A program made the position numbers and the translations under genes. Source: Eubacterium sp. (GTDB taxonomy: Bacteria; Bacillota; Clostridia; Oscillospirales; Acutalibacteraceae). From it: DNA of 57,114 nucleotides. The DNA lies in NCBI GenBank assembly GCA_022511225.1, contig JAFLRZ010000012.1:1-57114 (forward strand). Reading direction: 5' to 3'. The notes beneath the pieces are model-generated. The model was not told the DNA's origin. It made no database searches and worked only from the letters and a program-made list of their open reading frames with translations. Shown here piece by piece: positions 1 to 57,114 of this stretch (position 1 is the stretch's first letter; every line of letters starts with the position of its first letter).

Positions 1-410
1 CATCGGGCGGCGTGAATTTTACGAGATTCTCTATCGCCGTTAACCGCCCGTTTACCAACTCAAACGGAGAAAGAGTTGCAGACTACTTCGATATCATCGC
101 ATGGCGCCAACTCGGGGACCGTTGCGCAAAGTATCTTAACAAAGGTAGTAAGGTCGGCATTTATGGGAGCGTCCAGCGCAGACAGTACGAGGATAGGGAC
201 GGCATAAAGCGCATAACATTCGATGTTGTAGCCGACGAGGTTGAATTTTTATCGACAAAGCAAAACGGCGATCACACGCAAACAAAACAAACTGCGAAAG
301 AGCCGGAAAATGCAAACGAAAAAAATAAATCTTCTGCGGATTCGGACCTCTTTGGACACATGGAACCTGTATCGCCCGAAGAAGCGGCCGCATTGGGGTT
401 TGGGGAGTAA
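1..410 (+). CDS. ssb: Single-stranded DNA-binding protein, 5' end cut by window edge
   Basis: The reading frame is open to the left edge, so the N-terminus lies outside the window and the GTG at 12 is an internal valine, not a start. The visible part is a bacterial SSB OB-fold: the strand motif FTRFSIAVNRPF, the DYFDIIAWRQLG segment, GSKVGIYGSVQRRQYED and a strand ending in DEVEFL. The tail is polar and charged and ends in ALGFGE, not the usual DDxPF acidic tip. It coats ssDNA during phage replication and recombination. The next gene starts 3 bases after its stop. Two further SSB-like genes lie near 12.5-13.4 kb. Confidence 0.9.
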   Translation, partial: SGGVNFTRFSIAVNRPFTNSNGERVADYFDIIAWRQLGDRCAKYLNKGSKVGIYGSVQRRQYEDRDGIKRITFDVVADEVEFLSTKQNGDHTQTKQTAKEPENANEKNKSSADSDLFGHMEPVSPEEAAALGFGE

Positions 411-413
411 ATT

Positions 414-1295
414 GTGGCTGAAAGAAGAATGTTTTCTCAAAAAATCGTAGAGAGCGATGCCTTCTATGATATGCCTGCAGACAGTCAAGCGTTATATATG
501 CACTTATGTATGAATGCCGATGATGACGGCTTTGTTAATAATTCGCAAAAGATACGCAGAGCTATGGGGTGTAGCGAGGACAGTCTAAAAATACTGTTGG
601 CTAAAAGGTTTGTTTTACCTTTTGAAAGCGGAGTGGTGGTTGTTAAGCATTGGCGTATGCAGAACTCTCTTCGTAAAGACCGATACAAACCTACCGAGTA
701 TACGGATGAAAAGAGCTTGTTGTATTTAAAACCAAACGGCAGCTATACTTTTGACGAAAGTCAAGGCGTCAATTTGCTGTCCGTATCCCCTGAAGAAACT
801 GTGCAAGAAGGCCCTGAAAATGACGTGGCAACCAATGGTTGCCAAACGGTTGCCAAACGGTTGCCGCAGTATAGTATAGATAAGAGTAGTATAGATAAGA
901 GTAGTATAGATAAGAGTAGTATAGATAAGAGTAGTATAGAAGAGGGTAGTATAGGTAAGGGTAAAAGGGTATTAGGTGGTAAAGAAAATAATAAAAAAAA
1001 TAATACGCGTGCGTGCGCGCGAGATGAAGGTCTGACTGTCGAAAAGTTTGAGCAACTCGCCGAATGCGAGGGTTGGGAGAAATATCCGAACGGCGAAGTA
1101 TACCGCGAAGTGCGAGATGCAGCTTTCAAGTTAATTGATGACGGGAAATTATTCATTAGCGATATATCGCAAGACCTCATTTCACAAATTCTTGCTTCAA
1201 TGTATTGCGGTAGAGAACGCAGGCAAATTGTTGATCTGCCAAATTATATCCTCGCTATCATCAAACGATTACGAAAGAACAACCTCGGAGGATAA
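414..1295 (+). CDS. Phage replication initiator / replisome organiser, DnaD-like
   Basis: This 293-residue protein begins MAERRMFSQKIVESDAF, the usual start of Firmicutes phage replication organisers. It has a winged-helix-like N-terminal domain (about residues 1-115), a low-complexity linker and a helical C-terminal domain. The GTG start at 414 follows a GGGGAG ribosome site. The linker (about residues 142-185) is coded by a degenerate minisatellite that reads as repeated SSIDK. The role in loading helicase at the phage origin comes from the family and its position beside SSB; no catalytic motif is expected. A repeat tract in the linker should make the gene prone to in-frame length variation. 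Confidence 0.75.
   Translation: MAERRMFSQKIVESDAFYDMPADSQALYMHLCMNADDDGFVNNSQKIRRAMGCSEDSLKILLAKRFVLPFESGVVVVKHWRMQNSLRKDRYKPTEYTDEKSLLYLKPNGSYTFDESQGVNLLSVSPEETVQEGPENDVATNGCQTVAKRLPQYSIDKSSIDKSSIDKSSIDKSSIEEGSIGKGKRVLGGKENNKKNNTRACARDEGLTVEKFEQLAECEGWEKYPNGEVYREVRDAAFKLIDDGKLFISDISQDLISQILASMYCGRERRQIVDLPNYILAIIKRLRKNNLGG
837..959 (+). repeat. In-frame tandem repeats inside the initiator gene
   Basis: An 11-base unit, GGTTGCCAAAC, occurs at 837-847 and 848-858, with a partial copy to 865. A 15-base unit, AGTAGTATAGATAAG, then runs from 873 to 959: one partial copy, three perfect copies, and two diverged copies at 930-944 and 945-959. Both lie in the linker. The 15-base unit keeps the frame and codes for SSIDK. 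Confidence 0.9.
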
Positions 1296-1300
1296 AACAA

Positions 1301-1492
1301 GTGAGAATTATATACATATTGGCCGCATTATGCGCTGTGCTATTCGTAATAAACTTCCTGACACTAATATGTGTTACTTACACTAAACAAAGTGAGCGAA
1401 TAATTTTCGGATTTAAGCTCGCTTCCGCACTAACAGCTACATTTGCAGTATCTTTTGCCTTTATAGCAACCGTATTGGTTGTATTGGGTTAA
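1301..1492 (+). CDS. Small two-TM membrane protein
   Basis: This 63-residue protein has a GTG start 5 bases after the initiator stop and an AGGATAAAAC-type ribosome site. Two hydrophobic segments (about residues 3-26 and 39-62) are separated by a short charged loop (TKQSERIIFG), so it is predicted to span the membrane twice. No family is recognised. Its place between the initiator and the SMC-like ATPase does not reveal its role. Confidence 0.55.
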   Translation: MRIIYILAALCAVLFVINFLTLICVTYTKQSERIIFGFKLASALTATFAVSFAFIATVLVVLG

Positions 1493-1525
1493 AGACAAGA
1501 AATTTTCAAAAAGAAGGATAACAAA

Positions 1526-3265
1526 ATGCGAACAATCACACTTAACAAAATGCGAATCGAGAACTTTAAGGGCATACAAAACCTTGAAATCTCGTTTAAC
1601 GGCAAAAATACGCTCATATCGGGCTTTAATGGTACGGGCAAGTCAACTATCGAGGACGCGTACTTTTGGGCGACTACGGGTAAAAACGCGGCTCTTGCGG
1701 CGAGATTTGAAGTCAGACCGCGCGATAAGCAGGGAAACGAAGTCCATGATGTCATTACTTCGGTCGAATGCGAGTTTACGGTTTTTGAAAATCTTTGCGA
1801 GCCGTTCACATTTACAATCCGTCGTGATGAAATTGAGGATTTGACCGAAAAAGCAAAACAGCAGCTTAAACCCGAAACGATTGCACCGAAAAAAAGCTTT
1901 TACTTTATCGACAACGCGCCGTATGACGCAAAGATATTCTACGCCAAACTCGGCGAGATAATGTGTGATAAAGACAAATTTACTATATTGAGCAATCCTA
2001 TGGCGTTCTTCGCGCTTGATGAAAAAGTGCAACGCGATTTGCTTACGGCGGCTTGCGGAGATGTGCAGGATAGCGAAGTCGAAAACTACGAGCAAGTCAA
2101 GCAGATTTGCGGCGCTATCAATACGCCGGCGCAAGTCAAAGAAGGATTAGCTGACAACATAAGAAAGGCAAAGAAACGACTTGACGAGATACCGGCACAA
2201 ATCAAGGTGCTTGCGCCGAATTGCGACGAGTACGCAGACTACGCCAAGCAAATTGCCGACTTGGAAAGACAAAGGGCGGAAGTAGAAGAAAAGGGCAAGA
2301 TAATAAAGTCTAAACTCTATGATTTGCAAAAGGCAAATGAGAACAAGCCTATTAAACCAAGCGATCATAATTTGTGGATAGCACAAGCCTCATTGGATAG
2401 CGCAACGAAAGAGCTTGAGCGAACGAGAATTACGCTAAACGCTGAATTAGAACGTCAAGAGAAAAACAAATGTCCGAACTGCGGATTTGCGCTTGCGGAT
2501 ATAACGGCACACATCGACGAGATAAAGAACAATATAAGCAAGCTCGAATCAGAATGTGCAGAATGGGAAAGTAAGGTAGCGTACGAAAAAGCCGAATACG
2601 AAAAGGCTATGAAAGAGTATCTTGATTCACTTACGCCCGAAGTCGATACAACTCAAGAGCGAGAGGCAATAGAAAACCGCATAGCTGAACTTCGGGCAAA
2701 GTACATCGATTTGTCGGTCGAAATCGAAAGACTGCATACCGCTCAAAAAGTGCAATCGCAAATCAAAGCACTGCGCGATGAACAGCGCAAGCTCGACGAT
2801 CAACTTGCCGGCGACATGACGAAGTTCGACATTATCTCGGCGTTCCTTAACAAAAAAGCCGAGAAGGTCGTTGAGAATATCAATGATCGCTTCACAACGG
2901 TGCAATTCAAGCTTTTTGAAATGCAGGCGAACGGCGAACTTAAAACTTGCTGCAAGGCTATGGTGAACGGCGTGAGCTATGCAAATATCAACACCGCTGC
3001 CAAAGTGCAGGTCGGGGTAGAGATAGCAAAGTTGTTTTCGGAGTTCTATGGTGTCAGGGCGCCGATTTGGGTGGACGATAAAGAGTCCGTGCTGGAACTG
3101 CCACCGATAGACACGCAGCTCGTTTGTCTGAAAGTAAAAGAAACGCCTTTTATATTACCCAATAGAGACGATTTTGAAACCGATGATGATTACGAAAAAG
3201 CGGTAGAAAAAGCGAAAGCCAATTACGAAAAAGCGAAGAAAGAATTACATATTGAGGCGGTGTAA
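1526..3265 (+). CDS. SMC/SbcC-like AAA ATPase with zinc hook
   Basis: This 579-residue protein starts with an ABC-ATPase half of Rad50/SbcC type: KMRIENFKGI, then Walker A GFNGTGKST at about residues 34-42. Long charged coiled-coil arms flank a CPNC zinc-hook motif near residue 316. The C-terminal half returns to an ATPase-like lobe with APIWVDDKES, a plausible Walker B. Zinc-hook ATPases dimerise and work with a nuclease on DNA ends. Here the likely partners are the downstream RecT and metallo-beta-lactamase-fold protein, giving a phage recombination module. No SbcD-type nuclease gene is next to it. The ATG at 1526 follows an AGAAGGA ribosome site. Confidence 0.85.
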   Translation: MRTITLNKMRIENFKGIQNLEISFNGKNTLISGFNGTGKSTIEDAYFWATTGKNAALAARFEVRPRDKQGNEVHDVITSVECEFTVFENLCEPFTFTIRRDEIEDLTEKAKQQLKPETIAPKKSFYFIDNAPYDAKIFYAKLGEIMCDKDKFTILSNPMAFFALDEKVQRDLLTAACGDVQDSEVENYEQVKQICGAINTPAQVKEGLADNIRKAKKRLDEIPAQIKVLAPNCDEYADYAKQIADLERQRAEVEEKGKIIKSKLYDLQKANENKPIKPSDHNLWIAQASLDSATKELERTRITLNAELERQEKNKCPNCGFALADITAHIDEIKNNISKLESECAEWESKVAYEKAEYEKAMKEYLDSLTPEVDTTQEREAIENRIAELRAKYIDLSVEIERLHTAQKVQSQIKALRDEQRKLDDQLAGDMTKFDIISAFLNKKAEKVVENINDRFTTVQFKLFEMQANGELKTCCKAMVNGVSYANINTAAKVQVGVEIAKLFSEFYGVRAPIWVDDKESVLELPPIDTQLVCLKVKETPFILPNRDDFETDDDYEKAVEKAKANYEKAKKELHIEAV

Positions 3266-3266
3266 G

Positions 3267-3467
3267 ATGAAAAAATATCGCGTGGTGGGATACATTCCAG
3301 CGGGCTTGCATCGAATGAAGCGCATCGAGAAGGTTGTGATAACATCCGATCCGCACCCTAACGATGATTCCGCTGTTGGGGCGTGGCTTGGGGCGCTTTT
3401 TGATGAAAGACTGCCGGGTTCGCCGTACGAAATCGAAAGCATAGAGGAGTTGAAAGACAATGATTGA
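3267..3467 (+). CDS. Hypothetical small protein
   Basis: 66 residues, not recognised. I take the ATG at 3267 (MKKYRVVGY), just after the previous stop and next to a GGCGGTG ribosome site. The N-terminus reads as a beta strand and the C-terminal half is acidic (YEIESIEELKDND). It overlaps the next gene by 8 bases, suggesting translational coupling. Confidence 0.6.
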   Translation: MKKYRVVGYIPAGLHRMKRIEKVVITSDPHPNDDSAVGAWLGALFDERLPGSPYEIESIEELKDND

Positions 3468-3771
3468 CGAGCAAAAAGCGATTACGGAAATGGCAATTTT
3501 ATTGTTTAATTGCGATGCCTGTATAACTTGGCCTTGCGAAAATTGCATATTAGCAAAAGACGAGGCTTGTTCACATCGTAATGATGCTTTAAGACTTGTC
3601 AATGCAGGCTACGGCAACATACGGCAAGCACTTACGGAGTTTGCGGAAAGAATAAAAATGAAAATAGAGAGAAAAACGGATAACGTTTATAAAGATTTTG
3701 CAACAGGGAGATATGAGAGCATTACCTTTTTGGTAGATAAAGTTTTAAAAGAAACATTATTGGAGATTTAG
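3460..3771 (+). CDS. Hypothetical protein, NAGYGN paralogue family
   Basis: 103 residues. The middle carries NAGYGNIRQALTEFAERI, shared with the protein at 9058-9381, which has NAGYGNIKKAVTEFVNRL. The N-terminus is helical and has a small cysteine cluster (FNCDACITWPCENC). Function unknown. The copy near 9 kb shows it is a duplicated module inside the early operon. Confidence 0.65.
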   Translation: MIDEQKAITEMAILLFNCDACITWPCENCILAKDEACSHRNDALRLVNAGYGNIRQALTEFAERIKMKIERKTDNVYKDFATGRYESITFLVDKVLKETLLEI

Positions 3772-3774
3772 GTA

Positions 3775-4017
3775 ATGCGAATCTACCTTAACAAATCTTC
3801 TCCGAACGCACCGATAAGCGAAATGTGCAAAGCGATCCGCAAAGAGCGATATATCACGCAGGACGCACTCGCTAATCTAATCGGCGTGAACGCTTCGGAA
3901 GTTTCGTACATAGAACGCGGGTTTATCCCGGACGCACAAATTGTTGTAAAAATATCCGACCTGTATAAAGAAACACAGGTTTTCAAAAATCAAACACTTA
4001 TTTCAAGGAGTAAATAA
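3775..4017 (+). CDS. XRE-family helix-turn-helix protein
   Basis: This 80-residue protein is essentially one XRE/Cro-type helix-turn-helix (about residues 14-65): MCKAIRKERYITQDALANLIGVNASEVSYIERG, with the usual Q-x3-A-x3-G-V spacing. It probably regulates phage genes. Lying inside the replication operon and not in a divergent control region, it is more likely a Cro-like or early regulator than the main lysogeny repressor. Confidence 0.8.
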   Translation: MRIYLNKSSPNAPISEMCKAIRKERYITQDALANLIGVNASEVSYIERGFIPDAQIVVKISDLYKETQVFKNQTLISRSK

Positions 4018-4019
4018 CT

Positions 4020-5045
4020 ATGTCAAACATTCAAGTAGCAGATACGCAGTCGGCGCAACTTGCCGTTAAATTTAACAACTCGCTTTCGACCGTTATGGCG
4101 AAATCGGACAGCTGGAAATTCTTTATCGAAAAATTGCCTGCGGCGAGGCGCGAACAAATACCGAACGATGTGTTTTCTTATGTTACATTACACGCCGATA
4201 CAGTAAAGGACCTCGATGCAAATGACTTTATGGCGCGTGTTGTGGATTGCTATTCGCAGGGATATACGCTTACGGACGGCGACGGATTTATTCTTCCGTT
4301 TTGGAACAGCAAGTTAAAGCGCTTTGTGGCTGCTTTTGTGCCGGGCTGGGTTGGAATTAAGCGTCGCGCTATGGAAACAGGATTGTTCAGATACTTTACC
4401 GTATCTCATATTTACGAGGGGACTATCAAAGGCTACGACCACAGACGCGAAATTCCGATATTCGACGAAACAAAAATACCGACTGGCACGGAAAAGGTTA
4501 TAGGGTACTTGGGCTATTACGAAATGTTTTCGGGCGCGAAACAGGAGATATATTGCTCGGTAGAATCGTTGCAAGCACACGCGCTTAAATATTCTCCACA
4601 GAGCAGAAAAGCGGGTGAGCTTGTCGGATTGTGGAAGGACAGCCTTGACGCAATGTGCTTGAAAACTATGTACCGCAAGCTCGGCAAACTCGCGCCTAAG
4701 TCAAAGAATCCTACGCCGCAACAAGCGCAATTCTATGCGGAGTTGGAAACTGACGACGAACCGCAGTACGAGCGCCCGGCAAATGTCAATGAGGACGGCG
4801 TGGTTGTTGAGTCGTCTGCTATCGAAGAAGTGGACGGCGAAACCTTGCCGTTTGACGAGCCGCCTATTCCCGATGACTACGATTACGAACCCGAACCGCC
4901 TCAAGGTTATTCGCAAAGCCAAAACGACAGCTGCTTGAAATGTGCGGACTGTGGCGAGACGATAAAAACCAATGTTTACGAGTACAGCACAAAAAAATAC
5001 GGTAAACCGCTTTGCTACAATTGTCAACAGAAGCACAAGGCGTAG
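4020..5045 (+). CDS. recT: RecT-family single-strand annealing protein with C-terminal zinc finger
   Basis: Residues 1 to about 240 match the RecT annealing family, including FMARVVDCYSQGYTL, the YSPQSRKAGE region and CLKTMYRKLGK near the core's end. It would anneal complementary strands in phage recombination, fed by an exonuclease. The 341-residue length exceeds the usual 270-300. An acidic linker (about 241-300) is followed by a four-cysteine zinc-finger-like end (CADC and CYNC, about residues 309-337). It sits between an XRE gene and a small gene, with the SMC-like ATPase upstream and the metallo-beta-lactamase-fold protein downstream. Confidence 0.88.
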   Translation: MSNIQVADTQSAQLAVKFNNSLSTVMAKSDSWKFFIEKLPAARREQIPNDVFSYVTLHADTVKDLDANDFMARVVDCYSQGYTLTDGDGFILPFWNSKLKRFVAAFVPGWVGIKRRAMETGLFRYFTVSHIYEGTIKGYDHRREIPIFDETKIPTGTEKVIGYLGYYEMFSGAKQEIYCSVESLQAHALKYSPQSRKAGELVGLWKDSLDAMCLKTMYRKLGKLAPKSKNPTPQQAQFYAELETDDEPQYERPANVNEDGVVVESSAIEEVDGETLPFDEPPIPDDYDYEPEPPQGYSQSQNDSCLKCADCGETIKTNVYEYSTKKYGKPLCYNCQQKHKA

Positions 5046-5055
5046 GCGGTGAAAG

Positions 5056-5406
5056 ATGGATAGACTAACTAAACGCGATAAGGACGGCAAAGTTTGTGTG
5101 CCTCTTGCAAATGCGTTTTATCTTGCGCTGGCATATGAACGTCTTGCTGAACTCGAAGACAAACTCGAAAGCGGGCAGTTGGTAGATATGAAGTGCAAGA
5201 TAGGCGATACCGTATTCTTTGACACTTTTACAAACAACGGCAGCACGAGCATCGGCATACAAGGGCACGAAGTAAAAGGTTACGATTTGCGTTTAATAGT
5301 CAAGAACACGCAGGGCTACGATAGCACCGAAATACCAATTAGTGAAATTGGGAAAAGCGTTTTCTTGAATAAAGACGAAGCCGAACAAAAAATCAGTAAG
5401 AATTAA
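5056..5406 (+). CDS. Phage hypothetical protein, KIGD module family
   Basis: 116 residues. It has a helical start (AYERLAELEDKLESGQ), a beta-rich core beginning KCKIGDTVFF, and an end of the form FLNKDEAEQK. The same core and ending recur in the proteins at 13438, 13859, 18285 and 21386, so this is one of at least five related proteins in this phage. No enzymatic motif is seen; function unknown. Confidence 0.7.
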   Translation: MDRLTKRDKDGKVCVPLANAFYLALAYERLAELEDKLESGQLVDMKCKIGDTVFFDTFTNNGSTSIGIQGHEVKGYDLRLIVKNTQGYDSTEIPISEIGKSVFLNKDEAEQKISKN

Positions 5407-5418
5407 AAGGTAACAACC

Positions 5419-6150
5419 ATGTCAAGACAAAAATGCGAAACAATTAAAATATCCGTTGTAGGCACAGGTAGTAAAGGCAATGCTTATTTAGTGCAAGTAG
5501 GCGATAGCAAATTGCTTTTGGACGCCGGGATGCCGATGGCTAAAATCCGAAAGTTCAACAACAACCGAATTTGCGATATAGATGCCATGCTTATAACGCA
5601 CGTTCACAACGACCATGCGGAGTTTGCGGAAGAATTGAGGAATAACGGCGTGCGCATGATTTACAACATAAACGAAATAGACTGCGGCAAGTTTATCGTT
5701 CGCGGCGACTATCAAAAGCACGACGTAGAATGCCGTGGCTATTCGGTTTACTTCCCGAACGCGAACATTGAGCTGCACTATATAACCGATACCGTTGAGC
5801 CTATCGTAAGTGCAGAGCTATTACGCAACGACCGCCGCCATTACTGGATTATCGAGTGCGACTATACGGAAGCGACAATGCAATACAACGACGAACACGA
5901 AAGCGCAAGCGTGGCGATGCGGAATCAGCGCACACGCGAAACGCATTTGTCTGATAGAACCGTCATTGGCTTTTTTAGGCGAGATGACATTCCTGCGGAC
6001 GCGATTCTCTTTGTACATAAGTCGGGGCTAAATTTCGATATAGGGTTATTTGTCCTCAAATGGGATAAAGGTATGCCGAAAATGCTCGTAGCCGAGAATG
6101 GCGGCATATACGAAATGCGCGGCAAGCGGATTGATAGGGTATTGGTATGA
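5419..6150 (+). CDS. Metallo-beta-lactamase-fold hydrolase, probable phage nuclease
   Basis: This 243-residue protein has the metallo-beta-lactamase motif H-x-H-x-D-H at residues 61-66 (THVHNDH), after the beta strand KLLLDAGMP whose aspartate is also typical. The opening VVGTGSKGNAYLV resembles the YycJ-like branch. Next to RecT, such proteins are plausible DNA exonucleases supplying single strands; that is inference, as the fold also covers other hydrolases. The 3' end overlaps the methyltransferase start by 4 bases (ATGA). Confidence 0.82.
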   Translation: MSRQKCETIKISVVGTGSKGNAYLVQVGDSKLLLDAGMPMAKIRKFNNNRICDIDAMLITHVHNDHAEFAEELRNNGVRMIYNINEIDCGKFIVRGDYQKHDVECRGYSVYFPNANIELHYITDTVEPIVSAELLRNDRRHYWIIECDYTEATMQYNDEHESASVAMRNQRTRETHLSDRTVIGFFRRDDIPADAILFVHKSGLNFDIGLFVLKWDKGMPKMLVAENGGIYEMRGKRIDRVLV

Positions 6151-7493
6151 TAGACGGGCAAATCTCGCTATTTGACGGCACACAGCCTTTTATAAACAAT
6201 AAGCCGATACGCCTTATAGAACTATTTGCAGGCTACGGCAGTCAAGCTCTTGCGCTTAAATATATCGGCATATCGTTCGAGCATTACCGAATAAGCGAGT
6301 GGGCAACGAAATCTATCCAAGCCTACCGCGATATGCACTTTGCAGACGATAATACAGACTACTCGAAAGATATGACTGTCGCTGAAGTCAAAGCGTGGTT
6401 ATACGGCAAAATATCACGAGATTATAATACGCCGATGACAGACGATGAAATCAACCGCATGAAAGAAAAGGAAGTGCGGACGATTTACAACAATATGCAA
6501 GCGTCGCACAATCTCGGCAGCATAACACAAATCAAGGCAGAAGATTTGGCGATAGCTGATACGGACAAGTATTGCTACATAATGACTTACTCTTACCCGT
6601 GTCAAGATTGCTCGCTCGCAGGCAAAGGCGCCGGCATGGCAAAAGGTAGCGGAACAAGAAGTGCGCTTTTGTGGGAAGTTGAACGTTTACTTGGTGAAAT
6701 GAGCGAAAGGCCGCAAATCCTCTTAATGGAGAACGTACCGCAAGTTATCGGAAGTACGGGGATTAAAGACTTTGCACAATGGATAGCGTTTCTTGAGCAG
6801 CTCGGCTACAAGAACTATTGGCAACTTATGAACGCAAAGGACTACGGAATACCGCAGAATCGAAATCGGTGTTTTATGGTTAGTTTACTCGGAGATTATT
6901 ACTTTAACTTCCCGAAACCGCAAAAGCTGACCGTCAGACTGAAAGACTTTTTAGACAAAGATGTAGACGAGAAATATTATCTGTCGGATAAGGCTTTGAC
7001 TTATATTAACAAGCGCGTAGGTAAGTATACTCAAATTTGCGACGATGACACCGAAATTGCACCGTCCGCGATAACTGCAGTAGGCAATCAGAATTGGACG
7101 GGAAACTTCGTCAAAGATATTGCTAATTGTGTGCGTGGGGGGGGCGAGGAAGCCTCGATAGACACAGTTGGGATATTGTTATCGAACAATCCGACGGGGG
7201 GGGGGTACTGTAAAGCAGCGCGATACTCGAACGACCGTGATAATAGCCGACAACGGCAAAAGGATTGTGAAAACGACAGCGATAGCTGCGACGCTGTTGG
7301 CGCGGGATTACAAAGGGCTGAACACATACGGATCGAACGCAGTAGTGGAAATTGCGAAAGAGCCGACGGGGTGTTGCTTAACAAATCCCCCGATTTCCAA
7401 AGAGGGCCGCTAACGGACTTAAGCCGAACTATAGATTGTAACGGCATGAATGGAGTAGTTGAATGGACAACGAAATCAAATGCAAAGAAGTAG
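6147..7493 (+). CDS. C5 DNA (cytosine) methyltransferase, catalytic N-terminal part; gene frame-broken
   Basis: The first 330 or so residues are a clear Dcm-type enzyme: AdoMet motif I LIELFAGYGSQ, the catalytic Pro151-Cys152 in YPCQDCS, motif VI MENVPQ and motif VIII GIPQNRNRCF. It methylates cytosine C5, probably to mask phage DNA from host restriction. From the G8 tract at 7137 this frame stops resembling the family. Family-like sequence (RGSLDRHSWDIVIEQSDGG) continues in another frame, then another after the G10 tract at 7196. The stop at 7493 is therefore not the natural end. The whole gene should reach 8736, about 860 residues. See the entry at 7459-8736 and the findings. Confidence 0.85.
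   Translation: MIDGQISLFDGTQPFINNKPIRLIELFAGYGSQALALKYIGISFEHYRISEWATKSIQAYRDMHFADDNTDYSKDMTVAEVKAWLYGKISRDYNTPMTDDEINRMKEKEVRTIYNNMQASHNLGSITQIKAEDLAIADTDKYCYIMTYSYPCQDCSLAGKGAGMAKGSGTRSALLWEVERLLGEMSERPQILLMENVPQVIGSTGIKDFAQWIAFLEQLGYKNYWQLMNAKDYGIPQNRNRCFMVSLLGDYYFNFPKPQKLTVRLKDFLDKDVDEKYYLSDKALTYINKRVGKYTQICDDDTEIAPSAITAVGNQNWTGNFVKDIANCVRGGGEEASIDTVGILLSNNPTGGGYCKAARYSNDRDNSRQRQKDCENDSDSCDAVGAGLQRAEHIRIERSSGNCERADGVLLNKSPDFQRGPLTDLSRTIDCNGMNGVVEWTTKSNAKK
7137..7205 (+). repeat. Two poly-G tracts (G8 and G10) in the methyltransferase gene
   Basis: Runs of 8 G at 7137-7144 and 10 G at 7196-7205. Family-like protein sequence moves back one frame at each, as if one G were missing. Such long G runs are rare in a genome of this composition. 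They could be phase-variation tracts or homopolymer sequencing errors. Confidence 0.85.
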
Positions 7494-8736
7494 GCATGTT
7501 AAGAGGTGGGAAATGGGACAAACTGCACGATATAAGTCGCAGAGTTTACAGCATAGACGGAATCAGCCCAACCGTACATACTGCGGGGGGGGGCAGCAAG
7601 AATTGAAAATCCTCGTTCCCGAAGCAACAAAGAAAGGCTACGATACAGCGACTTACGGAGATAGTATCAATATGGCGTATCCGAATAGCAAAACTCGGCG
7701 TGGCCGTGTGGGGCATGGCGTTGCCCAAACGCTAACTACAGGTGACGCTCAACAAGTAGTCGTAGTTGGCAATTACAGTCCGAGCGGACACAACGCATCA
7801 AAAGTTGTAGACCCAACAGGACTTGCGCCAACAGTTATGGAGAATCACGGAACCGTTACAGCCATCACGTCCCCCCGAATAGCCGCTATGCGTGGGCAAA
7901 ATCCTGATAATCCGAGCGATAGAACAGCAGGTGCGCTTACTGAACAAAGACTTGAAATTGGTAGCGAAGAAACAAGTAACACCCTTACTACTGTGCAGAA
8001 AGATAATTTAGTGGTAGAGCCAAAAGGAGATGAATATGACAGAGATAAAGCAATTAGAGAAATATTGTGCTTATTGTGGCAAAAGGTTGGAGAGGAAACG
8101 TTTTGCGAATGGGCGATTAGAGGACTTTGGTGTATTTTCCAAGCGGAAATATTGCAGTATGACTTGTATGCGAAAGGCGTTTTTGAAAATTGGGAACAAC
8201 AACCAAACCTATCGTGTTTCGCACAGTACATCTCAAAAGATAAACGAATTGATATTACAGAGAACGACTTGCGAGAATTGTGGAAAGAGTGGCAATTTAG
8301 ATGTTCATCATATAGACGGCAACTATCAGAACAACAATTTAGAGAATTTAAAAGTTTTATGCAGAAGTTGCCACATAAAAGAGCATCGCAACAAGTCTTT
8401 ATGCAAAGTTTGTGGGAAACCTATGGACGGCGGATTGGGATATTGCGACAAGCATTATCGGAGATACAAAAAATATGGGAACCCGTACATAGTCAAGAAA
8501 TGCAACGGAACGATTACAGAATTAGAAAATTAACGGAAAGGGAGTGCTTCCGTTTGCAAGGCGTTAAAGAGCAAGACTTTGAGAATGTAGCTAAAAATCA
8601 ATCCCCCTCAAGCCTATACCACCTCGCGGGCGACAGTATTGTGACATCTTGCCTTATGGCGATATTCGGACAGTTATTCGGCATTGACTACAATGAAAAA
8701 ATCACCGAGCTTGTAACGGAGTTAAAACAATCATGA
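7459..8736 (+). CDS. C5 DNA methyltransferase, C-terminal target-recognition part (continuation)
   Basis: From about 7594 this frame carries the C-terminal part of a phage Dcm: PNSKTRRGRVGHGVAQTLTT, the repeats GLAPTVMENHGT and TSNTLTTVQKDNLVV, and the closing motifs RKLTERECFRLQG and YHLAGDSIVTSCLMAIFGQL, which belong to motifs IX-X. It has no start of its own. The residues before 7594 in this frame are spurious, the true frame there being MDNEIKCKEVGMLRGG from 7463. About 165 codons (8036-8533) are shared with an HNH gene in another frame. If the upstream frame breaks are real, the catalytic half is separated from its recognition domain. Confidence 0.7.
   Translation: MNGQRNQMQRSRHVKRWEMGQTARYKSQSLQHRRNQPNRTYCGGGQQELKILVPEATKKGYDTATYGDSINMAYPNSKTRRGRVGHGVAQTLTTGDAQQVVVVGNYSPSGHNASKVVDPTGLAPTVMENHGTVTAITSPRIAAMRGQNPDNPSDRTAGALTEQRLEIGSEETSNTLTTVQKDNLVVEPKGDEYDRDKAIREILCLLWQKVGEETFCEWAIRGLWCIFQAEILQYDLYAKGVFENWEQQPNLSCFAQYISKDKRIDITENDLRELWKEWQFRCSSYRRQLSEQQFREFKSFMQKLPHKRASQQVFMQSLWETYGRRIGILRQALSEIQKIWEPVHSQEMQRNDYRIRKLTERECFRLQGVKEQDFENVAKNQSPSSLYHLAGDSIVTSCLMAIFGQLFGIDYNEKITELVTELKQS
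7585..7593 (+). repeat. Poly-G tract G9 in the methyltransferase gene
   Basis: Nine consecutive G. The family-like frame SIDGISPTVHTAGGG ends at a stop shortly after this tract, while QQELKILVPEATKKG continues in the next frame. This is the third G-run associated with a one-base frame change in the same gene. Confidence 0.85.
8036..8533 (+). CDS. HNH endonuclease nested out of frame in the methyltransferase gene
   Basis: This 165-residue HNH nuclease has a zinc-ribbon pair (CAYC, C-SMT-C), the core CENCGKSGNLDVHHIDG (double histidine at residues 91-92), NNLENLKVLCRSCH and a second knuckle pair CKVC. I choose the ATG at 8036 because AAAGGAG lies about 7 bases upstream; the in-frame ATG at 8030 would be too close. 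The gene lies wholly inside the methyltransferase C-terminal region, in a different frame that stays open throughout. It could be a homing-type endonuclease invading the recognition domain. Evidence for the fold is strong; its target is unknown. Confidence 0.85.
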   Translation: MTEIKQLEKYCAYCGKRLERKRFANGRLEDFGVFSKRKYCSMTCMRKAFLKIGNNNQTYRVSHSTSQKINELILQRTTCENCGKSGNLDVHHIDGNYQNNNLENLKVLCRSCHIKEHRNKSLCKVCGKPMDGGLGYCDKHYRRYKKYGNPYIVKKCNGTITELEN

Positions 8737-9065
8737 CATTCACAGTACATATTACAAAACGGCACGTCGAGGGCGCAGGATTACATAACGAGTATTACGA
8801 GCGTTACGAGGACTGCGACGAGGATATAGAAATCGAGGTTGACAACAAGCAGGTGCAAGAAGATATTGTCGATTTGATTTACAGCAACTTTTTCAAAGAC
8901 AAGCTGAAACCATTTAAGAATACGCCGGACTTCAAGGAATTACATAAATTAATTAAAGAAGGTATTGATTTAATGATTAAGGACCTTGACTTATTCGATA
9001 CTTTTGCGGAAATTTATCACGAATCACTTCAAGAGGAATACGAGAGGGAAAACAACGATGATTAA
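8733..9065 (+). CDS. Hypothetical acidic protein
   Basis: 110 residues, starting with a 4-base overlap of the methyltransferase stop. It is rich in Asp/Glu (YEDCDEDIEIEVDN) with predicted helices in the second half (ELHKLIKEGIDLMIKDLDLFD). No family recognised. Its tail overlaps the next start by 8 bases, so it is translationally coupled in the early operon. Confidence 0.65.
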   Translation: MTFTVHITKRHVEGAGLHNEYYERYEDCDEDIEIEVDNKQVQEDIVDLIYSNFFKDKLKPFKNTPDFKELHKLIKEGIDLMIKDLDLFDTFAEIYHESLQEEYERENNDD

Positions 9066-9381
9066 CAAAGAAGAAGCGATAGAAGATATGGCACAGGCGT
9101 TAAAGAAAGACGAAGAGTATGCCGACATTTATGGAAATACAGTTGACCACACAACCACCGCAGAAAACCCTCTTAATGCAGGCTACGGCAATATCAAGAA
9201 AGCGGTTACAGAGTTTGTAAATCGTCTTATGGAAAAGTCCACAATCGCCTGCATTCCGTATGCAACAAATAATAGCTATTCGCTCGTAGCACCATTTGAA
9301 GTGCAACTAATAAACATCGACTGCGTAAAAGTAAGCACGATTCAAGAAACATTAAAGGAGTTTTTGGAATGCGACCGCTGA
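9058..9381 (+). CDS. Hypothetical protein, NAGYGN paralogue family
   Basis: 107 residues from the ATG at 9058 (MINKEEAIEDMAQAL); the longer frame upstream lies inside the previous gene. It shares NAGYGNIKKAVTEFVNRL with the protein at 3460-3771, here without the cysteine cluster. Function unknown. Overlaps the next gene by 13 bases. Confidence 0.7.
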   Translation: MINKEEAIEDMAQALKKDEEYADIYGNTVDHTTTAENPLNAGYGNIKKAVTEFVNRLMEKSTIACIPYATNNSYSLVAPFEVQLINIDCVKVSTIQETLKEFLECDR

Positions 9382-9722
9382 CGATAGAAGAATTAAAGGC
9401 ATTACCAAAAGGTGAATGGGTATGGGTAGTTGAAATAGGCTATACAGGTAATTATCACAGAGTACACAGTCATCACAATATTTGTATTACTACTGTGTGT
9501 GAAAGAAGATATTGTTATTTGAAATATTCCGACTACGGCACGAAATGGTCGGCATACAAAAACAAAGAAATTGCCGAAGCGGAAGAATACAAAATCGACT
9601 TCGACGAGCAGGGCGGCTGGGAAGTGCGCAAATACATTCCGGCACATTATCAACCGTGGTGTATGGCAGAAAGTAAAGAGGAAGCCGAAAACATAATCAA
9701 ACAGCTACGAGGTGAAAAATGA
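9369..9722 (+). CDS. Hypothetical protein, PLTIEELKALP family
   Basis: 117 residues. It opens MRPLTIEELKALPKGEWVWV and contains YSDYGTKWSAYKNKE, both shared with the protein at 13438 (MKPLTIEELKALPVGDWVWI and YSDYGTKWLAYKNKE). The C-terminal halves differ, so the two are mosaic relatives. Function unknown; a short beta-rich fold is likely. Confidence 0.7.
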   Translation: MRPLTIEELKALPKGEWVWVVEIGYTGNYHRVHSHHNICITTVCERRYCYLKYSDYGTKWSAYKNKEIAEAEEYKIDFDEQGGWEVRKYIPAHYQPWCMAESKEEAENIIKQLRGEK

Positions 9723-9982
9723 AAAGAACAGCGTTTCTAATAACAAACATTACGGAGTTTGGGAAACTTATGGCGTATTGCATAGAAAACGATATTAGTG
9801 TATGGCGTACATATTGGGATGAGCGGGAGAGCAGTAAGCGAGCTTACTGTATAGATTGGAAAACAAAGCGTTGCGAGTACACCGATACTGAATATTGGAA
9901 ATCACGAGATATTGATGTGGAAATTCCGAACTTTTATATAGATCAATACGGAAGATACCAAATTGGAAGGAGCATTACCTAA
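9719..9982 (+). CDS. Hypothetical protein
   Basis: 87 residues, aromatic-rich (WRTYWDERE, YTDTEYWKSRD). It overlaps the previous stop by 4 bases (ATGA) and its last base is the first base of the following ATG. No family recognised. The tight overlaps support a real, translationally coupled gene. Confidence 0.6.
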   Translation: MKRTAFLITNITEFGKLMAYCIENDISVWRTYWDERESSKRAYCIDWKTKRCEYTDTEYWKSRDIDVEIPNFYIDQYGRYQIGRSIT

Positions 9983-10497
9983 TGAAAGCAGTATTAAGAA
10001 GCGCAAAGCCGTATTGGATATATCTCATGCTCACAGGGAAGAAGAAAATCGAGGTCGGCAAGGATTTCCCGAAGTCTGCCGACTGGGATAAGACAGTTGA
10101 GCTTTATTGTAGTAATGACAAGCGGTCATTCAACCGCATTCCCGAAAAAGACAGAGAATGGATGCGGAAATATCTCGGCAAAGTCGCCTGTCGATTTATC
10201 TGCCTTAAATTAGAGAAGTTCACAGTAGGTAGCCTGCGGTGCGACGATATAGAGGAATTAGCCTGTCTATCGTATAGCGAGATGCTCAATTACTTTTATA
10301 AGCCGAATGAGCTTGATGGTAAGACTGTTAAATTTGGCTACGCCTGGCACATATCCGACCTTCAAATCTACGACACGCCGAAAGTGTTGGGCGAGTTTAA
10401 GCAAAAAGTAAAAAAATGCACAAACGGCGTGTATTATTCGGTTAAGAAACCGCTTACTCGTCCGCCGCAGTCGTGGCAATATGTAGAGGTGTTATAA
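9982..10497 (+). CDS. ASCH/PUA-like domain protein
   Basis: 171 residues. The N-terminus AKPYWIYLMLTGKKKIEVGKDFPK and the later GKVACRFIC and FGYAWHISDLQIYDTPKVLGEF match the layout of phage ASCH-like (PUA-fold) proteins, which are thought to bind nucleic acid or modified nucleotides. The end PLTRPPQSWQYVEV is typical. The role here is unknown; it may act in nucleotide metabolism or RNA binding during infection. Confidence 0.65.
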   Translation: MKAVLRSAKPYWIYLMLTGKKKIEVGKDFPKSADWDKTVELYCSNDKRSFNRIPEKDREWMRKYLGKVACRFICLKLEKFTVGSLRCDDIEELACLSYSEMLNYFYKPNELDGKTVKFGYAWHISDLQIYDTPKVLGEFKQKVKKCTNGVYYSVKKPLTRPPQSWQYVEVL

Positions 10498-10499
10498 GA

Positions 10500-10667
10500 A
10501 TGGACAGCAGACAGAAACAGTATTTATGCGAACTCTGTATGGTGCAAATAATAACGGCTAATAGCGAAGAGGAAGCTATATCCATAATGGCAGAACACGT
10601 CACAAATATAAATTCTTCGGAATTGGAAGACTTCATTGAAGCACGGCAAGATAAGGACGCATTATGA
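10500..10667 (+). CDS. Hypothetical small protein
   Basis: 55 residues from the ATG at 10500, two bases after the ASCH gene's stop. Sequence MDSRQKQYLCELCMVQI followed by an acidic helix. It contains a CELC pair but no second pair. Overlaps the GIY-YIG gene by 4 bases. Not recognised. Confidence 0.5.
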   Translation: MDSRQKQYLCELCMVQIITANSEEEAISIMAEHVTNINSSELEDFIEARQDKDAL

Positions 10668-11257
10668 GTCAAAAACAATTTAACTTCCTTCGCGCAAAGG
10701 CGATCGAGCAGAAAAACAAAGAGCGGATAAAGCAGCTTTGCGCGGCGGATATAAACGAGGATAGCGGTATTTATGTTTTTTACCGCGAAGAAAACGGAAT
10801 CAACTACGCATATATCGGGCAGGCGAAACACTTGCTTACAAGGTGCGCCCAGCATTTGTCGGGATATCAACATATCGACTTATCGCTTAAAAAGCACGGC
10901 TTGTACGACACAAAGAAAAATCCAAACGGCTGGCAATTGTCTATAATGTGGATTGACGAAGAAGCCCTTGACCATTGGGAACAGCATTACATAAAGCAAT
11001 ATGCAAACGCAGGCTATCAGCTCTACAATCACACGACTGGCAGTCAGGGCGAGGGCAAGCGCTCACTCGGCGAAGCTAAATCACCGAAAGGCTACCGCGA
11101 GGGCGTAAAGCAGGGCGAGAAGAACGTAAAGAAACAAATCGCACATTTATTCGACTTGCACCTAAAAGCCGTACCAAAAGCGGACAAGCCGTCTAAAAAC
11201 GCGATTAAGGCACTTGACAAATTCAATCAACTTATACAAGGAGACAGCGACGAATGA
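10664..11257 (+). CDS. GIY-YIG nuclease-domain protein
   Basis: This 197-residue protein carries the GIY-YIG signature: GIYVFY at residues 35-40, YIGQAKHLLTR at 50-60 with the conserved arginine, and an asparagine-containing C-terminal part (LYNHTTGSQG). The fold cuts DNA in homing enzymes, repair nucleases and phage proteins. The C-terminal 60 residues are lysine-rich and may bind DNA. Inside the early operon it could process phage or host DNA, or be a selfish endonuclease. Confidence 0.82.
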   Translation: MSQKQFNFLRAKAIEQKNKERIKQLCAADINEDSGIYVFYREENGINYAYIGQAKHLLTRCAQHLSGYQHIDLSLKKHGLYDTKKNPNGWQLSIMWIDEEALDHWEQHYIKQYANAGYQLYNHTTGSQGEGKRSLGEAKSPKGYREGVKQGEKNVKKQIAHLFDLHLKAVPKADKPSKNAIKALDKFNQLIQGDSDE

Positions 11258-11478
11258 AAGGTTGCAAAGGCATATTCAAGCATTACAACGGCAATTTGGT
11301 ATTAAGCGGTTTTGACACTGAACACGATTTACACCTTGCTGAAAAAGCGTTAGAGCGAATGTTGAACAGTATGGCGTGCGAGAGTATCTACGCAATCAAT
11401 AAAGTGTTAGAACCATACAGGCGTAAAGCGGCAAAAGCTATGGACTATGAATTGAGCGACGAGGTGGAAAATGACTGA
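11254..11478 (+). CDS. Hypothetical small protein
   Basis: 74 residues, overlapping the GIY-YIG stop by 4 bases. A short beta-like opening (GCKGIFKHYNGNLVLSGF) is followed by helices. No family recognised. Confidence 0.6.
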   Translation: MKGCKGIFKHYNGNLVLSGFDTEHDLHLAEKALERMLNSMACESIYAINKVLEPYRRKAAKAMDYELSDEVEND

Positions 11479-11848
11479 CGAAGAAATTGAAAAGGCATTG
11501 TCGTATTGTAAAGACACGGACTGTGAGTATTGTCCATATACTTTCATTTTGGGCTGCGAAGATAAATTACGTGAAGACGCTCGCGGCTACATTAACCGCC
11601 TTAAAGAGCAACTCTATCAAGCTGAGCAGAAACTTGCGGAATGCGAAAACGGCTATCAAGGCACATTGTTTCTTGAACGCTGTAAGCACAAAGACGAATT
11701 AGAACAGGTGCGGCAAGATACAGCGAAAGAGATTGTGCAAGGCGTTAAGGATATACTTGCCGAAATGGATTGCAGTATGAAAAGTTGGTTAGCGATTATT
11801 ACAAAAATCAATAAACTTGGTGAAAAATTTGGAGTGCTAGATGATTAA
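11471..11848 (+). CDS. Hypothetical protein, MTDEEIEKAL family
   Basis: 125 residues. The N-terminus MTDEEIEKALSYC and the helix YINRLKEQL are shared with the first third of the 18285 protein. A cysteine cluster (CKDTDCEYC) precedes a coiled coil (RLKEQLYQAEQKLAECE). Function unknown; this is a common type of small phage accessory protein. Confidence 0.65.
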   Translation: MTDEEIEKALSYCKDTDCEYCPYTFILGCEDKLREDARGYINRLKEQLYQAEQKLAECENGYQGTLFLERCKHKDELEQVRQDTAKEIVQGVKDILAEMDCSMKSWLAIITKINKLGEKFGVLDD

Positions 11849-12131
11849 ATTTATAATCAATACCGATAAAGGTTATATATGCGAGGCTAATGCAATAGGC
11901 GAATACATAGCTTCCTCAAAAGACAATGAGTTCTATAGAGGAGAACGAGGTAAGTTCTTTGCGACAGTTTTGGCAAATTGCAGCGGCGTTGACAAGTTGG
12001 GCTTTACTGACAACCGCGAGAATGCAACTAAGTACAGTGCGTGCATAGGTAATCGTGTGCAAGAGATAGTCGATAGAATTACAGCCGGTTACGAAAATAT
12101 TAAAACAATCACTGTGGAGATAGACGAATGA
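11841..12131 (+). CDS. Hypothetical protein
   Basis: 96 residues. Starts as beta strand MIKFIINTDKGYICEA and ends in TITVEIDE. Overlaps the gene before by 8 bases and the tiny ORF after by 4. No recognised family. Confidence 0.6.
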   Translation: MIKFIINTDKGYICEANAIGEYIASSKDNEFYRGERGKFFATVLANCSGVDKLGFTDNRENATKYSACIGNRVQEIVDRITAGYENIKTITVEIDE

Positions 12132-12214
12132 ACAAACAAGAGTTTATAAAAAAAGTTTCCGAGCTGGAGCGCGAAAAGGGCTACAAAGGACAGCCGACTG
12201 TCGGTTGGATATAA
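12128..12214 (+). CDS. Very small ORF, 28 residues
   Basis: Begins on an ATGA overlap with the previous stop. Reads MNKQEFIKKVSELEREKGY and ends VGWI. Supported only by the coupled start and codon style; it may be a decayed remnant of a longer gene. Confidence 0.35.
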   Translation: MNKQEFIKKVSELEREKGYKGQPTVGWI

Positions 12215-12237
12215 CAACATTTTCAAGGAGTTAAATA

Positions 12238-12495
12238 ATGAACGTTTTAGAGATTTTTGAAATCTTAAAAGACAAGGAATACCACGTTGATGATAATTTG
12301 ATTTTCTTCAACAACTATGAATTTGAACAACTCACGCAAATCACCAAAGGTTACGATTTTACGGAGAACGAACTCAACCTTTACTTTAAGGGAGAATATT
12401 TCTGCGTGGAATTGGATGAATTGCTCGACCATACTTGGTTGGAAGACGAAGAAAAAGAAATGCTCAAAAAGCAGTTAAAAGAAAAGCAAGCCTGA
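12238..12495 (+). CDS. Hypothetical acidic protein
   Basis: 85 residues with a good AAGGAG ribosome site about 8 bases before the ATG. Acidic and aromatic (YHVDDNLIFFNNYEFEQL), ending in a charged helix. No family recognised. It lies directly before two SSB-like genes. Confidence 0.65.
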   Translation: MNVLEIFEILKDKEYHVDDNLIFFNNYEFEQLTQITKGYDFTENELNLYFKGEYFCVELDELLDHTWLEDEEKEMLKKQLKEKQA

Positions 12496-12497
12496 CT

Positions 12498-12899
12498 ATG
12501 CTAATTAAGTACGAACAAGACGGACAAGCGTATGCAATGGCGACTGGGCGCGTGTACGGTATGAAATTCCGCGAGACTACGAACGGCAAGCCGATGTGCG
12601 CTTTTTCAATAGCCTACGACCATTGTAAGGACGATTTTGGCGACCGTGAAAAAAACAAATACATAAACTGCATTTCCTTTGCTTATCTCGCCGAATACAT
12701 TAAAAGCCTTGATGACGGTAAACACAAAGTAACAGTAATGGCTTGCGGCAAACTGCAAATAAACGAGTACAAAGGCAACACGCGAGAAGAAATCCTATGC
12801 GACTTTATAATAGGACAGCCGATTGCAGATGCGACGGTTAAGCGCGTAGAAGAACAGCGCAAAAAAGAAGAATCGGACTTCGACGATATTAACTTTTAA
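12498..12899 (+). CDS. OB-fold single-stranded DNA-binding-like protein
   Basis: 133 residues from the ATG at 12498, which I choose because earlier starts lie inside the previous gene. The strand pattern ATGRVYG, KPMCAFSIAYD, KYINCISFAYLAEYIKSL and HKVTVMACGKLQINEYKG resembles an SSB OB-fold, and the end DFDDINF is an SSB-style acidic tip with a final aromatic. It probably coats ssDNA or recruits partners. It is unlike the SSB at the left edge in sequence. Confidence 0.75.
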   Translation: MLIKYEQDGQAYAMATGRVYGMKFRETTNGKPMCAFSIAYDHCKDDFGDREKNKYINCISFAYLAEYIKSLDDGKHKVTVMACGKLQINEYKGNTREEILCDFIIGQPIADATVKRVEEQRKKEESDFDDINF

Positions 12900-12915
12900 T
12901 AAGGAGAACACGATT

Positions 12916-13377
12916 ATGTCTGTTTTCGTAAAACTCAAAAGTAAATGGGGATATGTCGCTTTAGGTGTCGGTACCGTCGTGGGCGATTCTAATGGCAATG
13001 TGCTATCGGAAACGGAAGCAAACGAGTACGGCGACGCTAAATTGAAGTTCAAGGCAATCGGCGCGTGGCATTTATCAAAAAAGACGAACGAACTCGGTGA
13101 AAAAATTTGGGAGAATCAATCGCTTTGGTGCAGTTGCGAAAAAGATAGTCCGTTAGCCGCGATAGTCAATTCTTTAAGTGCAGGGGATATGATTTTTGTT
13201 TTTGGTAAACTTCGCAAGTCCTCATATAAAAACTATAAGACCGGGCGCATTCATCGTAACGCATTCTGTAACCTATCTTTTATACAGGTCATTTCTCACG
13301 GCAACGGCGACTTAGCAAAACCGCCGAGCGATGTAGCGGCGAATGAAACGGACGATATAGACGATTTAGACTTTTAG
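12916..13377 (+). CDS. Second OB-fold SSB-like protein
   Basis: 153 residues behind an AAGGAG site. AKLKFKAIGAWHLSKK, IWENQSLWCSCE and GDMIFVFGKLRKSSYKN follow an OB-fold order. The tail ends DDIDDLDF, again a typical SSB acidic tip. With the neighbour at 12498 it forms a tandem pair. Possible roles are strand coating at different stages or sequestering host SSB partners. Confidence 0.7.
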   Translation: MSVFVKLKSKWGYVALGVGTVVGDSNGNVLSETEANEYGDAKLKFKAIGAWHLSKKTNELGEKIWENQSLWCSCEKDSPLAAIVNSLSAGDMIFVFGKLRKSSYKNYKTGRIHRNAFCNLSFIQVISHGNGDLAKPPSDVAANETDDIDDLDF

Positions 13378-13437
13378 AAAAACACTTTGCGCTAAAACAC
13401 AAATGGCGTAGTAAAATTATCAAGGAGAAACTGAACT

Positions 13438-13857
13438 ATGAAACCTTTGACGATTGAAGAATTAAAGGCGTTACCCGTTGGCGATTGGGTGTGGATTAAA
13501 CATGGAGAGGTAGAAAGCTATTTCAGAAAAGATGTATTAGCTGACGATCAATTTGCTACACCTCGTTTTATGTATTCTGACTATGGCACGAAATGGCTTG
13601 CGTACAAGAACAAAGAGTTTGCCGAAAGCAAAGGCGAGATAGTGGAATTGCCGTGTGCCTTAGGTCAGAAACTTTATGCAATCGAAAACGATAGTATTAA
13701 CGAATATTACGCAAGTGAAATCAATGTGCATGAGGACGGAAGATTTATATTTGAAACACCTAAATTGTTTCCTCACAGATTGATATTCGGCGAAGATATA
13801 TTTGTCGATAAAGACCAAGCCCAACAAAAACTATTAAAACTTAAAGGAGATAACTAA
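13438..13857 (+). CDS. Mosaic hypothetical protein (PLTIEELKALP start, KIGD-type end)
   Basis: 139 residues. The first 60 match the 9369 protein (MKPLTIEELKALPVGDWVW, YSDYGTKWLAYKNKE). The second half belongs to the family of 5056, 18285 and 21386 (LPCALGQKLYAIEN, IFVDKDQAQQKLLKLKG). This is a visible fusion of two of the phage's small modules. Function unknown. Confidence 0.7.
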   Translation: MKPLTIEELKALPVGDWVWIKHGEVESYFRKDVLADDQFATPRFMYSDYGTKWLAYKNKEFAESKGEIVELPCALGQKLYAIENDSINEYYASEINVHEDGRFIFETPKLFPHRLIFGEDIFVDKDQAQQKLLKLKGDN

Positions 13858-13858
13858 A

Positions 13859-14563
13859 ATGAGCTATTACGATTATGATTATGAAGCAGAACCGAACTTC
13901 CCGGAAGCGGAAGATATTATTAACGAAGCTACGGAAAAGTTTGGCGAGTTTTTGCGTAGCGCGTTTGCAAATGAATATAAGAATATTCAAGTAGCAAAAG
14001 AAAATAATGCGATTAAAGAAAGGACGTTAAATGAACGTTTGCAATCCATAAACGAAAAAGAACGGGAATTGCAAAAGCGTGAAACCGAACTCGGTAAATC
14101 GGAAAAAGAACAGTATGATAAATTGAAACAAAAATGGTTTGCCGAACTTGGTTTGGCTTTCGACATAGGCGATACAGTCTATTACTGCAAGAATATTACA
14201 AAGCGCATTACTTGTCCTACTTGCAACGGCACCCGAAAAGTAAAAGCGATGCTTGAAAGTGCCGACAACACGCTATCGGAGATCGAGATTGATTGCCCCA
14301 CTTGTAAGGGTTACGGAAATATCAACGGCGAAAAAGAATTTGAGATTGTAGAGGCAATCGTAACACAGATTGACGCTCATATTTCTAAAAGGCAATCAGG
14401 CAATATATTTGTTGAATCCTCAAATTATATGGGCGAACTTATTACTTCTGTTTGGGTAGATGATAAAAAAAATAGAGATAGCCTACACATAATCGGTAAA
14501 GAATTATACAAGACCAGAGAGCAAGCCAAAGCGCGAATCGAAGAATTTCGGGGTGGAAAATGA
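13859..14563 (+). CDS. Coiled-coil protein with DnaJ-type zinc centre
   Basis: 234 residues. An acidic start (YYDYDYEAEPNFPE) is followed by a coiled coil (about residues 40-90), a GDTVYYC segment of the KIGD family, then CPTCNG and CPTCKGYG zinc knuckles resembling half of a DnaJ cysteine-rich region, and the family ending LYKTREQAKARIEEFRG. No J domain is present, so this is not a full co-chaperone. It could bind unfolded or partner proteins. Confidence 0.65.
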   Translation: MSYYDYDYEAEPNFPEAEDIINEATEKFGEFLRSAFANEYKNIQVAKENNAIKERTLNERLQSINEKERELQKRETELGKSEKEQYDKLKQKWFAELGLAFDIGDTVYYCKNITKRITCPTCNGTRKVKAMLESADNTLSEIEIDCPTCKGYGNINGEKEFEIVEAIVTQIDAHISKRQSGNIFVESSNYMGELITSVWVDDKKNRDSLHIIGKELYKTREQAKARIEEFRGGK

Positions 14564-14808
14564 AAGACTATATTTTGAGAGATTATACTTGCAAGTGCGG
14601 CGCCGTGAACGAAGTAGAACTTCGGACAAAAGGCGCACAAATAGGTCTTTACTGCAAGAAGTGTGGTAATTGGATCAAATGGGTTACAAAAGAAGAAGCC
14701 TACACAATCAAGCATCGGTTTGAAAAGCAGGAAAGCAAGAATGTAGAACTGCCGGATGAGCTTATTATCAACGGCGTAACTTATGTAAGAAAAAAGGAGA
14801 ACGACTAA
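14560..14808 (+). CDS. Small zinc-ribbon-like protein
   Basis: 82 residues overlapping the previous stop by 4 bases. The start DYTCKCGAVNEVELR and the later YCKKCGNWIKW form a two-pair zinc ribbon. Function unknown, typical of phage accessory proteins. Confidence 0.65.
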   Translation: MKDYILRDYTCKCGAVNEVELRTKGAQIGLYCKKCGNWIKWVTKEEAYTIKHRFEKQESKNVELPDELIINGVTYVRKKEND

Positions 14809-14811
14809 ACA

Positions 14812-14997
14812 ATGACGCCCTTAGAAGAGGCAAGACTGCGCGAAAAAAACGGCGGTTGCGACACTTGCAAGAAATGCGTAACAGTGCGCGGTGTATTTTA
14901 CTGCGAAGTAAACGGTAAACTCCTATTGCCGTCGCTTATATCTATCGGACATTGTATGCACAATCCGTCGGACTTTGTAAGGAGCAATAATGGCTAA
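14812..14997 (+). CDS. Small cysteine-rich protein
   Basis: 61 residues with five cysteines (GGCDTCKKCV, FYCEVN, GHCMHN), probably metal-binding. Overlaps the next gene by 8 bases. No family recognised. Confidence 0.6.
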   Translation: MTPLEEARLREKNGGCDTCKKCVTVRGVFYCEVNGKLLLPSLISIGHCMHNPSDFVRSNNG

Positions 14998-16087
14998 ACA
15001 GCGAATCAATCAAGAATATCATTGTCATCGTTGCGACGAATTGCTAACCGACGAAAACTGCCGCAGAACACAAGACAGTTTATCGGGATTTTCTCATCTA
15101 TGCGTGGATTGCGAAAATGACTTTTATCAAAGTTTGGTGCAACTTGAGGGAGATTACATAGGCTTGTTTCATTCTTGCGCCGCCTTAAATGCACCATTAA
15201 CGCCGATGGTTTTAGAGGGCATACAAGATACATTTAATGCCGATAAAAAGGGGTGGATTACCTATATCAATGCGCTCGTTGAAAATAAAGCAGACACCAA
15301 GCGTGGAAAACCGCTCGGATTTAAAGACGGAGCGGTTACGCAACTGCAACGGCTTTTCGGCGAGAAACTGAACCACGACGATTTTGTGGCTTATCTAACG
15401 AAAGAGCGCCAAAAGATAGAGCGCAAAGAGAAACTGCCCGGAACGGACGAGCAAAGAGAGCGCTGGGGAACCAGCCCGGATTACAGGACTTCGGCTGATT
15501 ATGATGAGCTTGATAGACTGTACGAAGTGCGAGCAAATTCTTACAAAGGTCAAACGATTACGCCGCAAATGGAAAACACTTTGGAAAATGTCGTGCGGTG
15601 GTCTTTCAAGATGAATAAGCTGTTGGACGAGAAAAATCCAAACTTTCACGGTGCAAAAGCGTTAAGCGATATGATAGACAAGGCGCTTGCTTCCGAAAAT
15701 ATGCGTAAAAAGGACGAAAAGCCCGTGGAGCATTTTCGTATGGATGCGCTCGTGGTTGCACTTGAAAAAGCGGGGTGCATGGAGAACGGCGACTTCCTCA
15801 CCTATGACGAACTCATAGAAGTCCTACGGGACAACTTCATTAAGTCAAAGAAGTACGATCAATCGCTCGACGTGGCAGATCAAGTTATACTTGATATTCT
15901 CAACGCAATGCGAAGTAACGCCGATTTAATGCAACTGACGGAATTGCCGTTTGATTTGGCAGTGGAGGACGCATACGGCGAATTTGAACCCGAAGAAACG
16001 GAAGAAGAAAAGAGGCGTAAAGAATTTGCAGGACTGACGAAAGTGCAGTTTACAAGCGAAAATAACGACGACAACGGAGAGAAGTAA
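14990..16087 (+). CDS. Phage protein with N-terminal zinc ribbon, possible terminase small subunit
   Basis: This 365-residue protein begins with a zinc-ribbon-like module (CHRCDEL, LCVDC, residues 10-38). A mainly helical body follows, with an acidic end (EFEPEETEEEKRRKEF). One small gene separates it from the large terminase. That position and its helical, charged make-up suggest a small-terminase or packaging-adaptor role, but no helix-turn-helix is obvious, so the assignment is by context only. Confidence 0.5.
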   Translation: MAKQRINQEYHCHRCDELLTDENCRRTQDSLSGFSHLCVDCENDFYQSLVQLEGDYIGLFHSCAALNAPLTPMVLEGIQDTFNADKKGWITYINALVENKADTKRGKPLGFKDGAVTQLQRLFGEKLNHDDFVAYLTKERQKIERKEKLPGTDEQRERWGTSPDYRTSADYDELDRLYEVRANSYKGQTITPQMENTLENVVRWSFKMNKLLDEKNPNFHGAKALSDMIDKALASENMRKKDEKPVEHFRMDALVVALEKAGCMENGDFLTYDELIEVLRDNFIKSKKYDQSLDVADQVILDILNAMRSNADLMQLTELPFDLAVEDAYGEFEPEETEEEKRRKEFAGLTKVQFTSENNDDNGEK

Positions 16088-16090
16088 TTT

Positions 16091-16432
16091 ATGGAAAATT
16101 GGAAAGTGGGAGATAAGGTTGCGATAACTCAATACAGTTCAACTATCGGCGTTGATACAGTAGTGCAGATAACCAAAGGTGGAAATATTCGCCTTTCAAA
16201 GAATAATAACTTATTCAACTCTAATGGAAGTATGCGAAGTGCAGGGGTATGGAACACTACCCATATTATAAAAATTACCGACAAACAATACCACGATTAC
16301 TTAACCACGAAAGAAATTAAGTTAAAACGAAAGAAAATAATTGAGAAATTGAACTCAATACAAGATAAAGATTTGCTTTCTTATCTGCAACCCCTTGATA
16401 TAATCTGCAATCAACTTCACATTAAGGATTAA
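16091..16432 (+). CDS. Hypothetical protein
   Basis: 113 residues. A beta-rich first half (WKVGDKVAITQYSSTIG) is followed by a basic helix (TKEIKLKRKKIIEKL). It stands between the putative small terminase and the large terminase. Not recognised. Confidence 0.55.
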   Translation: MENWKVGDKVAITQYSSTIGVDTVVQITKGGNIRLSKNNNLFNSNGSMRSAGVWNTTHIIKITDKQYHDYLTTKEIKLKRKKIIEKLNSIQDKDLLSYLQPLDIICNQLHIKD

Positions 16433-16437
16433 ACATT

Positions 16438-18279
16438 ATGCCGCAAGGATATGTGTACAGCAAACAGCAAGGGCGGTTTGTAAAAAAGAATACAGAGAAA
16501 GCATTTGACTACGACTCTATAAATAAAAAGAGTGCAGCTTTGCTTGTCAGCTTTTTTAGGTGGTACCCCGATTACTACCTTGATTTAATTCGCTCCGATA
16601 GCGCAGACCATAAACTCGAATTATTGCAGAGAGTAATTCTCCGCATAATGGCGAGGTATCGGCTCACGCATATTACAGGCTGTCGTGGTGGTACAAAAAC
16701 CTATCTTTTGAACGGCGAGAAGCAGATTGAGGGCACTTTCTTTCCGGGCGAAAAAATGGGGTACACCGCACCCGTTCAAAAACAGTCTGCAAATCTCGGA
16801 TCGGATGCCTATAAAGAGTTGGAAAAAGATTACCCCGCGCTTACCGCGATTTGGAAGATAAAGAACGACAGGGACGATAAATTCCGCATTGTAACGGATT
16901 ACGGTTCGGAGTTTACAATGTACATACCGAGAGGCTCGAACAAACACCAACTCGGCGTGGAAGAAATGGGACAAGAACAACCCGAACCGTTTGATATGAA
17001 GAACTTTAAGACGACGGTTAGCCCCACACTTCGATTAAAGCGAACAGTTAATCAAGTCGAGGATAGAGTACATATCAATTTCAAACGGTCGGTAATCACT
17101 AACGCAAGCGACCGAAACAATCTTTGTTTCAGTGTGTACAGACAAGGGACGCTAATGTCAATGCTGAACGGCGAGAAGTACGAAGCGTTTTGTATGGACT
17201 TTACTTGGAAATCCGTCTTATTGTGCGGCATACGAGATATTGAGTATTTTAAGCAACAGTTCAAGGAGCTTCTTCCCGATGAACAACAAAGAGAACTTTG
17301 CGCTCATTATATAGGGAACGCTGAAAATCCTATGATACCCGACGAAACGCTTTCACGCAGTCGTACGCTCACTTGCGCCGAGTTTGAACATTGTGGCGAT
17401 CCGAACGCAATCTATGTGGTTAATTATGACGTGGCGGATGAAGATGGAAAGAAAAACGCCAAGTGTGGTTTGGTTGTGTTGAAGTTGACTGAATACAAAA
17501 CCATCGCTAAGCGCGACAAATATAGGGCGCAAGTAGTTTATGTAGATAGCTTTCCACCCCCAAAAACATACTTTCACCACGCTGTCAATCTTAAAAAGAT
17601 TTGGAGCAGGTTTTGTATGGACGGAGGGCAGACAACGTACTTGGTTGTTGACTGTCAGGGCGGACACGGAAAGGCAATCGTAGAAGAATTGATGAAGCCT
17701 ACGAAAAACGGCAGCAGACCGCTCGCTTGCTTAAACAACTACCATTCTGACCTTGAACAACTGAATGCCGTGCGGTGCATTTACCCTATGAAAGCTGGGA
17801 CAAGAGGTACAGTCGATCCCGAAGGAGATATGATAGACTACGCCCAAAACGAGTTCGACCATAGGAATGTAGAATTATTGATTCCGCGAATTTTAGACGG
17901 TCTCGAACAGTACAAGCTCAAACACAACATAAAGGACAACATTTCTGACGGCAAGATTGTGGCGCCGTATAAGAAAACGGAAGAACTTATTGGGCAGATT
18001 AAAAACTTGCAACGGGTGGCAAGTGGAACCACGATTAAAGAACAGCGCAAAAAGACCACAATTCCGCGAGATATATGGTCTGCTCTTAAATACGGCTTGC
18101 GAATAAAACAGCACCTTGAGGCAGAACTTACCACGCGCAACAATAAAAAGCAAGGCTCGTCTTGGGACAAGCTGAAAGAACAGTACAAGAACGGCAGTGG
18201 TGTATCGGCACCGAAATCTACTAACGGCGATATTCGTTCGCGGCTGATAGGATTACGAAATCATACAACAAGGAGATAA
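16438..18279 (+). CDS. terL: Terminase large subunit
   Basis: This 613-residue packaging motor has an ATPase half with a Walker-A-like motif, GCRGGTKT, at residues 81-88 and an HQLGVEEMGQEQPEPFD stretch near the Walker B position. The nuclease half (about 330-560) shows acidic strands YVVNYDVADED and YLVVDCQGG, with a later acidic cluster around EFDHRNVELL that could complete the metal site. It would cut concatemers and pump DNA through the portal. Unusually, about 9 kb separates it from the portal gene, filled by small genes and an AT-rich cassette. Confidence 0.85.
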   Translation: MPQGYVYSKQQGRFVKKNTEKAFDYDSINKKSAALLVSFFRWYPDYYLDLIRSDSADHKLELLQRVILRIMARYRLTHITGCRGGTKTYLLNGEKQIEGTFFPGEKMGYTAPVQKQSANLGSDAYKELEKDYPALTAIWKIKNDRDDKFRIVTDYGSEFTMYIPRGSNKHQLGVEEMGQEQPEPFDMKNFKTTVSPTLRLKRTVNQVEDRVHINFKRSVITNASDRNNLCFSVYRQGTLMSMLNGEKYEAFCMDFTWKSVLLCGIRDIEYFKQQFKELLPDEQQRELCAHYIGNAENPMIPDETLSRSRTLTCAEFEHCGDPNAIYVVNYDVADEDGKKNAKCGLVVLKLTEYKTIAKRDKYRAQVVYVDSFPPPKTYFHHAVNLKKIWSRFCMDGGQTTYLVVDCQGGHGKAIVEELMKPTKNGSRPLACLNNYHSDLEQLNAVRCIYPMKAGTRGTVDPEGDMIDYAQNEFDHRNVELLIPRILDGLEQYKLKHNIKDNISDGKIVAPYKKTEELIGQIKNLQRVASGTTIKEQRKKTTIPRDIWSALKYGLRIKQHLEAELTTRNNKKQGSSWDKLKEQYKNGSGVSAPKSTNGDIRSRLIGLRNHTTRR

Positions 18280-18284
18280 ACATT

Positions 18285-18818
18285 ATGACAGACGAAAAGA
18301 TTGAAAAGGCGTTAGCGTGGCTCGAAGAACAAAAAGGATTTAATACAACGGCTGACGAATACATTTATGTCGAAGCAATACAAAATTATATAAACCGCCT
18401 CAAAGCAGAAAACGACGAAGCAAAAGAACTTTGCAAAAAGAAAATCGGCGATTTGAAAGTCAACGAGTGGATTAAAATTATGAAACTTGCGGGTTATGAG
18501 GTCAACGCCGTTTCTCAACAAGAACAAATTGAGCAAATCAACAAAGACAAAGGTTTTTTTGTGGACGATTTGAAACGAAACAAGGAGAACAGACAGTTAA
18601 TAGAATTGCCTTGTAAGATTGGCGATACGGTATATTGGTGCAATGGCATCACGATTTCTCCTTACCGGGTAAATGGCTTTGCTGATTATGGCGATGGGTT
18701 CGGGTTACGATTACTTATAGGAGAAATGCAAGCGTCGTTGCAATTACTGGGGCAAGACTTATTTTTAGAAAAAGAGCAAGCCGAACAAAAACTTAAAGGA
18801 CTACGGGGTGAATTATGA
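18285..18818 (+). CDS. Mosaic phage hypothetical protein (MTDEEIEKAL start, KIGD end)
   Basis: 177 residues. The start MTDEKIEKALAWLEEQ and helix YINRLKAEN match the 11471 protein. The second half has LPCKIGDTVYWCNG and the ending LFLEKEQAEQKLKGLRG, seen in the 5056, 13438 and 21386 proteins. It is another recombinant of the phage's small-protein modules. Function unknown. Confidence 0.7.
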   Translation: MTDEKIEKALAWLEEQKGFNTTADEYIYVEAIQNYINRLKAENDEAKELCKKKIGDLKVNEWIKIMKLAGYEVNAVSQQEQIEQINKDKGFFVDDLKRNKENRQLIELPCKIGDTVYWCNGITISPYRVNGFADYGDGFGLRLLIGEMQASLQLLGQDLFLEKEQAEQKLKGLRGEL

Positions 18819-19477
18819 AAAATACAAAGATAGATTGGTGCAACAGTACCGTAAACCCTATTATGGGTTGTCCGAATAACTGCGAATATTGCTACGCAAG
18901 AAAAATAAACAAGCGTTTTAAGTATATAGAAGATTGGTGTAAACCGCAATTTTTTCCCAAACGGCTGAAAGACTTTTATAGTAAAAAGCCGAAAAGTATT
19001 TTTATTGACAGCATGAGCGATATAGGTACTTGGGAGCAGTATTGGTTTAACAGCGTAATGGACGCGATAAACGCGAATCCGCAACATAGGTACATAGCGC
19101 TGACAAAACGCTACGCTCGGTACTGTGAATTAGCAAGAAGAGCAAATGTGGGCGTAATAAAAAACCTTTATATCGGTATGAGTGTTACAACGCAAGCGCA
19201 GTTAGAAAAGGCTACTGACCAAGTGGACTTTTACAGCATTGAGCCGTTGCTTGAACCGCTTGACATACCGTTCGAAATGAATTTGCCGCGAACGCTTATT
19301 ATCGGTGCAGAGACGGGTAATCGCAAAGGCAAGGTCATTCCGAAAAAGGAATGGATTGACGAGATTGTAAAGTGTGCCGATGAGCGAAACTGCATAGTCT
19401 TTATGAAAGAGAGCCTACGCAAGATTATGGGCGACGATTTTAGACAGGATAAACTACTGTGGGAGATAGAGCGATGA
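18815..19477 (+). CDS. DUF5131 (phage Gp37/Gp68-like) protein
   Basis: This 220-residue protein opens with WCNSTVNPIMGC and a C-x3-C-x2-C motif (Cys19, Cys23, Cys26), as in radical-SAM iron-sulfur enzymes. It continues with FPKRL, SIFIDSMSDIG, HRYIALTKR and LIIGAETGNRKGK, all characteristic of the DUF5131 phage family. The family is common in Firmicutes and actinophage genomes. Its reaction is not known to me; nucleic acid or nucleotide modification is a plausible guess. Coupled by 4-base overlaps on both sides. Confidence 0.85.
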   Translation: MKNTKIDWCNSTVNPIMGCPNNCEYCYARKINKRFKYIEDWCKPQFFPKRLKDFYSKKPKSIFIDSMSDIGTWEQYWFNSVMDAINANPQHRYIALTKRYARYCELARRANVGVIKNLYIGMSVTTQAQLEKATDQVDFYSIEPLLEPLDIPFEMNLPRTLIIGAETGNRKGKVIPKKEWIDEIVKCADERNCIVFMKESLRKIMGDDFRQDKLLWEIER

Positions 19478-20013
19478 ACGATAAACGGTTTTTATTTAGG
19501 GGATTTCACCCAGACGAGAACGGCAAGACCACAATCACGCTCCCGAAAGTAAGCGAACAAGAGATTGCCGAAGTAGAGCGGAAACTTAAAATAGCGTTAG
19601 ATGAATTTAACTTGACCTATGCCGCTAAACTTAATGACAAATTGCATTCGCTTAAAGCAGAACGGAACGTGAAAGTCAAGGGCGAATGGAAATATTGGAC
19701 GGTTCTCGGACATTTAGTACACGGCGATAAATTTCAGTATTCTTCGGGCGGCATTGTAAGTGAAATAGAGATATTGCAAGAAACAATTGGGCAATGGGTG
19801 AAGACTGATAAGAACGGCAAAGACATTTTCGAGGGCGACCAAGTATTCTCTTTTGATTGTCCGGCAAGAGGTTTTGTTTTTTTGGATAGCCGCCCAGACC
19901 ACATGACATATCGTGTGGGCGCAAGCGAAGAAGATGAGGACGCGGTTGGTCTCTTTAACGCAAAGGACTGGGAACTTATAGGCAATAAATGGGAGATAGA
20001 AGACAATGAATAA
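19474..20013 (+). CDS. YopX-family protein
   Basis: 179 residues from the ATG at 19474. The N-terminal 65 residues are a helical extension. The rest matches the YopX layout: IGQWVKTDKNGKDIFEGDQV in the middle and WELIGNKWE at the end. YopX proteins occur in many phages (first seen in SPbeta) and have no established biochemical role. Confidence 0.78.
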   Translation: MNDKRFLFRGFHPDENGKTTITLPKVSEQEIAEVERKLKIALDEFNLTYAAKLNDKLHSLKAERNVKVKGEWKYWTVLGHLVHGDKFQYSSGGIVSEIEILQETIGQWVKTDKNGKDIFEGDQVFSFDCPARGFVFLDSRPDHMTYRVGASEEDEDAVGLFNAKDWELIGNKWEIEDNE

Positions 20014-20290
20014 ATGTGATTTTTGTGGCGGATATATAAACGATAAATGTCTTGTCGGCGACGATAAACTTGCTGATTGCTGCAAAGAGGCGAGGCAGAT
20101 AATGAGCAAGTTTATAAAAGACGGCAAAGTAATAAAAATAGATCGGTATCGCACGCGAATTAACGGCGTAGATAAGTTAAACGACATTGAAATTTGTCTT
20201 AATCAAATAGGACACGAAAACATTATGCACATATCCACAATAGGCGAAGATATGCTTGTTGTGTATCGAGGCGAGGCAGACATACTATGA
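20006..20290 (+). CDS. Hypothetical protein with N-terminal zinc-finger-like cysteines
   Basis: 94 residues starting MNKCDFCGGYINDKCLVG, then LADCCKEA: a compact cysteine cluster likely to bind zinc. The C-terminal half is beta-like (DMLVVYRGEAD). Overlaps neighbours by 8 and 4 bases. Confidence 0.6.
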   Translation: MNKCDFCGGYINDKCLVGDDKLADCCKEARQIMSKFIKDGKVIKIDRYRTRINGVDKLNDIEICLNQIGHENIMHISTIGEDMLVVYRGEADIL

Positions 20291-20658
20291 CAGAGCAACA
20301 GAAATATTATCTTTACGCATCGCGCAATTTGACTGTGCCAGACGGCGTAGAATATAGCTTAATTCCAATGTGCGGCGGCGGTAGGTATATTTTACTATAC
20401 ACCGATAAAGAGCTTGGAGATGGCTATACAAGGCTTGAGGATAGTATTGCATTAGAGCAGGAAGAAAGAGCATGGCTTACGCGAATAAAAATCACAGTTA
20501 ACGCACGCTTTATGCAACAGCACGCGCAAGAGTACAGCGAGTTGTTTTCGGACTTCTGCGATAACCTTGAAAAACAACTTGCCGAAGAAAAAAAGAAACT
20601 GGGAGATAAGAAAAAGGTTGATCGGGCAAAAGCGAGGAATAAGAAATGCAAACAATAA
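20287..20658 (+). CDS. Hypothetical protein
   Basis: 123 residues with a glycine patch (MCGGGRYILLY) and a long basic helical tail (LAEEKKKLGDKKKVDRAKARNKK). No recognised family. The tail overlaps the next gene by 13 bases. Confidence 0.55.
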   Translation: MTEQQKYYLYASRNLTVPDGVEYSLIPMCGGGRYILLYTDKELGDGYTRLEDSIALEQEERAWLTRIKITVNARFMQQHAQEYSELFSDFCDNLEKQLAEEKKKLGDKKKVDRAKARNKKCKQ

Positions 20659-20954
20659 AACTTGACGGCACGACACAGTGCTATGCAACACGCGATACGG
20701 GCGGCGTACATATTTCAATGCGCGTGAATAGTGGCAGTAATTCCGATAGTGGAAATGTGGCAGTAATGCTCGCCGAAAACTGCCCAACAGACTGCGATTA
20801 TAGAATAGACATAAGCGACAAATCATATATCGCGCTTGTCAAAAGTCTATTGTGGCTTGCAGATAGAGCGGAACTTGTTAGAATAATAAACAATCCGATT
20901 GATGGCTCGTGCTGGACGCCTGCAACAAGAAAATCGAGAAAGGGGAATAAGTAA
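20646..20954 (+). CDS. Hypothetical protein
   Basis: 102 residues. A beta-rich N-terminus (KLDGTTQCYATRDTGGVHISMRV) is followed by a helix (YIALVKSLLWLADRAELVRI). Its last base is the A of the next ATG. Not recognised. Confidence 0.55.
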   Translation: MQTIKLDGTTQCYATRDTGGVHISMRVNSGSNSDSGNVAVMLAENCPTDCDYRIDISDKSYIALVKSLLWLADRAELVRIINNPIDGSCWTPATRKSRKGNK

Positions 20955-21100
20955 TGTCAAACTGTTTTAAGTGTAAACATTGCATTTATGTCGCTAAGGA
21001 CTATTGCGGTAGCGGCAACAAGCTAATTACTTGCAATTCAACATTTGTACCAACCGATAAGTCTAATAATTGTAAAAATTACGAGGTAAAGAAAAAATGA
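20954..21100 (+). CDS. Small cysteine-rich protein, 48 residues
   Basis: Short ORF with a good ribosome site (AAAGGGG). Six cysteines (NCFKCKHCIYV, DYCGSG, TCNS, NNCKNY) suggest a zinc- or metal-binding miniprotein. The CFKCKHC start is a common phage small-protein signature. Confidence 0.6.
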   Translation: MSNCFKCKHCIYVAKDYCGSGNKLITCNSTFVPTDKSNNCKNYEVKKK

Positions 21101-21153
21101 GAGATACTTTTTTAAAAGCAAATGCCACTGATACTGGAGAATGTGTATTATGA
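21097..21153 (+). CDS. Possible 18-residue ORF
   Basis: MRDTFLKANATDTGECVL. Both ends overlap neighbouring ORFs as ATGA, so ribosomes could pass through it. It may be only a coupling leader or the remnant of a gene. Confidence 0.3.
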   Translation: MRDTFLKANATDTGECVL

Positions 21154-21383
21154 AAGTCTGTCAAAATCAATTCAAAGTCGGTGAAAGATATATATACGCT
21201 TTCGATAATAACGAAGGGCATACAGAAGCCCTTGTTGAGATTGTAAAAAAGACAAACAAGTGTGCTATTATCAAGTTCATCGAAATTTACGAAGAACACA
21301 CCGGCAATGGCATTTTTGCGTACTTGCTAAAAATAAACGGCACGATGGGCGCCAGCTATGAATTATTAAAGGCGGGGGAATAG
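21150..21383 (+). CDS. Hypothetical protein
   Basis: 77 residues. I take the ATG at 21150, which overlaps the preceding stop (TTATGA); an ATG at 21141 is also possible. Beta-rich (FKVGERYIYAFDNNEGHTEALVEIVKK). Not recognised. Confidence 0.55.
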   Translation: MKVCQNQFKVGERYIYAFDNNEGHTEALVEIVKKTNKCAIIKFIEIYEEHTGNGIFAYLLKINGTMGASYELLKAGE

Positions 21384-21385
21384 TG

Positions 21386-21754
21386 ATGTCATACAAACGT
21401 ATAACCGATAGAGATTTAATACTCAATCTCAATGTCAACGAAGGCACGCAGGATTTAACCAAGTATATGATTTTCGCTCATAAACTTTGGGAATTGGAAA
21501 ATCAAATAGAGAAAGGCGAGCTTTTGAAATTCCCTTGCAAAATTGGCGATCCGATTTGGGTAGTTTACGATGCAGGATTTGAAGCAGGATATAAATACGA
21601 AATACACGAAGCGGAGTGTTTGGGATTTGAGATTTATAATGACGGAATAAGGATTATAACCTCGTTCCGTTGCTATGACTGCTATCGAAAGGGCAATTTT
21701 ACTACAAAGGAAGCGGCAGAACAAAAGGTTAAAGAACTTAATGGAGAAATATAA
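21386..21754 (+). CDS. Phage hypothetical protein, KIGD module family
   Basis: 122 residues, last gene of the rightward early block. It has FPCKIGDPIWVVYD and the ending FTTKEAAEQKVKELNG, as in the 5056, 13438 and 18285 proteins, plus a CYDCYRKG pair. Function unknown. The sequence becomes strongly AT-rich immediately after it. Confidence 0.7.
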   Translation: MSYKRITDRDLILNLNVNEGTQDLTKYMIFAHKLWELENQIEKGELLKFPCKIGDPIWVVYDAGFEAGYKYEIHEAECLGFEIYNDGIRIITSFRCYDCYRKGNFTTKEAAEQKVKELNGEI

Positions 21755-21800
21755 TCAACCCAGTCAGTCGTAGAAAGTTTCAAGAATGGCAAAAAAGTAA

Positions 21801-23381
21801 TTAAATGATATCTTCAAATTTTTGTAACAAATTCTTTTCTTTAGGGTGTTTTCGTCTTTTAATTAAATCTATTATTTCTTCACGAGAAATATCGTACCAA
21901 GATTCAGCACCTTTTGAATACTCATCGTAACTTAATTCCGAAATAAACATATAAAAGACATCATCATTAAATTCGCATAGTTTACTAAAAATTTCATCGC
22001 TTGTGAATACATCACGCGTTCTGCAAAATAAACAATATAATAGCAAATCAGTGCTGATTTGATCATCATTCCAAGCATAAACAATATCACATATTTCTAT
22101 AAACAATCTTTGTGCTTTTGGCGTATGAATATTATAATCTACTCCAATATGCTTAAATAAACCACGCACAATCCCTTTTTGTACTTGCATGTCGCTATTT
22201 TTAAAAATATTATAAATAATCGTAAATATTTGATCTCCATCATATTGGCGAATAAGAGATAATAGGGCTATTAAATCTTCTGCAGGCAGAGTTCTATCTG
22301 GATTTTTAAACTCATTATGAACATACATTTCCAAATCATGACCTATATAATTTATATTACTGTCTTTCAAATATTTAAGACAAATATATTTTTGATATGA
22401 TGACAAATTACCCGTCTTATAAATATTAAGAGCATAATCGACATATTCTTTCGAGTGAATATGTAGTGCTTCTAAAAGCTGAATAATTGAGTAATATAAT
22501 TCCGTGTTTGATAAATTAGTATTGCAACAATATGTATTAAAAATAGATTTAAGGTTGATTAAATTTTGTAGTTGGATGCGCGCTGAATTAGGTAGATTGG
22601 TGGGAATACATTTAATAGCGCCGAGTATTATATTTTCAGGTTGTGTCAGAGAAATAAATCCTGCAAACTTTTTGATAAACTCGTTGTCTTGAAAGCAATT
22701 ATCCCTATACCAAATACTCCCAAGTTGTTCTAAAAACTCTATAATTTCATCCGGCGTTTGTAGCGAGATGATTTTTTCTTTTAATAATGCGATTTCATCT
22801 TTATAAAATCTGCCCGATAGTGAAGAAGTATTATTAGTTGAAACTTTAGCATTAGCTCTTATCCATCCAACGGCTGTTTCGCTGTTATCTTTAATAGCTT
22901 GATGGAGGCTAGTAATTATGATTGATTTAAGCTTATCTTTATTATTCCAAAACGCAACCATTCGCCTAGTCTTATCTTCTTTTATTCTCACTTTTATTCT
23001 AAACTTTTCTAATTTCTTTTTGTTTATACTCGTTGTTTCTGAGTGCTTTACAGGTATATCTTCGGGACTATCATGAATCAGGGCAATTACTGGAATACCT
23101 TTTGATTGAGCATAATCAAATTCTTTCTCTGTGTAGCTAATTTTTTGACTTGTATTGTTAGTTACTAATGAACCATATCTTCCCGCTATTATTAAGAGAA
23201 AAAAATCGCTGTCATCAATTATTCTTTTAATTATATTCCACTGTGCATCATCAGAAGCATGGAAAAGTTCCATTCCAGCAGGAAAGCAATCGCACTCTAA
23301 TATTGCTTGTATTGCTTCTATTCTTTCTTCTTTTAAATCATCGTAGGTAGAACTGACAAAAACTTGGTAACGTTTATCCAT
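21801..23381 (-). CDS. DUF4062 protein, probable TIR-like defence or signalling protein
   Basis: This 526-residue protein is read leftward, against all its neighbours. Residues 1-150 are a DUF4062 domain: YQVFVSSTYDDLKEER, DFFLLIIAGRYGSL, SYTEKEFDYAQSKGIPVIALIH. This resembles TIR/nucleoside-hydrolase folds and is found at the N-terminus of several bacterial defence proteins. The remaining 370 residues are helical and HEAT-repeat-like, and could be a sensor. The AT-rich composition, own promoter (23441) and reversed strand mark it as recently acquired. I infer a role in lysogenic conversion or superinfection immunity, not virion production. Confidence 0.8.
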   Translation of the reverse strand: MDKRYQVFVSSTYDDLKEERIEAIQAILECDCFPAGMELFHASDDAQWNIIKRIIDDSDFFLLIIAGRYGSLVTNNTSQKISYTEKEFDYAQSKGIPVIALIHDSPEDIPVKHSETTSINKKKLEKFRIKVRIKEDKTRRMVAFWNNKDKLKSIIITSLHQAIKDNSETAVGWIRANAKVSTNNTSSLSGRFYKDEIALLKEKIISLQTPDEIIEFLEQLGSIWYRDNCFQDNEFIKKFAGFISLTQPENIILGAIKCIPTNLPNSARIQLQNLINLKSIFNTYCCNTNLSNTELYYSIIQLLEALHIHSKEYVDYALNIYKTGNLSSYQKYICLKYLKDSNINYIGHDLEMYVHNEFKNPDRTLPAEDLIALLSLIRQYDGDQIFTIIYNIFKNSDMQVQKGIVRGLFKHIGVDYNIHTPKAQRLFIEICDIVYAWNDDQISTDLLLYCLFCRTRDVFTSDEIFSKLCEFNDDVFYMFISELSYDEYSKGAESWYDISREEIIDLIKRRKHPKEKNLLQKFEDII

Positions 23382-23440
23382 AATAACCGTCCCTCTTAGG
23401 TAAATAATTCATCATTACATAATTCGGTAATGCTAATGGA

Positions 23441-23446
23441 ATTATA
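23441..23446 (-). promoter_or_regulatory. Extended -10 promoter for the DUF4062 gene
   Basis: On the minus strand the sequence reads TGTTATAAT, a TATAAT with the extended TG, about 60 bases before the DUF4062 start. The -35 region is poor (TGCGTA), which the extended -10 may compensate. It is back to back with the rightward promoter at 23518. Confidence 0.55.
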
Positions 23447-23517
23447 ACACATAGCTTATCACCTACGCAAGCATATATACGTTTTTTGCACAAATAATTC
23501 CTTGCTTTCAAAAAGTA

Positions 23518-23546
23518 TTGACAAGAAAAAAATTATGTGGTATAAT
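23518..23546 (+). promoter_or_regulatory. Consensus sigma70 promoter
   Basis: TTGACA at 23518-23523 and TATAAT at 23541-23546, spaced 17 bases: a perfect consensus. It should fire constitutively in the lysogen and drive the 23569, 23816 and possibly 24574 genes. Confidence 0.85.
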
Positions 23547-23568
23547 GTTACAAATTGAAGGTGTAATA

Positions 23569-23772
23569 ATGGGTGTAACACAGGCGTGGACTTCGCCATG
23601 GGGATGGATAGCAGTTGGCGATGTGAATTCGGATGGGAGCATGGTACATGCGCATGTAAGTGATGCCGATGGACTCTTGCGCGAGTATGATTATTACTTT
23701 AAATCCAAACAAGAGTTCTTGGATTATGTAGATAGAATAAATAAAGAAATTATGAAGAAATTTAATAACTAA
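23569..23772 (+). CDS. Hypothetical 67-residue protein
   Basis: The start is the ATG at 23569 behind GAAGGTG; the open frame extends upstream, but that part is the promoter itself. Sequence MGVTQAWTSPWGWIAVGDV, then a charged helix (KSKQEFLDYVDRINKEIMKK). No family recognised. It is the first gene of the AT-rich rightward accessory unit. Confidence 0.65.
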   Translation: MGVTQAWTSPWGWIAVGDVNSDGSMVHAHVSDADGLLREYDYYFKSKQEFLDYVDRINKEIMKKFNN

Positions 23773-23815
23773 TTTTGCGGATCACTACAATAAAGATTTT
23801 ACATAGGAGGCTTAT

Positions 23816-24406
23816 ATGTGGGAAATAGTTGTAGATAGCGTAGTTCCTGCAATCATTCTTGGTATTTTTGCTACGGTTATTAGTGTTGTTTTAACGAATA
23901 AACTTTCCTCGAGTAAAGAAAAGAGAGATAAACAATTTGCTCTTTTAACTGAAATCTATGGTTTGCTTTTTGATGAATACAAAAACATGGAAACCGTAGC
24001 AAAAGAAGATAATATAGCAAAAGAAGATAATATAGCAAAAGATGCGATTGAATTGTATTATAATGCTCGTTGCGCTAGTTATGATTTTGCTACTACTAAA
24101 TTTGAGAGTATGCAAATATCCTTAAAGAAAGTGCGATTTGTTTTTACTAAAGAGGAATTAAAAGATTTAGATGATAAGATTAGAGAGGCGAAAGAAATTA
24201 ACGACAAGATTGACATATCAAGACTTTATAACACTCTTCTTTCTAAAGAAAATGGAGAATATATTAAATTTAACTATAATATAGAAGATTTATATACTAT
24301 GGAGAACATTGAAAAAGCAATGGCGGATTTTGCAACAGATGTAAACACTCTTTTTGATTATTATACTGATTTTATTGAGAAAAAGTTAAGAAGCCTTATT
24401 CATTAA
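23816..24406 (+). CDS. Membrane-anchored helical protein
   Basis: This 196-residue protein has one N-terminal membrane helix (about residues 7-28, VVPAIILGIFATVISVVL). A long, charged, all-helical cytoplasmic domain follows. An exact 18-base tandem repeat (23999-24034) codes for two copies of AKEDNI. The start is backed by a strong AGGAGG site. No family recognised. The layout fits phage-borne superinfection-exclusion or defence components, by analogy only. Confidence 0.65.
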   Translation: MWEIVVDSVVPAIILGIFATVISVVLTNKLSSSKEKRDKQFALLTEIYGLLFDEYKNMETVAKEDNIAKEDNIAKDAIELYYNARCASYDFATTKFESMQISLKKVRFVFTKEELKDLDDKIREAKEINDKIDISRLYNTLLSKENGEYIKFNYNIEDLYTMENIEKAMADFATDVNTLFDYYTDFIEKKLRSLIH

Positions 24407-24424
24407 CTAAACCTTAATACTATA

Positions 24425-24448
24425 GAATGTCTTTTGGCAGTCTTTTTT
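24425..24448 (+). terminator. Rho-independent terminator
   Basis: GAATGTC, a TTTT loop, then GGCAGTC form a hairpin with one mismatch and one G-T pair, followed by six T. It lies 19 bases after the 23816 gene. Confidence 0.6.
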
Positions 24449-24573
24449 ACTGTATTGAAAAAATGTGAGATATGCAATAAATAAGATTAAAATATTTTGA
24501 GTGGTTCTAACTGATTTTAGTGTTTAATCTTTTTAAAAATAAATCTACTATAATGTCAGTGGGAGAAATTGAA

Positions 24574-25662
24574 ATGAGAAGTTCTGAATCTGATGTTCTT
24601 TATGCAACTGGTTTAGTAAGGCCGAAAACCACAGCTTTATTTTTTGATAAACTATGGATACCTGAAGGCTTTGATAATACTGAGGAAGCGGCTTCAATGG
24701 GGATAAATGAGATTCCATCTTCTATAAGACTAAATATAGATAATGGGCATCATCAAAATAAAAGCAGCCGTTATGCAAAAAATAGAAATTTAAGAAATAT
24801 ATGTGACATGACAGATTTTGATATGTTATGCATGTTGAACAAATATGAAAGCTTTGAGACATTATGCATGAGTAATAAGTGTCTTGATACTGAGCTTTTT
24901 AGTAAAGAAGTAAAAAGAATTGGATTGCGTAAGTCGAACATAGTTTCTTTAGGTGCAATCATAGACGAGCAGAAGAAAGCTGAGAAGCCTATTACCTCTC
25001 TCTTTAAAAATTGGGGATTAAAATTTTATTCACAGTATATTAAAGCGGTATATAATATTAATTTAGTCCCCATATTTTTTGATAAGACAGAATTTGAAAA
25101 CGCTTTGGTATTATTGGGTGAAGATAAAGCAATTAGAATAAGAAACGACTTGTTACGAGAAGCAAACTTATTGGGGCGTAGTAGACAAAAAAAGAAGACG
25201 CTTGCGGATATAAATGATCAATGCAATAATGGAGTTAGTCCTTACGAGGTTACAATTAAGAATGTTCCAATGATAGTAGAAGAGTCTCTGTCTTGGAAGC
25301 AGGTATTGGAAATTAGAAAAGATAAAAAATCATTAAGAAAATTAAGAAATTTTAGAGCGTGGGTAAATTCTACACTTTGCGAGAAAAGTAATAGAGAAAT
25401 TGAAGAGCAACTTAATCAAATGGTTGAAGAATATAAGGCTGCTATTAAAAAATTTGGTATAAAAACTTGCATTAGTGGGTTCACAACTGTCTTATCTTCA
25501 ATTGGATCGTTTTTAGGAGCGATAGGAACAAACGAATATGGAATTGCAAGTGCAATTATAGGTATTGGTGTTAGTATGAAAGAATTTATAGAAGGCATTA
25601 TAGACATTCGTCAGCTTCATAATCGTCCAATTGCATATTATTACGATATACTAAAAAAATAA
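24574..25662 (+). CDS. Accessory protein of unknown function with C-terminal hydrophobic region
   Basis: 362 residues from the ATG at 24574, chosen because GGGAG lies 8 bases upstream. The frame is open further, to an ATG at 24553 and a GTG at 24520, neither with a ribosome site. The body is helical and AT-rich. A hydrophobic, glycine-rich stretch near residues 302-340 (TTVLSSIGSFLGAIG, IASAIIGIGVSM) may enter a membrane. The N-terminal ATGLVRPKTTALFFDKLW is distinctive but I cannot name a family. The cassette context suggests a defence or exclusion role. Confidence 0.65.
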   Translation: MRSSESDVLYATGLVRPKTTALFFDKLWIPEGFDNTEEAASMGINEIPSSIRLNIDNGHHQNKSSRYAKNRNLRNICDMTDFDMLCMLNKYESFETLCMSNKCLDTELFSKEVKRIGLRKSNIVSLGAIIDEQKKAEKPITSLFKNWGLKFYSQYIKAVYNINLVPIFFDKTEFENALVLLGEDKAIRIRNDLLREANLLGRSRQKKKTLADINDQCNNGVSPYEVTIKNVPMIVEESLSWKQVLEIRKDKKSLRKLRNFRAWVNSTLCEKSNREIEEQLNQMVEEYKAAIKKFGIKTCISGFTTVLSSIGSFLGAIGTNEYGIASAIIGIGVSMKEFIEGIIDIRQLHNRPIAYYYDILKK

Positions 25663-25700
25663 TGCGATATTTAGTGGGTTTTAATTGAATAGTATAGAAA

Positions 25701-25724
25701 ACCGTCATTTGACGGTCTTTTTTT
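25701..25724 (+). terminator. Rho-independent terminator ending the accessory cassette
   Basis: Perfect stem ACCGTC, loop ATTT, GACGGT, then C and seven T. It insulates the cassette from the late promoter that follows 12 bases later. Confidence 0.85.
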
Positions 25725-25735
25725 GCAAAAAAATT

Positions 25736-25776
25736 TTGGCGTAAAGTGAATCATGTGTAAAATGCCGTGATATAAT
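25736..25776 (+). promoter_or_regulatory. Late promoter, copy 1, with shared 18-base element
   Basis: TTGGCGTAAAGTGAATCA at 25736-25753 and extended -10 TGATATAAT ending at 25776. The element start is exactly 35 bases from TATAAT, as in the second copy at 55181-55221. There is no good -35 hexamer, so the conserved element probably binds a phage activator. It drives the portal and all virion genes. Confidence 0.75.
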
Positions 25777-25796
25777 TAAGTTCGTAGGTGCAAAAA

Positions 25797-27500
25797 GTGG
25801 AAGCGCAAACACAAAAAGCACAACAAAACCATTCGTCGTGGAAGGGCGTAATGGAACGTTTTCGTGGTCTAATGGGTAACTATGCAGATTTACCTATGGA
25901 CGCGATTTATTCTGCTTTCGGACGTGCGATGGGCGGATATTGGGCAAACCAGCCGAACATTCAGAACGCACGCGTCAAGGCAATCAACCCGCTTCCTGCA
26001 GATGTCACGAAAGAAGAACTCGGCGAATTTTTGCGGAATCCCCAGAACAGCGAGCTTCCTTTGCAGCAAGTCAGCGAGGGATTAAAGTGGACTAACTATT
26101 CGTGGTTCAAGACGATAAAGTCTTATGCGGACATGCTTCAATTCCACTCATACGCGCTGCCTATTGCCGACGAGATAAAAGACGAAACCGTAATGCGCGA
26201 GGGTAGGCTTGTTGATAAACTCCTCAAAAAAGCGGATTTGCGCTCGGTTGGACACAAAATAGCAGGGCAAGCAGAAACACAAGGCAAGGTATATTATATG
26301 CCGCGCTACTCTGTGGATAAGTCTCACAATGCGGTCAATTCGTTTTTTTTACAGGAGATACCAAAAGGCTGGACAACTATTATCGGATTTAACAACATAA
26401 GCAAGTATACCGTTTCGTTCAACCTGATGTACTTTATGACACCCGGCACTGATTACCGCCAATTCGGGGACTTGTTTACGCCGTATATGGAAGACTTCAA
26501 CGAGTGGGTAACATCAGGCGACCGCAAGGCATTCAGAGAAAAGCACGTCTACTATGCCAGTCGAAATAATACGGAGTTTGAAAGCGAAGTAAGGGCGTGG
26601 GCGCAAGATGGTAGGTGGTATTACTACGTTTCGCTTCCGATTGACCGCGTGTTTACCTTCGAGATAGACGATACAACTGCGATTGTCGCGTCACCGCTTG
26701 CTGGGCTTATGCAAACGTTTACCCAACAGTCAGATTACGAAGCTGCGCAGCTCTCGCTCATAATGAATCCGCTTATAAAGATTTTTACCGGCGAGATACC
26801 GTACTATAATAGCAACGAAGCAAAAGAAGATGATGGATTTCGTTTATCGGTAGAAATGCGAGCTGTATTCGAGGCGTTTTTCCGGCAAATGATGGTAGAA
26901 ACTAATACAGGCGGCGCGGCATTCTATACGGCGCCGGTACAGAACATTAAGAGCCATGATTACGCGGAAAGCGCCAACGCAAACGATATAAGTCAGTCAT
27001 TCCTGAACTATGGCGTAAGCAAATCGGGATTGTCGTCGCTCGTTGCTACTACTCCCGATCCACATCAAGGTTTTCAAGAGTATGCGGGTAAGTTGGAAAG
27101 CAAATATTCTCAAGTTGTTTACCGCGACTTTGAGAGAATGCTCAACTACATACTTTTCACCTTAAATTTGAATTACGAATGGCGTGTGCAGGTATTTGGT
27201 GACATTTATTCGGACAACCAAGTTCGTGCAAATGCGCTGAAAGAACTCGATAAAGGCGACTTATCTCAATACTTCGTTCTTGCGGCTTTGGACGATGTGA
27301 GCGTGTTTGATAAGGTCACAATGAACAAAATTGTCCATAAGAGCGGATTGCTCGAACTCTTACAACCGCCGCCGTCAGCGAATACGCAGTCGAGCAAAAC
27401 GGCAGCAAAGAGCGATACGGGCGGCGCTCCCACCAAAACAGAAACCGAAATCACCGAAACAAAAACTGAAAAATCTATTGTAGGGGATAAAAATGAGTAA
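25797..27500 (+). CDS. Probable portal protein
   Basis: About 567 residues, the first gene of the late operon. I prefer the GTG at 25797, which has AGGTG upstream. A GTG at 25788 would start only about 5 bases after the predicted transcript start. Portal assignment rests on size, the position ahead of protease/scaffold and capsid, and a mixed fold with late helical segments (QSDYEAAQLSLIMNPLIKIF, EYAGKLESKYSQVVYRDFERML). The C-terminal 50 residues are a disordered Thr/Lys/Glu tail. The portal ring docks terminase and passes DNA. Confidence 0.7.
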   Translation: MEAQTQKAQQNHSSWKGVMERFRGLMGNYADLPMDAIYSAFGRAMGGYWANQPNIQNARVKAINPLPADVTKEELGEFLRNPQNSELPLQQVSEGLKWTNYSWFKTIKSYADMLQFHSYALPIADEIKDETVMREGRLVDKLLKKADLRSVGHKIAGQAETQGKVYYMPRYSVDKSHNAVNSFFLQEIPKGWTTIIGFNNISKYTVSFNLMYFMTPGTDYRQFGDLFTPYMEDFNEWVTSGDRKAFREKHVYYASRNNTEFESEVRAWAQDGRWYYYVSLPIDRVFTFEIDDTTAIVASPLAGLMQTFTQQSDYEAAQLSLIMNPLIKIFTGEIPYYNSNEAKEDDGFRLSVEMRAVFEAFFRQMMVETNTGGAAFYTAPVQNIKSHDYAESANANDISQSFLNYGVSKSGLSSLVATTPDPHQGFQEYAGKLESKYSQVVYRDFERMLNYILFTLNLNYEWRVQVFGDIYSDNQVRANALKELDKGDLSQYFVLAALDDVSVFDKVTMNKIVHKSGLLELLQPPPSANTQSSKTAAKSDTGGAPTKTETEITETKTEKSIVGDKNE

Positions 27501-27642
27501 CACTATTATTTCACAGAAACATCTTGAGATTATTCGCGCTGATGTGGCAAAATGGCCGAAGTGGAAAAGAGATTTTTGTAATATTTCGAATGATTTGACA
27601 GAGACGAAAACAGAAAAGCAGACGGAGAGCGTAACGGAATGA
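27493..27642 (+). CDS. Small phage protein, 49 residues
   Basis: ATG at 27493 behind TAGGGGAT, overlapping the portal stop by 8 bases. It contains RADVAKWPKWKRDFCNIS; a WPxWK segment of this kind is frequent in tiny proteins of Firmicutes phages. Function unknown. Confidence 0.6.
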   Translation: MSNTIISQKHLEIIRADVAKWPKWKRDFCNISNDLTETKTEKQTESVTE

Positions 27643-27794
27643 GCGACTTAAAACAACAACTTTTTGAAATCGTTAAAAACGCAAAAGAGCGTGGAAATAC
27701 AGTTGAAGTTGAAATTGATGATAAAGGCGATTTGGTTTTTTATGAAATCGAGAGAACGGTAATCGGCGAATACAATTTTGAGGTGGAAGAATGA
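27639..27794 (+). CDS. Small hypothetical protein, 51 residues
   Basis: Starts on an ATGA overlap. MSDLKQQLFEIVKNAKERG followed by a beta hairpin-like VEVEIDDKGDLVFYEI. It overlaps the next gene by 4 bases. Not recognised. Confidence 0.55.
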   Translation: MSDLKQQLFEIVKNAKERGNTVEVEIDDKGDLVFYEIERTVIGEYNFEVEE

Positions 27795-27997
27795 ACGGCT
27801 ATCAACCTAAAAACAACAGAATACCGCAACCGCCTCCGCCTAAAAAACCGACGCCAACGCCAATAGACTTCTCCCAACACAACGAGCAATCTCTTGAGGA
27901 ATTGGCGAGAGAATGTAGAGAGCGTGGCAATAGGCTTGAAGTAATGAACGGAAAGGCTTATGAGGTAACGCGAAAATACATTAGAGATGTAGACTAA
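27791..27997 (+). CDS. Small proline-rich protein
   Basis: 68 residues. A proline-rich segment (IPQPPPPKKPTPTPIDF) precedes a charged helix (LEELARECRERGN). Possibly a linker or peptide-binding partner in head assembly; function unknown. Confidence 0.55.
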   Translation: MNGYQPKNNRIPQPPPPKKPTPTPIDFSQHNEQSLEELARECRERGNRLEVMNGKAYEVTRKYIRDVD

Positions 27998-28041
27998 AAA
28001 TATTTCACCTTATTGAAAACGGTCAATAAGAAGAGCCAAAC

Positions 28042-28088
28042 GGGGCTGTCAGTAGAGTAGAAATACTTTATTGATAGCCCCATTTTTT
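28042..28088 (+). terminator. Strong terminator or attenuator hairpin inside the late operon
   Basis: GGGGCT...AGCCCC at 28042-28081 closes an 18-base stem with a few mismatches and a GAAA loop, followed by six T. No promoter was found after it, so it probably reduces rather than blocks expression of the downstream capsid genes, or is antiterminated. Confidence 0.75.
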
Positions 28089-28112
28089 ATTTAAAGCCAT
28101 AGGAGAGGTCTT

Positions 28113-28667
28113 ATGAAACTCAAAGACAAATTTAATTACGACATAGAGCCTTATCGCTCGTTGAGAGACAGCGCGAGAGTTGTCAGCAAAGAGTATTTGC
28201 AGGGCAATCGCTGTCTTGACGAGGCGAAAGAGTATGTCTACATAGAGCAGAGCTTGAAGTTTTGCTCGGAGATAGTTCACCGGCAAGCGCACAAGTTTTT
28301 GGAACTGCTCGACACGTTCGGCGATTTATTGCACGAGCGTCATCTCATGCAGGAGTACCCCGATACCGAAGAAATCGATTGGCGCGTAACATTCACGGAT
28401 ATGGACAGCGTTTTCGACTTTATAGTCAAGGTGCTTGAAAATATCGGCGAAGCACTGGAGAGCTTTCACGCGAAAACAGACAACGCGCAGTTTCGCCCTA
28501 TGGCGCTTAAGACAGAAGAACTTATGCTCATCAACAGCCAAGACCATACGATGTTTTTGGAAATGTGGGCGATATACGACCAACTCAACGAAAAGGGTAG
28601 TGCAGGAAGTCCGACGAGCTTTGACAGCTGGTGCGAAAAGCAACTTAGCGAGGAGGGCGCCGAATAA
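28113..28667 (+). CDS. Helical head-region protein, possibly ferritin-like
   Basis: This 184-residue protein is almost wholly helical. HRQAHKFLELLDTFGDLLHERH and VFDFIVKVLENIGEALESFHAK are spaced like helices of a Dps/ferritin four-helix bundle, with His and Glu at suitable positions. The similarity is weak and the metal site unproved. It directly precedes and abuts the protease/scaffold gene, so it could equally be a head morphogenesis protein. Confidence 0.5.
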   Translation: MKLKDKFNYDIEPYRSLRDSARVVSKEYLQGNRCLDEAKEYVYIEQSLKFCSEIVHRQAHKFLELLDTFGDLLHERHLMQEYPDTEEIDWRVTFTDMDSVFDFIVKVLENIGEALESFHAKTDNAQFRPMALKTEELMLINSQDHTMFLEMWAIYDQLNEKGSAGSPTSFDSWCEKQLSEEGAE

Positions 28668-30064
28668 TGAACAAGTTTAAGACAGCGCAATCGAGCGCAA
28701 AAATCGTCGCATTTCAAGGTAAGCTACGCTTGCTTGCCGAACAAGATGGTTGGCTGCAAAAAGTCGAAGTGCGTCTTTTGAATGAGGACGTAAATCGAAA
28801 TAATTGGAAGTACGTCAACCTTGATGAACACCGCCATTTATTCGCCAAAACTCCGCTGTTGTGTGCGTATGTCGGCGACAAGATAGGCGATGGGCACAAC
28901 TTTTCAATGCGTAAGGACGAAAAGGCGGGCAGAGAGGTTCCCGACTTTACTGCACCCGATGCAGAGAGGATTGTTGGCTACTTTGCGAACGACCAAGATA
29001 TTAGGATTGAGTACATAGACGGCAAGAAGTGGATTATAGGCGTGGGGACGATATTCTCATGGTACAATCTGCAACTTGTCGAAAAGCTCAAAGAGCGTGG
29101 CGAATTAAGCGTCAGCATAGAAACCTTGGTTGACGAAATGCACTACGACGGCGATGTTGAGGTATTTACGAAATATCAAATACTCGGCACCACCATTCTA
29201 AACGAGAAAGTAAATCCCGCAGTTGTGGGAGCAAATATAAAGACTTTGCAATTTAAGGGCGATATTCAGGAATTTACAATGAGGGTAGCGTCCTTTGACG
29301 AGCAACAGTCGGGTTTACCCAAACAAGAGCCGCAAACTCAAAAAAAACAAAAATCTAATAAAGGAGAAACAAAACCAATGGCAAAAGTAAGAAAAATTGA
29401 CGATTTGCGCGGGTTATTTCCGAACTATACGGTTCTCGGCGTAAAAGGTCAGTCGGTTGCCTTGCTTGACGAAAGAGGTCGTTGTTGCTCGTACATCTTT
29501 GTAGAGAACGAAGAGACGGTTGTCCCCGAAAGAATAACAGAGATTTCCGTAAATTCCGTTTTTGGCGAAGGCGAGAATGCAATTGACATTTCGGCAGATG
29601 CCCTTGTCGGTGCTGTGCAGGCGCAGCTTAATTCCACCAAGACTGCACTGGATAAAGCGACCGCCGAAAATGCAGAGCTTCAAGCAAAAGTCTACGAGAT
29701 GACCGAAGCAGAGCGCAAGCGCAGAATAAAGCTCGTCAAGGACGCGATTAAGTCCGAATTTGCGGAAAACCGTGAAGCTTACAAAAACGACGCGGAAATC
29801 GACGAACATCTTTGCGATGAATTACTTGCCGACGAGTGCGTGGGTAAGTATGCCGAAATGGTAAACGCAGAGGGCGAATTTATTGGCGACGCAAAAGCAA
29901 GGGACGACGTGAACGCGAGGTGCAACAAGGTTGTCAGGGACGCAAAGAAAGCAAAGAACAACGCCGAACAAAAAGTTTATGCTTGGATGCTCGGTAATGA
30001 ACAAGGCGGCGAGGGTGCGCCCGAAAGCGGAATACAAACTGCTATCGACAATATCCTCAAGTAA
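28667..30064 (+). CDS. Prohead maturation protease fused to scaffold
   Basis: 465 residues. The first half has VGYFANDQDIRIEYIDGKKWI and KERGELSVSIETLV, a layout seen in phage prohead proteases of the S78/U35 type; a serine of the SVSIE segment may be catalytic. The second half (from about residue 238) has a coiled coil (TKTALDKATAENAELQAKVYEM) and helical scaffold-like sequence. An internal start at 29378 would make the scaffold alone. The order portal, protease/scaffold, capsid supports the call. Confidence 0.7.
   Translation: MNKFKTAQSSAKIVAFQGKLRLLAEQDGWLQKVEVRLLNEDVNRNNWKYVNLDEHRHLFAKTPLLCAYVGDKIGDGHNFSMRKDEKAGREVPDFTAPDAERIVGYFANDQDIRIEYIDGKKWIIGVGTIFSWYNLQLVEKLKERGELSVSIETLVDEMHYDGDVEVFTKYQILGTTILNEKVNPAVVGANIKTLQFKGDIQEFTMRVASFDEQQSGLPKQEPQTQKKQKSNKGETKPMAKVRKIDDLRGLFPNYTVLGVKGQSVALLDERGRCCSYIFVENEETVVPERITEISVNSVFGEGENAIDISADALVGAVQAQLNSTKTALDKATAENAELQAKVYEMTEAERKRRIKLVKDAIKSEFAENREAYKNDAEIDEHLCDELLADECVGKYAEMVNAEGEFIGDAKARDDVNARCNKVVRDAKKAKNNAEQKVYAWMLGNEQGGEGAPESGIQTAIDNILK
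29378..30064 (+). CDS. Nested scaffold protein from an internal in-frame start
   Basis: In the same frame as the protease, AATAAAGGAG at 29357-29366 is followed by ATG at 29378 (MAKVRKIDDLRGLFP), just after a Lys/Gln-rich linker. This is the lambda C/Nu3 arrangement: the shorter product (228 residues) is a scaffold that can be made in excess over the protease. Predicted from the ribosome site; not proved. Confidence 0.6.
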   Translation: MAKVRKIDDLRGLFPNYTVLGVKGQSVALLDERGRCCSYIFVENEETVVPERITEISVNSVFGEGENAIDISADALVGAVQAQLNSTKTALDKATAENAELQAKVYEMTEAERKRRIKLVKDAIKSEFAENREAYKNDAEIDEHLCDELLADECVGKYAEMVNAEGEFIGDAKARDDVNARCNKVVRDAKKAKNNAEQKVYAWMLGNEQGGEGAPESGIQTAIDNILK

Positions 30065-30093
30065 AAAATCTTAATAAGGAGAAAGAAAACATT

Positions 30094-30702
30094 ATGGCAA
30101 ACTATATGTTTGAAGTTACCGTGTCGAACAGTGTTCGTAATCAGACGCAGAATGTTCCGGGCAAGTTCGGTACAGGTACGGGCGGTTCGTTTAACCCCCT
30201 CGTATGTCAGGCTGGTACGCTTTGCGTACAGAATGGCTTAATTCCCAGCGAGGGCTACGAAGCGTTTAACATTTTGAATGGCAATACGTGGTATTTTAAT
30301 GCGGCGGCAAGTGGCAAGGTTGTAGGGCAACCGGGCGACCATACGGGCATTTACGCATTCAACAACTACGATATAAACAAGGCAGTTTCCGGCGACAATC
30401 AGTGGAACTTGGGCGCAAACACGCTCGGACTTTCACTTCCCGCCGGCAATAGAGGCGACTTCTGCGAACTCATTGTAGGCGAGCAGTACACTTGGGGTAA
30501 AGACAACTTTACCGCAGTACCCACCGAAGGACAGATTTATGCGACCATCGCAAACGGACAGTGGACACCCACACAGACTGCACCCACCGACGGCAGCGTT
30601 TACGCGGAAATCCTGCGCACGAAGCCGATAACCGAAGGTACGACCTTTTGGGGTGATGGTTACGTTCTCGTAATTCGCAGATCGGTCGCGGCGGCACAAT
30701 AG
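30094..30702 (+). CDS. Probable capsid decoration or head protein
   Basis: This 202-residue beta-rich, glycine-rich protein (GKFGTGTGGSFNPLVCQAGTL) lies between scaffold and major capsid genes, with an AAGGAG site. Small decoration/stabilisation proteins commonly take this slot. The sequence matches no family I can name, so the call is positional. Confidence 0.5.
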   Translation: MANYMFEVTVSNSVRNQTQNVPGKFGTGTGGSFNPLVCQAGTLCVQNGLIPSEGYEAFNILNGNTWYFNAAASGKVVGQPGDHTGIYAFNNYDINKAVSGDNQWNLGANTLGLSLPAGNRGDFCELIVGEQYTWGKDNFTAVPTEGQIYATIANGQWTPTQTAPTDGSVYAEILRTKPITEGTTFWGDGYVLVIRRSVAAAQ

Positions 30703-30714
30703 GAGGAAACGAAA

Positions 30715-31992
30715 ATGCTAAAACTCAATTCCATTCCTGCGAAAGTATTTGAAGCGCAGGAAACGCAAAACGAAAAGGTAAAACTCAATAGCGACGGCGG
30801 CTCGCCGATTGAGATTTCCCGTAAGGAAATCGTCTCGACCGGGCGACTTGTCGCTTGTGAGTATATCGGAAGCTTGATAAACAAAAACAAGTTTTCCATT
30901 GAGAAATACACTTCGCGTATCAACGGCGCGAACTTCACCTACGGCGAGCTTTCCAAGAAGCACAACGAGAAGAAGTTGCTTTACTGCGCCGCAAAGGTAC
31001 ACCAAGTCGAGGGCGGCGACGCACCTAAAACCTTTGAGGAGTTCAAACAAAATCAGATGCTCTACGCACAAAATGCAAACTTCTTCAAGGCTATGGCGGC
31101 AATCGACCGCGAAGTCCTTACACCCATTTTCTTCAGCGTAATGGACGCTGTGGGCAGGGACTTAATGCAGTGGGAACCCGTAGGCTTCGGCGCAACGAAA
31201 GAAATCACCGTCCGCTCCAACGACGTATTCCGTTGGGAAGACAGTTCGTGGGGTTCGGGTAAGAGTACGAGCAAGAACTACTTGTACGCAAAAACCGTTA
31301 CGCTCACGCCTACCGTGCGCTCCTGTAATTTCACTATTAAGTGGTATCAGGACATCGTGGCGGGCGACGCAGGTGAATACTATGCGGCTCTTATGCTCGG
31401 TCTTTACAACAAGGAGTACGCAATTCTTATGCAGGGTTTGAAGAACGCAGTTGCGGCACAGATCTACATACCCGCAGGACTTACGGCTAACACCTACACC
31501 ACGCAGAACTGGATAAGGATTACTGACCTTGTGGCTGCGGCAAACGGCGTAAGAGTGGATAACCTTATGGCTGTCGGCACTCGTTCCGCACTTTCCAACC
31601 TTCTTCCCGTTGACGGCACCGGTGGCGCAATCGTCGGGTTGCAGTACGGCTTGGGCGAACAGTGGTTCACCAACGGCTATCTGCCCAAAGCCGGCGGCGT
31701 AGATTTGTTCCCTGTAACCCCGGTAATCGTTCCCGGCACGCAGAACAGCACCCTTGACACAATCGACACGGGCAACGACATTTATATCTTCGCCAAAGGT
31801 TTGTATAAGCCTATGTACGGCGTTTATATGGAAGGGACGCCCATTACGCTTACCGCAACGCCCGGTGGCACCGGTAACGCGCAGGGCACCGCAGACTTTA
31901 CGATCGACGTCAATGCAGGAGCGATGTTCGATATTAAGCCCGTGTTTGCAAGCAAGGTCGGCGTAGTCACGAGCGTATATCCGGCGGCATAA
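30715..31992 (+). CDS. Major capsid protein
   Basis: 425 residues in the expected place after the scaffold. Features include a helical N-arm, IFFSVMDAVGRDLMQWEPVG, the long spine-helix region around YYAALMLGLYNKEYAILMQG and a beta-rich A-domain-like end with FDIKPVFASKVGVVTS. These fit an HK97-type shell protein, but the sequence is divergent. Strong AGGAGG site at 30701-30706. A perfect hairpin follows the gene. Confidence 0.75.
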   Translation: MLKLNSIPAKVFEAQETQNEKVKLNSDGGSPIEISRKEIVSTGRLVACEYIGSLINKNKFSIEKYTSRINGANFTYGELSKKHNEKKLLYCAAKVHQVEGGDAPKTFEEFKQNQMLYAQNANFFKAMAAIDREVLTPIFFSVMDAVGRDLMQWEPVGFGATKEITVRSNDVFRWEDSSWGSGKSTSKNYLYAKTVTLTPTVRSCNFTIKWYQDIVAGDAGEYYAALMLGLYNKEYAILMQGLKNAVAAQIYIPAGLTANTYTTQNWIRITDLVAAANGVRVDNLMAVGTRSALSNLLPVDGTGGAIVGLQYGLGEQWFTNGYLPKAGGVDLFPVTPVIVPGTQNSTLDTIDTGNDIYIFAKGLYKPMYGVYMEGTPITLTATPGGTGNAQGTADFTIDVNAGAMFDIKPVFASKVGVVTSVYPAA

Positions 31993-32012
31993 TCACAACA
32001 AACAATTTGTCA

Positions 32013-32045
32013 TATCGGAAAGTGGTTTGTCGCCACTTTCCGATA
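32013..32045 (+). promoter_or_regulatory. Perfect 13-bp hairpin after the capsid gene
   Basis: TATCGGAAAGTGG, loop TTTGTCG, CCACTTTCCGATA. No T-run follows, so it is not a classical terminator. It probably protects the 3' end of capsid mRNA from nucleases or lowers downstream expression. Confidence 0.8.
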
Positions 32046-32097
32046 ATGGCAGATAAAACATTTTCTGACAAGAAAAAATCTGAAAGGAGTATGTGAA

Positions 32098-32757
32098 ATG
32101 GCAGAAAACATTCAAGATAATGAACTTCAAGAAGAAGGGAAAGGTAAGCGTTCTTACTCAAAAAAGTTTTCGGAAGAAGAAGTAAACGCTATCGTAGCAA
32201 AAGCAGTAGCAGAAGCACTCGCTAAGGCGCAAGCAAGCCAACCGCAGACGGTTGTGCAGGTGGCGCAAGACGAGTATGTTACGATTTTGTATATCGGTGC
32301 AAACGCCGAAGGAACGACGGTCGCCATGCCTAAATGGGGACAGATTACATATCCGGGAGGTATGATAGACGTTCCTAAGAAAGAGTTTATGCAGGGATTA
32401 GGTATTCCTGTAAATACGGCGCTTTTGCGTGAGCGCAAAATTATCGTTGTTTCGGGGCTTACCGATGCAGAGAAAATGCGTTTCGGCGTAGAGTACAAAG
32501 ACGGCGAATTGCTTACAACAGAGGCGTTTTTCTCGCTCATCGGCTACGACACCGAAAAGATTTGTGGGATATTCGCGCACTTGTGCGACGAACACAAACG
32601 CACCGTTGCTAAGCTCTATATGACGGCGTATTTTGACAAGAAGGACAACCGCATAAACCGCGAAAAAGTCAAGGCGTTAAACGAACTTTCCAAAACGGTA
32701 GAAAAAGACGGCTTATTCACTCCGATTCTTGAGGACATGAACGCGAACGATCTTTAA
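32098..32757 (+). CDS. Hypothetical head-region protein
   Basis: 219 residues. A charged coiled start (FSEEEVNAIVAKAVAEALAKAQ), then a beta domain (VTILYIGANAEGTTVAMPKWG) and a helical end. Good AAGGAG site. It follows the capsid gene; no family recognised. Could be a head completion or minor capsid protein. Confidence 0.55.
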   Translation: MAENIQDNELQEEGKGKRSYSKKFSEEEVNAIVAKAVAEALAKAQASQPQTVVQVAQDEYVTILYIGANAEGTTVAMPKWGQITYPGGMIDVPKKEFMQGLGIPVNTALLRERKIIVVSGLTDAEKMRFGVEYKDGELLTTEAFFSLIGYDTEKICGIFAHLCDEHKRTVAKLYMTAYFDKKDNRINREKVKALNELSKTVEKDGLFTPILEDMNANDL

Positions 32758-32799
32758 GTCTTTCGCGTAAACAAATAATTTTCGGAGGTAAATTCAATC

Positions 32800-33120
32800 A
32801 TGGCATTAAAAGTCAATGTAGACAAGTTGCTCGCCGATTACAACGCACTTGTCGAAAAGCAAGAAAAGAAACTCGGCGAAATAGATACTTTTGCCGTAGG
32901 AATCGCAAAACAGCGCGGCTGGGACGAAGACCGCACGGCACGCTTTGTTGAGTTTATGGAGAGCGAGGAAAACAACGGCTTGTCGGAAGACGACGGCGCT
33001 CTTTTGAATATTCTCGACGCGTATGTCGATGAAGTCGCAGCCGAAGCGGCAGAAGAAGAACCCGTCGAACAACCGGCAAACCCAACCGCACCCAATCCCG
33101 CCGCAGTAAATGTGGTTTGA
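32800..33120 (+). CDS. Small acidic head-region protein
   Basis: 106 residues. Helical start, then an acidic, alanine/proline-rich disordered tail (EVAAEAAEEEPVEQPANPTAPNP). Ribosome site GGAGGT. Function unknown. Confidence 0.55.
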   Translation: MALKVNVDKLLADYNALVEKQEKKLGEIDTFAVGIAKQRGWDEDRTARFVEFMESEENNGLSEDDGALLNILDAYVDEVAAEAAEEEPVEQPANPTAPNPAAVNVV

Positions 33121-33136
33121 TAGCGAGGTGTAGGCT

Positions 33137-33517
33137 ATGGCTATCAAAGATATTCTCACGCTCATAAGCGTCTTGCTCGGCTTTGTAACGACCACGCTTA
33201 TACCGACGATTATCGTTATGGTAAATCGCATTAAGGCGGTTAAGGCCGCAAGGACGGAAGCCGAGAGACAAGCGGCAATCGACGACATAAAAACGCTCGC
33301 ACAAGATTTTATTGCAGAAGCTGAAAGTCTTTACAAGGATATTGACGCGATTGTGAAGAAAGAAGGCAAAACGTGCGGCGCAGTCAAGAAAGACAGCGTT
33401 ATGACAAAAATTCAGGACGCCTGTCTTGGAAAAGGCATTGTGTTTGATAAAGAGTATTGGGGTGCTTATGTCGATAAACAAGTAACCTTAACGCGACAGG
33501 TCAACGCGAAGCAATAA
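33137..33517 (+). CDS. Holin-like membrane protein (LL-H type)
   Basis: This 126-residue protein has one N-terminal membrane helix (LTLISVLLGFVTTTLIPTIIVMV), a basic charged segment (VKAARTEAERQAAIDDIKTLAQDFIAEAE) and the ending KKDSVMTKIQDACLGKGIVFDKEYW. This layout matches the phage LL-H holin family, whose members release endolysin by making membrane holes. Its place in the head region is unusual for a lysis gene, and no endolysin is nearby. Confidence 0.6.
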   Translation: MAIKDILTLISVLLGFVTTTLIPTIIVMVNRIKAVKAARTEAERQAAIDDIKTLAQDFIAEAESLYKDIDAIVKKEGKTCGAVKKDSVMTKIQDACLGKGIVFDKEYWGAYVDKQVTLTRQVNAKQ

Positions 33518-33530
33518 CTAACAATCAAAG

Positions 33531-33573
33531 CTATGCGTGGGCGTGTGCAGCTCGTATGCGCCCACAAGCATAG
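33531..33573 (+). promoter_or_regulatory. Long hairpin between holin-like and connector genes
   Basis: CTATGC GTGGGCG pairs with CGCCCAC and GCATAG, 13 pairs interrupted by a two-base AA bulge, with a 15-base loop. No T-run. Likely an mRNA stability or processing element. Confidence 0.65.
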
Positions 33574-33593
33574 TTGCTCTATGAGGAAGTCGT

Positions 33594-34331
33594 ATGGCAA
33601 CGCCAATTCTCAAAGTAATAACTCAATATTGCGACGTTTACGTAGACGATATTCGTTTACAGCAGACGGCCGCAGAAGATAAACCGCTCTACGCTCGGCA
33701 AATGTGGGGCTATTTTCAAGCAGCAATTCCATTTTTCACTATCCCGAACGGAATGCTTGAATATTTGTGCGGTACATACGAAAATCCGAAACTTACGCCT
33801 CCGCAGTACGGCAATTTACTCTACACGGTAGAGAACGACTTAACCACAGACCTAACGGTTGCACTCGACGAAAGCGGAAAGGGCTACGAATTGTTTTGTT
33901 GCCGGCAACAAGTTTATGACGACTTCGGCAATGCAATTCTGTTGCCCGACAATGGGGTAGTAACCTATGACAGCGAGAATGGAACAATAACCATTCATGC
34001 AACAGCGGAAAACCCGATAGCAAAGGGTACGATCTACAATATAGATTTCTATACGGACGGACAGTTTGAAGAAAACCTTTCGCCCGAAATTATGAGAATA
34101 CTTGGAATGTGTTTCCAAGTGGTATGGCAAATGCGTTTTGACAATGATTGGCTCTCCAATGTAAGCAAGGTGGAGGATAAATCGTTTTTTGAGCAGAACC
34201 GTGCCAACAAGATTAAAGCCGACGATGCTCGTTTGGCAAAATACAATAGCGACCTCGCAGGTGCAATGCGACGCTATGAACAAAAATTAGCTTGTAAAAA
34301 AATGTTCCCTCGAGGAACAGGACTTATATAG
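33594..34331 (+). CDS. Phage structural protein, possible head-tail connector
   Basis: 245 residues, beta-rich (TVENDLTTDLTVALDES, GTITIHATAENPIAKGTIYNIDFY) with a helical basic tail. It has an AGGAAG site. Position between capsid and tail genes suggests a head-tail joining or head fibre role; no family recognised. Confidence 0.5.
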   Translation: MATPILKVITQYCDVYVDDIRLQQTAAEDKPLYARQMWGYFQAAIPFFTIPNGMLEYLCGTYENPKLTPPQYGNLLYTVENDLTTDLTVALDESGKGYELFCCRQQVYDDFGNAILLPDNGVVTYDSENGTITIHATAENPIAKGTIYNIDFYTDGQFEENLSPEIMRILGMCFQVVWQMRFDNDWLSNVSKVEDKSFFEQNRANKIKADDARLAKYNSDLAGAMRRYEQKLACKKMFPRGTGLI

Positions 34332-34368
34332 ATTTAACCATAAAAAGACAGATAAGGAGTAACTAATT

Positions 34369-34989
34369 ATGGCAAAAGAACACAAAGAACCTTTCGTTAT
34401 TACGGAAGAAATAATAGCCAACGCTACGAGCTATTTACCGCTTGCGGACAAGCGTGCTATGGTAGCTGTCGTGGCGAAAAACTGCTTAGAGGCCGTGGAC
34501 ATAACGCTTGACGAAATCGCACAAGCAACGGCGATACCACTTCCGCAACTCCACAAGGAGAAGTGCGGCGCCAAACAGTTGTATCTTATGTACCAATTCT
34601 TAACGGAGTATTTACATATAGACTTTCCTAATGATTTCGGCGATGACGAATACGACTACTACGCTGGCAGTCATATATTCAATCAGCTCGAACGCTTTAA
34701 GAGCAAAGATACGGAGATAAAGAACAAGGTTTTCGACATTCTCTACGACTTCAAAGAGTTAAAGAAAATGCTCGATACCGAAATCTTCAATCTCAAAGAG
34801 AGTCTCAATGACGGCGTTGAACGCATAAGTTCGTCCATCAGCTTGTTGAGTACGCCCGAAAATGTAAAGGCGCTCAACGACCTTTTGCAAAAGACGATAG
34901 GCGAAGTAGAGGGCAAGCAAAAGGAACTTGCCGAAAAGAGAGCGGCAACAAAGAAAACCACGCCAAAAGCGACGGAGAAGAAAGGCTAA
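34369..34989 (+). CDS. Hypothetical structural-region protein
   Basis: 206 residues, largely helical (ADKRAMVAVVAKNCLEAVDI, KELKKMLDTEIFNLKESL) with a basic Lys/Thr tail (AATKKTTPKATEKKG). Joined to the next gene by a one-base stop/start overlap. Possibly a connector/adaptor; not recognised. Confidence 0.5.
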   Translation: MAKEHKEPFVITEEIIANATSYLPLADKRAMVAVVAKNCLEAVDITLDEIAQATAIPLPQLHKEKCGAKQLYLMYQFLTEYLHIDFPNDFGDDEYDYYAGSHIFNQLERFKSKDTEIKNKVFDILYDFKELKKMLDTEIFNLKESLNDGVERISSSISLLSTPENVKALNDLLQKTIGEVEGKQKELAEKRAATKKTTPKATEKKG

Positions 34990-35696
34990 TGGCAAATCCC
35001 AACTCACAATGGTACCCGTATAACAAAGTTCAAGAGGGGTTTTTCGACTTATCCGATACGGACGAAATCCCTCGTAAGATTATGGACTATCTTCTCGATA
35101 TGCCCGACGGTGTTTATACGCCCAAAGACGACAATAAATATCCTCGCTCTCGTATGTGGAAATACCTATACTACGACGGAGCAAGACCGACGGACAATCC
35201 CTTGCCTACACCTGCACAGAAGAAGTCGGTGCTATTCAATCCCGAAGCGGCAGAAAAACCGCCTACGGAGAAAGGCTATCGGCTTATTCCGCAAATATAC
35301 ATAAAGCCTGCGCAAGAGAACGCTCAAACCCGTATCTATTGCTACATGGGACGAATGATAGCGGAGAGCGATTTTAAGGTGCAAATATCGGTTGTATTCG
35401 ATATTTGGACGCACTACATTCAGGAGAGCAACACGAAACTCAACGAGGCATATTCCCGTGCCGGCGCAATTTCGCAAGCGATTATGCAAGCATTTCACGG
35501 CGTGAACATGGCAGGCGTAGGAACATTCTATTTTAACCGCTCAAAGCACCCTGATTGCGGTGAGGAATTACTTTCAGATAAGGACAGCAATGTCGGCAAA
35601 CGGCTTACTTTGGCGCTTGAGATCGACACTACAACGCCGAACGGCAACGCAGAAAACAACGAAGTTGCGATAGGCAACGGAATTTATATGGTGTAA
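34989..35696 (+). CDS. Probable tail terminator or connector protein
   Basis: 235 residues. The end (KRLTLALEIDTTTPNGNAEN) and the middle (KVQISVVFDIWTHY followed by a long helix) resemble the small alpha-beta tail-terminator fold, and the slot upstream of the tail tube gene fits. The call is by context and layout. Confidence 0.45.
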   Translation: MANPNSQWYPYNKVQEGFFDLSDTDEIPRKIMDYLLDMPDGVYTPKDDNKYPRSRMWKYLYYDGARPTDNPLPTPAQKKSVLFNPEAAEKPPTEKGYRLIPQIYIKPAQENAQTRIYCYMGRMIAESDFKVQISVVFDIWTHYIQESNTKLNEAYSRAGAISQAIMQAFHGVNMAGVGTFYFNRSKHPDCGEELLSDKDSNVGKRLTLALEIDTTTPNGNAENNEVAIGNGIYMV

Positions 35697-35700
35697 GAGT

Positions 35701-35922
35701 ATGGCAAGAGAGTGTAAATTTTGCAAGACTTATTCCATAATTCAAGAAATTAAAAGTCAATCCACTAACGAAGAATACACAAAGCGATTTAAGACAAAAT
35801 ACTTTGCCGCACTAATCACAAGAGATTGGGACACTGTAAACAAGCAATATGTCGGAAGAATTGAACACGAAAGAGTGGCGCTAAAATTCTGCCCTTATTG
35901 TGGAAAGAAACTTAAAGGATAA
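35701..35922 (+). CDS. Small zinc-ribbon protein
   Basis: 73 residues with C-x2-C pairs at both ends (CKFC and CPYC), the usual zinc ribbon. Basic middle. An AAAGGA ribosome site for the next gene lies at its end. Function unknown. Confidence 0.6.
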   Translation: MARECKFCKTYSIIQEIKSQSTNEEYTKRFKTKYFAALITRDWDTVNKQYVGRIEHERVALKFCPYCGKKLKG

Positions 35923-35926
35923 TGGT

Positions 35927-37255
35927 ATGGCACAAAATCAATCGGAAAAGTACATACAAGGCGCAATCTTGCAGAGCGGTGGATCACCCAATGTCAAGAC
36001 CAATATGCCCACACAGTATGCCGACCGTCAACCGCAATATATGGCAAGAAGGACTCGGCAATTTTCCGATGTAAGAGCAAAGTATTCAAGCGACTATGTG
36101 CAAGCGCAGGTGCAGGGTATTGACAGTACGGACTTTTATCGCTACTTGACAACCAATGTGCGTTTTTCCGATATTCATTCTTCGCCGACAATTACACAGC
36201 AAGCCACCGACGAAATCAAAAATGTCCTTTTTGCCGAAGAAAAGATTGACTACTTCCCGCTCGGCGCAAAGCTCGTAACAATGGGTAGTACTTGGATTTG
36301 CACGAATCCGTCCAATCTTTCAAGCGTGAACGCAACGGCAGTCGTAAGGCGGTGTAACACCTCGTATAACCTTTACGATTACTACGGCAATATCATAACC
36401 GAGCCGATTGTGCTTGAAAAAATCACAATGCTTGGGAACGACAACGACAAGCCGCAAAACCTCGTAATGATGGACGGCTATTTCAATGTCATTTGTCAGC
36501 TCAACGAGAATACGCAACAGCTCGGACTTAATCAGCGGATTATTCTCGGTAGTAAGGCTTACCACATTACAGGATTCAACGACTTCTATCAGGAGTTCAG
36601 CGGAAACTACGACAGCACGCACATTCTTTACTTCACGGTTAGAATTGAAGAACCTAACGAGAATGACGATGTGCCCAACCATATTGCAAACGGAAAAACG
36701 CAATCGTTCACGGCTCAATTCGTGGGCGCAGAGCAGGAACTGAATGTAGGGCAGACACTTGACTTGAACGCTTTGTTTTTGAAAAACGGCGTGGCGGTTG
36801 AAAGTACAGAAGAATATTTCTTGACTTGGGAATGGTCGAGTAGCAACGAAAGCGTGGCAACGGTTAATTCAAACGGACAGGTTACAGCAAACGCAAGTGG
36901 AACTGCGCAAATAACGGCTACATTGGCACAGAATCCGACGATTACGGCAACGGTTGAATTAGTTGTCGCAGAAGCGGTTACAGAGCCTTATGTGGCGTTT
37001 AACGGCATTATACCGCAAAGCATTGAGCAGTACGATACGGCAACGCTTACGGCTACATATTACGAAAACGGCGTAGCGACGGACAAGCCTATCGCTTGGG
37101 CTTTCAGCGGTGCGAATACGAGAAGCTATACGACTACTATTAGCGGCAATTCCGTCGAAATCTACTGCGTACTTGCGGACAATATTCCTCTTACGGTTAC
37201 GGCAGAGTGCGAGGGGAAAACAGCAATAGTAAATATCGCCCTACTTGGGTATTAA
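35927..37255 (+). CDS. Structural connector/tail protein with bacterial Ig-like domain
   Basis: 442 residues from the ATG at 35927. The N-terminal 260 residues are a virion-type beta domain. A BIG2-like Ig domain follows, from about residue 275 (TWEWSSSNESVATVNSNGQVTANASGTAQ split over its strands), and a second Ig-like repeat ends in TVTAECEGKTAIVNI. Ig domains on virions tend to bind host-surface or mucus carbohydrates. The same domain type ends the tail tube protein. Confidence 0.65.
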   Translation: MAQNQSEKYIQGAILQSGGSPNVKTNMPTQYADRQPQYMARRTRQFSDVRAKYSSDYVQAQVQGIDSTDFYRYLTTNVRFSDIHSSPTITQQATDEIKNVLFAEEKIDYFPLGAKLVTMGSTWICTNPSNLSSVNATAVVRRCNTSYNLYDYYGNIITEPIVLEKITMLGNDNDKPQNLVMMDGYFNVICQLNENTQQLGLNQRIILGSKAYHITGFNDFYQEFSGNYDSTHILYFTVRIEEPNENDDVPNHIANGKTQSFTAQFVGAEQELNVGQTLDLNALFLKNGVAVESTEEYFLTWEWSSSNESVATVNSNGQVTANASGTAQITATLAQNPTITATVELVVAEAVTEPYVAFNGIIPQSIEQYDTATLTATYYENGVATDKPIAWAFSGANTRSYTTTISGNSVEIYCVLADNIPLTVTAECEGKTAIVNIALLGY

Positions 37256-37270
37256 AAGGAGAAATCTATT

Positions 37271-37636
37271 ATGGAAAACAAAACAGCACTCAATATGCGC
37301 ATACAGCGTGAGGACAACTTAAACACTGTCGTTTACGATGACACGATAGGTCTAGGAAACGCACGGCACTATTACGAAGTCGAGCGCAACGGAGAAACGC
37401 TTGCAAAAATTCAGTTTCAGCACGGCGCAAGAAACGAAGAAGGCTCAACCGCAGGTGTACTTGAAACTGACCTTTTGGAAATTGTGCGCCACAGGCTTCA
37501 ATGTTTCCAAGACGGCGAATATCGCACAAGAGAGAACGCTTGCGCACTTACGCATATCGAAGAAGCGCTTATGTGGCTTAATAAGCGTGTAGCAGACCGC
37601 AAAGAGCGTGGCGTACTCGGCACAATGAATAAGTAA
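37271..37636 (+). CDS. Acb2/Tad1-hairpin-like phage protein (possible cyclic-nucleotide sponge)
   Basis: 121 residues. A beta-rich first half (ARHYYEVERNGETLAKIQFQHG) leads to the motif YRTRENACALTHIEEALMWL followed by NKRVADRKERGV. This RENxxALTxxEEALxWL helix hairpin is a frequent phage module grouped with the Acb2/Tad1 hairpin. Proteins of that group sequester cyclic nucleotides to block CBASS or Thoeris defences. Family link is from memory of the motif; the binding activity of this protein is inference. It sits among virion genes and so would be made late. Confidence 0.6.
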   Translation: MENKTALNMRIQREDNLNTVVYDDTIGLGNARHYYEVERNGETLAKIQFQHGARNEEGSTAGVLETDLLEIVRHRLQCFQDGEYRTRENACALTHIEEALMWLNKRVADRKERGVLGTMNK

Positions 37637-37647
37637 GGAGAAAAACT

Positions 37648-37938
37648 ATGATAGTTTTATTTGAAAAGAACGCAAACGGCAAAATTGAGTTTACGAATGA
37701 AGAACTCGAAAAACTTTTAGAGGAAGCAAAGCAGGAAGGCGTAAGAGAAGGTAGCAAATCAAACTACATATACACCACACCGTCAAATCCGTCGCCCGCA
37801 ACACCGAGTTTTCCTTACAATCCTTATATATTGCCCGTTACTTGCGGAACACCGCAGACTATCTCCTACGACACCGAAAGCAAACTTGCCGAGACAAAGG
37901 TATCTTTAACGGAAACAGAAACGAAGAACGGCATTTAA
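37648..37938 (+). CDS. Small proline/threonine-rich phage protein
   Basis: 96 residues. Helical acidic start (EELEKLLEEAKQEGVREG), then a disordered Pro/Ser/Thr stretch (PSNPSPATPSFPYNPY). Often seen next to the preceding protein type; function unknown. Confidence 0.55.
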   Translation: MIVLFEKNANGKIEFTNEELEKLLEEAKQEGVREGSKSNYIYTTPSNPSPATPSFPYNPYILPVTCGTPQTISYDTESKLAETKVSLTETETKNGI

Positions 37939-37950
37939 GGGAGTGTAAAG

Positions 37951-38157
37951 ATGTCTTGGACTTGTCCTCACGCAACTATTCTAAAAGGTCAAAAGTATTT
38001 CAGTTGCAAAAAGATCATGAAAGAGGGAGTTGACTACAACCTCTTGGAAAACAAAATGACCGTATTTTGTGCTTGCCAACGGTGGTGTAACGAGTGCAGA
38101 CACGTTATAAACACAGACGGCGCAAAACAGTGTTTTGAATATCACAGCAAACCGTAG
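37951..38157 (+). CDS. Small cysteine-rich protein
   Basis: 68 residues with seven cysteines (WTCPHA, FSCKKI, FCACQRWCNECRHV, KQCFEY), likely zinc-binding. GGGAG site upstream. Function unknown. Confidence 0.6.
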   Translation: MSWTCPHATILKGQKYFSCKKIMKEGVDYNLLENKMTVFCACQRWCNECRHVINTDGAKQCFEYHSKP

Positions 38158-38202
38158 AGGATTTGCTTAAAGATAGAGTTAGTAATCACAGGAGATTAAA
38201 TA

Positions 38203-39066
38203 ATGAGTGAGAACCTAACACAAAGGGAAAGGAAAGCAAGAATGCGCAGAGGATTACCAATCGAAGCGTGTGGACTGCAATTCTATCCAATAAAAATGAC
38301 CGACTATGAGGAGTTTTTAGAGTGTAAAAACGCTTTGTGCATACGACAAACGAGTTTGGCAAAAGCCAACTTTGAGTATTTGTCAATGCCGTTTCTCTCT
38401 GCGTTGTGGGCTATGGAAATAGACACCATGCGACAGACGGGAAAAACAGTAGGCGTGCTTGAAAGAGTAATAAGATTGTTGTATCTATCTTTGCGGCTCG
38501 GATATGACAGGCAAAAGGCTTTAAGCGGTATCTACTGTGAGCGTAATGACAACCGAAAACTTGCTTACATTGAGGTTATAACGCAGGACGGCGAAACTGC
38601 GATAAGAATAACGCCAACGGATTTCTCAACAATCATAAGACCCCTCATTGCCGAACAGAACGGCATAAAACTCCCGGACGAGAGTGAAAACCCCGATATT
38701 GTGCAAGCCGAACAGCAAATGGCGCAAGAGGGGGAACGCAAAATCAAATACGACCTCGAAACGCTCATATCGTCGGTTGCAAACGCTTGCAACATAAGAG
38801 AGTGCGAAATTGACGATTGGACGGTGTGGGAGTTTGAAAAGCGTAGGCAAGCCATAGACCGAAAAATCAATTATCAAATCTATGCGCAAGCCGAAATGAG
38901 CGGAATGGTTAAGTTCAACAAAGGAAATCCTTGCCCGTCGTGGTGTTTCGACGGTGCAGAAACATTGACGAGCGCACTTATCACTTTGGACGAAATGCAA
39001 GAAAAGTATAGGGGCGCAGGCGATGTGAAGCAAACCATTGCCAATGGCGGTGGTTACACCGATTAA
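38203..39066 (+). CDS. Phage tail-region protein, possible assembly chaperone
   Basis: This 287-residue helical protein begins with LPIEACGLQFYPIKMTDYEEFL and ends PCPSWCFDG...GDVKQT. I recognise this layout from Clostridia phages, but not a biochemical function. It lies just before the tail tube gene. Tail assembly chaperones usually come after it, so that role is only a guess; a connector or tail completion role is equally possible. Confidence 0.5.
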   Translation: MSENLTQRERKARMRRGLPIEACGLQFYPIKMTDYEEFLECKNALCIRQTSLAKANFEYLSMPFLSALWAMEIDTMRQTGKTVGVLERVIRLLYLSLRLGYDRQKALSGIYCERNDNRKLAYIEVITQDGETAIRITPTDFSTIIRPLIAEQNGIKLPDESENPDIVQAEQQMAQEGERKIKYDLETLISSVANACNIRECEIDDWTVWEFEKRRQAIDRKINYQIYAQAEMSGMVKFNKGNPCPSWCFDGAETLTSALITLDEMQEKYRGAGDVKQTIANGGGYTD

Positions 39067-39092
39067 AAATTTTACAAGGAGAACATAAAACT

Positions 39093-40202
39093 ATGGCATT
39101 TCAAAAAGGTAATGCGCCCAGATATGCGAAAGGGTTTTCGGAAGCTGCGGTTTACGATATAGTCTCGGGTGATTTGCTCTATTGGACTAATAAGCTCAAA
39201 ACCGGCAACACCTCAACTTCTATGAACGACGGCGCAATCGAAGCGGGCGTTGGTAACAAACTTGTTATGAATATACCCGATACGATTCGTCTTACCGGCA
39301 CGTTTGAGTCAGCGGACTTCTCGCTTGAAGCACGTGGTTTGCAAATGGGTTCTACGGTGCACTATAACGCAAAGTCTATGGTGCGTGAAAAAATCACGGC
39401 TACCGGCACGACGCTTGTGGTGACTCGCACTCCCGTTGCGGCATACGGACTTGCGTCCGATAAAGTCGAAAACAACATCTTCCCGTGCTATGTGGGTAAC
39501 GACGGCGTAAACTACGGCGTAAACGCACAAGGCGAAGTACAAGGCTTTACGGCTACGGAAGGACAGACTTACTGCGTACAGTATTACACCGACATACTCA
39601 ACGCGGAATCGTTGGCAATTCCGGCGAACTTCTCGCCGACAATCGGGTACATGGTTGTTAAAACGCCTATTTACTCCGAGAACGGCACGAGCGCAAAGAG
39701 TAGCTCGCTTGCCGGCTATTTGTATGGCTACTATCCGCGTGTCCAGTTTATCGGCGGCGACGCTGGCATAAACGGATCGCAGACCGAAGCGTCCACTACG
39801 GGCTTGAACTTTACGGCTCTTGCATACGACGACCTTACGGATGACGTGTGCGCCGACTGTGCGAGCGAAGATTCCGTTTACGGCTATCTTACTTATGTTC
39901 CGTGCGGCGATGATACGCTTTCGGCGATTCAAGCACTCGCTATTGTTGGCGGCATAATTTCAATCCCCGTTGGCGCGAAACCGGTGAATACTCCCGTTTA
40001 CTACTATATGATAAACGGGGATATTGTAACGCCCGACTATTCCGACTTGACCTTTACCTCGTCGGAAACAAGTTATGCGACAGTAGGAACAAATACGGGC
40101 TTGATTACGCCCGTTGCGGCAGGTACTACCGTAATCACTGCAACTGTAACGCAGAAGCCTACGCTTACAACGCAGGTAACCGTAAACGTAACAGGCGGTT
40201 AA
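39093..40202 (+). CDS. Major tail (tube) protein with C-terminal Ig-like domain
   Basis: This 369-residue protein lies two genes before the tape measure. The N-terminal 290 residues are beta-rich with alternating Thr/Val/Gly, as in tail tubes (RLTGTFESADFSLEARGL). The last 80 form a BIG2-like Ig domain (LTFTSSETSYATVGTNTG, AAGTTVITATVT), a common tail-surface decoration. AAGGAG site present. Confidence 0.7.
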   Translation: MAFQKGNAPRYAKGFSEAAVYDIVSGDLLYWTNKLKTGNTSTSMNDGAIEAGVGNKLVMNIPDTIRLTGTFESADFSLEARGLQMGSTVHYNAKSMVREKITATGTTLVVTRTPVAAYGLASDKVENNIFPCYVGNDGVNYGVNAQGEVQGFTATEGQTYCVQYYTDILNAESLAIPANFSPTIGYMVVKTPIYSENGTSAKSSSLAGYLYGYYPRVQFIGGDAGINGSQTEASTTGLNFTALAYDDLTDDVCADCASEDSVYGYLTYVPCGDDTLSAIQALAIVGGIISIPVGAKPVNTPVYYYMINGDIVTPDYSDLTFTSSETSYATVGTNTGLITPVAAGTTVITATVTQKPTLTTQVTVNVTGG

Positions 40203-40208
40203 TACTAA

Positions 40209-40257
40209 AATACACCACCCCGATTGACTTTTTGTTAGTCGGGGTTGAGGTGTTTTA
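40209..40257 (+). terminator. Imperfect terminator/attenuator after the tail tube gene
   Basis: ACACC-ACCCC...GACT pairs with AGTC-GGGG...AGGTGT around a TTTTGTT loop with bulges, followed by TTTT. Likely tunes down downstream genes relative to the abundant tube protein. Confidence 0.6.
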
Positions 40258-40268
40258 ACGGAGAGAGA

Positions 40269-40856
40269 ATGTTTAAGTTCAAACTGACAGGTGCAGATAG
40301 TATTAGCAAGGAATACAAGGCTTTTAACACAAAGGTCTATTTTGCCACGCAAGCAGGCTTAACGGCTGTCGGATCTGAACTTACAAAGCAATTACAAAGG
40401 CATATACAGCAAGACGTTTATTCTGCATACACACCAAGTTCTTATATTCGTAGGGGTACGAACGGCGGCATAATCGACAGTAAATATATGAAAACCTCTG
40501 TTGGTAAAATGTCTGTCGAATTGGATTATGAACCGAAAGGATATAATCCTCGTTATCCGACTTCCGCTTATGTAGACGGAGATAAACTCATTAACGCTAT
40601 TGAAAATAGCAATTACACTTGGGAAGGGACAGATAATATTCCCGAACGGCATTTTTGGAATAACTTTATAGACGAGGTTGTAAGTCCCCACGGTTGGGTA
40701 GAAAAGCTATTTGTTCGCGCAATGAATGAGACGAACTCAGACTTAGAGGTCCGGCGCGACGGACATATATCAGCAGACGGCAATGATACTGTATTCGCGC
40801 AGCAACTATCATTTAGTAATATTGTATCGTCTAATGGCGACGATTTAGGATTCTAA
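40269..40856 (+). CDS. Tail-region protein (neck/minor tail type)
   Basis: 195 residues from the ATG at 40269 behind GGAGAGAG. It has a helical start, then YTPSSYIRRGTNGG, typical of the HK97 gp10-like tail completion group, and GDKLINAIENSNYTW. It sits between tube and tape measure, where chaperones or minor tail proteins occur. Confidence 0.5.
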   Translation: MFKFKLTGADSISKEYKAFNTKVYFATQAGLTAVGSELTKQLQRHIQQDVYSAYTPSSYIRRGTNGGIIDSKYMKTSVGKMSVELDYEPKGYNPRYPTSAYVDGDKLINAIENSNYTWEGTDNIPERHFWNNFIDEVVSPHGWVEKLFVRAMNETNSDLEVRRDGHISADGNDTVFAQQLSFSNIVSSNGDDLGF

Positions 40857-40874
40857 AAGAGCGAGTGAGTTGAT

Positions 40875-43800
40875 ATGGCAAAACTTATATTAACAATATC
40901 GGCAGACAATAAGGCAACACAAAGCGTCAAACTTCTCAATACGGAAATCAAGGCGCTTTCTCAAACACTTTCATCAATTAAGGTTGATAGAAATCTCACA
41001 GCACAAATTAATGCGTTGACAAAGCACTATACGGCACTCGCAAAAGCAGCGGTTAGAGTTAATGAAGCAACTACAAAGAGACAAATAGCCGAGCAACGAC
41101 TTGCTAATGAAGTAAAGCGCGGTAGAACGGAAGAGCAGCGCACATTAAAAGTTAAAGCACAAAGAGAGCAGGCAGAATTGCGTTTAAAGCACGCACAAGA
41201 TAAAGCCGCACAATCCACACAAAACCAAACAAATGCAACAGAGCAAAATACAGATGCTAATAAAGAAAATGAAAAAAGCATTTTGTCAATGGCTGTTGCT
41301 TACGCAAAATCACAGATTGCGGCTAGGTTGGTTTTAATACCCTTACAGCTTATTCGCTCGGCTATTTCTTCTATTAATGATACGCTTGTAAAAACAGAAG
41401 ATACTGTTATCGCCGTACAGCGTGTTGTAAGGGGCGTATCAGGTTCACAGATTTCCAATTCACTTTACGATTTGGCAATAAAATATGGGCAAACATTTGA
41501 AAATGTGCAGTCTATAGCTCTTGACTTTGCGCGTACAGGGCTATCTTGGAATGATACATTAAAAGCAACTGAGGCGGCGTTGTTTGGCGTAAATACCGCA
41601 GAATTAAGCGCAGAAGACGCGGCTGCAGGTTTAATTGCGGTAATGAAACAGTTTGGGAAAGACGCGAGCGAACTTGAAAGCATTATTGACAAACTTAATA
41701 TTACTCAAGATAATGCAGCCGTTACGACAGATAAACTATTAGCTGCACTGCAACGAACAGGTTCTGCGGCTTCCAATGCTAATCTGTCTTTGGAAGAGAC
41801 GGTTGCGCTTATAACTGCACTATCAGCATCGACAGGACGTAGCGGACAAAATCTTGGTACTGCGCTCAATTCGCTTATTCAGTATTCACGCAAGGAAAGC
41901 GCACTTGAGGTGTTTTCCAATTTGAGCGATGAAGCCCGAAATGTAGTTGATAGTTACCGAAAGGGGCTTAAAAAGGCTAATGGCGAAACCTACTCGATTC
42001 TTGATATTTGGCGACAGGTATCGAAAGAAATACAGTCGCTTGATAGCAGACAAGCGGATTTACTCGATAGCTATTTTAGCACCGAAGACGGCTCGGCCCT
42101 TTCCGAAGCTCTTGACGGAGAACTTGAAGATATTTATACTGAAATGGCAGGCGTATATGATACCGCTAATACTTTCCGCAAAAACTATTTTATTGCTTTG
42201 TTGGGCAATATGGATGAAGTCGAGAAAGCACTCGGCAATATGGATAATTCTGTAGGGTATTCACAAAAACAGAATGACGATTACATGCAGTCCTATACCG
42301 CCAGACTTAACTCGCTGCAAGCAAAGTGGCAAGAGTTGGCAAACGACGAGCAGGGTTTTTTAGATTTCAAGAAGGGACTTGTTGATATTGGTTCGATATT
42401 ATTAACTCTAAGTAAATTGACTGGGGGGTTGCGCACGGCACTAATAGCGGCTGCTACTGCATTGAGTGCAATGTTTGCACCCCAGATTTTGGCAGGATTA
42501 GGAAGAATTAAAGATTTCTTTAAAAATCTTTCTAATCCTATTAAGAATCTTGAAAAAGCAAGACAAGCTGCAATCGAAGCGCAAAAAGCACAAACATTAG
42601 CGACCAATTTACAAGAACAAGCTGACATAGCGGCGGCTACTGCTAATCAACTTAAAAACACAACATCCGCAAGCGGAGCGGCGATAGAGGCGGCAGAAAC
42701 TGCCGCAATTAGAGCACAGACTGTTGCTACACAGGCGCAAGCAAGAGCCGATCAACTGGCGGCAGCGGCGGCTACTGCAAGGGCGATTGCTATGCAGGGC
42801 GTAATTGCAATGATAGGCATAGCCATTACGTTAGGTTCTATCCTTATTGGAATATTTCAATCGATTGAGGATAGCAACAAACAAGCATCTGAAGAAAGGC
42901 AGCGACAAAACCAAGAAATAATTGCAGAATGGGAAGCAATTAAAAAAGAAGCTGTCGCTTTCGCTGAATTAAATAAGCAGTATAATGACCTAAAAAATAT
43001 ATCTAATAAGACCACCGAGCAAGAAAACGAGTTTCTTTCGGTCCAACAACAGATAGTAGAAACTCTTGGTTATAAAGCTATCGCATTAAAAAAGTTGACC
43101 GAAGGCACGGCGGAATATCAAGAAAAGCTTGAAGAACTTTCAAAGGATGAAGTTGATAGTTACGCTAAGCAAAGTGCAGCGGCAGCTATTGGCGCACATG
43201 AAAGTTATTATGACGCCCTGTTCAACAGCAAAAAGTTTGCTTTTGGTTATGTTTTTACGGTAGCAAAGGCTTCTGCGGAGATAACAGGGAAGGATATTTC
43301 TTTAGATAACATTGTAGATGGTCTTGATGCTCTACTAACATACATATATGATAGCGGACAGAGAGAATCTTCCGATTACTATGAGCTATATGATTATTAT
43401 AAAGAAGTAAAAAAAGCTTATGAAAGCTATCTAACAGCACAGGCACAAAGCACTGCTTGGGAATATATACGCAATGACGGCATACCACAAACACAAAGCG
43501 AGATTGATTCTCTCGTCGATTCCATAATAGAAGCAACGGGCGCAAGTGAACGATGGCGCGACACCATCGAAGGTGTGGTTGTTGAATTGACAGGATTTAA
43601 AACTCCACAAGAAGAAACTGATAATTGGGCTAACGATATTACCAAAGTTAAGAATGCCTACGACGACTTAATCAAAAAGCTTGAAGAACTCCGCGACTTA
43701 AACAAAGAAGCCTATGATTGGGAAGAAAAGAAGCTCGCCGTACTTGAAGCCGAACAGGCGCTTGAAAACGCACGAAACGAGGCTACGGTTCGTCGATTCA

Positions 43801-44399
43801 ATCAAGCCACAAATCAATGGGAATGGCAGACAGACGAAAAGGCTATTAAGGAAGCCGAAGAAAATCTCGAAAAGGCGCGGCTAAATCTTGAAGAAGCCGC
43901 TTACAACAATATAATCGACCAACTCAAAGAGCAGACAGCGACAAACGAAAGCATACTCGCAATTATAGAAGAAGTTGCACCTTTGCTTGGTGAAGACTTT
44001 GGAAATGCTGTACAAAACGCAATTAAGGATAAAACGAATGTCGACATAACTCAACCTGCAAAATCCTACGACAGTGGCGGAATTGCAAACGGCTTAGGTT
44101 TTATGCCGAAAGCAACGGCACAACCTGAAACCGTCAACGATCCCGAACTTACGGCAAAAATTCTTTCACCTGTTTCCAACGCTCAATTCGACAAATATGT
44201 GCGAGATATGGGCATTATGTTTGAAATGGCACGGCAGTACAGCCAAGTACCAGTTATTGAGCGTGTAGGGGGTGCAACAGATAACCGCATTGATAACAGT
44301 GGGCAAACTATAATGAATGGTGTTGTAATCGGTTCGGATAGGCGCGGCAACACTCTCGACGAACTACTTATGCTTGCAAATATTGTTCCTAAGAATTAA
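40875..44399 (+). CDS. Tail tape measure protein
   Basis: 1174 residues, among the largest genes. Coiled-coil N-terminus (residues 10-140), a TP901-type core (LYDLAIKYGQTFENVQSIALDFARTG, NLSLEETVALITALSASTGRSG), then hydrophobic segments near 515-540 and 640-665 (GVIAMIGIAITLGSILIGIF) and a second coiled coil (KEAEENLEKARLNLEEAAYN). It sets tail length and is ejected with DNA; the length predicts a tail of roughly 170-180 nm by the usual 0.15 nm per residue. GAGCGAG site. Confidence 0.92.
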   Translation: MAKLILTISADNKATQSVKLLNTEIKALSQTLSSIKVDRNLTAQINALTKHYTALAKAAVRVNEATTKRQIAEQRLANEVKRGRTEEQRTLKVKAQREQAELRLKHAQDKAAQSTQNQTNATEQNTDANKENEKSILSMAVAYAKSQIAARLVLIPLQLIRSAISSINDTLVKTEDTVIAVQRVVRGVSGSQISNSLYDLAIKYGQTFENVQSIALDFARTGLSWNDTLKATEAALFGVNTAELSAEDAAAGLIAVMKQFGKDASELESIIDKLNITQDNAAVTTDKLLAALQRTGSAASNANLSLEETVALITALSASTGRSGQNLGTALNSLIQYSRKESALEVFSNLSDEARNVVDSYRKGLKKANGETYSILDIWRQVSKEIQSLDSRQADLLDSYFSTEDGSALSEALDGELEDIYTEMAGVYDTANTFRKNYFIALLGNMDEVEKALGNMDNSVGYSQKQNDDYMQSYTARLNSLQAKWQELANDEQGFLDFKKGLVDIGSILLTLSKLTGGLRTALIAAATALSAMFAPQILAGLGRIKDFFKNLSNPIKNLEKARQAAIEAQKAQTLATNLQEQADIAAATANQLKNTTSASGAAIEAAETAAIRAQTVATQAQARADQLAAAAATARAIAMQGVIAMIGIAITLGSILIGIFQSIEDSNKQASEERQRQNQEIIAEWEAIKKEAVAFAELNKQYNDLKNISNKTTEQENEFLSVQQQIVETLGYKAIALKKLTEGTAEYQEKLEELSKDEVDSYAKQSAAAAIGAHESYYDALFNSKKFAFGYVFTVAKASAEITGKDISLDNIVDGLDALLTYIYDSGQRESSDYYELYDYYKEVKKAYESYLTAQAQSTAWEYIRNDGIPQTQSEIDSLVDSIIEATGASERWRDTIEGVVVELTGFKTPQEETDNWANDITKVKNAYDDLIKKLEELRDLNKEAYDWEEKKLAVLEAEQALENARNEATVRRFNQATNQWEWQTDEKAIKEAEENLEKARLNLEEAAYNNIIDQLKEQTATNESILAIIEEVAPLLGEDFGNAVQNAIKDKTNVDITQPAKSYDSGGIANGLGFMPKATAQPETVNDPELTAKILSPVSNAQFDKYVRDMGIMFEMARQYSQVPVIERVGGATDNRIDNSGQTIMNGVVIGSDRRGNTLDELLMLANIVPKN

Positions 44400-44413
44400 C
44401 AGGAGAAATAGCT

Positions 44414-47400
44414 ATGGCAATTTTTCAACCGACAAACATAATTCCGTCATCTTTAATCGGACAGGGAACGGTAGACGTAAACGACAATATGGAAATCTCT
44501 TGGCAAGTTAACGGCAACAGCGCCATGACAGCTTTTCAGATTGACTTTTATCGTAAAAGCCCTGTTTCTATATACGAATCTTTTATAAGCACGTATTCGG
44601 AAATTCCTAACGGCGGTTTTTATGGAATCGACCGTTTCGGCAATCCTCAGTTTTTTACTTGGAATGCGAATGAGCCGTGGAATGTTTATGATGGTAAATT
44701 CGCCAACGGCAACGAATACAAGTTTAAGATTACGCAGTATTGGAAACAACAGGGCGAAATTTATTTCGTTTCGGATTCCCAAACTAACATTGGAGGAAGT
44801 CGATTTTTTTATGTCCCTAATGTCGGGTATATTTCATTCTCTTATAGAATCAGCGATGGAAAAAGTCGTCTTTTTATTTACAATATAACGAGGAAAAAAT
44901 TATGGGTAAAAACCGGCGACAATAGCGCCCCATTATTAGAACTTACAAACTTTTCCGTAAACAATTCTGAACCGTCGTCGGGAATAAATATGGGAACGGC
45001 TGAAGACTATGGGTACGATTTCACAATTCAAAACTCTTTTAATGCTTTTGTTACAAGAACAACCCCGTCGCTTCAAATCTATCAGACGGATGAAAATTTC
45101 CAAAATCCTATAGCTTTGACTAATACTCTTGCAACGTCGATAGGATATTTCCAAGCACAATATACTCAAGAACAGAACAACGCCATCCGCTGGATTAGGT
45201 GGCAAATTGCACAAGCAAATAACGGGATGGTAGGTGAAATTCTCGCAGATACAGGCGATATTTATACACCTACGCTCGAATTTGAGTTCAACGGCTTCTT
45301 TGACGGACAGCAGTATGCAATTCGTTGTTTTGGCGAGAGTGAAAGCGGGCAATCTTGCGATTCGGATTGGCAATACTTTACTATTACAATAGAAAATCCG
45401 GGGCAATATAGTGGAAACTTTACAGCGAAATGCTTAAATAAGGAAAATGCCACACTTTTGGAATGGGAAGATGTTGAGGTAATAAGCGGCATATATGCAC
45501 CGCCCGTAAATAATAGCGGGGAAGCTGTTTCATACGAAAATGGGGCGATTATTCTCCCCGCAAATTCATCAGCAACTTGGCAAAACACAGGTGCAGGAAA
45601 CACAGAAACAAATATAGCTTTTGCTTCGCCGTGGACAGCGGTTTGTAGTTTTCAGCCCAATGTTACGGGAAAAACCAGCACAATATCATTAAGCGGTAGC
45701 GCATCCACTCCGACAACCCCACCGATAGCCGCTCAACAAAAAACATTTTCAGGTTCAACGGCTGTCTCTACATATACAAATAAAAGGACGGTTAGCGAGT
45801 ATGCCACCATCCAAGAATCGGACGGAACCTATACAGCGACTGGAACTGTAAACATGGGCAACGATTGGGAAAAATTTACTAATGTTGTTGCGAATTGGAC
45901 AAATAATCCTGATTTACCTCTAACCCCTGAAATCTCTTTAAATTTAGACGGAAAAAGCTACGAGTTTAATATCACTGGCGGAAAAGAATTTCAACTATTA
46001 TCGGGAAATGTTACCGAATATATTCAAGCCAATAAAACAACTCTAACACAAGAGTTTGATGGAGTCATTGATTCTTATATTGTGAATAATACATCTCCGG
46101 GCGTAGTTCATTATGAAATATCAACGAACGGAAATACAATGACCGTTACGTTGTGGAGCAACCCAGACGCGTCGCCTCAAGCTGTGTCTATACAAATTAC
46201 CGCTTCAATGGAGTCGGCGTACACCACAACAATTTCGCAAAATGTTGACAGCAATGTTGTAAATTATAAAGTCATATCCGTGAGTAATAATGTGGTTGAT
46301 TATTCGGTTTCACTTAGTAATAACACTATAACGGCGGAAATTGTAGCGAACCAATCTGACGCGGAAGTATATTTAGGAATTGAATTATTAAGCAATGTTT
46401 CTCAAGGATTATTCTTCTCTTGTCAATCTAATAATGTGAAAATAAATAGAACCGCAAACGATATTGTTGTAAAAGTAGCAGGCAATACGGATTATACATA
46501 CGCAATTCCATACGGGAAAGATACGCAGTGTACTGTTATTGTAAACACGCAACAAGTTATTGTATATTTTTATTCAGGTAACGCTATTTTAAATCAATAC
46601 GTAAATCCGATAAGTTTGTCTGCTTGGCAAAAAACAATATCCGGCGTAAATATTTATGGTGCTACATCAGGAATGTACTATAATAACGTAACAATATACA
46701 ACGATGCTGAAAGTTCTATCGCGATTCCGTCCATTTACGTAAACAACCCAGACTTTGAACCTGTTTGGAACAATGAACAATATAGCCTGTACATGACAGC
46801 AAACTTCAACGGAAACCTTGAAGGCGGTACGGGTACGGCAAGCGGTAATGGTTTTAGAATTTACCGTCAAGAAATCGGCACAACCATTTTGACACCAATA
46901 GCTACAGTTCCGTCCACAACAACATCACTTAAAGACTACGGAATTGTTAGCCGTAAAGCATATCAATATTCACTCTATGCTTACGATATAAACGGCGCGT
47001 TTATGAGCGCAGTAGAGGCAAAAAATACGATAGCAACCTCTTTTAAGAATTATTCGTTGCTTGTTTGTGATTACGACCAAGTAAATGACGAATACCACGT
47101 ACGCAAGCAATATCTCTTTGCATTGAATTTAGCAGACGGAAGTGTAGGCAACAATAATTCTCCCACTATGAACGCCAATTTTACGCCTTATCCGACGAGA
47201 ATGCCGTCTGCACAGAAATATGCAAGCGGCACGCTTTCGGGGCTTATAGGCACAATTTACACCGTTCCTGCGCTGATTGAACAGATAGGACAGTACAAGT
47301 ACACAGCGAAGCCTTCGACTATGGACTACTTCGATAGCGTGGATTTGGAGCAAGAACTGTACAATTTATCCGTTGCGCCTTATCAACTTTTCCTGTGTGA

Positions 47401-47809
47401 TATGAAAGGCAGACTGCGTATGATTGCTACGAGCGGTCCGATAACAATGACGACGAACTTAAAGCAAAAGCAGCAGTCTATCTCTATTTCTTTGCCGTGG
47501 GTTGAAGTTGGCGACGCAAGCGATGTAACGATTATTCAAACGCCTAACGACTACGGTTGGAATAACGATAATCAAGTGCTCGATGTTGAACTTGATGTGG
47601 ATGTGGCAACGGGAGAATTGTTCGCTCAATATCCTTTCCCTTACAATGGCACGAAGTTCTATTTAACGGGCGTAAACAAGGAAAAATTGACAGCAAAGAC
47701 ACCGCTCGGCGTCACACCCGCACAGTTTAATTTGAGCGATACGGCAGAGAATACAAAAGACGGTGAACTAACGGCAACCGTAATCGTGAACAGCGAGGAC
47801 AACCAATGA
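44414..47809 (+). CDS. Large tail-tip / distal tail protein
   Basis: 1131 residues directly after the tape measure. It is beta-rich with several fibronectin/Ig-like segments (MEISWQVNGNSAMTAFQIDFYRK; GNGFRIYRQEIGTTILTPIA). A central Asn/Ser/Thr-rich region is AT-richer than the ends. The C-terminal part (SVAPYQLFLCDMKGRLRMIA) is like distal tail plate proteins. The middle (about residues 360-760) may be a receptor-binding insert. Overlaps the next gene by 4 bases. Confidence 0.7.
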   Translation: MAIFQPTNIIPSSLIGQGTVDVNDNMEISWQVNGNSAMTAFQIDFYRKSPVSIYESFISTYSEIPNGGFYGIDRFGNPQFFTWNANEPWNVYDGKFANGNEYKFKITQYWKQQGEIYFVSDSQTNIGGSRFFYVPNVGYISFSYRISDGKSRLFIYNITRKKLWVKTGDNSAPLLELTNFSVNNSEPSSGINMGTAEDYGYDFTIQNSFNAFVTRTTPSLQIYQTDENFQNPIALTNTLATSIGYFQAQYTQEQNNAIRWIRWQIAQANNGMVGEILADTGDIYTPTLEFEFNGFFDGQQYAIRCFGESESGQSCDSDWQYFTITIENPGQYSGNFTAKCLNKENATLLEWEDVEVISGIYAPPVNNSGEAVSYENGAIILPANSSATWQNTGAGNTETNIAFASPWTAVCSFQPNVTGKTSTISLSGSASTPTTPPIAAQQKTFSGSTAVSTYTNKRTVSEYATIQESDGTYTATGTVNMGNDWEKFTNVVANWTNNPDLPLTPEISLNLDGKSYEFNITGGKEFQLLSGNVTEYIQANKTTLTQEFDGVIDSYIVNNTSPGVVHYEISTNGNTMTVTLWSNPDASPQAVSIQITASMESAYTTTISQNVDSNVVNYKVISVSNNVVDYSVSLSNNTITAEIVANQSDAEVYLGIELLSNVSQGLFFSCQSNNVKINRTANDIVVKVAGNTDYTYAIPYGKDTQCTVIVNTQQVIVYFYSGNAILNQYVNPISLSAWQKTISGVNIYGATSGMYYNNVTIYNDAESSIAIPSIYVNNPDFEPVWNNEQYSLYMTANFNGNLEGGTGTASGNGFRIYRQEIGTTILTPIATVPSTTTSLKDYGIVSRKAYQYSLYAYDINGAFMSAVEAKNTIATSFKNYSLLVCDYDQVNDEYHVRKQYLFALNLADGSVGNNNSPTMNANFTPYPTRMPSAQKYASGTLSGLIGTIYTVPALIEQIGQYKYTAKPSTMDYFDSVDLEQELYNLSVAPYQLFLCDMKGRLRMIATSGPITMTTNLKQKQQSISISLPWVEVGDASDVTIIQTPNDYGWNNDNQVLDVELDVDVATGELFAQYPFPYNGTKFYLTGVNKEKLTAKTPLGVTPAQFNLSDTAENTKDGELTATVIVNSEDNQ

Positions 47810-49122
47810 CACCGGCACAGAGATTTCAAGACTATCTACGCATTATTGCTAATCCCGACAAAATGCAAGTCATAACAAAGATTGAATTTCTCAATCCCGA
47901 TGATACGGTGGCTTACGCTTTGGACGGTACATACAAAAGGCGATATGGTGGATATGCAGACAGTAGAGCGTTTTTGCAGGACGGCAATATCAACATATCG
48001 CTCAACAACGGACAGCGTAGGACGGCTTCTGTGCGCTTTGAGAACCTCGACAATGCGTTTGACTACGCCGTAAACAAATTGTGGTTTGGACAGCGTGTAA
48101 GGCTCTTAAAAGGCGTTATATTGAGCGACGGCAGCGAGTTTTATCTTCCTCAAGGTGTATTCTATTTCAATTCGCCTAAAACAGCATGGAAACCCAATGC
48201 GAGAACGACGGACTATCAACTTGTAGATAAGTGGGCTTACCTTGACGGAACGCTTTTTGGCAATTTGGAAAATACATACGAAGTACCGAGTAGAACAAAT
48301 ATCTTTGAAGCAATACAAGGCATACTCAATCTTTCCAAGTTCACACATACAGCGACAAGCAATATTGAGGCTATGATTGATTGTGTTAAACCATTATTTA
48401 CGGATTATTACAACAACCGATACAACACAATCAATGGTGAAGAGGTGCCAATGAATTTAGCCCCTTATACGGTAACAACTGCGCTTGGCTCTACATACGG
48501 AAAGGTGTTTCTTGACCTAAATTCAATTCTTGCAGGTTGGATAGGGTACAACGCCAATGGTGCTTTAGAAGTAGAACCGTCGCAGGACGATATAAACGAC
48601 GCAGACAAGCCCGTTATGTGGAGTTTTTCAGAGAATAGTAAAACTTTTCTTGGGCTTGATGAAACGGCGAATCCGTCGCAAGTTTATAACGATGTTATTG
48701 TGTGGGGAGAAAATCTTGACGGAGGCGTAGTGGGCGCGAGAGCGACAAACCACGATCCTACAAGTGATACAAACGCTAACCTAATCGGGCTTAAAACTTA
48801 TGTGGAGAGTAGCGACATTAACTACTCAAATGAGCAGTGTCAAGCCCTTGCTAATTGGTATTTAAAGCGCAAAACGGTGTTGCAAAAGTCCGTAACATTC
48901 TCTTGTACGCAGATGTTTCACTTGCGAGAAAATAACCTTGTATCGGTACTGCGATCGGACAAGCCAAACTCGCCGATAGAAAAACACCTGATACAGTCAA
49001 TGACTATTCCGCTGAAAGTATCGGGGGCGATGTCGATTACGGCAACTTCGATACAAGACTTTCCCGATGTAACCGAAGTTAGTATGGACGAATTTCTTAA
49101 CGCACAAGGAGGCAATCAATGA
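47806..49122 (+). CDS. Tail hub / baseplate protein
   Basis: 438 residues. Opening MTPAQRFQDYLRIIANPDKMQVITKIEFLN is split between a helix and the first beta strands. Later GQRRTASVRFENLDNAF and RVRLLKGVIL fit tail hub proteins of gp27/gp44 style found after distal tail proteins in Firmicutes siphophages. No endopeptidase motif is seen. Confidence 0.65.
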   Translation: MTPAQRFQDYLRIIANPDKMQVITKIEFLNPDDTVAYALDGTYKRRYGGYADSRAFLQDGNINISLNNGQRRTASVRFENLDNAFDYAVNKLWFGQRVRLLKGVILSDGSEFYLPQGVFYFNSPKTAWKPNARTTDYQLVDKWAYLDGTLFGNLENTYEVPSRTNIFEAIQGILNLSKFTHTATSNIEAMIDCVKPLFTDYYNNRYNTINGEEVPMNLAPYTVTTALGSTYGKVFLDLNSILAGWIGYNANGALEVEPSQDDINDADKPVMWSFSENSKTFLGLDETANPSQVYNDVIVWGENLDGGVVGARATNHDPTSDTNANLIGLKTYVESSDINYSNEQCQALANWYLKRKTVLQKSVTFSCTQMFHLRENNLVSVLRSDKPNSPIEKHLIQSMTIPLKVSGAMSITATSIQDFPDVTEVSMDEFLNAQGGNQ

Positions 49123-49442
49123 GCGCATATAGTGAAGCAAGCAAGCTTAAAACACAGCTTACACGACTTATAAACGAAGCGATTGAAAACCACCCGACAA
49201 TTAAGTCTACAATCAAGGCGAAAAAGGCGACGGTGGCAAACATTGATAATCCCGTGAACACAACCGCAAAGACAGTGGTGGTACGGTTGCCGTTTGATAC
49301 TTCAACAATTACGTTGCCGTACAATCCGCAAATGGAAAGTTATTTGACAAGTGGAACCGTAAAAGGAAAAGTGGTAAGCGTTTGGTACAATCAATCAATA
49401 AACAACGGAATCGTTATGCAAAGTGGCGATTGGAGTATATAA
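49119..49442 (+). CDS. Small tail-region protein
   Basis: 107 residues overlapping the hub gene by 4 bases. A basic helix (ASKLKTQLTRLINEAIEN) is followed by beta strands (KTVVVRLPFDTSTITLPYN). Possibly a baseplate accessory or adapter. Not recognised. Confidence 0.5.
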   Translation: MSAYSEASKLKTQLTRLINEAIENHPTIKSTIKAKKATVANIDNPVNTTAKTVVVRLPFDTSTITLPYNPQMESYLTSGTVKGKVVSVWYNQSINNGIVMQSGDWSI

Positions 49443-49453
49443 AGGAGAACGTT

Positions 49454-50821
49454 ATGGCATATCAAAATCAAAAAGTAAAAGCGAGGCAAGTTATAGCTAA
49501 ATCCACTCAAACGGAAACTTTGGGCATTGTTTCGGGGGTTCCTATGGGAAATTGGAACTCAACAACGCAGTATCAAAAGCTCAATATAGTGCGGTCTCAC
49601 GGCGCGACTTATCAAGCTAAACGGAATAATCAGGGCGTGGAACCTACTGTAACGGCAGGGTGGCAAGATGTATGGCAAGTCGTAGCGTATGACGGCGGCG
49701 AAGTAAATCCCGATGGGGATTACCCCGGTATGAGTGTAGGCAATGCTACAAACGCTCAAAACGACGGAAGCGGTAATAATATAGCAAATCAGTTTGAACA
49801 AATAAACAGTCTCATTCCGTCGTCTACTACCGCAGAAAACCAACTTGCTAACGAAGCCTTTGTAAACTCCTCAATAAACAATATGGCGGCGTTTTATATC
49901 GAATCGAACGCTCAAGGCGACGCGTGGCCGACAAGAGACAGTTTATTAAATGCAACAACTTTTTACAATGCCGGGCAAGCTCGCGTTCCTACAACCAACG
50001 ACTATGCTACGGTTTTGGCTGACGAATCGCAACCGCAGGGCGCAGACGGAAGTTATCCGACAACTCGATATTCTTATCAAGGCGGCACATACCCAAACGG
50101 ACAGTGGGGTTTTCAATATGTGGTAAACAATACTTCGCTTACGCAAGCACAAGTCAACGCAATCAATAGCGGTATTACAAAAGAACTTGTGGAACAAATC
50201 GGTACAGGACAATCGACATATTATGCTTCCGCTACGGCTACGGGTACAGGAACGCCGGGCAGCATAAATGCAACAATAGAGGGTTTTGAAGAAAAAATAG
50301 GTGTAACGCTTGTACTGAACTTTCCCGGAACAGTAACGATTAACGAAAGCGTAACGCTAATAGTAATAAACGGCGGTAACGGGAGGCAAGTGAAATATGG
50401 CACGAATGTGAACATAAAACCCTACATTTCTACTGGCGATATTTGCACTTTTGTATTCGACGGCTCGAATTACAAGCTAATATCTGTCGATAAAAAGGCA
50501 GTTGTGGGGGCAACGCCGAAGTATAGACACCATATTTCTTCGGGGTATATGTCTTACAGACTGTATTTTAGCTTTGATACAGAAGACGCAACCCCTTATT
50601 CGGGCGAAGCGGCAGTGGCAGCCGCACTCTACAAGATTTATGGAAGCAATTCGATAGAAGCGTCAGGTTCAGCCCAAAGCTCGACAAGCAGTGCAGTTAT
50701 ACCTGTTTATTCGGTAAAATCCCCCGACGGAAAGACCTTGAAGTATACATACGGGGTTTACTCACAAACTGAGGGTAGTCCGTACAGCGGTAACGCAACC
50801 GATATGGTCGTTCCGTTATAA
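49454..50821 (+). CDS. Tail fibre / receptor-binding protein
   Basis: 455 residues from the ATG at 49454 behind AAAGGAG. After a short anchor, residues 30-75 resemble a carbohydrate-binding module (YQKLNIVRSHGATYQAKRNN, WQDVWQVVAYD). The rest is Gly/Ser/Thr/Asn-rich with a trimeric-fibre look (EGFEEKIGVTLVLNFPGTV). It ends in a compact beta domain. Likely contacts the host surface. Confidence 0.65.
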   Translation: MAYQNQKVKARQVIAKSTQTETLGIVSGVPMGNWNSTTQYQKLNIVRSHGATYQAKRNNQGVEPTVTAGWQDVWQVVAYDGGEVNPDGDYPGMSVGNATNAQNDGSGNNIANQFEQINSLIPSSTTAENQLANEAFVNSSINNMAAFYIESNAQGDAWPTRDSLLNATTFYNAGQARVPTTNDYATVLADESQPQGADGSYPTTRYSYQGGTYPNGQWGFQYVVNNTSLTQAQVNAINSGITKELVEQIGTGQSTYYASATATGTGTPGSINATIEGFEEKIGVTLVLNFPGTVTINESVTLIVINGGNGRQVKYGTNVNIKPYISTGDICTFVFDGSNYKLISVDKKAVVGATPKYRHHISSGYMSYRLYFSFDTEDATPYSGEAAVAAALYKIYGSNSIEASGSAQSSTSSAVIPVYSVKSPDGKTLKYTYGVYSQTEGSPYSGNATDMVVPL

Positions 50822-50833
50822 AGGAGTATAAAT

Positions 50834-51241
50834 ATGAAATTCATTTATTCACAATCGGAAAATATCTTTGAGATAAGTCAGTTTATCGCAACGACCGAAG
50901 AGCATAAAGCGATTGCGCTTGCAAACGGCTATGTCGAGGTAAGCGACGAGGATTACGAACGCCTTGTCAATCACGAGCTTTGTTGGAATAACGGCGAACT
51001 TGTACCGTATTACAAAACGCAAGAAGAGATTACGGAAGAGCAAATGTTTTTGCGAGTACAAGAAACGGAAATGCGAATTGCTGAACTTAAAGCCGAACTC
51101 GCAAAAATAAAAGAAGACATAGAGCAGGAAGCTTTCGGAATCGTGCGCGATGATTACACCGAGAAGAAAGTGCGCGCAGCGGAAATAATCAACGAGCTTC
51201 GCGTGCTCGAAGGCAAAGAGCCGAGAGTAATAAAATTCTAA
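50834..51241 (+). CDS. Tail fibre assembly/chaperone-like protein
   Basis: 135 residues, last virion gene. N-terminal beta part (MKFIYSQSENIFEISQFIA), then a charged coiled coil (RIAELKAELAKIKEDIEQEAFG). Its location after the fibre gene suggests a chaperone or tip component. Ends at the bidirectional terminator. Confidence 0.55.
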   Translation: MKFIYSQSENIFEISQFIATTEEHKAIALANGYVEVSDEDYERLVNHELCWNNGELVPYYKTQEEITEEQMFLRVQETEMRIAELKAELAKIKEDIEQEAFGIVRDDYTEKKVRAAEIINELRVLEGKEPRVIKF

Positions 51242-51245
51242 TAAA

Positions 51246-51275
51246 AAGACTCCCTTATCGAAAAAAGGGAGTCTT
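51246..51275. terminator. Bidirectional terminator between late operon and integrase
   Basis: AAGACTCCCTT and AAGGGAGTCTT form a perfect 11-bp stem. The A-run on the left provides the T-run for leftward transcripts (integrase); rightward transcripts from the fibre genes meet a shorter T tract. It lies in the 38-base gap between convergent stop codons. Confidence 0.85.
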
Positions 51276-51279
51276 CTGT

Positions 51280-52182
51280 TCAAGTAAACAGTTTATTCAA
51301 ATCTTGGCTAACTCGCTTGGGGCACAAGTGACTTGCATATATTACCGTAGTAGCGTAACTTGAATGCCCTAACACTTGTTGTATCTGTTCAAGTTTAGCG
51401 CCGCGAGTTAGAAGTAAAGATGCGAACGCATGTCGCAGATCGTGGGCGCCTATATCGTTGCGATTGAAAAGGCCTCGAATATATCCGCGTACAATTTTCG
51501 TGATATTCTGTCGAGTGTATGGCTTGCCGTCGTCATTAGCAAACAACAGCTCGTTCTCGTCGTAGCAATAGCTACCAAATCGACGATAGAGATACTCGGT
51601 GATAAATTGCTTAGAACGGTCGGGAAGTGTCGTAGAGCGCGATTTATCGCCTTTTGCGGACGTGTGAACGTTTATAGTGCCACCATCGAAGTCAATATCT
51701 TTTATTTTAAGGTGGGTGAGTTCGCTTACTCGCAACCCACTTTCGATAAGCAGAACGATAAGCGCCCGGTCGCGTAACGGCTGTTTCAGATACGGCGGCA
51801 TTTTGCCGTCAAGAATGGTTTGGATTTGCTGTTCCGTCAGCAGGTTGTATTCTATGCGTTCTTGCTTCGGTATATCTTCCTCAAGCACAGGCTGTTCAGT
51901 ATAAAACTTATGGTTGATGCACCATGTAAAGAACGAACGAAGAATTATAAGATAGTGCCGGAGCGTGTTATTTTTTGTGCCACGCTCTTTTACTGCCTTT
52001 GAGTAGTTAATGACCATTACGGCGGTAATGTCCGGCTGTTCGGTGTCGTTCTGTCCAAGCCACAAGGCAAAGTCATTGATGACTGTCGCGTACTTGTCAT
52101 ATGTGGCTTTACTCTTTGTTATGGTTTGCAAAGATGAAAGGTAAGCCGTCTTTATTTCGTTAAATTTTTCGTATGCTGTCAT
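51280..52182 (-). CDS. int: Tyrosine recombinase (integrase)
   Basis: 300 residues with an N-terminal SAM-like core-binding domain (1-100) and a full catalytic set: Arg151 in ESGLRVSEL, Lys177/Lys180 region, His247 and Arg250 in HDLRH, His273 in LGHSS and Tyr282 in VIYASH. No long arm-binding domain, so it is closer to XerC-type integrases. Would insert and excise the phage genome. ATG at 52182 behind AAGGAG; transcribed leftward behind three small ORFs from the promoter at 52850-52878. Confidence 0.93.
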   Translation of the reverse strand: MTAYEKFNEIKTAYLSSLQTITKSKATYDKYATVINDFALWLGQNDTEQPDITAVMVINYSKAVKERGTKNNTLRHYLIILRSFFTWCINHKFYTEQPVLEEDIPKQERIEYNLLTEQQIQTILDGKMPPYLKQPLRDRALIVLLIESGLRVSELTHLKIKDIDFDGGTINVHTSAKGDKSRSTTLPDRSKQFITEYLYRRFGSYCYDENELLFANDDGKPYTRQNITKIVRGYIRGLFNRNDIGAHDLRHAFASLLLTRGAKLEQIQQVLGHSSYATTVIYASHLCPKRVSQDLNKLFT

Positions 52183-52196
52183 TATAATAACTCCTT

Positions 52197-52322
52197 TTAA
52201 TCATCTTCTCGTACGCAACTATCTGTTGGATAAACAATTTTATCCCAATATCTACACCAATATGTCCAAGTATCGAATGGACTGCAATAGATACAACACT
52301 TGCAATAGAATTTATATCGCAT
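52197..52322 (-). CDS. Small cysteine/aromatic-rich ORF upstream of int
   Basis: 41 residues: MRYKFYCKCCIYC, then aromatic WTYWCRYW. An AGGAGG site sits 8 bases before the ATG at 52322, and int follows 14 bases after the stop. Five cysteines suggest metal binding. It could be an excisionase substitute or directionality cofactor by position; unproved. Confidence 0.6.
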   Translation of the reverse strand: MRYKFYCKCCIYCSPFDTWTYWCRYWDKIVYPTDSCVREDD

Positions 52323-52468
52323 AATTTAATCCTCCTATAATTTATTTTATTAAATTTTCTTGGTAAGTTCAAACGGATGATGTCAGTTATAAGCTGTTGT
52401 AGAAGCAATATTTTGTTTATCTAATAGCGTTTTGTAAACATTATATATAAATAACTCTACGACTATCG

Positions 52469-52519
52469 CTATTTAACGTCGACGTTCTCTATGATGGTTT
52501 TAAGTTCTGATAATTTCAT
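52469..52519 (-). CDS. Possible 16-residue leader ORF
   Basis: MKLSELKTIIENVDVK behind GGAGG at optimal spacing on the minus strand. Too short to judge by composition; supported only by the ribosome site. Confidence 0.35.
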   Translation of the reverse strand: MKLSELKTIIENVDVK

Positions 52520-52541
52520 TGTGTATTCCTCCGAAAAATAC

Positions 52542-52652
52542 TTGACTTTTTGCGCTTGCTTGTGTTATACTCTCGGCGTGAGGAGGGGAGCAAGCGAACC
52601 CCTCCGACCGTCTCGCCGTCCGTCCGTTCCACCGTTTGGGCGGCTTTCTTTT
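52542..52652 (+). ncRNA. Possible short antisense RNA with its promoter
   Basis: TTGACT at 52542-52547 and TATACT at 52566-52571 (18-base spacer) point rightward. The predicted transcript (from about 52578) contains a perfect 7-bp hairpin, GGAGGGG/CCCCTCC (52582-52605), and a GC-rich stretch ending near CTTTCTTTT. It runs antisense to the leader region of the integrase operon, so it could limit int expression. Confidence 0.35.
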
Positions 52653-52655
52653 GTG

Positions 52656-52766
52656 TTATTGTTCTGTTATTTGCTTGATAACTTCTTTGATTTGGTCGGC
52701 TGTCAAGCCGATTTTTTCAAGAGCTTTTACAAGTCGGTTGATGATTTTTGTTATTTCTACCGCCAT
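52656..52766 (-). CDS. Small amphipathic ORF at the head of the int operon
   Basis: 36 residues, MAVEITKIINRLVKALEKIG and so on, a predicted amphipathic helix. AAGGAGG lies 8 bases before the ATG at 52766; a second in-frame ATG at 52796 with its own GAGGAGG would give 46 residues. First gene after the leftward promoter. Confidence 0.55.
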   Translation of the reverse strand: MAVEITKIINRLVKALEKIGLTADQIKEVIKQITEQ

Positions 52767-52849
52767 GATTTCAGCCTCCTTTTTGTAATTTTGCATTGCT
52801 TTTTTTGCCTCCTCTGTAAGGTGTTTCGTTTCCTTAACCTTACCCCTTT

Positions 52850-52878
52850 ATTATAAACTATTTTATATTATTTGTCAA
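52850..52878 (-). promoter_or_regulatory. Consensus promoter for the integrase operon
   Basis: On the minus strand TTGACA (52878-52873) and TATAAT (52855-52850) with a 17-base spacer: perfect sigma70 consensus. Its upstream side abuts the operator pair at 52884-52939. Confidence 0.85.
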
Positions 52879-52883
52879 GCGTT

Positions 52884-52939
52884 TTTACTAAAATATTTTA
52901 TAATTTTTATAATTTTTTTTAGCAAAATATTTTAGTAAA
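52884..52939. promoter_or_regulatory. Inverted operator pair between divergent promoters
   Basis: TTTACTAAAATATTTT (52884-52899) and AAAATATTTTAGTAAA (52924-52939) are perfect reverse complements, and each half is itself nearly palindromic. They fill the space between the leftward int promoter and the rightward promoter at 52954, as expected for a regulator controlling both. Confidence 0.75.
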
Positions 52940-52953
52940 ATAGCGCAAGAATA

Positions 52954-52983
52954 TTGACAAAAACCGCGTCGCCGTGATAGAAT
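52954..52983 (+). promoter_or_regulatory. Rightward promoter of the divergon
   Basis: TTGACA at 52954-52959 and TAGAAT at 52978-52983, 18-base spacer. It drives the ribbon-helix-helix-like gene at 53033. Confidence 0.7.
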
Positions 52984-53032
52984 ATAAAACATAAAAAATA
53001 AAGCTCTATGTAGGGCATAGGATAAGTGAAAA

Positions 53033-53305
53033 ATGAAAAAGCATATAACAGGCAAGACGCAGCGCAAAGCCGTTGACGCATACCGCCAGCGCAACCCACA
53101 AGCCCCGATCGGCACAACCTTTGAAAAAGCCGAGAAGGAATATATACAGAGCATTTACAAGGCGCACGGCGTAACCGTTGCGCAGATATTGCGCGGAGCT
53201 GCTGCCGCACTTCGAGACGGTCAAACAATCCGCACAGAGCGCGAACCGCTACAAATTCCCGTCGACAATCCCGGCACTTCGTCAGACACCGCGCCGAACG
53301 ACTAA
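53033..53305 (+). CDS. Ribbon-helix-helix-like DNA-binding protein, candidate divergon regulator
   Basis: 90 residues. After a basic start (KKHITGKTQRKAVDAYRQRN) comes GTTFEKAEKEYIQSIYKAHGVTVAQILRGAAAAL (split between strand, helix A and helix B). This spacing is typical of Arc/CopG ribbon-helix-helix proteins, which bind short palindromic operators as dimers. The C-terminal 25 residues look disordered. Its gene faces the int operon across two palindromic operators, so I infer it regulates itself and int. Confidence 0.6.
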   Translation: MKKHITGKTQRKAVDAYRQRNPQAPIGTTFEKAEKEYIQSIYKAHGVTVAQILRGAAAALRDGQTIRTEREPLQIPVDNPGTSSDTAPND

Positions 53306-54243
53306 GCCACGCACCGAAGCCGGGCTTAATCATTCCGCGCCACGTGTTGCACTTCCACAAACCCATTAAACCAAACTAAACCCGATTAAAGTAAATTAAA
53401 CTATCATTTTACCGCTTTTCTTTTCTTTTATATATTTTCTTTTCTTTTGGGGTAATGATATTGTATTGTGATTATTTATATATTTGATTATATAGTGTGA
53501 TATTGTATTGTATAGAATTGTTATAAATTTATTGAATAGTATTTAAAGCTGTTTTATGCTGTTTGTATTGAGTAAAGCGGCGCGGCATTGTGTCGGCGCA
53601 TTGTTCATTGACTAAGATTTTATTTATATCAAATTTGCTAAGAATTACACGCAACCGAAGCCGGGTAAATTGACAGCTAAGAAGCATGTTTTCGTTTCCT
53701 TAATTTCATATTAAGTAAACCAAAGGACGGGCAGGGGTACTTTTTCAAGGGTAAAAATCAAAAAAGAAAAGGAAATTTGCCATTGCGCATCCTATCCTGC
53801 TCTTGTTCTCTAAAATTCTCTCCAATCTCTCTCTACGGAAATAAATCATATCTTTTCTCATTCAAACAGTTTAGGTAGTGGAATAGATAGGGATTTGTTT
53901 CAATGGGTTCGTAGGTGATTGACACGAGTTCGGTTTACTTTTATGGGGTGTGGATGATCGAGTGGAAAGAAATCGAAATGGTTTGTGCGTGATAGACTCG
54001 GTTGCGGCATATCAGCGCCCGCGCGATAGGTATAGCTATTGAACGGGCGCATAAAATTCAGCTATGTGTCAGCTGCGGTTTGGGTATGCGGTAGGTAGCG
54101 TTCGTGTGCATTTGGGAAAGAGATGATTATAAAGGGGAAAAATTAATAGAATAATTAAAATTTGTTAGTTAATTGTAAAGATTTTACTTGATTATCAAAA
54201 ATTAATGTATTATAATTATTTAAAACTAAAGAGAGAATGACTA
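53306..54243. other. 938-base stretch with no convincing gene
   Basis: No plausible coding ORF on either strand. It contains a repeated CACGCA(A)CCGAAGCCGGG at about 53310-53324 and 53649-53665, a very AT-rich stretch (53400-53560), and a perfect GCGCCCG/CGGGCGC hairpin at 54015-54050 with an inner ATAG/CTAT stem. The promoter for the next gene is at its right end. It could hold attP arms, an RNA or decayed genes. Confidence 0.5.
54188..54216 (+). promoter_or_regulatory. Promoter for the 54.2 kb membrane protein
   Basis: TTGATT at 54188-54193 and TATAAT at 54211-54216, spacer 17. The gene's ATG follows 28 bases after the -10. Confidence 0.75.
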
Positions 54244-55005
54244 ATGACATCAGGAAAGTTTTGGGCATATACTGGAATAGTATTAGCTGTAGAGGCTTTT
54301 ATTTACACCATTTTGCCGGGATGGGCATTATTCCTTATCGGGATTGGAATATTTGGCTTTTGCATTGTATTAACTTTAATTATTAATGCTATATCTAATA
54401 CTCATCATAAGTGGGTTGACAAGATATATTACTTCTTTACAAGGCGCAAAGAAGATTATATAATACTTGATGAGACTTCTAAGTATTGCATAACCAGCCA
54501 AACTGCAGCGGAGTATGATCGAACTATAAATGTTATAAATAAAAAGGATGGTTCAACGAAAATTTATGAGGGTAGGATTGTTTGGGATCAGGATAATGAT
54601 TTAAATGTGATAGGCAAGTGTGACAGAGAATATAAATTTGAGATATCGCAAGATTTAAAATGGACGAACACTATTTTTACATCGAAAAATATATTACACA
54701 CAAATGACAAATCGCAAATCAACTTTAAAATAGATAATTTACATATCTCCCAGTTAAAAAAGAAATCATTTCTCTATTGCAAGGTGAGAGATAAGATTAA
54801 ATTTTTAAGATTAGTTGTGGAAGTGGAACCATCTTTAAAACCGGCTCCCAAAGCGCTCTTTAAAGTTTTAAATGCTAACGGGGAAGAAATTCCTAATACG
54901 CGGGAAGAAATTGAATTGGCTCCTGACGGTAAGACTTTTGAAAAAACTATTACTTGTCCGCGAATAGGACGGCGCTATGCAATCCAATGGGACTACGAAA
55001 TATAA
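54244..55005 (+). CDS. Two-TM membrane protein with soluble beta-rich domain
   Basis: 253 residues. Two adjacent N-terminal membrane helices (about residues 8-28 and 30-52, WALFLIGIGIFGFCIVLTLI) are followed by a basic stretch and a roughly 180-residue beta-rich cytoplasmic domain ending RRYAIQWDYEI. The layout resembles membrane effectors such as Cap15-type 2TM-beta-barrel proteins, but no partner enzyme is next to it and I see no diagnostic motif. AT-rich, single gene with its own promoter and terminator: a typical phage moron. Confidence 0.65.
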   Translation: MTSGKFWAYTGIVLAVEAFIYTILPGWALFLIGIGIFGFCIVLTLIINAISNTHHKWVDKIYYFFTRRKEDYIILDETSKYCITSQTAAEYDRTINVINKKDGSTKIYEGRIVWDQDNDLNVIGKCDREYKFEISQDLKWTNTIFTSKNILHTNDKSQINFKIDNLHISQLKKKSFLYCKVRDKIKFLRLVVEVEPSLKPAPKALFKVLNANGEEIPNTREEIELAPDGKTFEKTITCPRIGRRYAIQWDYEI

Positions 55006-55136
55006 AGGAGTATTTTATGGGTGAATAAAACAGAACATCGCACACCTCTTTTCAGTGCGTAGTATATGAGTCCTATCAAATATAAATGAATTTAAATACG
55101 CTACAAACTAAAATTATTTTAACTGACTTTGAAAAA

Positions 55137-55168
55137 GGTAGTCTTCTTTTGAAAACTGTCTTTTTTTA
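55137..55168 (+). terminator. Terminator before the second late promoter
   Basis: GGTAGTCTTC, TTTT loop, GAAAACTGTC pair with one mismatch and two G-T pairs, then seven T. It ends the membrane-protein transcript and lies 13 bases before the promoter element, the same order as at 25701-25776. Confidence 0.65.
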
Positions 55169-55180
55169 TTAAAAAAATTT

Positions 55181-55221
55181 TTGGCGTAAAGTGAATCACA
55201 AGGTTTTTCGTGTGATATAAT
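55181..55221 (+). promoter_or_regulatory. Late promoter, copy 2, driving the non-coding RNA
   Basis: TTGGCGTAAAGTGAATCA at 55181-55198 and TGATATAAT ending at 55221, the same element and the same 35-base spacing as copy 1 before the portal gene. The bases between differ. Predicted start of transcription is about 55228, the first base of a 12-pair helix. Confidence 0.75.
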
Positions 55222-55369
55222 GGCTCTGCAAAGCGCAAGTTCACCTTCTTTTCTTGCGACTTTGCGCATTTCTCTTATTGCGCAGTGGTGCTTTATCTGC
55301 TATTGTCGCGAGCGGAAAGAGTCGAAAAAGCTCTTATGTCGAGATAAAGAAACGGTAAGAGCAATATAT

Positions 55370-55465
55370 CGCGGAGTATGGCATAGCCGTGGTTAAATTT
55401 GTTTTGGCTGTTTCTCACACTTGTCCCCGGAACAAATTTTGCAAGTTCAAATCTTGCCTCCGCGT
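55370..55465 (+). other. tRNA-like domain A (abnormal body)
   Basis: A perfect 7-bp acceptor (CGCGGAG with CTCCGCG) directly follows a perfect T-arm (GCAAG, loop TTCAAAT, CTTGC), exactly as in tRNA. The 64 bases between hold GGC-ATA-GCC and a 13-pair stem (AAATTTGTTTTGG with CCGGAACAAATTT) with a 19-base loop, not D and anticodon arms. No CCA encoded. Confidence 0.6.
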
Positions 55466-55543
55466 CAAGAGGTCGGGTCGCACCCGAATGATGTGAGAGT
55501 TATGCGCGACACCTTACAGAGAATGACAAAAATTAAGCGCCAT

Positions 55544-55618
55544 TGCGGAATAGAGTAAATGGTAACTCGGTCGGCTCATGCCCGATTGATTGTGGTCCGA
55601 GTCCACATTCCGCTACCA
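55544..55618 (+). tRNA. tRNA with CAT anticodon (Met or lysidine-type Ile)
   Basis: Clear cloverleaf: D-arm GAGT/ACTC with GGTA loop, anticodon stem GTCGG/CCGAT with loop CTCATGC, T-arm TGTGG/CCACA with TCCGAGT, discriminator A and encoded CCA. Acceptor TGCGGAA/TTCCGCT has a U-U mismatch at 1-72, recalling initiator tRNAs, but the anticodon stem lacks the three G-C pairs of initiators. Embedded in the structured RNA region. Confidence 0.85.
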
Positions 55619-55793
55619 AGGCAGACTGCGATGTACAGCAATGTATATGTGTGCCACCGTCAATGTTCGTGGAGCAGTAGAACAGACCACGCTATGGTGT
55701 AAAAGCGCGGAGGACGTAAAGTCGTTTCAATAAAAAGCGGCAAGATTGGTCGGCCACATAGGTGGACTACAACGAGAACCATACACCCGACAT

Positions 55794-55862
55794 GGATAGT
55801 GCAGATTTGTGAGTGGTAACGTGAGTTATCCAAAATGGGTTTGATTCCCATACTGTCCGCCA
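55794..55862 (+). other. tRNA-like domain B (no anticodon arm)
   Basis: Acceptor GGATAGT/ACTGTCC (7 pairs, one G-T), T-arm ATGGG, TTTGATT, CCCAT, discriminator G and CCA are in exact tRNA register. Only 34 bases lie between acceptor and T-arm. They form a hairpin GGTAAC-GTGA-GTTATCC with a GNRA loop, so there is no usable anticodon. Confidence 0.6.
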
Positions 55863-56250
55863 TTGGACTTGCCGTGTAAAACGAGGGTTCGTTTTGAAAC
55901 CAGAGAAACGTAAGAAACTCGGAAGTCGTATCGGAAGTCCTGACAAACAAAGCCGTGTCGCCTCAACGGATATAAAAAGAGGAAGTCAAGTGCTACAAGA
56001 GCTTTTCCGCCAATACTTTTTCGCCCATAACTGCTGGGCTTTGCGGAAAATACAGCCGGCCTCGCGGAGTAGCTAACCGCCGAACAGCGAGATAGGGTAG
56101 GCTCGCTTGGGAAAAGGGTTGCAGCTTGGCGACAACGTTGTTACATCTCACCTACCAAGTTGTACTTTCGCTTACGTATAAACGGAATACTTCCGGGCGG
56201 TGTACAACGCTTAAAGGTATGACTTTAAGGTGGACAGCAACCTTTGCGCC

Positions 56251-56375
56251 GAATGGCTCACGCAAGCACTTTCTTGTTAATGGAGATATAAATTCGGCGC
56301 CTATCTGATTGGTGCAGGTTTGCAGATGACAACAATGGTTGTCGGAAGCGGGTTCGATTCTCGCGCCATTCTCCA
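56251..56375 (+). other. tRNA-like domain C (90-base insert)
   Basis: Acceptor GAATGGC/GCCATTC (perfect 7), T-arm GCGGG, TTCGATT, CTCGC, discriminator T and CCA, in exact register. The 90 bases between contain GCGCC/GGTGC, ATCTG/CAGAT and a perfect GACAAC-AATG-GTTGTC hairpin. The insert is too long for a class II tRNA body. Confidence 0.6.
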
Positions 56376-56415
56376 GACTGATTCCGAAATGCTTGCGGGG
56401 CTTCGGAACGGGTTT

Positions 56416-56461
56416 AACGGCTTTCCTAACTTGCGGACGCGCAAAACAAAAACCGTTTTTT
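56416..56461 (+). terminator. Terminator of the structured RNA
   Basis: AACGG (56416-56420) pairs with CCGTT (56453-56457) around an inner TTGCG-GACG-CGCAA hairpin (56431-56444), then T-run to 56461. It ends the RNA 30 bases before the next gene. Confidence 0.6.
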
Positions 56462-56490
56462 GTGAATAACTCTTTCGGAGCATAAAATAT

Positions 56491-56874
56491 ATGACAACAA
56501 AAAGACAGCTTGAGAAAAAGCAAGAAGAACTCGACGCTATCAAGTGGTGTGATAGTGAATTGAGTAGGGATACTTGCGGTACATATAATTATTGTGTCAA
56601 ATGCGATAAGACAAAGGAATATCCGTGTGCAACCGCATATTACGCTTTTAACAGCACGGCTGCGGAATCAAAAGGCGAGCTTAAAGTAAATGTGGAACTT
56701 TCTGCTCTCGCATTAAGATTGCAGGCGCTACGAATAGCTAAAAATCTTTCGATAAAGCAAGCTGCAAGTCGGTGCAAAATTTCCGAGAAGAAACTCTTTG
56801 AATATGAAAACGACAAGGATGTTCCGACCGAAGATACACTAAAACGCATACTCTCTGTGTTGGAAAAGCGATAA
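56491..56874 (+). CDS. XRE-type helix-turn-helix protein with N-terminal cysteine cluster
   Basis: 127 residues behind CGGAG. The N-terminal 55 residues hold five cysteines (WCDSE, TCGTYNYCVKCDK, PCATAYYA), probably a zinc site. Residues 70-125 are an XRE-like helix-turn-helix: LALRLQALRIAKNLSIKQAASRC, then YENDKDVPTEDTL. It likely regulates phage or neighbouring genes. It may be expressed by read-through from the RNA unit, as no promoter of its own is clear. Confidence 0.7.
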   Translation: MTTKRQLEKKQEELDAIKWCDSELSRDTCGTYNYCVKCDKTKEYPCATAYYAFNSTAAESKGELKVNVELSALALRLQALRIAKNLSIKQAASRCKISEKKLFEYENDKDVPTEDTLKRILSVLEKR

Positions 56875-56881
56875 AACATTT

Positions 56882-56902
56882 TTTGGGTACGATTTGGGTA
56901 CG
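56882..56902. repeat. Direct repeat TTTGGGTACG, two copies
   Basis: TTTGGGTACG at 56882-56891 and 56893-56902, separated by one base, between the HTH gene and tRNA-Thr. Short direct repeats near a tRNA can be recombinase arm sites; no other copy was noticed near int, so this is tentative. Confidence 0.4.
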
Positions 56903-57038
56903 GCTGGTTTTAACAAAAAAGCAAAATTCAGCAGGAAACTGATTTTTAAGGTTTTTGTAGGCGTTTGAGCAAAATTTTTCGTAAAATGTGTAAAAATGCT
57001 TGCAATATCCAGTAAAATATGATACCCTATGACCACTT

Positions 57039-57114
57039 GCCGGAGTAGCTCAATCGGTAGAGCAACTGACTTGTAATCAGTAGGTTGCGGGTTCAAGTCC
57101 CATCTTCGGCTCCA
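57039..57114 (+). tRNA. tRNA-Thr (TGT anticodon)
   Basis: Complete cloverleaf: acceptor GCCGGAG/CTTCGGC, D-arm with AATCGGTAGA loop, anticodon stem ACTGA/TCAGT with loop CTTGTAA, T-loop TTCAAGT, discriminator T and encoded CCA at the last base of the window. It may be a host gene flanking the element or a phage tRNA; the window ends before this can be settled. Confidence 0.95.

What the first reader, a model, noticed from the sequence alone, without database searches (positions are those of the whole stretch)
55228..56461. Large ornate non-coding RNA unit at the phage's right end
A promoter-to-terminator unit of about 1.23 kb has no credible protein but many perfect helices, several long-range and closing in a consistent order. 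The first helix starts at the predicted transcription start. Phage location and neighbouring tRNA fit the GOLLD and ROOL classes of giant RNAs, but several tRNA-like domains within one such transcript could make this a new class or an unusual hybrid.
Basis: partly seen in the sequence, partly recalled or inferred. Interest (0 to 1): 0.88.

Follow-up and report, generated by a model that had tools for sequence, protein, structure and literature searches.

The report
Structured RNA linker between phage tRNAs
The stretch is not one giant RNA but a prophage cluster of tRNA and tRNA-like genes, and wedged between two of them sits a small knotted RNA of an apparently undescribed family that recurs beside tRNAs in many other phages.

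Summary
The 1.23-kb unit is non-coding and carries four tRNA T-arm-plus-acceptor domains (shuffles average 0.025).

The real find lies inside it. Window 55469-55543, between tRNA-like domain 1 and tRNA-Met, belongs to an RNA family without an Rfam match. I collected 42 distinct core sequences, 39 from IMG/VR viral contigs. It has helices P2 and P3, a conserved joint, a variable helix P4, and a pseudoknot between P3 loop and 3' tail. Outside P4, 9 of 15 pairs show double-sided changes; with P4, 14 of 20. A tRNA or tRNA-like domain ends at its start in 34 of 42 (background 64 of 2138). The next tRNA starts 3-6 nt after the pseudoknot in 20 of 23 elements with a tRNA found downstream, of 30 examined. 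The window copy lacks P4 but keeps the pseudoknot. Function is inferred: insulation and processing of phage tRNA precursors.

The parts
55213..55221 (+). putative extended -10 promoter (TGATATAAT)
   Evidence: sequence; TGNTATAAT occurs 4 times on the + strand of the window; weak
55370..55468 (+). tRNA-like domain 1: 7-bp acceptor 55370-55376/55458-55464, T-arm 55441-55457, 13-bp elongated anticodon-like arm, TCAA in place of NCCA
   Evidence: Rfam tRNA only 15.5 bits over 55389-55458
55469..55543 (+). member of the undescribed inter-tRNA RNA family (whole element)
   Evidence: R1 73.7 bits over 55467-55533; profile built without the window row finds it at E 8.2e-17
55473..55487 (+). hairpin P2 (55473-55477 with 55483-55487)
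   Evidence: double-sided changes in all 5 pairs across 41 members
55493..55517 (+). hairpin P3 (55493-55497 with 55513-55517; one G-U pair)
   Evidence: double-sided changes in 2 of 6 pairs
55504..55540 (+). pseudoknot: P3 loop GCGC 55504-55507 with tail GCGC 55537-55540
   Evidence: coordinates, assigned by eye; family pseudoknot
55518..55529 (+). conserved joint AGAGAATGACAA
   Evidence: most of its columns invariant or nearly so in A2
55544..55618 (+). tRNA-Met-like gene (CAT), CCA encoded, anticodon loop CTCATGC
   Evidence: ARAGORN; Rfam tRNA 50.8 bits
55794..55862 (+). tRNA-like domain 3: acceptor 55794-55800/55852-55858 (one G-U), T-arm 55835-55851 (one T-loop mismatch), GCCA end, no canonical anticodon arm by eye
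56251..56375 (+). tRNA-like domain 4: acceptor 56251-56257/56365-56371, T-arm 56348-56364, TCCA end, ~90 nt between acceptor and T-arm
56407..56461 (+). putative AT-rich terminator stem with T-run
   Evidence: minimum-energy fold; not listed by the terminator scan

Best explanation
55228-56461 is a prophage tRNA operon: one precursor RNA carrying, in order, tRNA-like domain 1, a structured linker RNA, tRNA-Met, tRNA-like domain 3 and tRNA-like domain 4. Shown by sequence: the four T-arm/acceptor domains, and the linker's membership of a conserved, pseudoknotted RNA family that fills the gap between tRNAs with near-fixed spacing. Inferred: that it is one transcript, that host RNase P (5' ends) and RNase Z or exonucleases (3' ends) cut it, and that the linker works in cis. 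Its compact fold (P2, P3, P4, pseudoknot) would keep adjacent tRNA and tRNA-like domains from misfolding together and present the 3' end of the upstream domain and the 5' end of the downstream tRNA for cutting; it may persist afterwards as a small stable RNA. In the window copy P4 is gone, perhaps by deletion between the two TGACAA-type repeats that flank P4 in several relatives, while P2, P3, the joint, the pseudoknot and the 3-nt spacing to the tRNA remain, so P4 would be dispensable.
For: Family: 41 distinct cores in A2, 98.9% of cells paired against 91.4% shuffled, 7 of 11 pairs changed on both sides. P4 of 6 bp or more followed by AA in 30 of 42 members against 13% of shuffled sequences. 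Thirty elements in A3: 95.9% of cells paired against 81.0% shuffled; double-sided changes in 4 of 5 P2 pairs, 2 of 6 P3 pairs, 3 of 4 pseudoknot pairs and 5 of 5 P4 pairs; score 0.415 against 0.149; partners slid by 1-3 columns pair in only 30-51% of cells. Upstream tRNA or tRNA-like domain in 34 of 42 (background 64 of 2138). Next tRNA 3-6 nt after the pseudoknot in 20 of the 23 elements, of 30 examined, with a downstream ARAGORN tRNA. Window member found by a profile built without it, E 8.2e-17. L121 was found by R1, which holds neither the P4 helix nor the tail, and has both.
Against: No transcript data; the cis-processing role is inference from position only. The pseudoknot was first seen by eye on the same sequences that were then tested, and the shuffles do not allow for relatedness. 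A3 holds, besides the window, only members chosen for having P4 followed by AA, so P4 pairing is partly by selection; 12 of 42 members failed the P4 test. By eye, at least 4 of the 42 (L043, L048, L088, L101) have a ribosome-binding-site-like sequence and an ATG soon after the tail rather than a tRNA. In 8 of 42 no upstream domain was detected (one, L081, is cut by the contig end). The window copy has lost P4 and may be decaying. No relatives of the spacers 55619-55793 and 55863-56250 were found, so nothing shows that they are functional.
Confidence: 0.5

Rival explanations
1. A single giant ornate RNA of the GOLLD/ROOL kind (possibly a cage-forming RNA) covering the whole 1.23 kb.
For: Phage location beside tRNAs; a tRNA inside the unit, which the cryo-EM paper says also occurs in GOLLD linkers (PMC12286853, passages); moderate excess of 7-bp helices.
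Against: No GOLLD or ROOL match at gathering or E<=10; their models find nothing in the own genome at E<=10 (the ROOL search rang in none of its control genomes either). Long-range helices of 8 bp or more at chance level, folding energies like controls, homology confined to 55430-55574.
Confidence: 0.05
2. The linker family is a self-cleaving ribozyme that separates phage tRNAs: compact, pseudoknotted, one very variable hairpin, many invariant unpaired bases, and bounded by tRNAs.
For: Pseudoknot plus conserved joint; P4 of very different lengths (5-106 nt inside the helix); a RAGATH-21 match lies about 250 nt before one member (L037). That such features resemble known self-cleaving ribozymes is recalled.
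Against: No Rfam ribozyme family matches the window element or two other members at E<=10. A 2',3'-cyclic phosphate would hinder CCA addition to those upstream tRNAs that do not encode CCA (recalled chemistry). No cleavage site is pinned down by conservation.
Confidence: 0.15
3. The linker is a stand-alone small RNA (for example a decoy, or a regulator of host tRNA enzymes or defence nucleases) that uses flanking tRNAs and tRNA-like domains only as processing punctuation.
For: Close abutment; 18 of the 34 upstream domains are not reported by ARAGORN, and some are too short for a full cloverleaf (L070, L092, L108 at 61-64 nt), so they look like signals rather than decoders.
Against: The near-fixed 3-4 nt spacing to the next tRNA suggests a role in cis; by eye no long single-stranded seed other than AGAGAAUGACAAUG.
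Confidence: 0.25
4. Ordinary decaying phage tRNA pseudogenes with random spacers; the linker in the window is a relic.
For: Three of the four domains do not pass as tRNAs and P4 is missing; the other spacers have no relatives found.
Against: Acceptors of domains 1 and 4 are 7 of 7 Watson-Crick and all four T-stems are fully paired; the window linker keeps P2, P3, the pseudoknot and the 3-nt spacing.
Confidence: 0.2

Closest known systems
GOLLD (Rfam RF02032)
   Same: phage or prophage RNA associated with tRNAs, sometimes with a tRNA inside it (PMC12286853 passages)
   Different: no model match; the elements are about 75-190 nt, not over 800
ROOL (Rfam RF03087)
   Same: prophage RNA often near tRNA islands, with pseudoknots (PMC12286853 passages)
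   Different: no model match (in one search no control genome rang); much smaller
tmRNA (RF00023)
   Same: tRNA-like domain with a long insert in place of the anticodon arm, near a pseudoknot
   Different: only 13.4 bits over 56328-56365 against a gathering score of 47; ARAGORN reports no tmRNA
Phage tRNA arrays
   Same: several tRNA genes in a row in a phage; one relative (L121) has nine ARAGORN tRNAs
   Different: a conserved structured RNA fills the gap between tRNAs, and many domains are tRNA-like rather than tRNAs
T4 stable RNAs C and D of the tRNA cluster (recalled, not looked up)
   Same: small stable RNAs of unknown role made from a phage tRNA cluster
   Different: not compared here; no sequence relation tested

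Membership tests
GOLLD | match to covariance model RF02032 | tested here: not met
   window; own genome, E<=10
GOLLD | large (many over 800 nt), conserved 3' region, elaborate covarying structure | tested here: not met
   long-range helices of 8 bp or more at chance level; homology only in 55430-55574
ROOL | match to covariance model RF03087 | tested here: not met
   no control genome rang, so it is weaker than the cmscan results
ROOL | oligomeric cage | not testable with these tools
   needs cryo-EM or native gels
OLE / HEARO | match to their Rfam models | tested here: not met
   whole-library cmscan; no accession-specific search was run
tRNA | cloverleaf scoring above the gathering score | tested here: inconclusive
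   met for 55544-55615 (50.8 bits) and 57039-57111; not met for domain 1 (15.5 bits) or for domains 3 and 4
new inter-tRNA RNA family | P2 and P3 with conserved joint (model R1) | tested here: met
   73.7 bits; E 8.2e-17 with the window row left out
new inter-tRNA RNA family | P4 helix of >=6 bp after the joint, followed by AA | tested here: not met
   absent in the window; present in 30 of 42 members against 13% of shuffles
new inter-tRNA RNA family | pseudoknot between P3 loop and tail | tested here: met
   GCGC 55504-55507 / GCGC 55537-55540; assigned by eye in the window, since A3 leaves the window tail unaligned and one search does not include the window
new inter-tRNA RNA family | directly after a tRNA/tRNA-like domain and directly before a tRNA | tested here: met

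The most novel reading that the evidence does not exclude
The family is a new class of tRNA-linked functional RNA, plausibly a new self-processing ribozyme or a composite of tRNA-like domain plus pseudoknot, which phages use to split and protect their tRNAs during infection.
Probability: 0.17. Interest if true: 0.9.

Novelty: categorically new. Interest (0 to 1): 0.72.

Why it matters
A compact, pseudoknotted RNA family with strong covariation, no Rfam match, and close placement between tRNAs in many viral contigs is a testable unknown: does it cut, insulate, or act as a free RNA? Phage tRNA arrays are usually read as codon supply (recalled). The many non-canonical tRNA-like domains next to the element suggest a second use of the tRNA fold. 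It also gives a short target for in vitro work (about 100 nt, for example L081 or L088).

Tried and rejected
GOLLD/ROOL/other Rfam membership: rejected.

Homologues of the whole unit: none in phages or plasmids. In genomes, 98 relatives, 200 of the family and 394 of the order gave, apart from the window itself, only short matches. G078 is a tRNA-Met, and G433, G434 and G404 match the same tRNA part (not inspected). G039 is a chance match inside a gene that looked like a GTPase to me (recalled). G604 is the real lead.

Phage relatives through proteins (ORFs 54244, 56491, 44414 and 25788): no relatives in viral contigs; one distant phage record each for 44414 and 25788. Record MT835520 was fetched and gave only one R1 row, at 12.6 bits.

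Dropped as chance: L122/G649 (25.2 bits, looks protein-coding by eye); L125/G306 (23.5 bits, in a region covered by a 535-aa ORF); L067 Cellulomonas (no R1 row at E<=1). From (31 stretches), L034, L035, L038, L039, L041, L045, L046, L049, L053, L059, L060, L062 and L063 lacked the rest of the motif by eye, and L057 and L061 were left out of the alignment as near-copies of L042 and L052. From (43 stretches), 20 looked protein-coding or unrelated; R1 was run on five of these 20 (L093, L094, L099, L109, L116: best rows 14.7-20.7 bits) and on L053 (19.0), L038 and L039 (no row). From (24 stretches), L126-L129 scored 15.7-19.6 bits; the other 20 were already known.

A closing helix P1 around P2-P4 was looked for by eye and is not consistent. 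Literature: searches showed no paper that, by title or abstract start, describes the motif (one search lists nine papers holding one of five motif strings, all with unrelated titles). PMC12286853 and PMC8040213 were seen as passages, everything else as search listings.

Full report
Setting. The window is a whole contig (C4, 57,114 nt, of an unnamed 2.2-Mb genome) and carries phage genes: portal-like, tail tape measure, tail protein, an integrase at 51280-52182 on the minus strand and a helix-turn-helix protein at 56491-56874. It ends on a tRNA-Thr at 57039-57114. The gap 55005-56491 contains the reported unit.

Check of the observation. The unit is non-coding and G+C-richer than its flanks, and lies after a perfect extended -10 box (four such boxes on the + strand of the window, so weak). 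A search for a fully paired T-arm (7-nt loop of T-loop type, one mismatch allowed) directly followed by a 7-nt strand fully paired to an upstream 7-nt strand finds four cases in 55151-56480, at T-arm starts 55441, 55591, 55835 and 56348. Dinucleotide shuffles give 0.025 on average and never more than 1 in 200; the rest of the 57-kb window gives one more, on the other strand. Three of the four end in NCCA (ACCA, GCCA, TCCA) and the first in TCAA. Within the unit only 55544-55618 passes as a tRNA (ARAGORN Met, CAT; Rfam 50.8 bits). In the strict search its acceptor paired better with a far strand at 55311; I read this as chance, since ARAGORN's acceptor starts at 55544.

What does not hold is the giant ornate RNA. 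Perfect Watson-Crick helices of 8 bp or more with over 100 nt between arms number 8 against 8.8 in shuffles. Results in the other direction: 7-bp-or-more helices are moderately enriched (far 47 against 33.9, 6 of 200 shuffles reach it; near 13 against 6.2, 2 of 200), and near helices of 8 and 9 bp or more slightly (14 and 11 of 200). Folding energy in 14 sub-windows inside the unit has mean z -0.47, against -0.46 in 40 control sub-windows (one outlier of -8.5 among them). For the unit, Rfam 15 gives no family but tRNA at gathering; at E<=10 it adds a weak second tRNA over domain 1 (15.5 bits), a weak tmRNA piece over domain 4 (13.4 bits, gathering 47) and two snoRNA-type matches far below gathering. 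ROOL and GOLLD models find nothing in the own genome (for ROOL no control genome rang).

The lead. A DNA search of 394 genomes of the order returned, besides tRNA matches, one place in G604 that matched 55445-55529, beyond a tRNA. It is a tRNA array (L027). The shared stretch was turned into patterns and sought in viral contigs and in genome contigs. After dropping chance hits and near-copies (listed under Tried and rejected), 41 distinct core sequences were aligned (A2: the window, L027 and 39 IMG/VR loci) and a model built (R1). R1 on 57 sources gives 52 rows at 59.8 bits or more. Three of these are re-fetched copies (L064 and L068 of L027's place, L069 of L044's contig, judged by equal contig length), leaving 49 contigs with the window. 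The next row is 36.9 bits (L066), then 14.9. R1 then found one more, L121, among 391 class genomes, making 42 distinct cores. A profile built without the window row finds the window at E 8.2e-17.

Structure of the family. P2 (5 bp): all five pairs have double-sided changes; P3: two of six; 98.9% of cells paired against 91.4% shuffled. RNAalifold predicts the same two helices unaided, with one more outer P3 pair and without the inner 33-48 pair. Caveat: parts of P2 and P3 were fixed by the search patterns, so variation there is under-sampled; one search's pattern left most of P3 free and brought in P3 exchanges (GTGTG/CACAC, GTGGG/CCCAC, GTCAG/CTGAC). After the joint, P4 (6 bp or more, followed by AA) is present in 30 of 42 members against 13% of shuffles, with widely different sequences. 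The tail after P4 (AA-NNGC) pairs with the P3 loop (GCNN). I saw this by eye on these sequences and then tested it. Collapsed to 12 distinct combinations, 5 are complementary (mean 0.92, 1 of 10,000). Of the nine failures, several look by eye like one-base shifts; L071 (P4 misread) and L073 do not fit, and L086, outside that set, does not fit by eye.

On 30 elements (A3), 95.9% of cells pair against 81.0% shuffled; double-sided changes occur in 14 of 20 pairs (P2 4 of 5, P3 2 of 6, pseudoknot 3 of 4, P4 5 of 5); partners slid by 1-3 columns fall to 30-51%. A3 holds the window and 29 members chosen for having P4 followed by AA (L071 left out), so its P4 count is biased by selection; without P4 the count is 9 of 15. 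Related sequences are in the set (for example L042, L044, L047), so cells are not independent events and the shuffles are not a probability.

Placement. A T-arm plus acceptor (looser rule) ends at the element's start in 34 of 42, against 64 of 2138 random places in the same loci; 7 of the 34 have NCCA. ARAGORN reports only 16 of these upstream domains, three of them as tRNA-???; others are too short for a full cloverleaf or longer than usual (partner choices above 300 nt there are probably spurious). Downstream, a tRNA starts within 250 nt in 28 of 42. Of the 30 elements of A3, 23 have a downstream ARAGORN tRNA in range, and in 20 of these it starts 3-6 nt after the pseudoknot's last base; the other three gaps are 19, 42 and 80 nt. 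By eye, L043, L048, L088 and L101 have a ribosome-binding-site-like stretch and an ATG soon after the tail.

The window copy. P2 55473-55477/55483-55487, P3 55493-55497/55513-55517 with a G-U pair, pseudoknot GCGC 55504-55507/GCGC 55537-55540, and 3 nt to tRNA-Met. P4 is absent. Several relatives have two TGACAA repeats flanking P4 (L027, L036, L037, L051); a deletion between such repeats would give the window's form (inference). The other spacers, 55619-55793 and 55863-56250, match nothing in the 44 loci compared.

Distribution. R1 matches over 59 bits: own genome only in 80 genomes of the genus and 398 of the phylum; own plus G604 in 384 of the order; own plus G896 in 391 of the class. Sets overlap, and these searches used stricter filters that lose weak matches. 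Two further matches at E<=0.001 (G649, G306) I count as chance. Two members used as 73-75-nt queries have no match in 50,697 phage records. Rarity in genomes and frequency in viral contigs suggest a phage-borne element rather than a host gene.

Function. No tool here tests it. Position argues for a cis role in tRNA precursors or for tRNA-punctuated release of a small RNA; a ribozyme is possible. Confidence in the family and structure is high (about 0.9); confidence in the mechanism is moderate to low.

Novelty. No Rfam 15 family but tRNA matches the element region in the window, L051 or L056 at relevant scores, nor at gathering in 17 related loci, where the non-tRNA matches (RAGATH-21, int-alpA, GP20-b) lie elsewhere or, for GP20-b, after the next tRNA. 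Paper searches showed nothing on it. The human-microbiome catalogue of 3,161 candidate RNAs (PMC8040213, passages only) could contain a member in its tables, which I could not read.

Noticed in passing
L066:100-238 (uncultured Eisenbergiella MAG): Two CRISPR-type repeats, and about 35 nt after the last repeat match the P2-P3 part of the family (36.9 bits; sequence): it looks like a CRISPR spacer taken from a phage member.
   Followed up: partly
L027:1883-1947, L037 about 3305-3366, L058: A second recurrent spacer (GCATTYC...GGAATGC, 74-75% identity of L027 to the other two) lies directly before a tRNA in L027 and L037; perhaps another inter-tRNA RNA family.
   Followed up: no
L054, L087, L102 (about 160 nt upstream of the element); L042, L047, L058: Two more recurrent spacer sequences shared between different loci of the set.
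   Followed up: no
L027 about 2181-2454: By eye, a tRNA-Leu-like gene with an insert of about 200 nt in place of its anticodon arm; L027 had no Rfam intron match at gathering.
   Followed up: no
L121:1-565: A reverse-transcriptase-like reading frame (YADD motif by eye) lies upstream of the nine-tRNA array that holds a family member.
   Followed up: no
window 28006-28053: gut-2 RNA (Rfam RF02990, 48.7 bits) in the prophage, between the portal-like gene and ORF 28113-28667.
   Followed up: no
window 57039-57114: An intact tRNA-Thr is the last feature of the contig, about 5 kb from the integrase, possibly the attachment site; several other contigs of this genome have tRNAs at an end.
   Followed up: no
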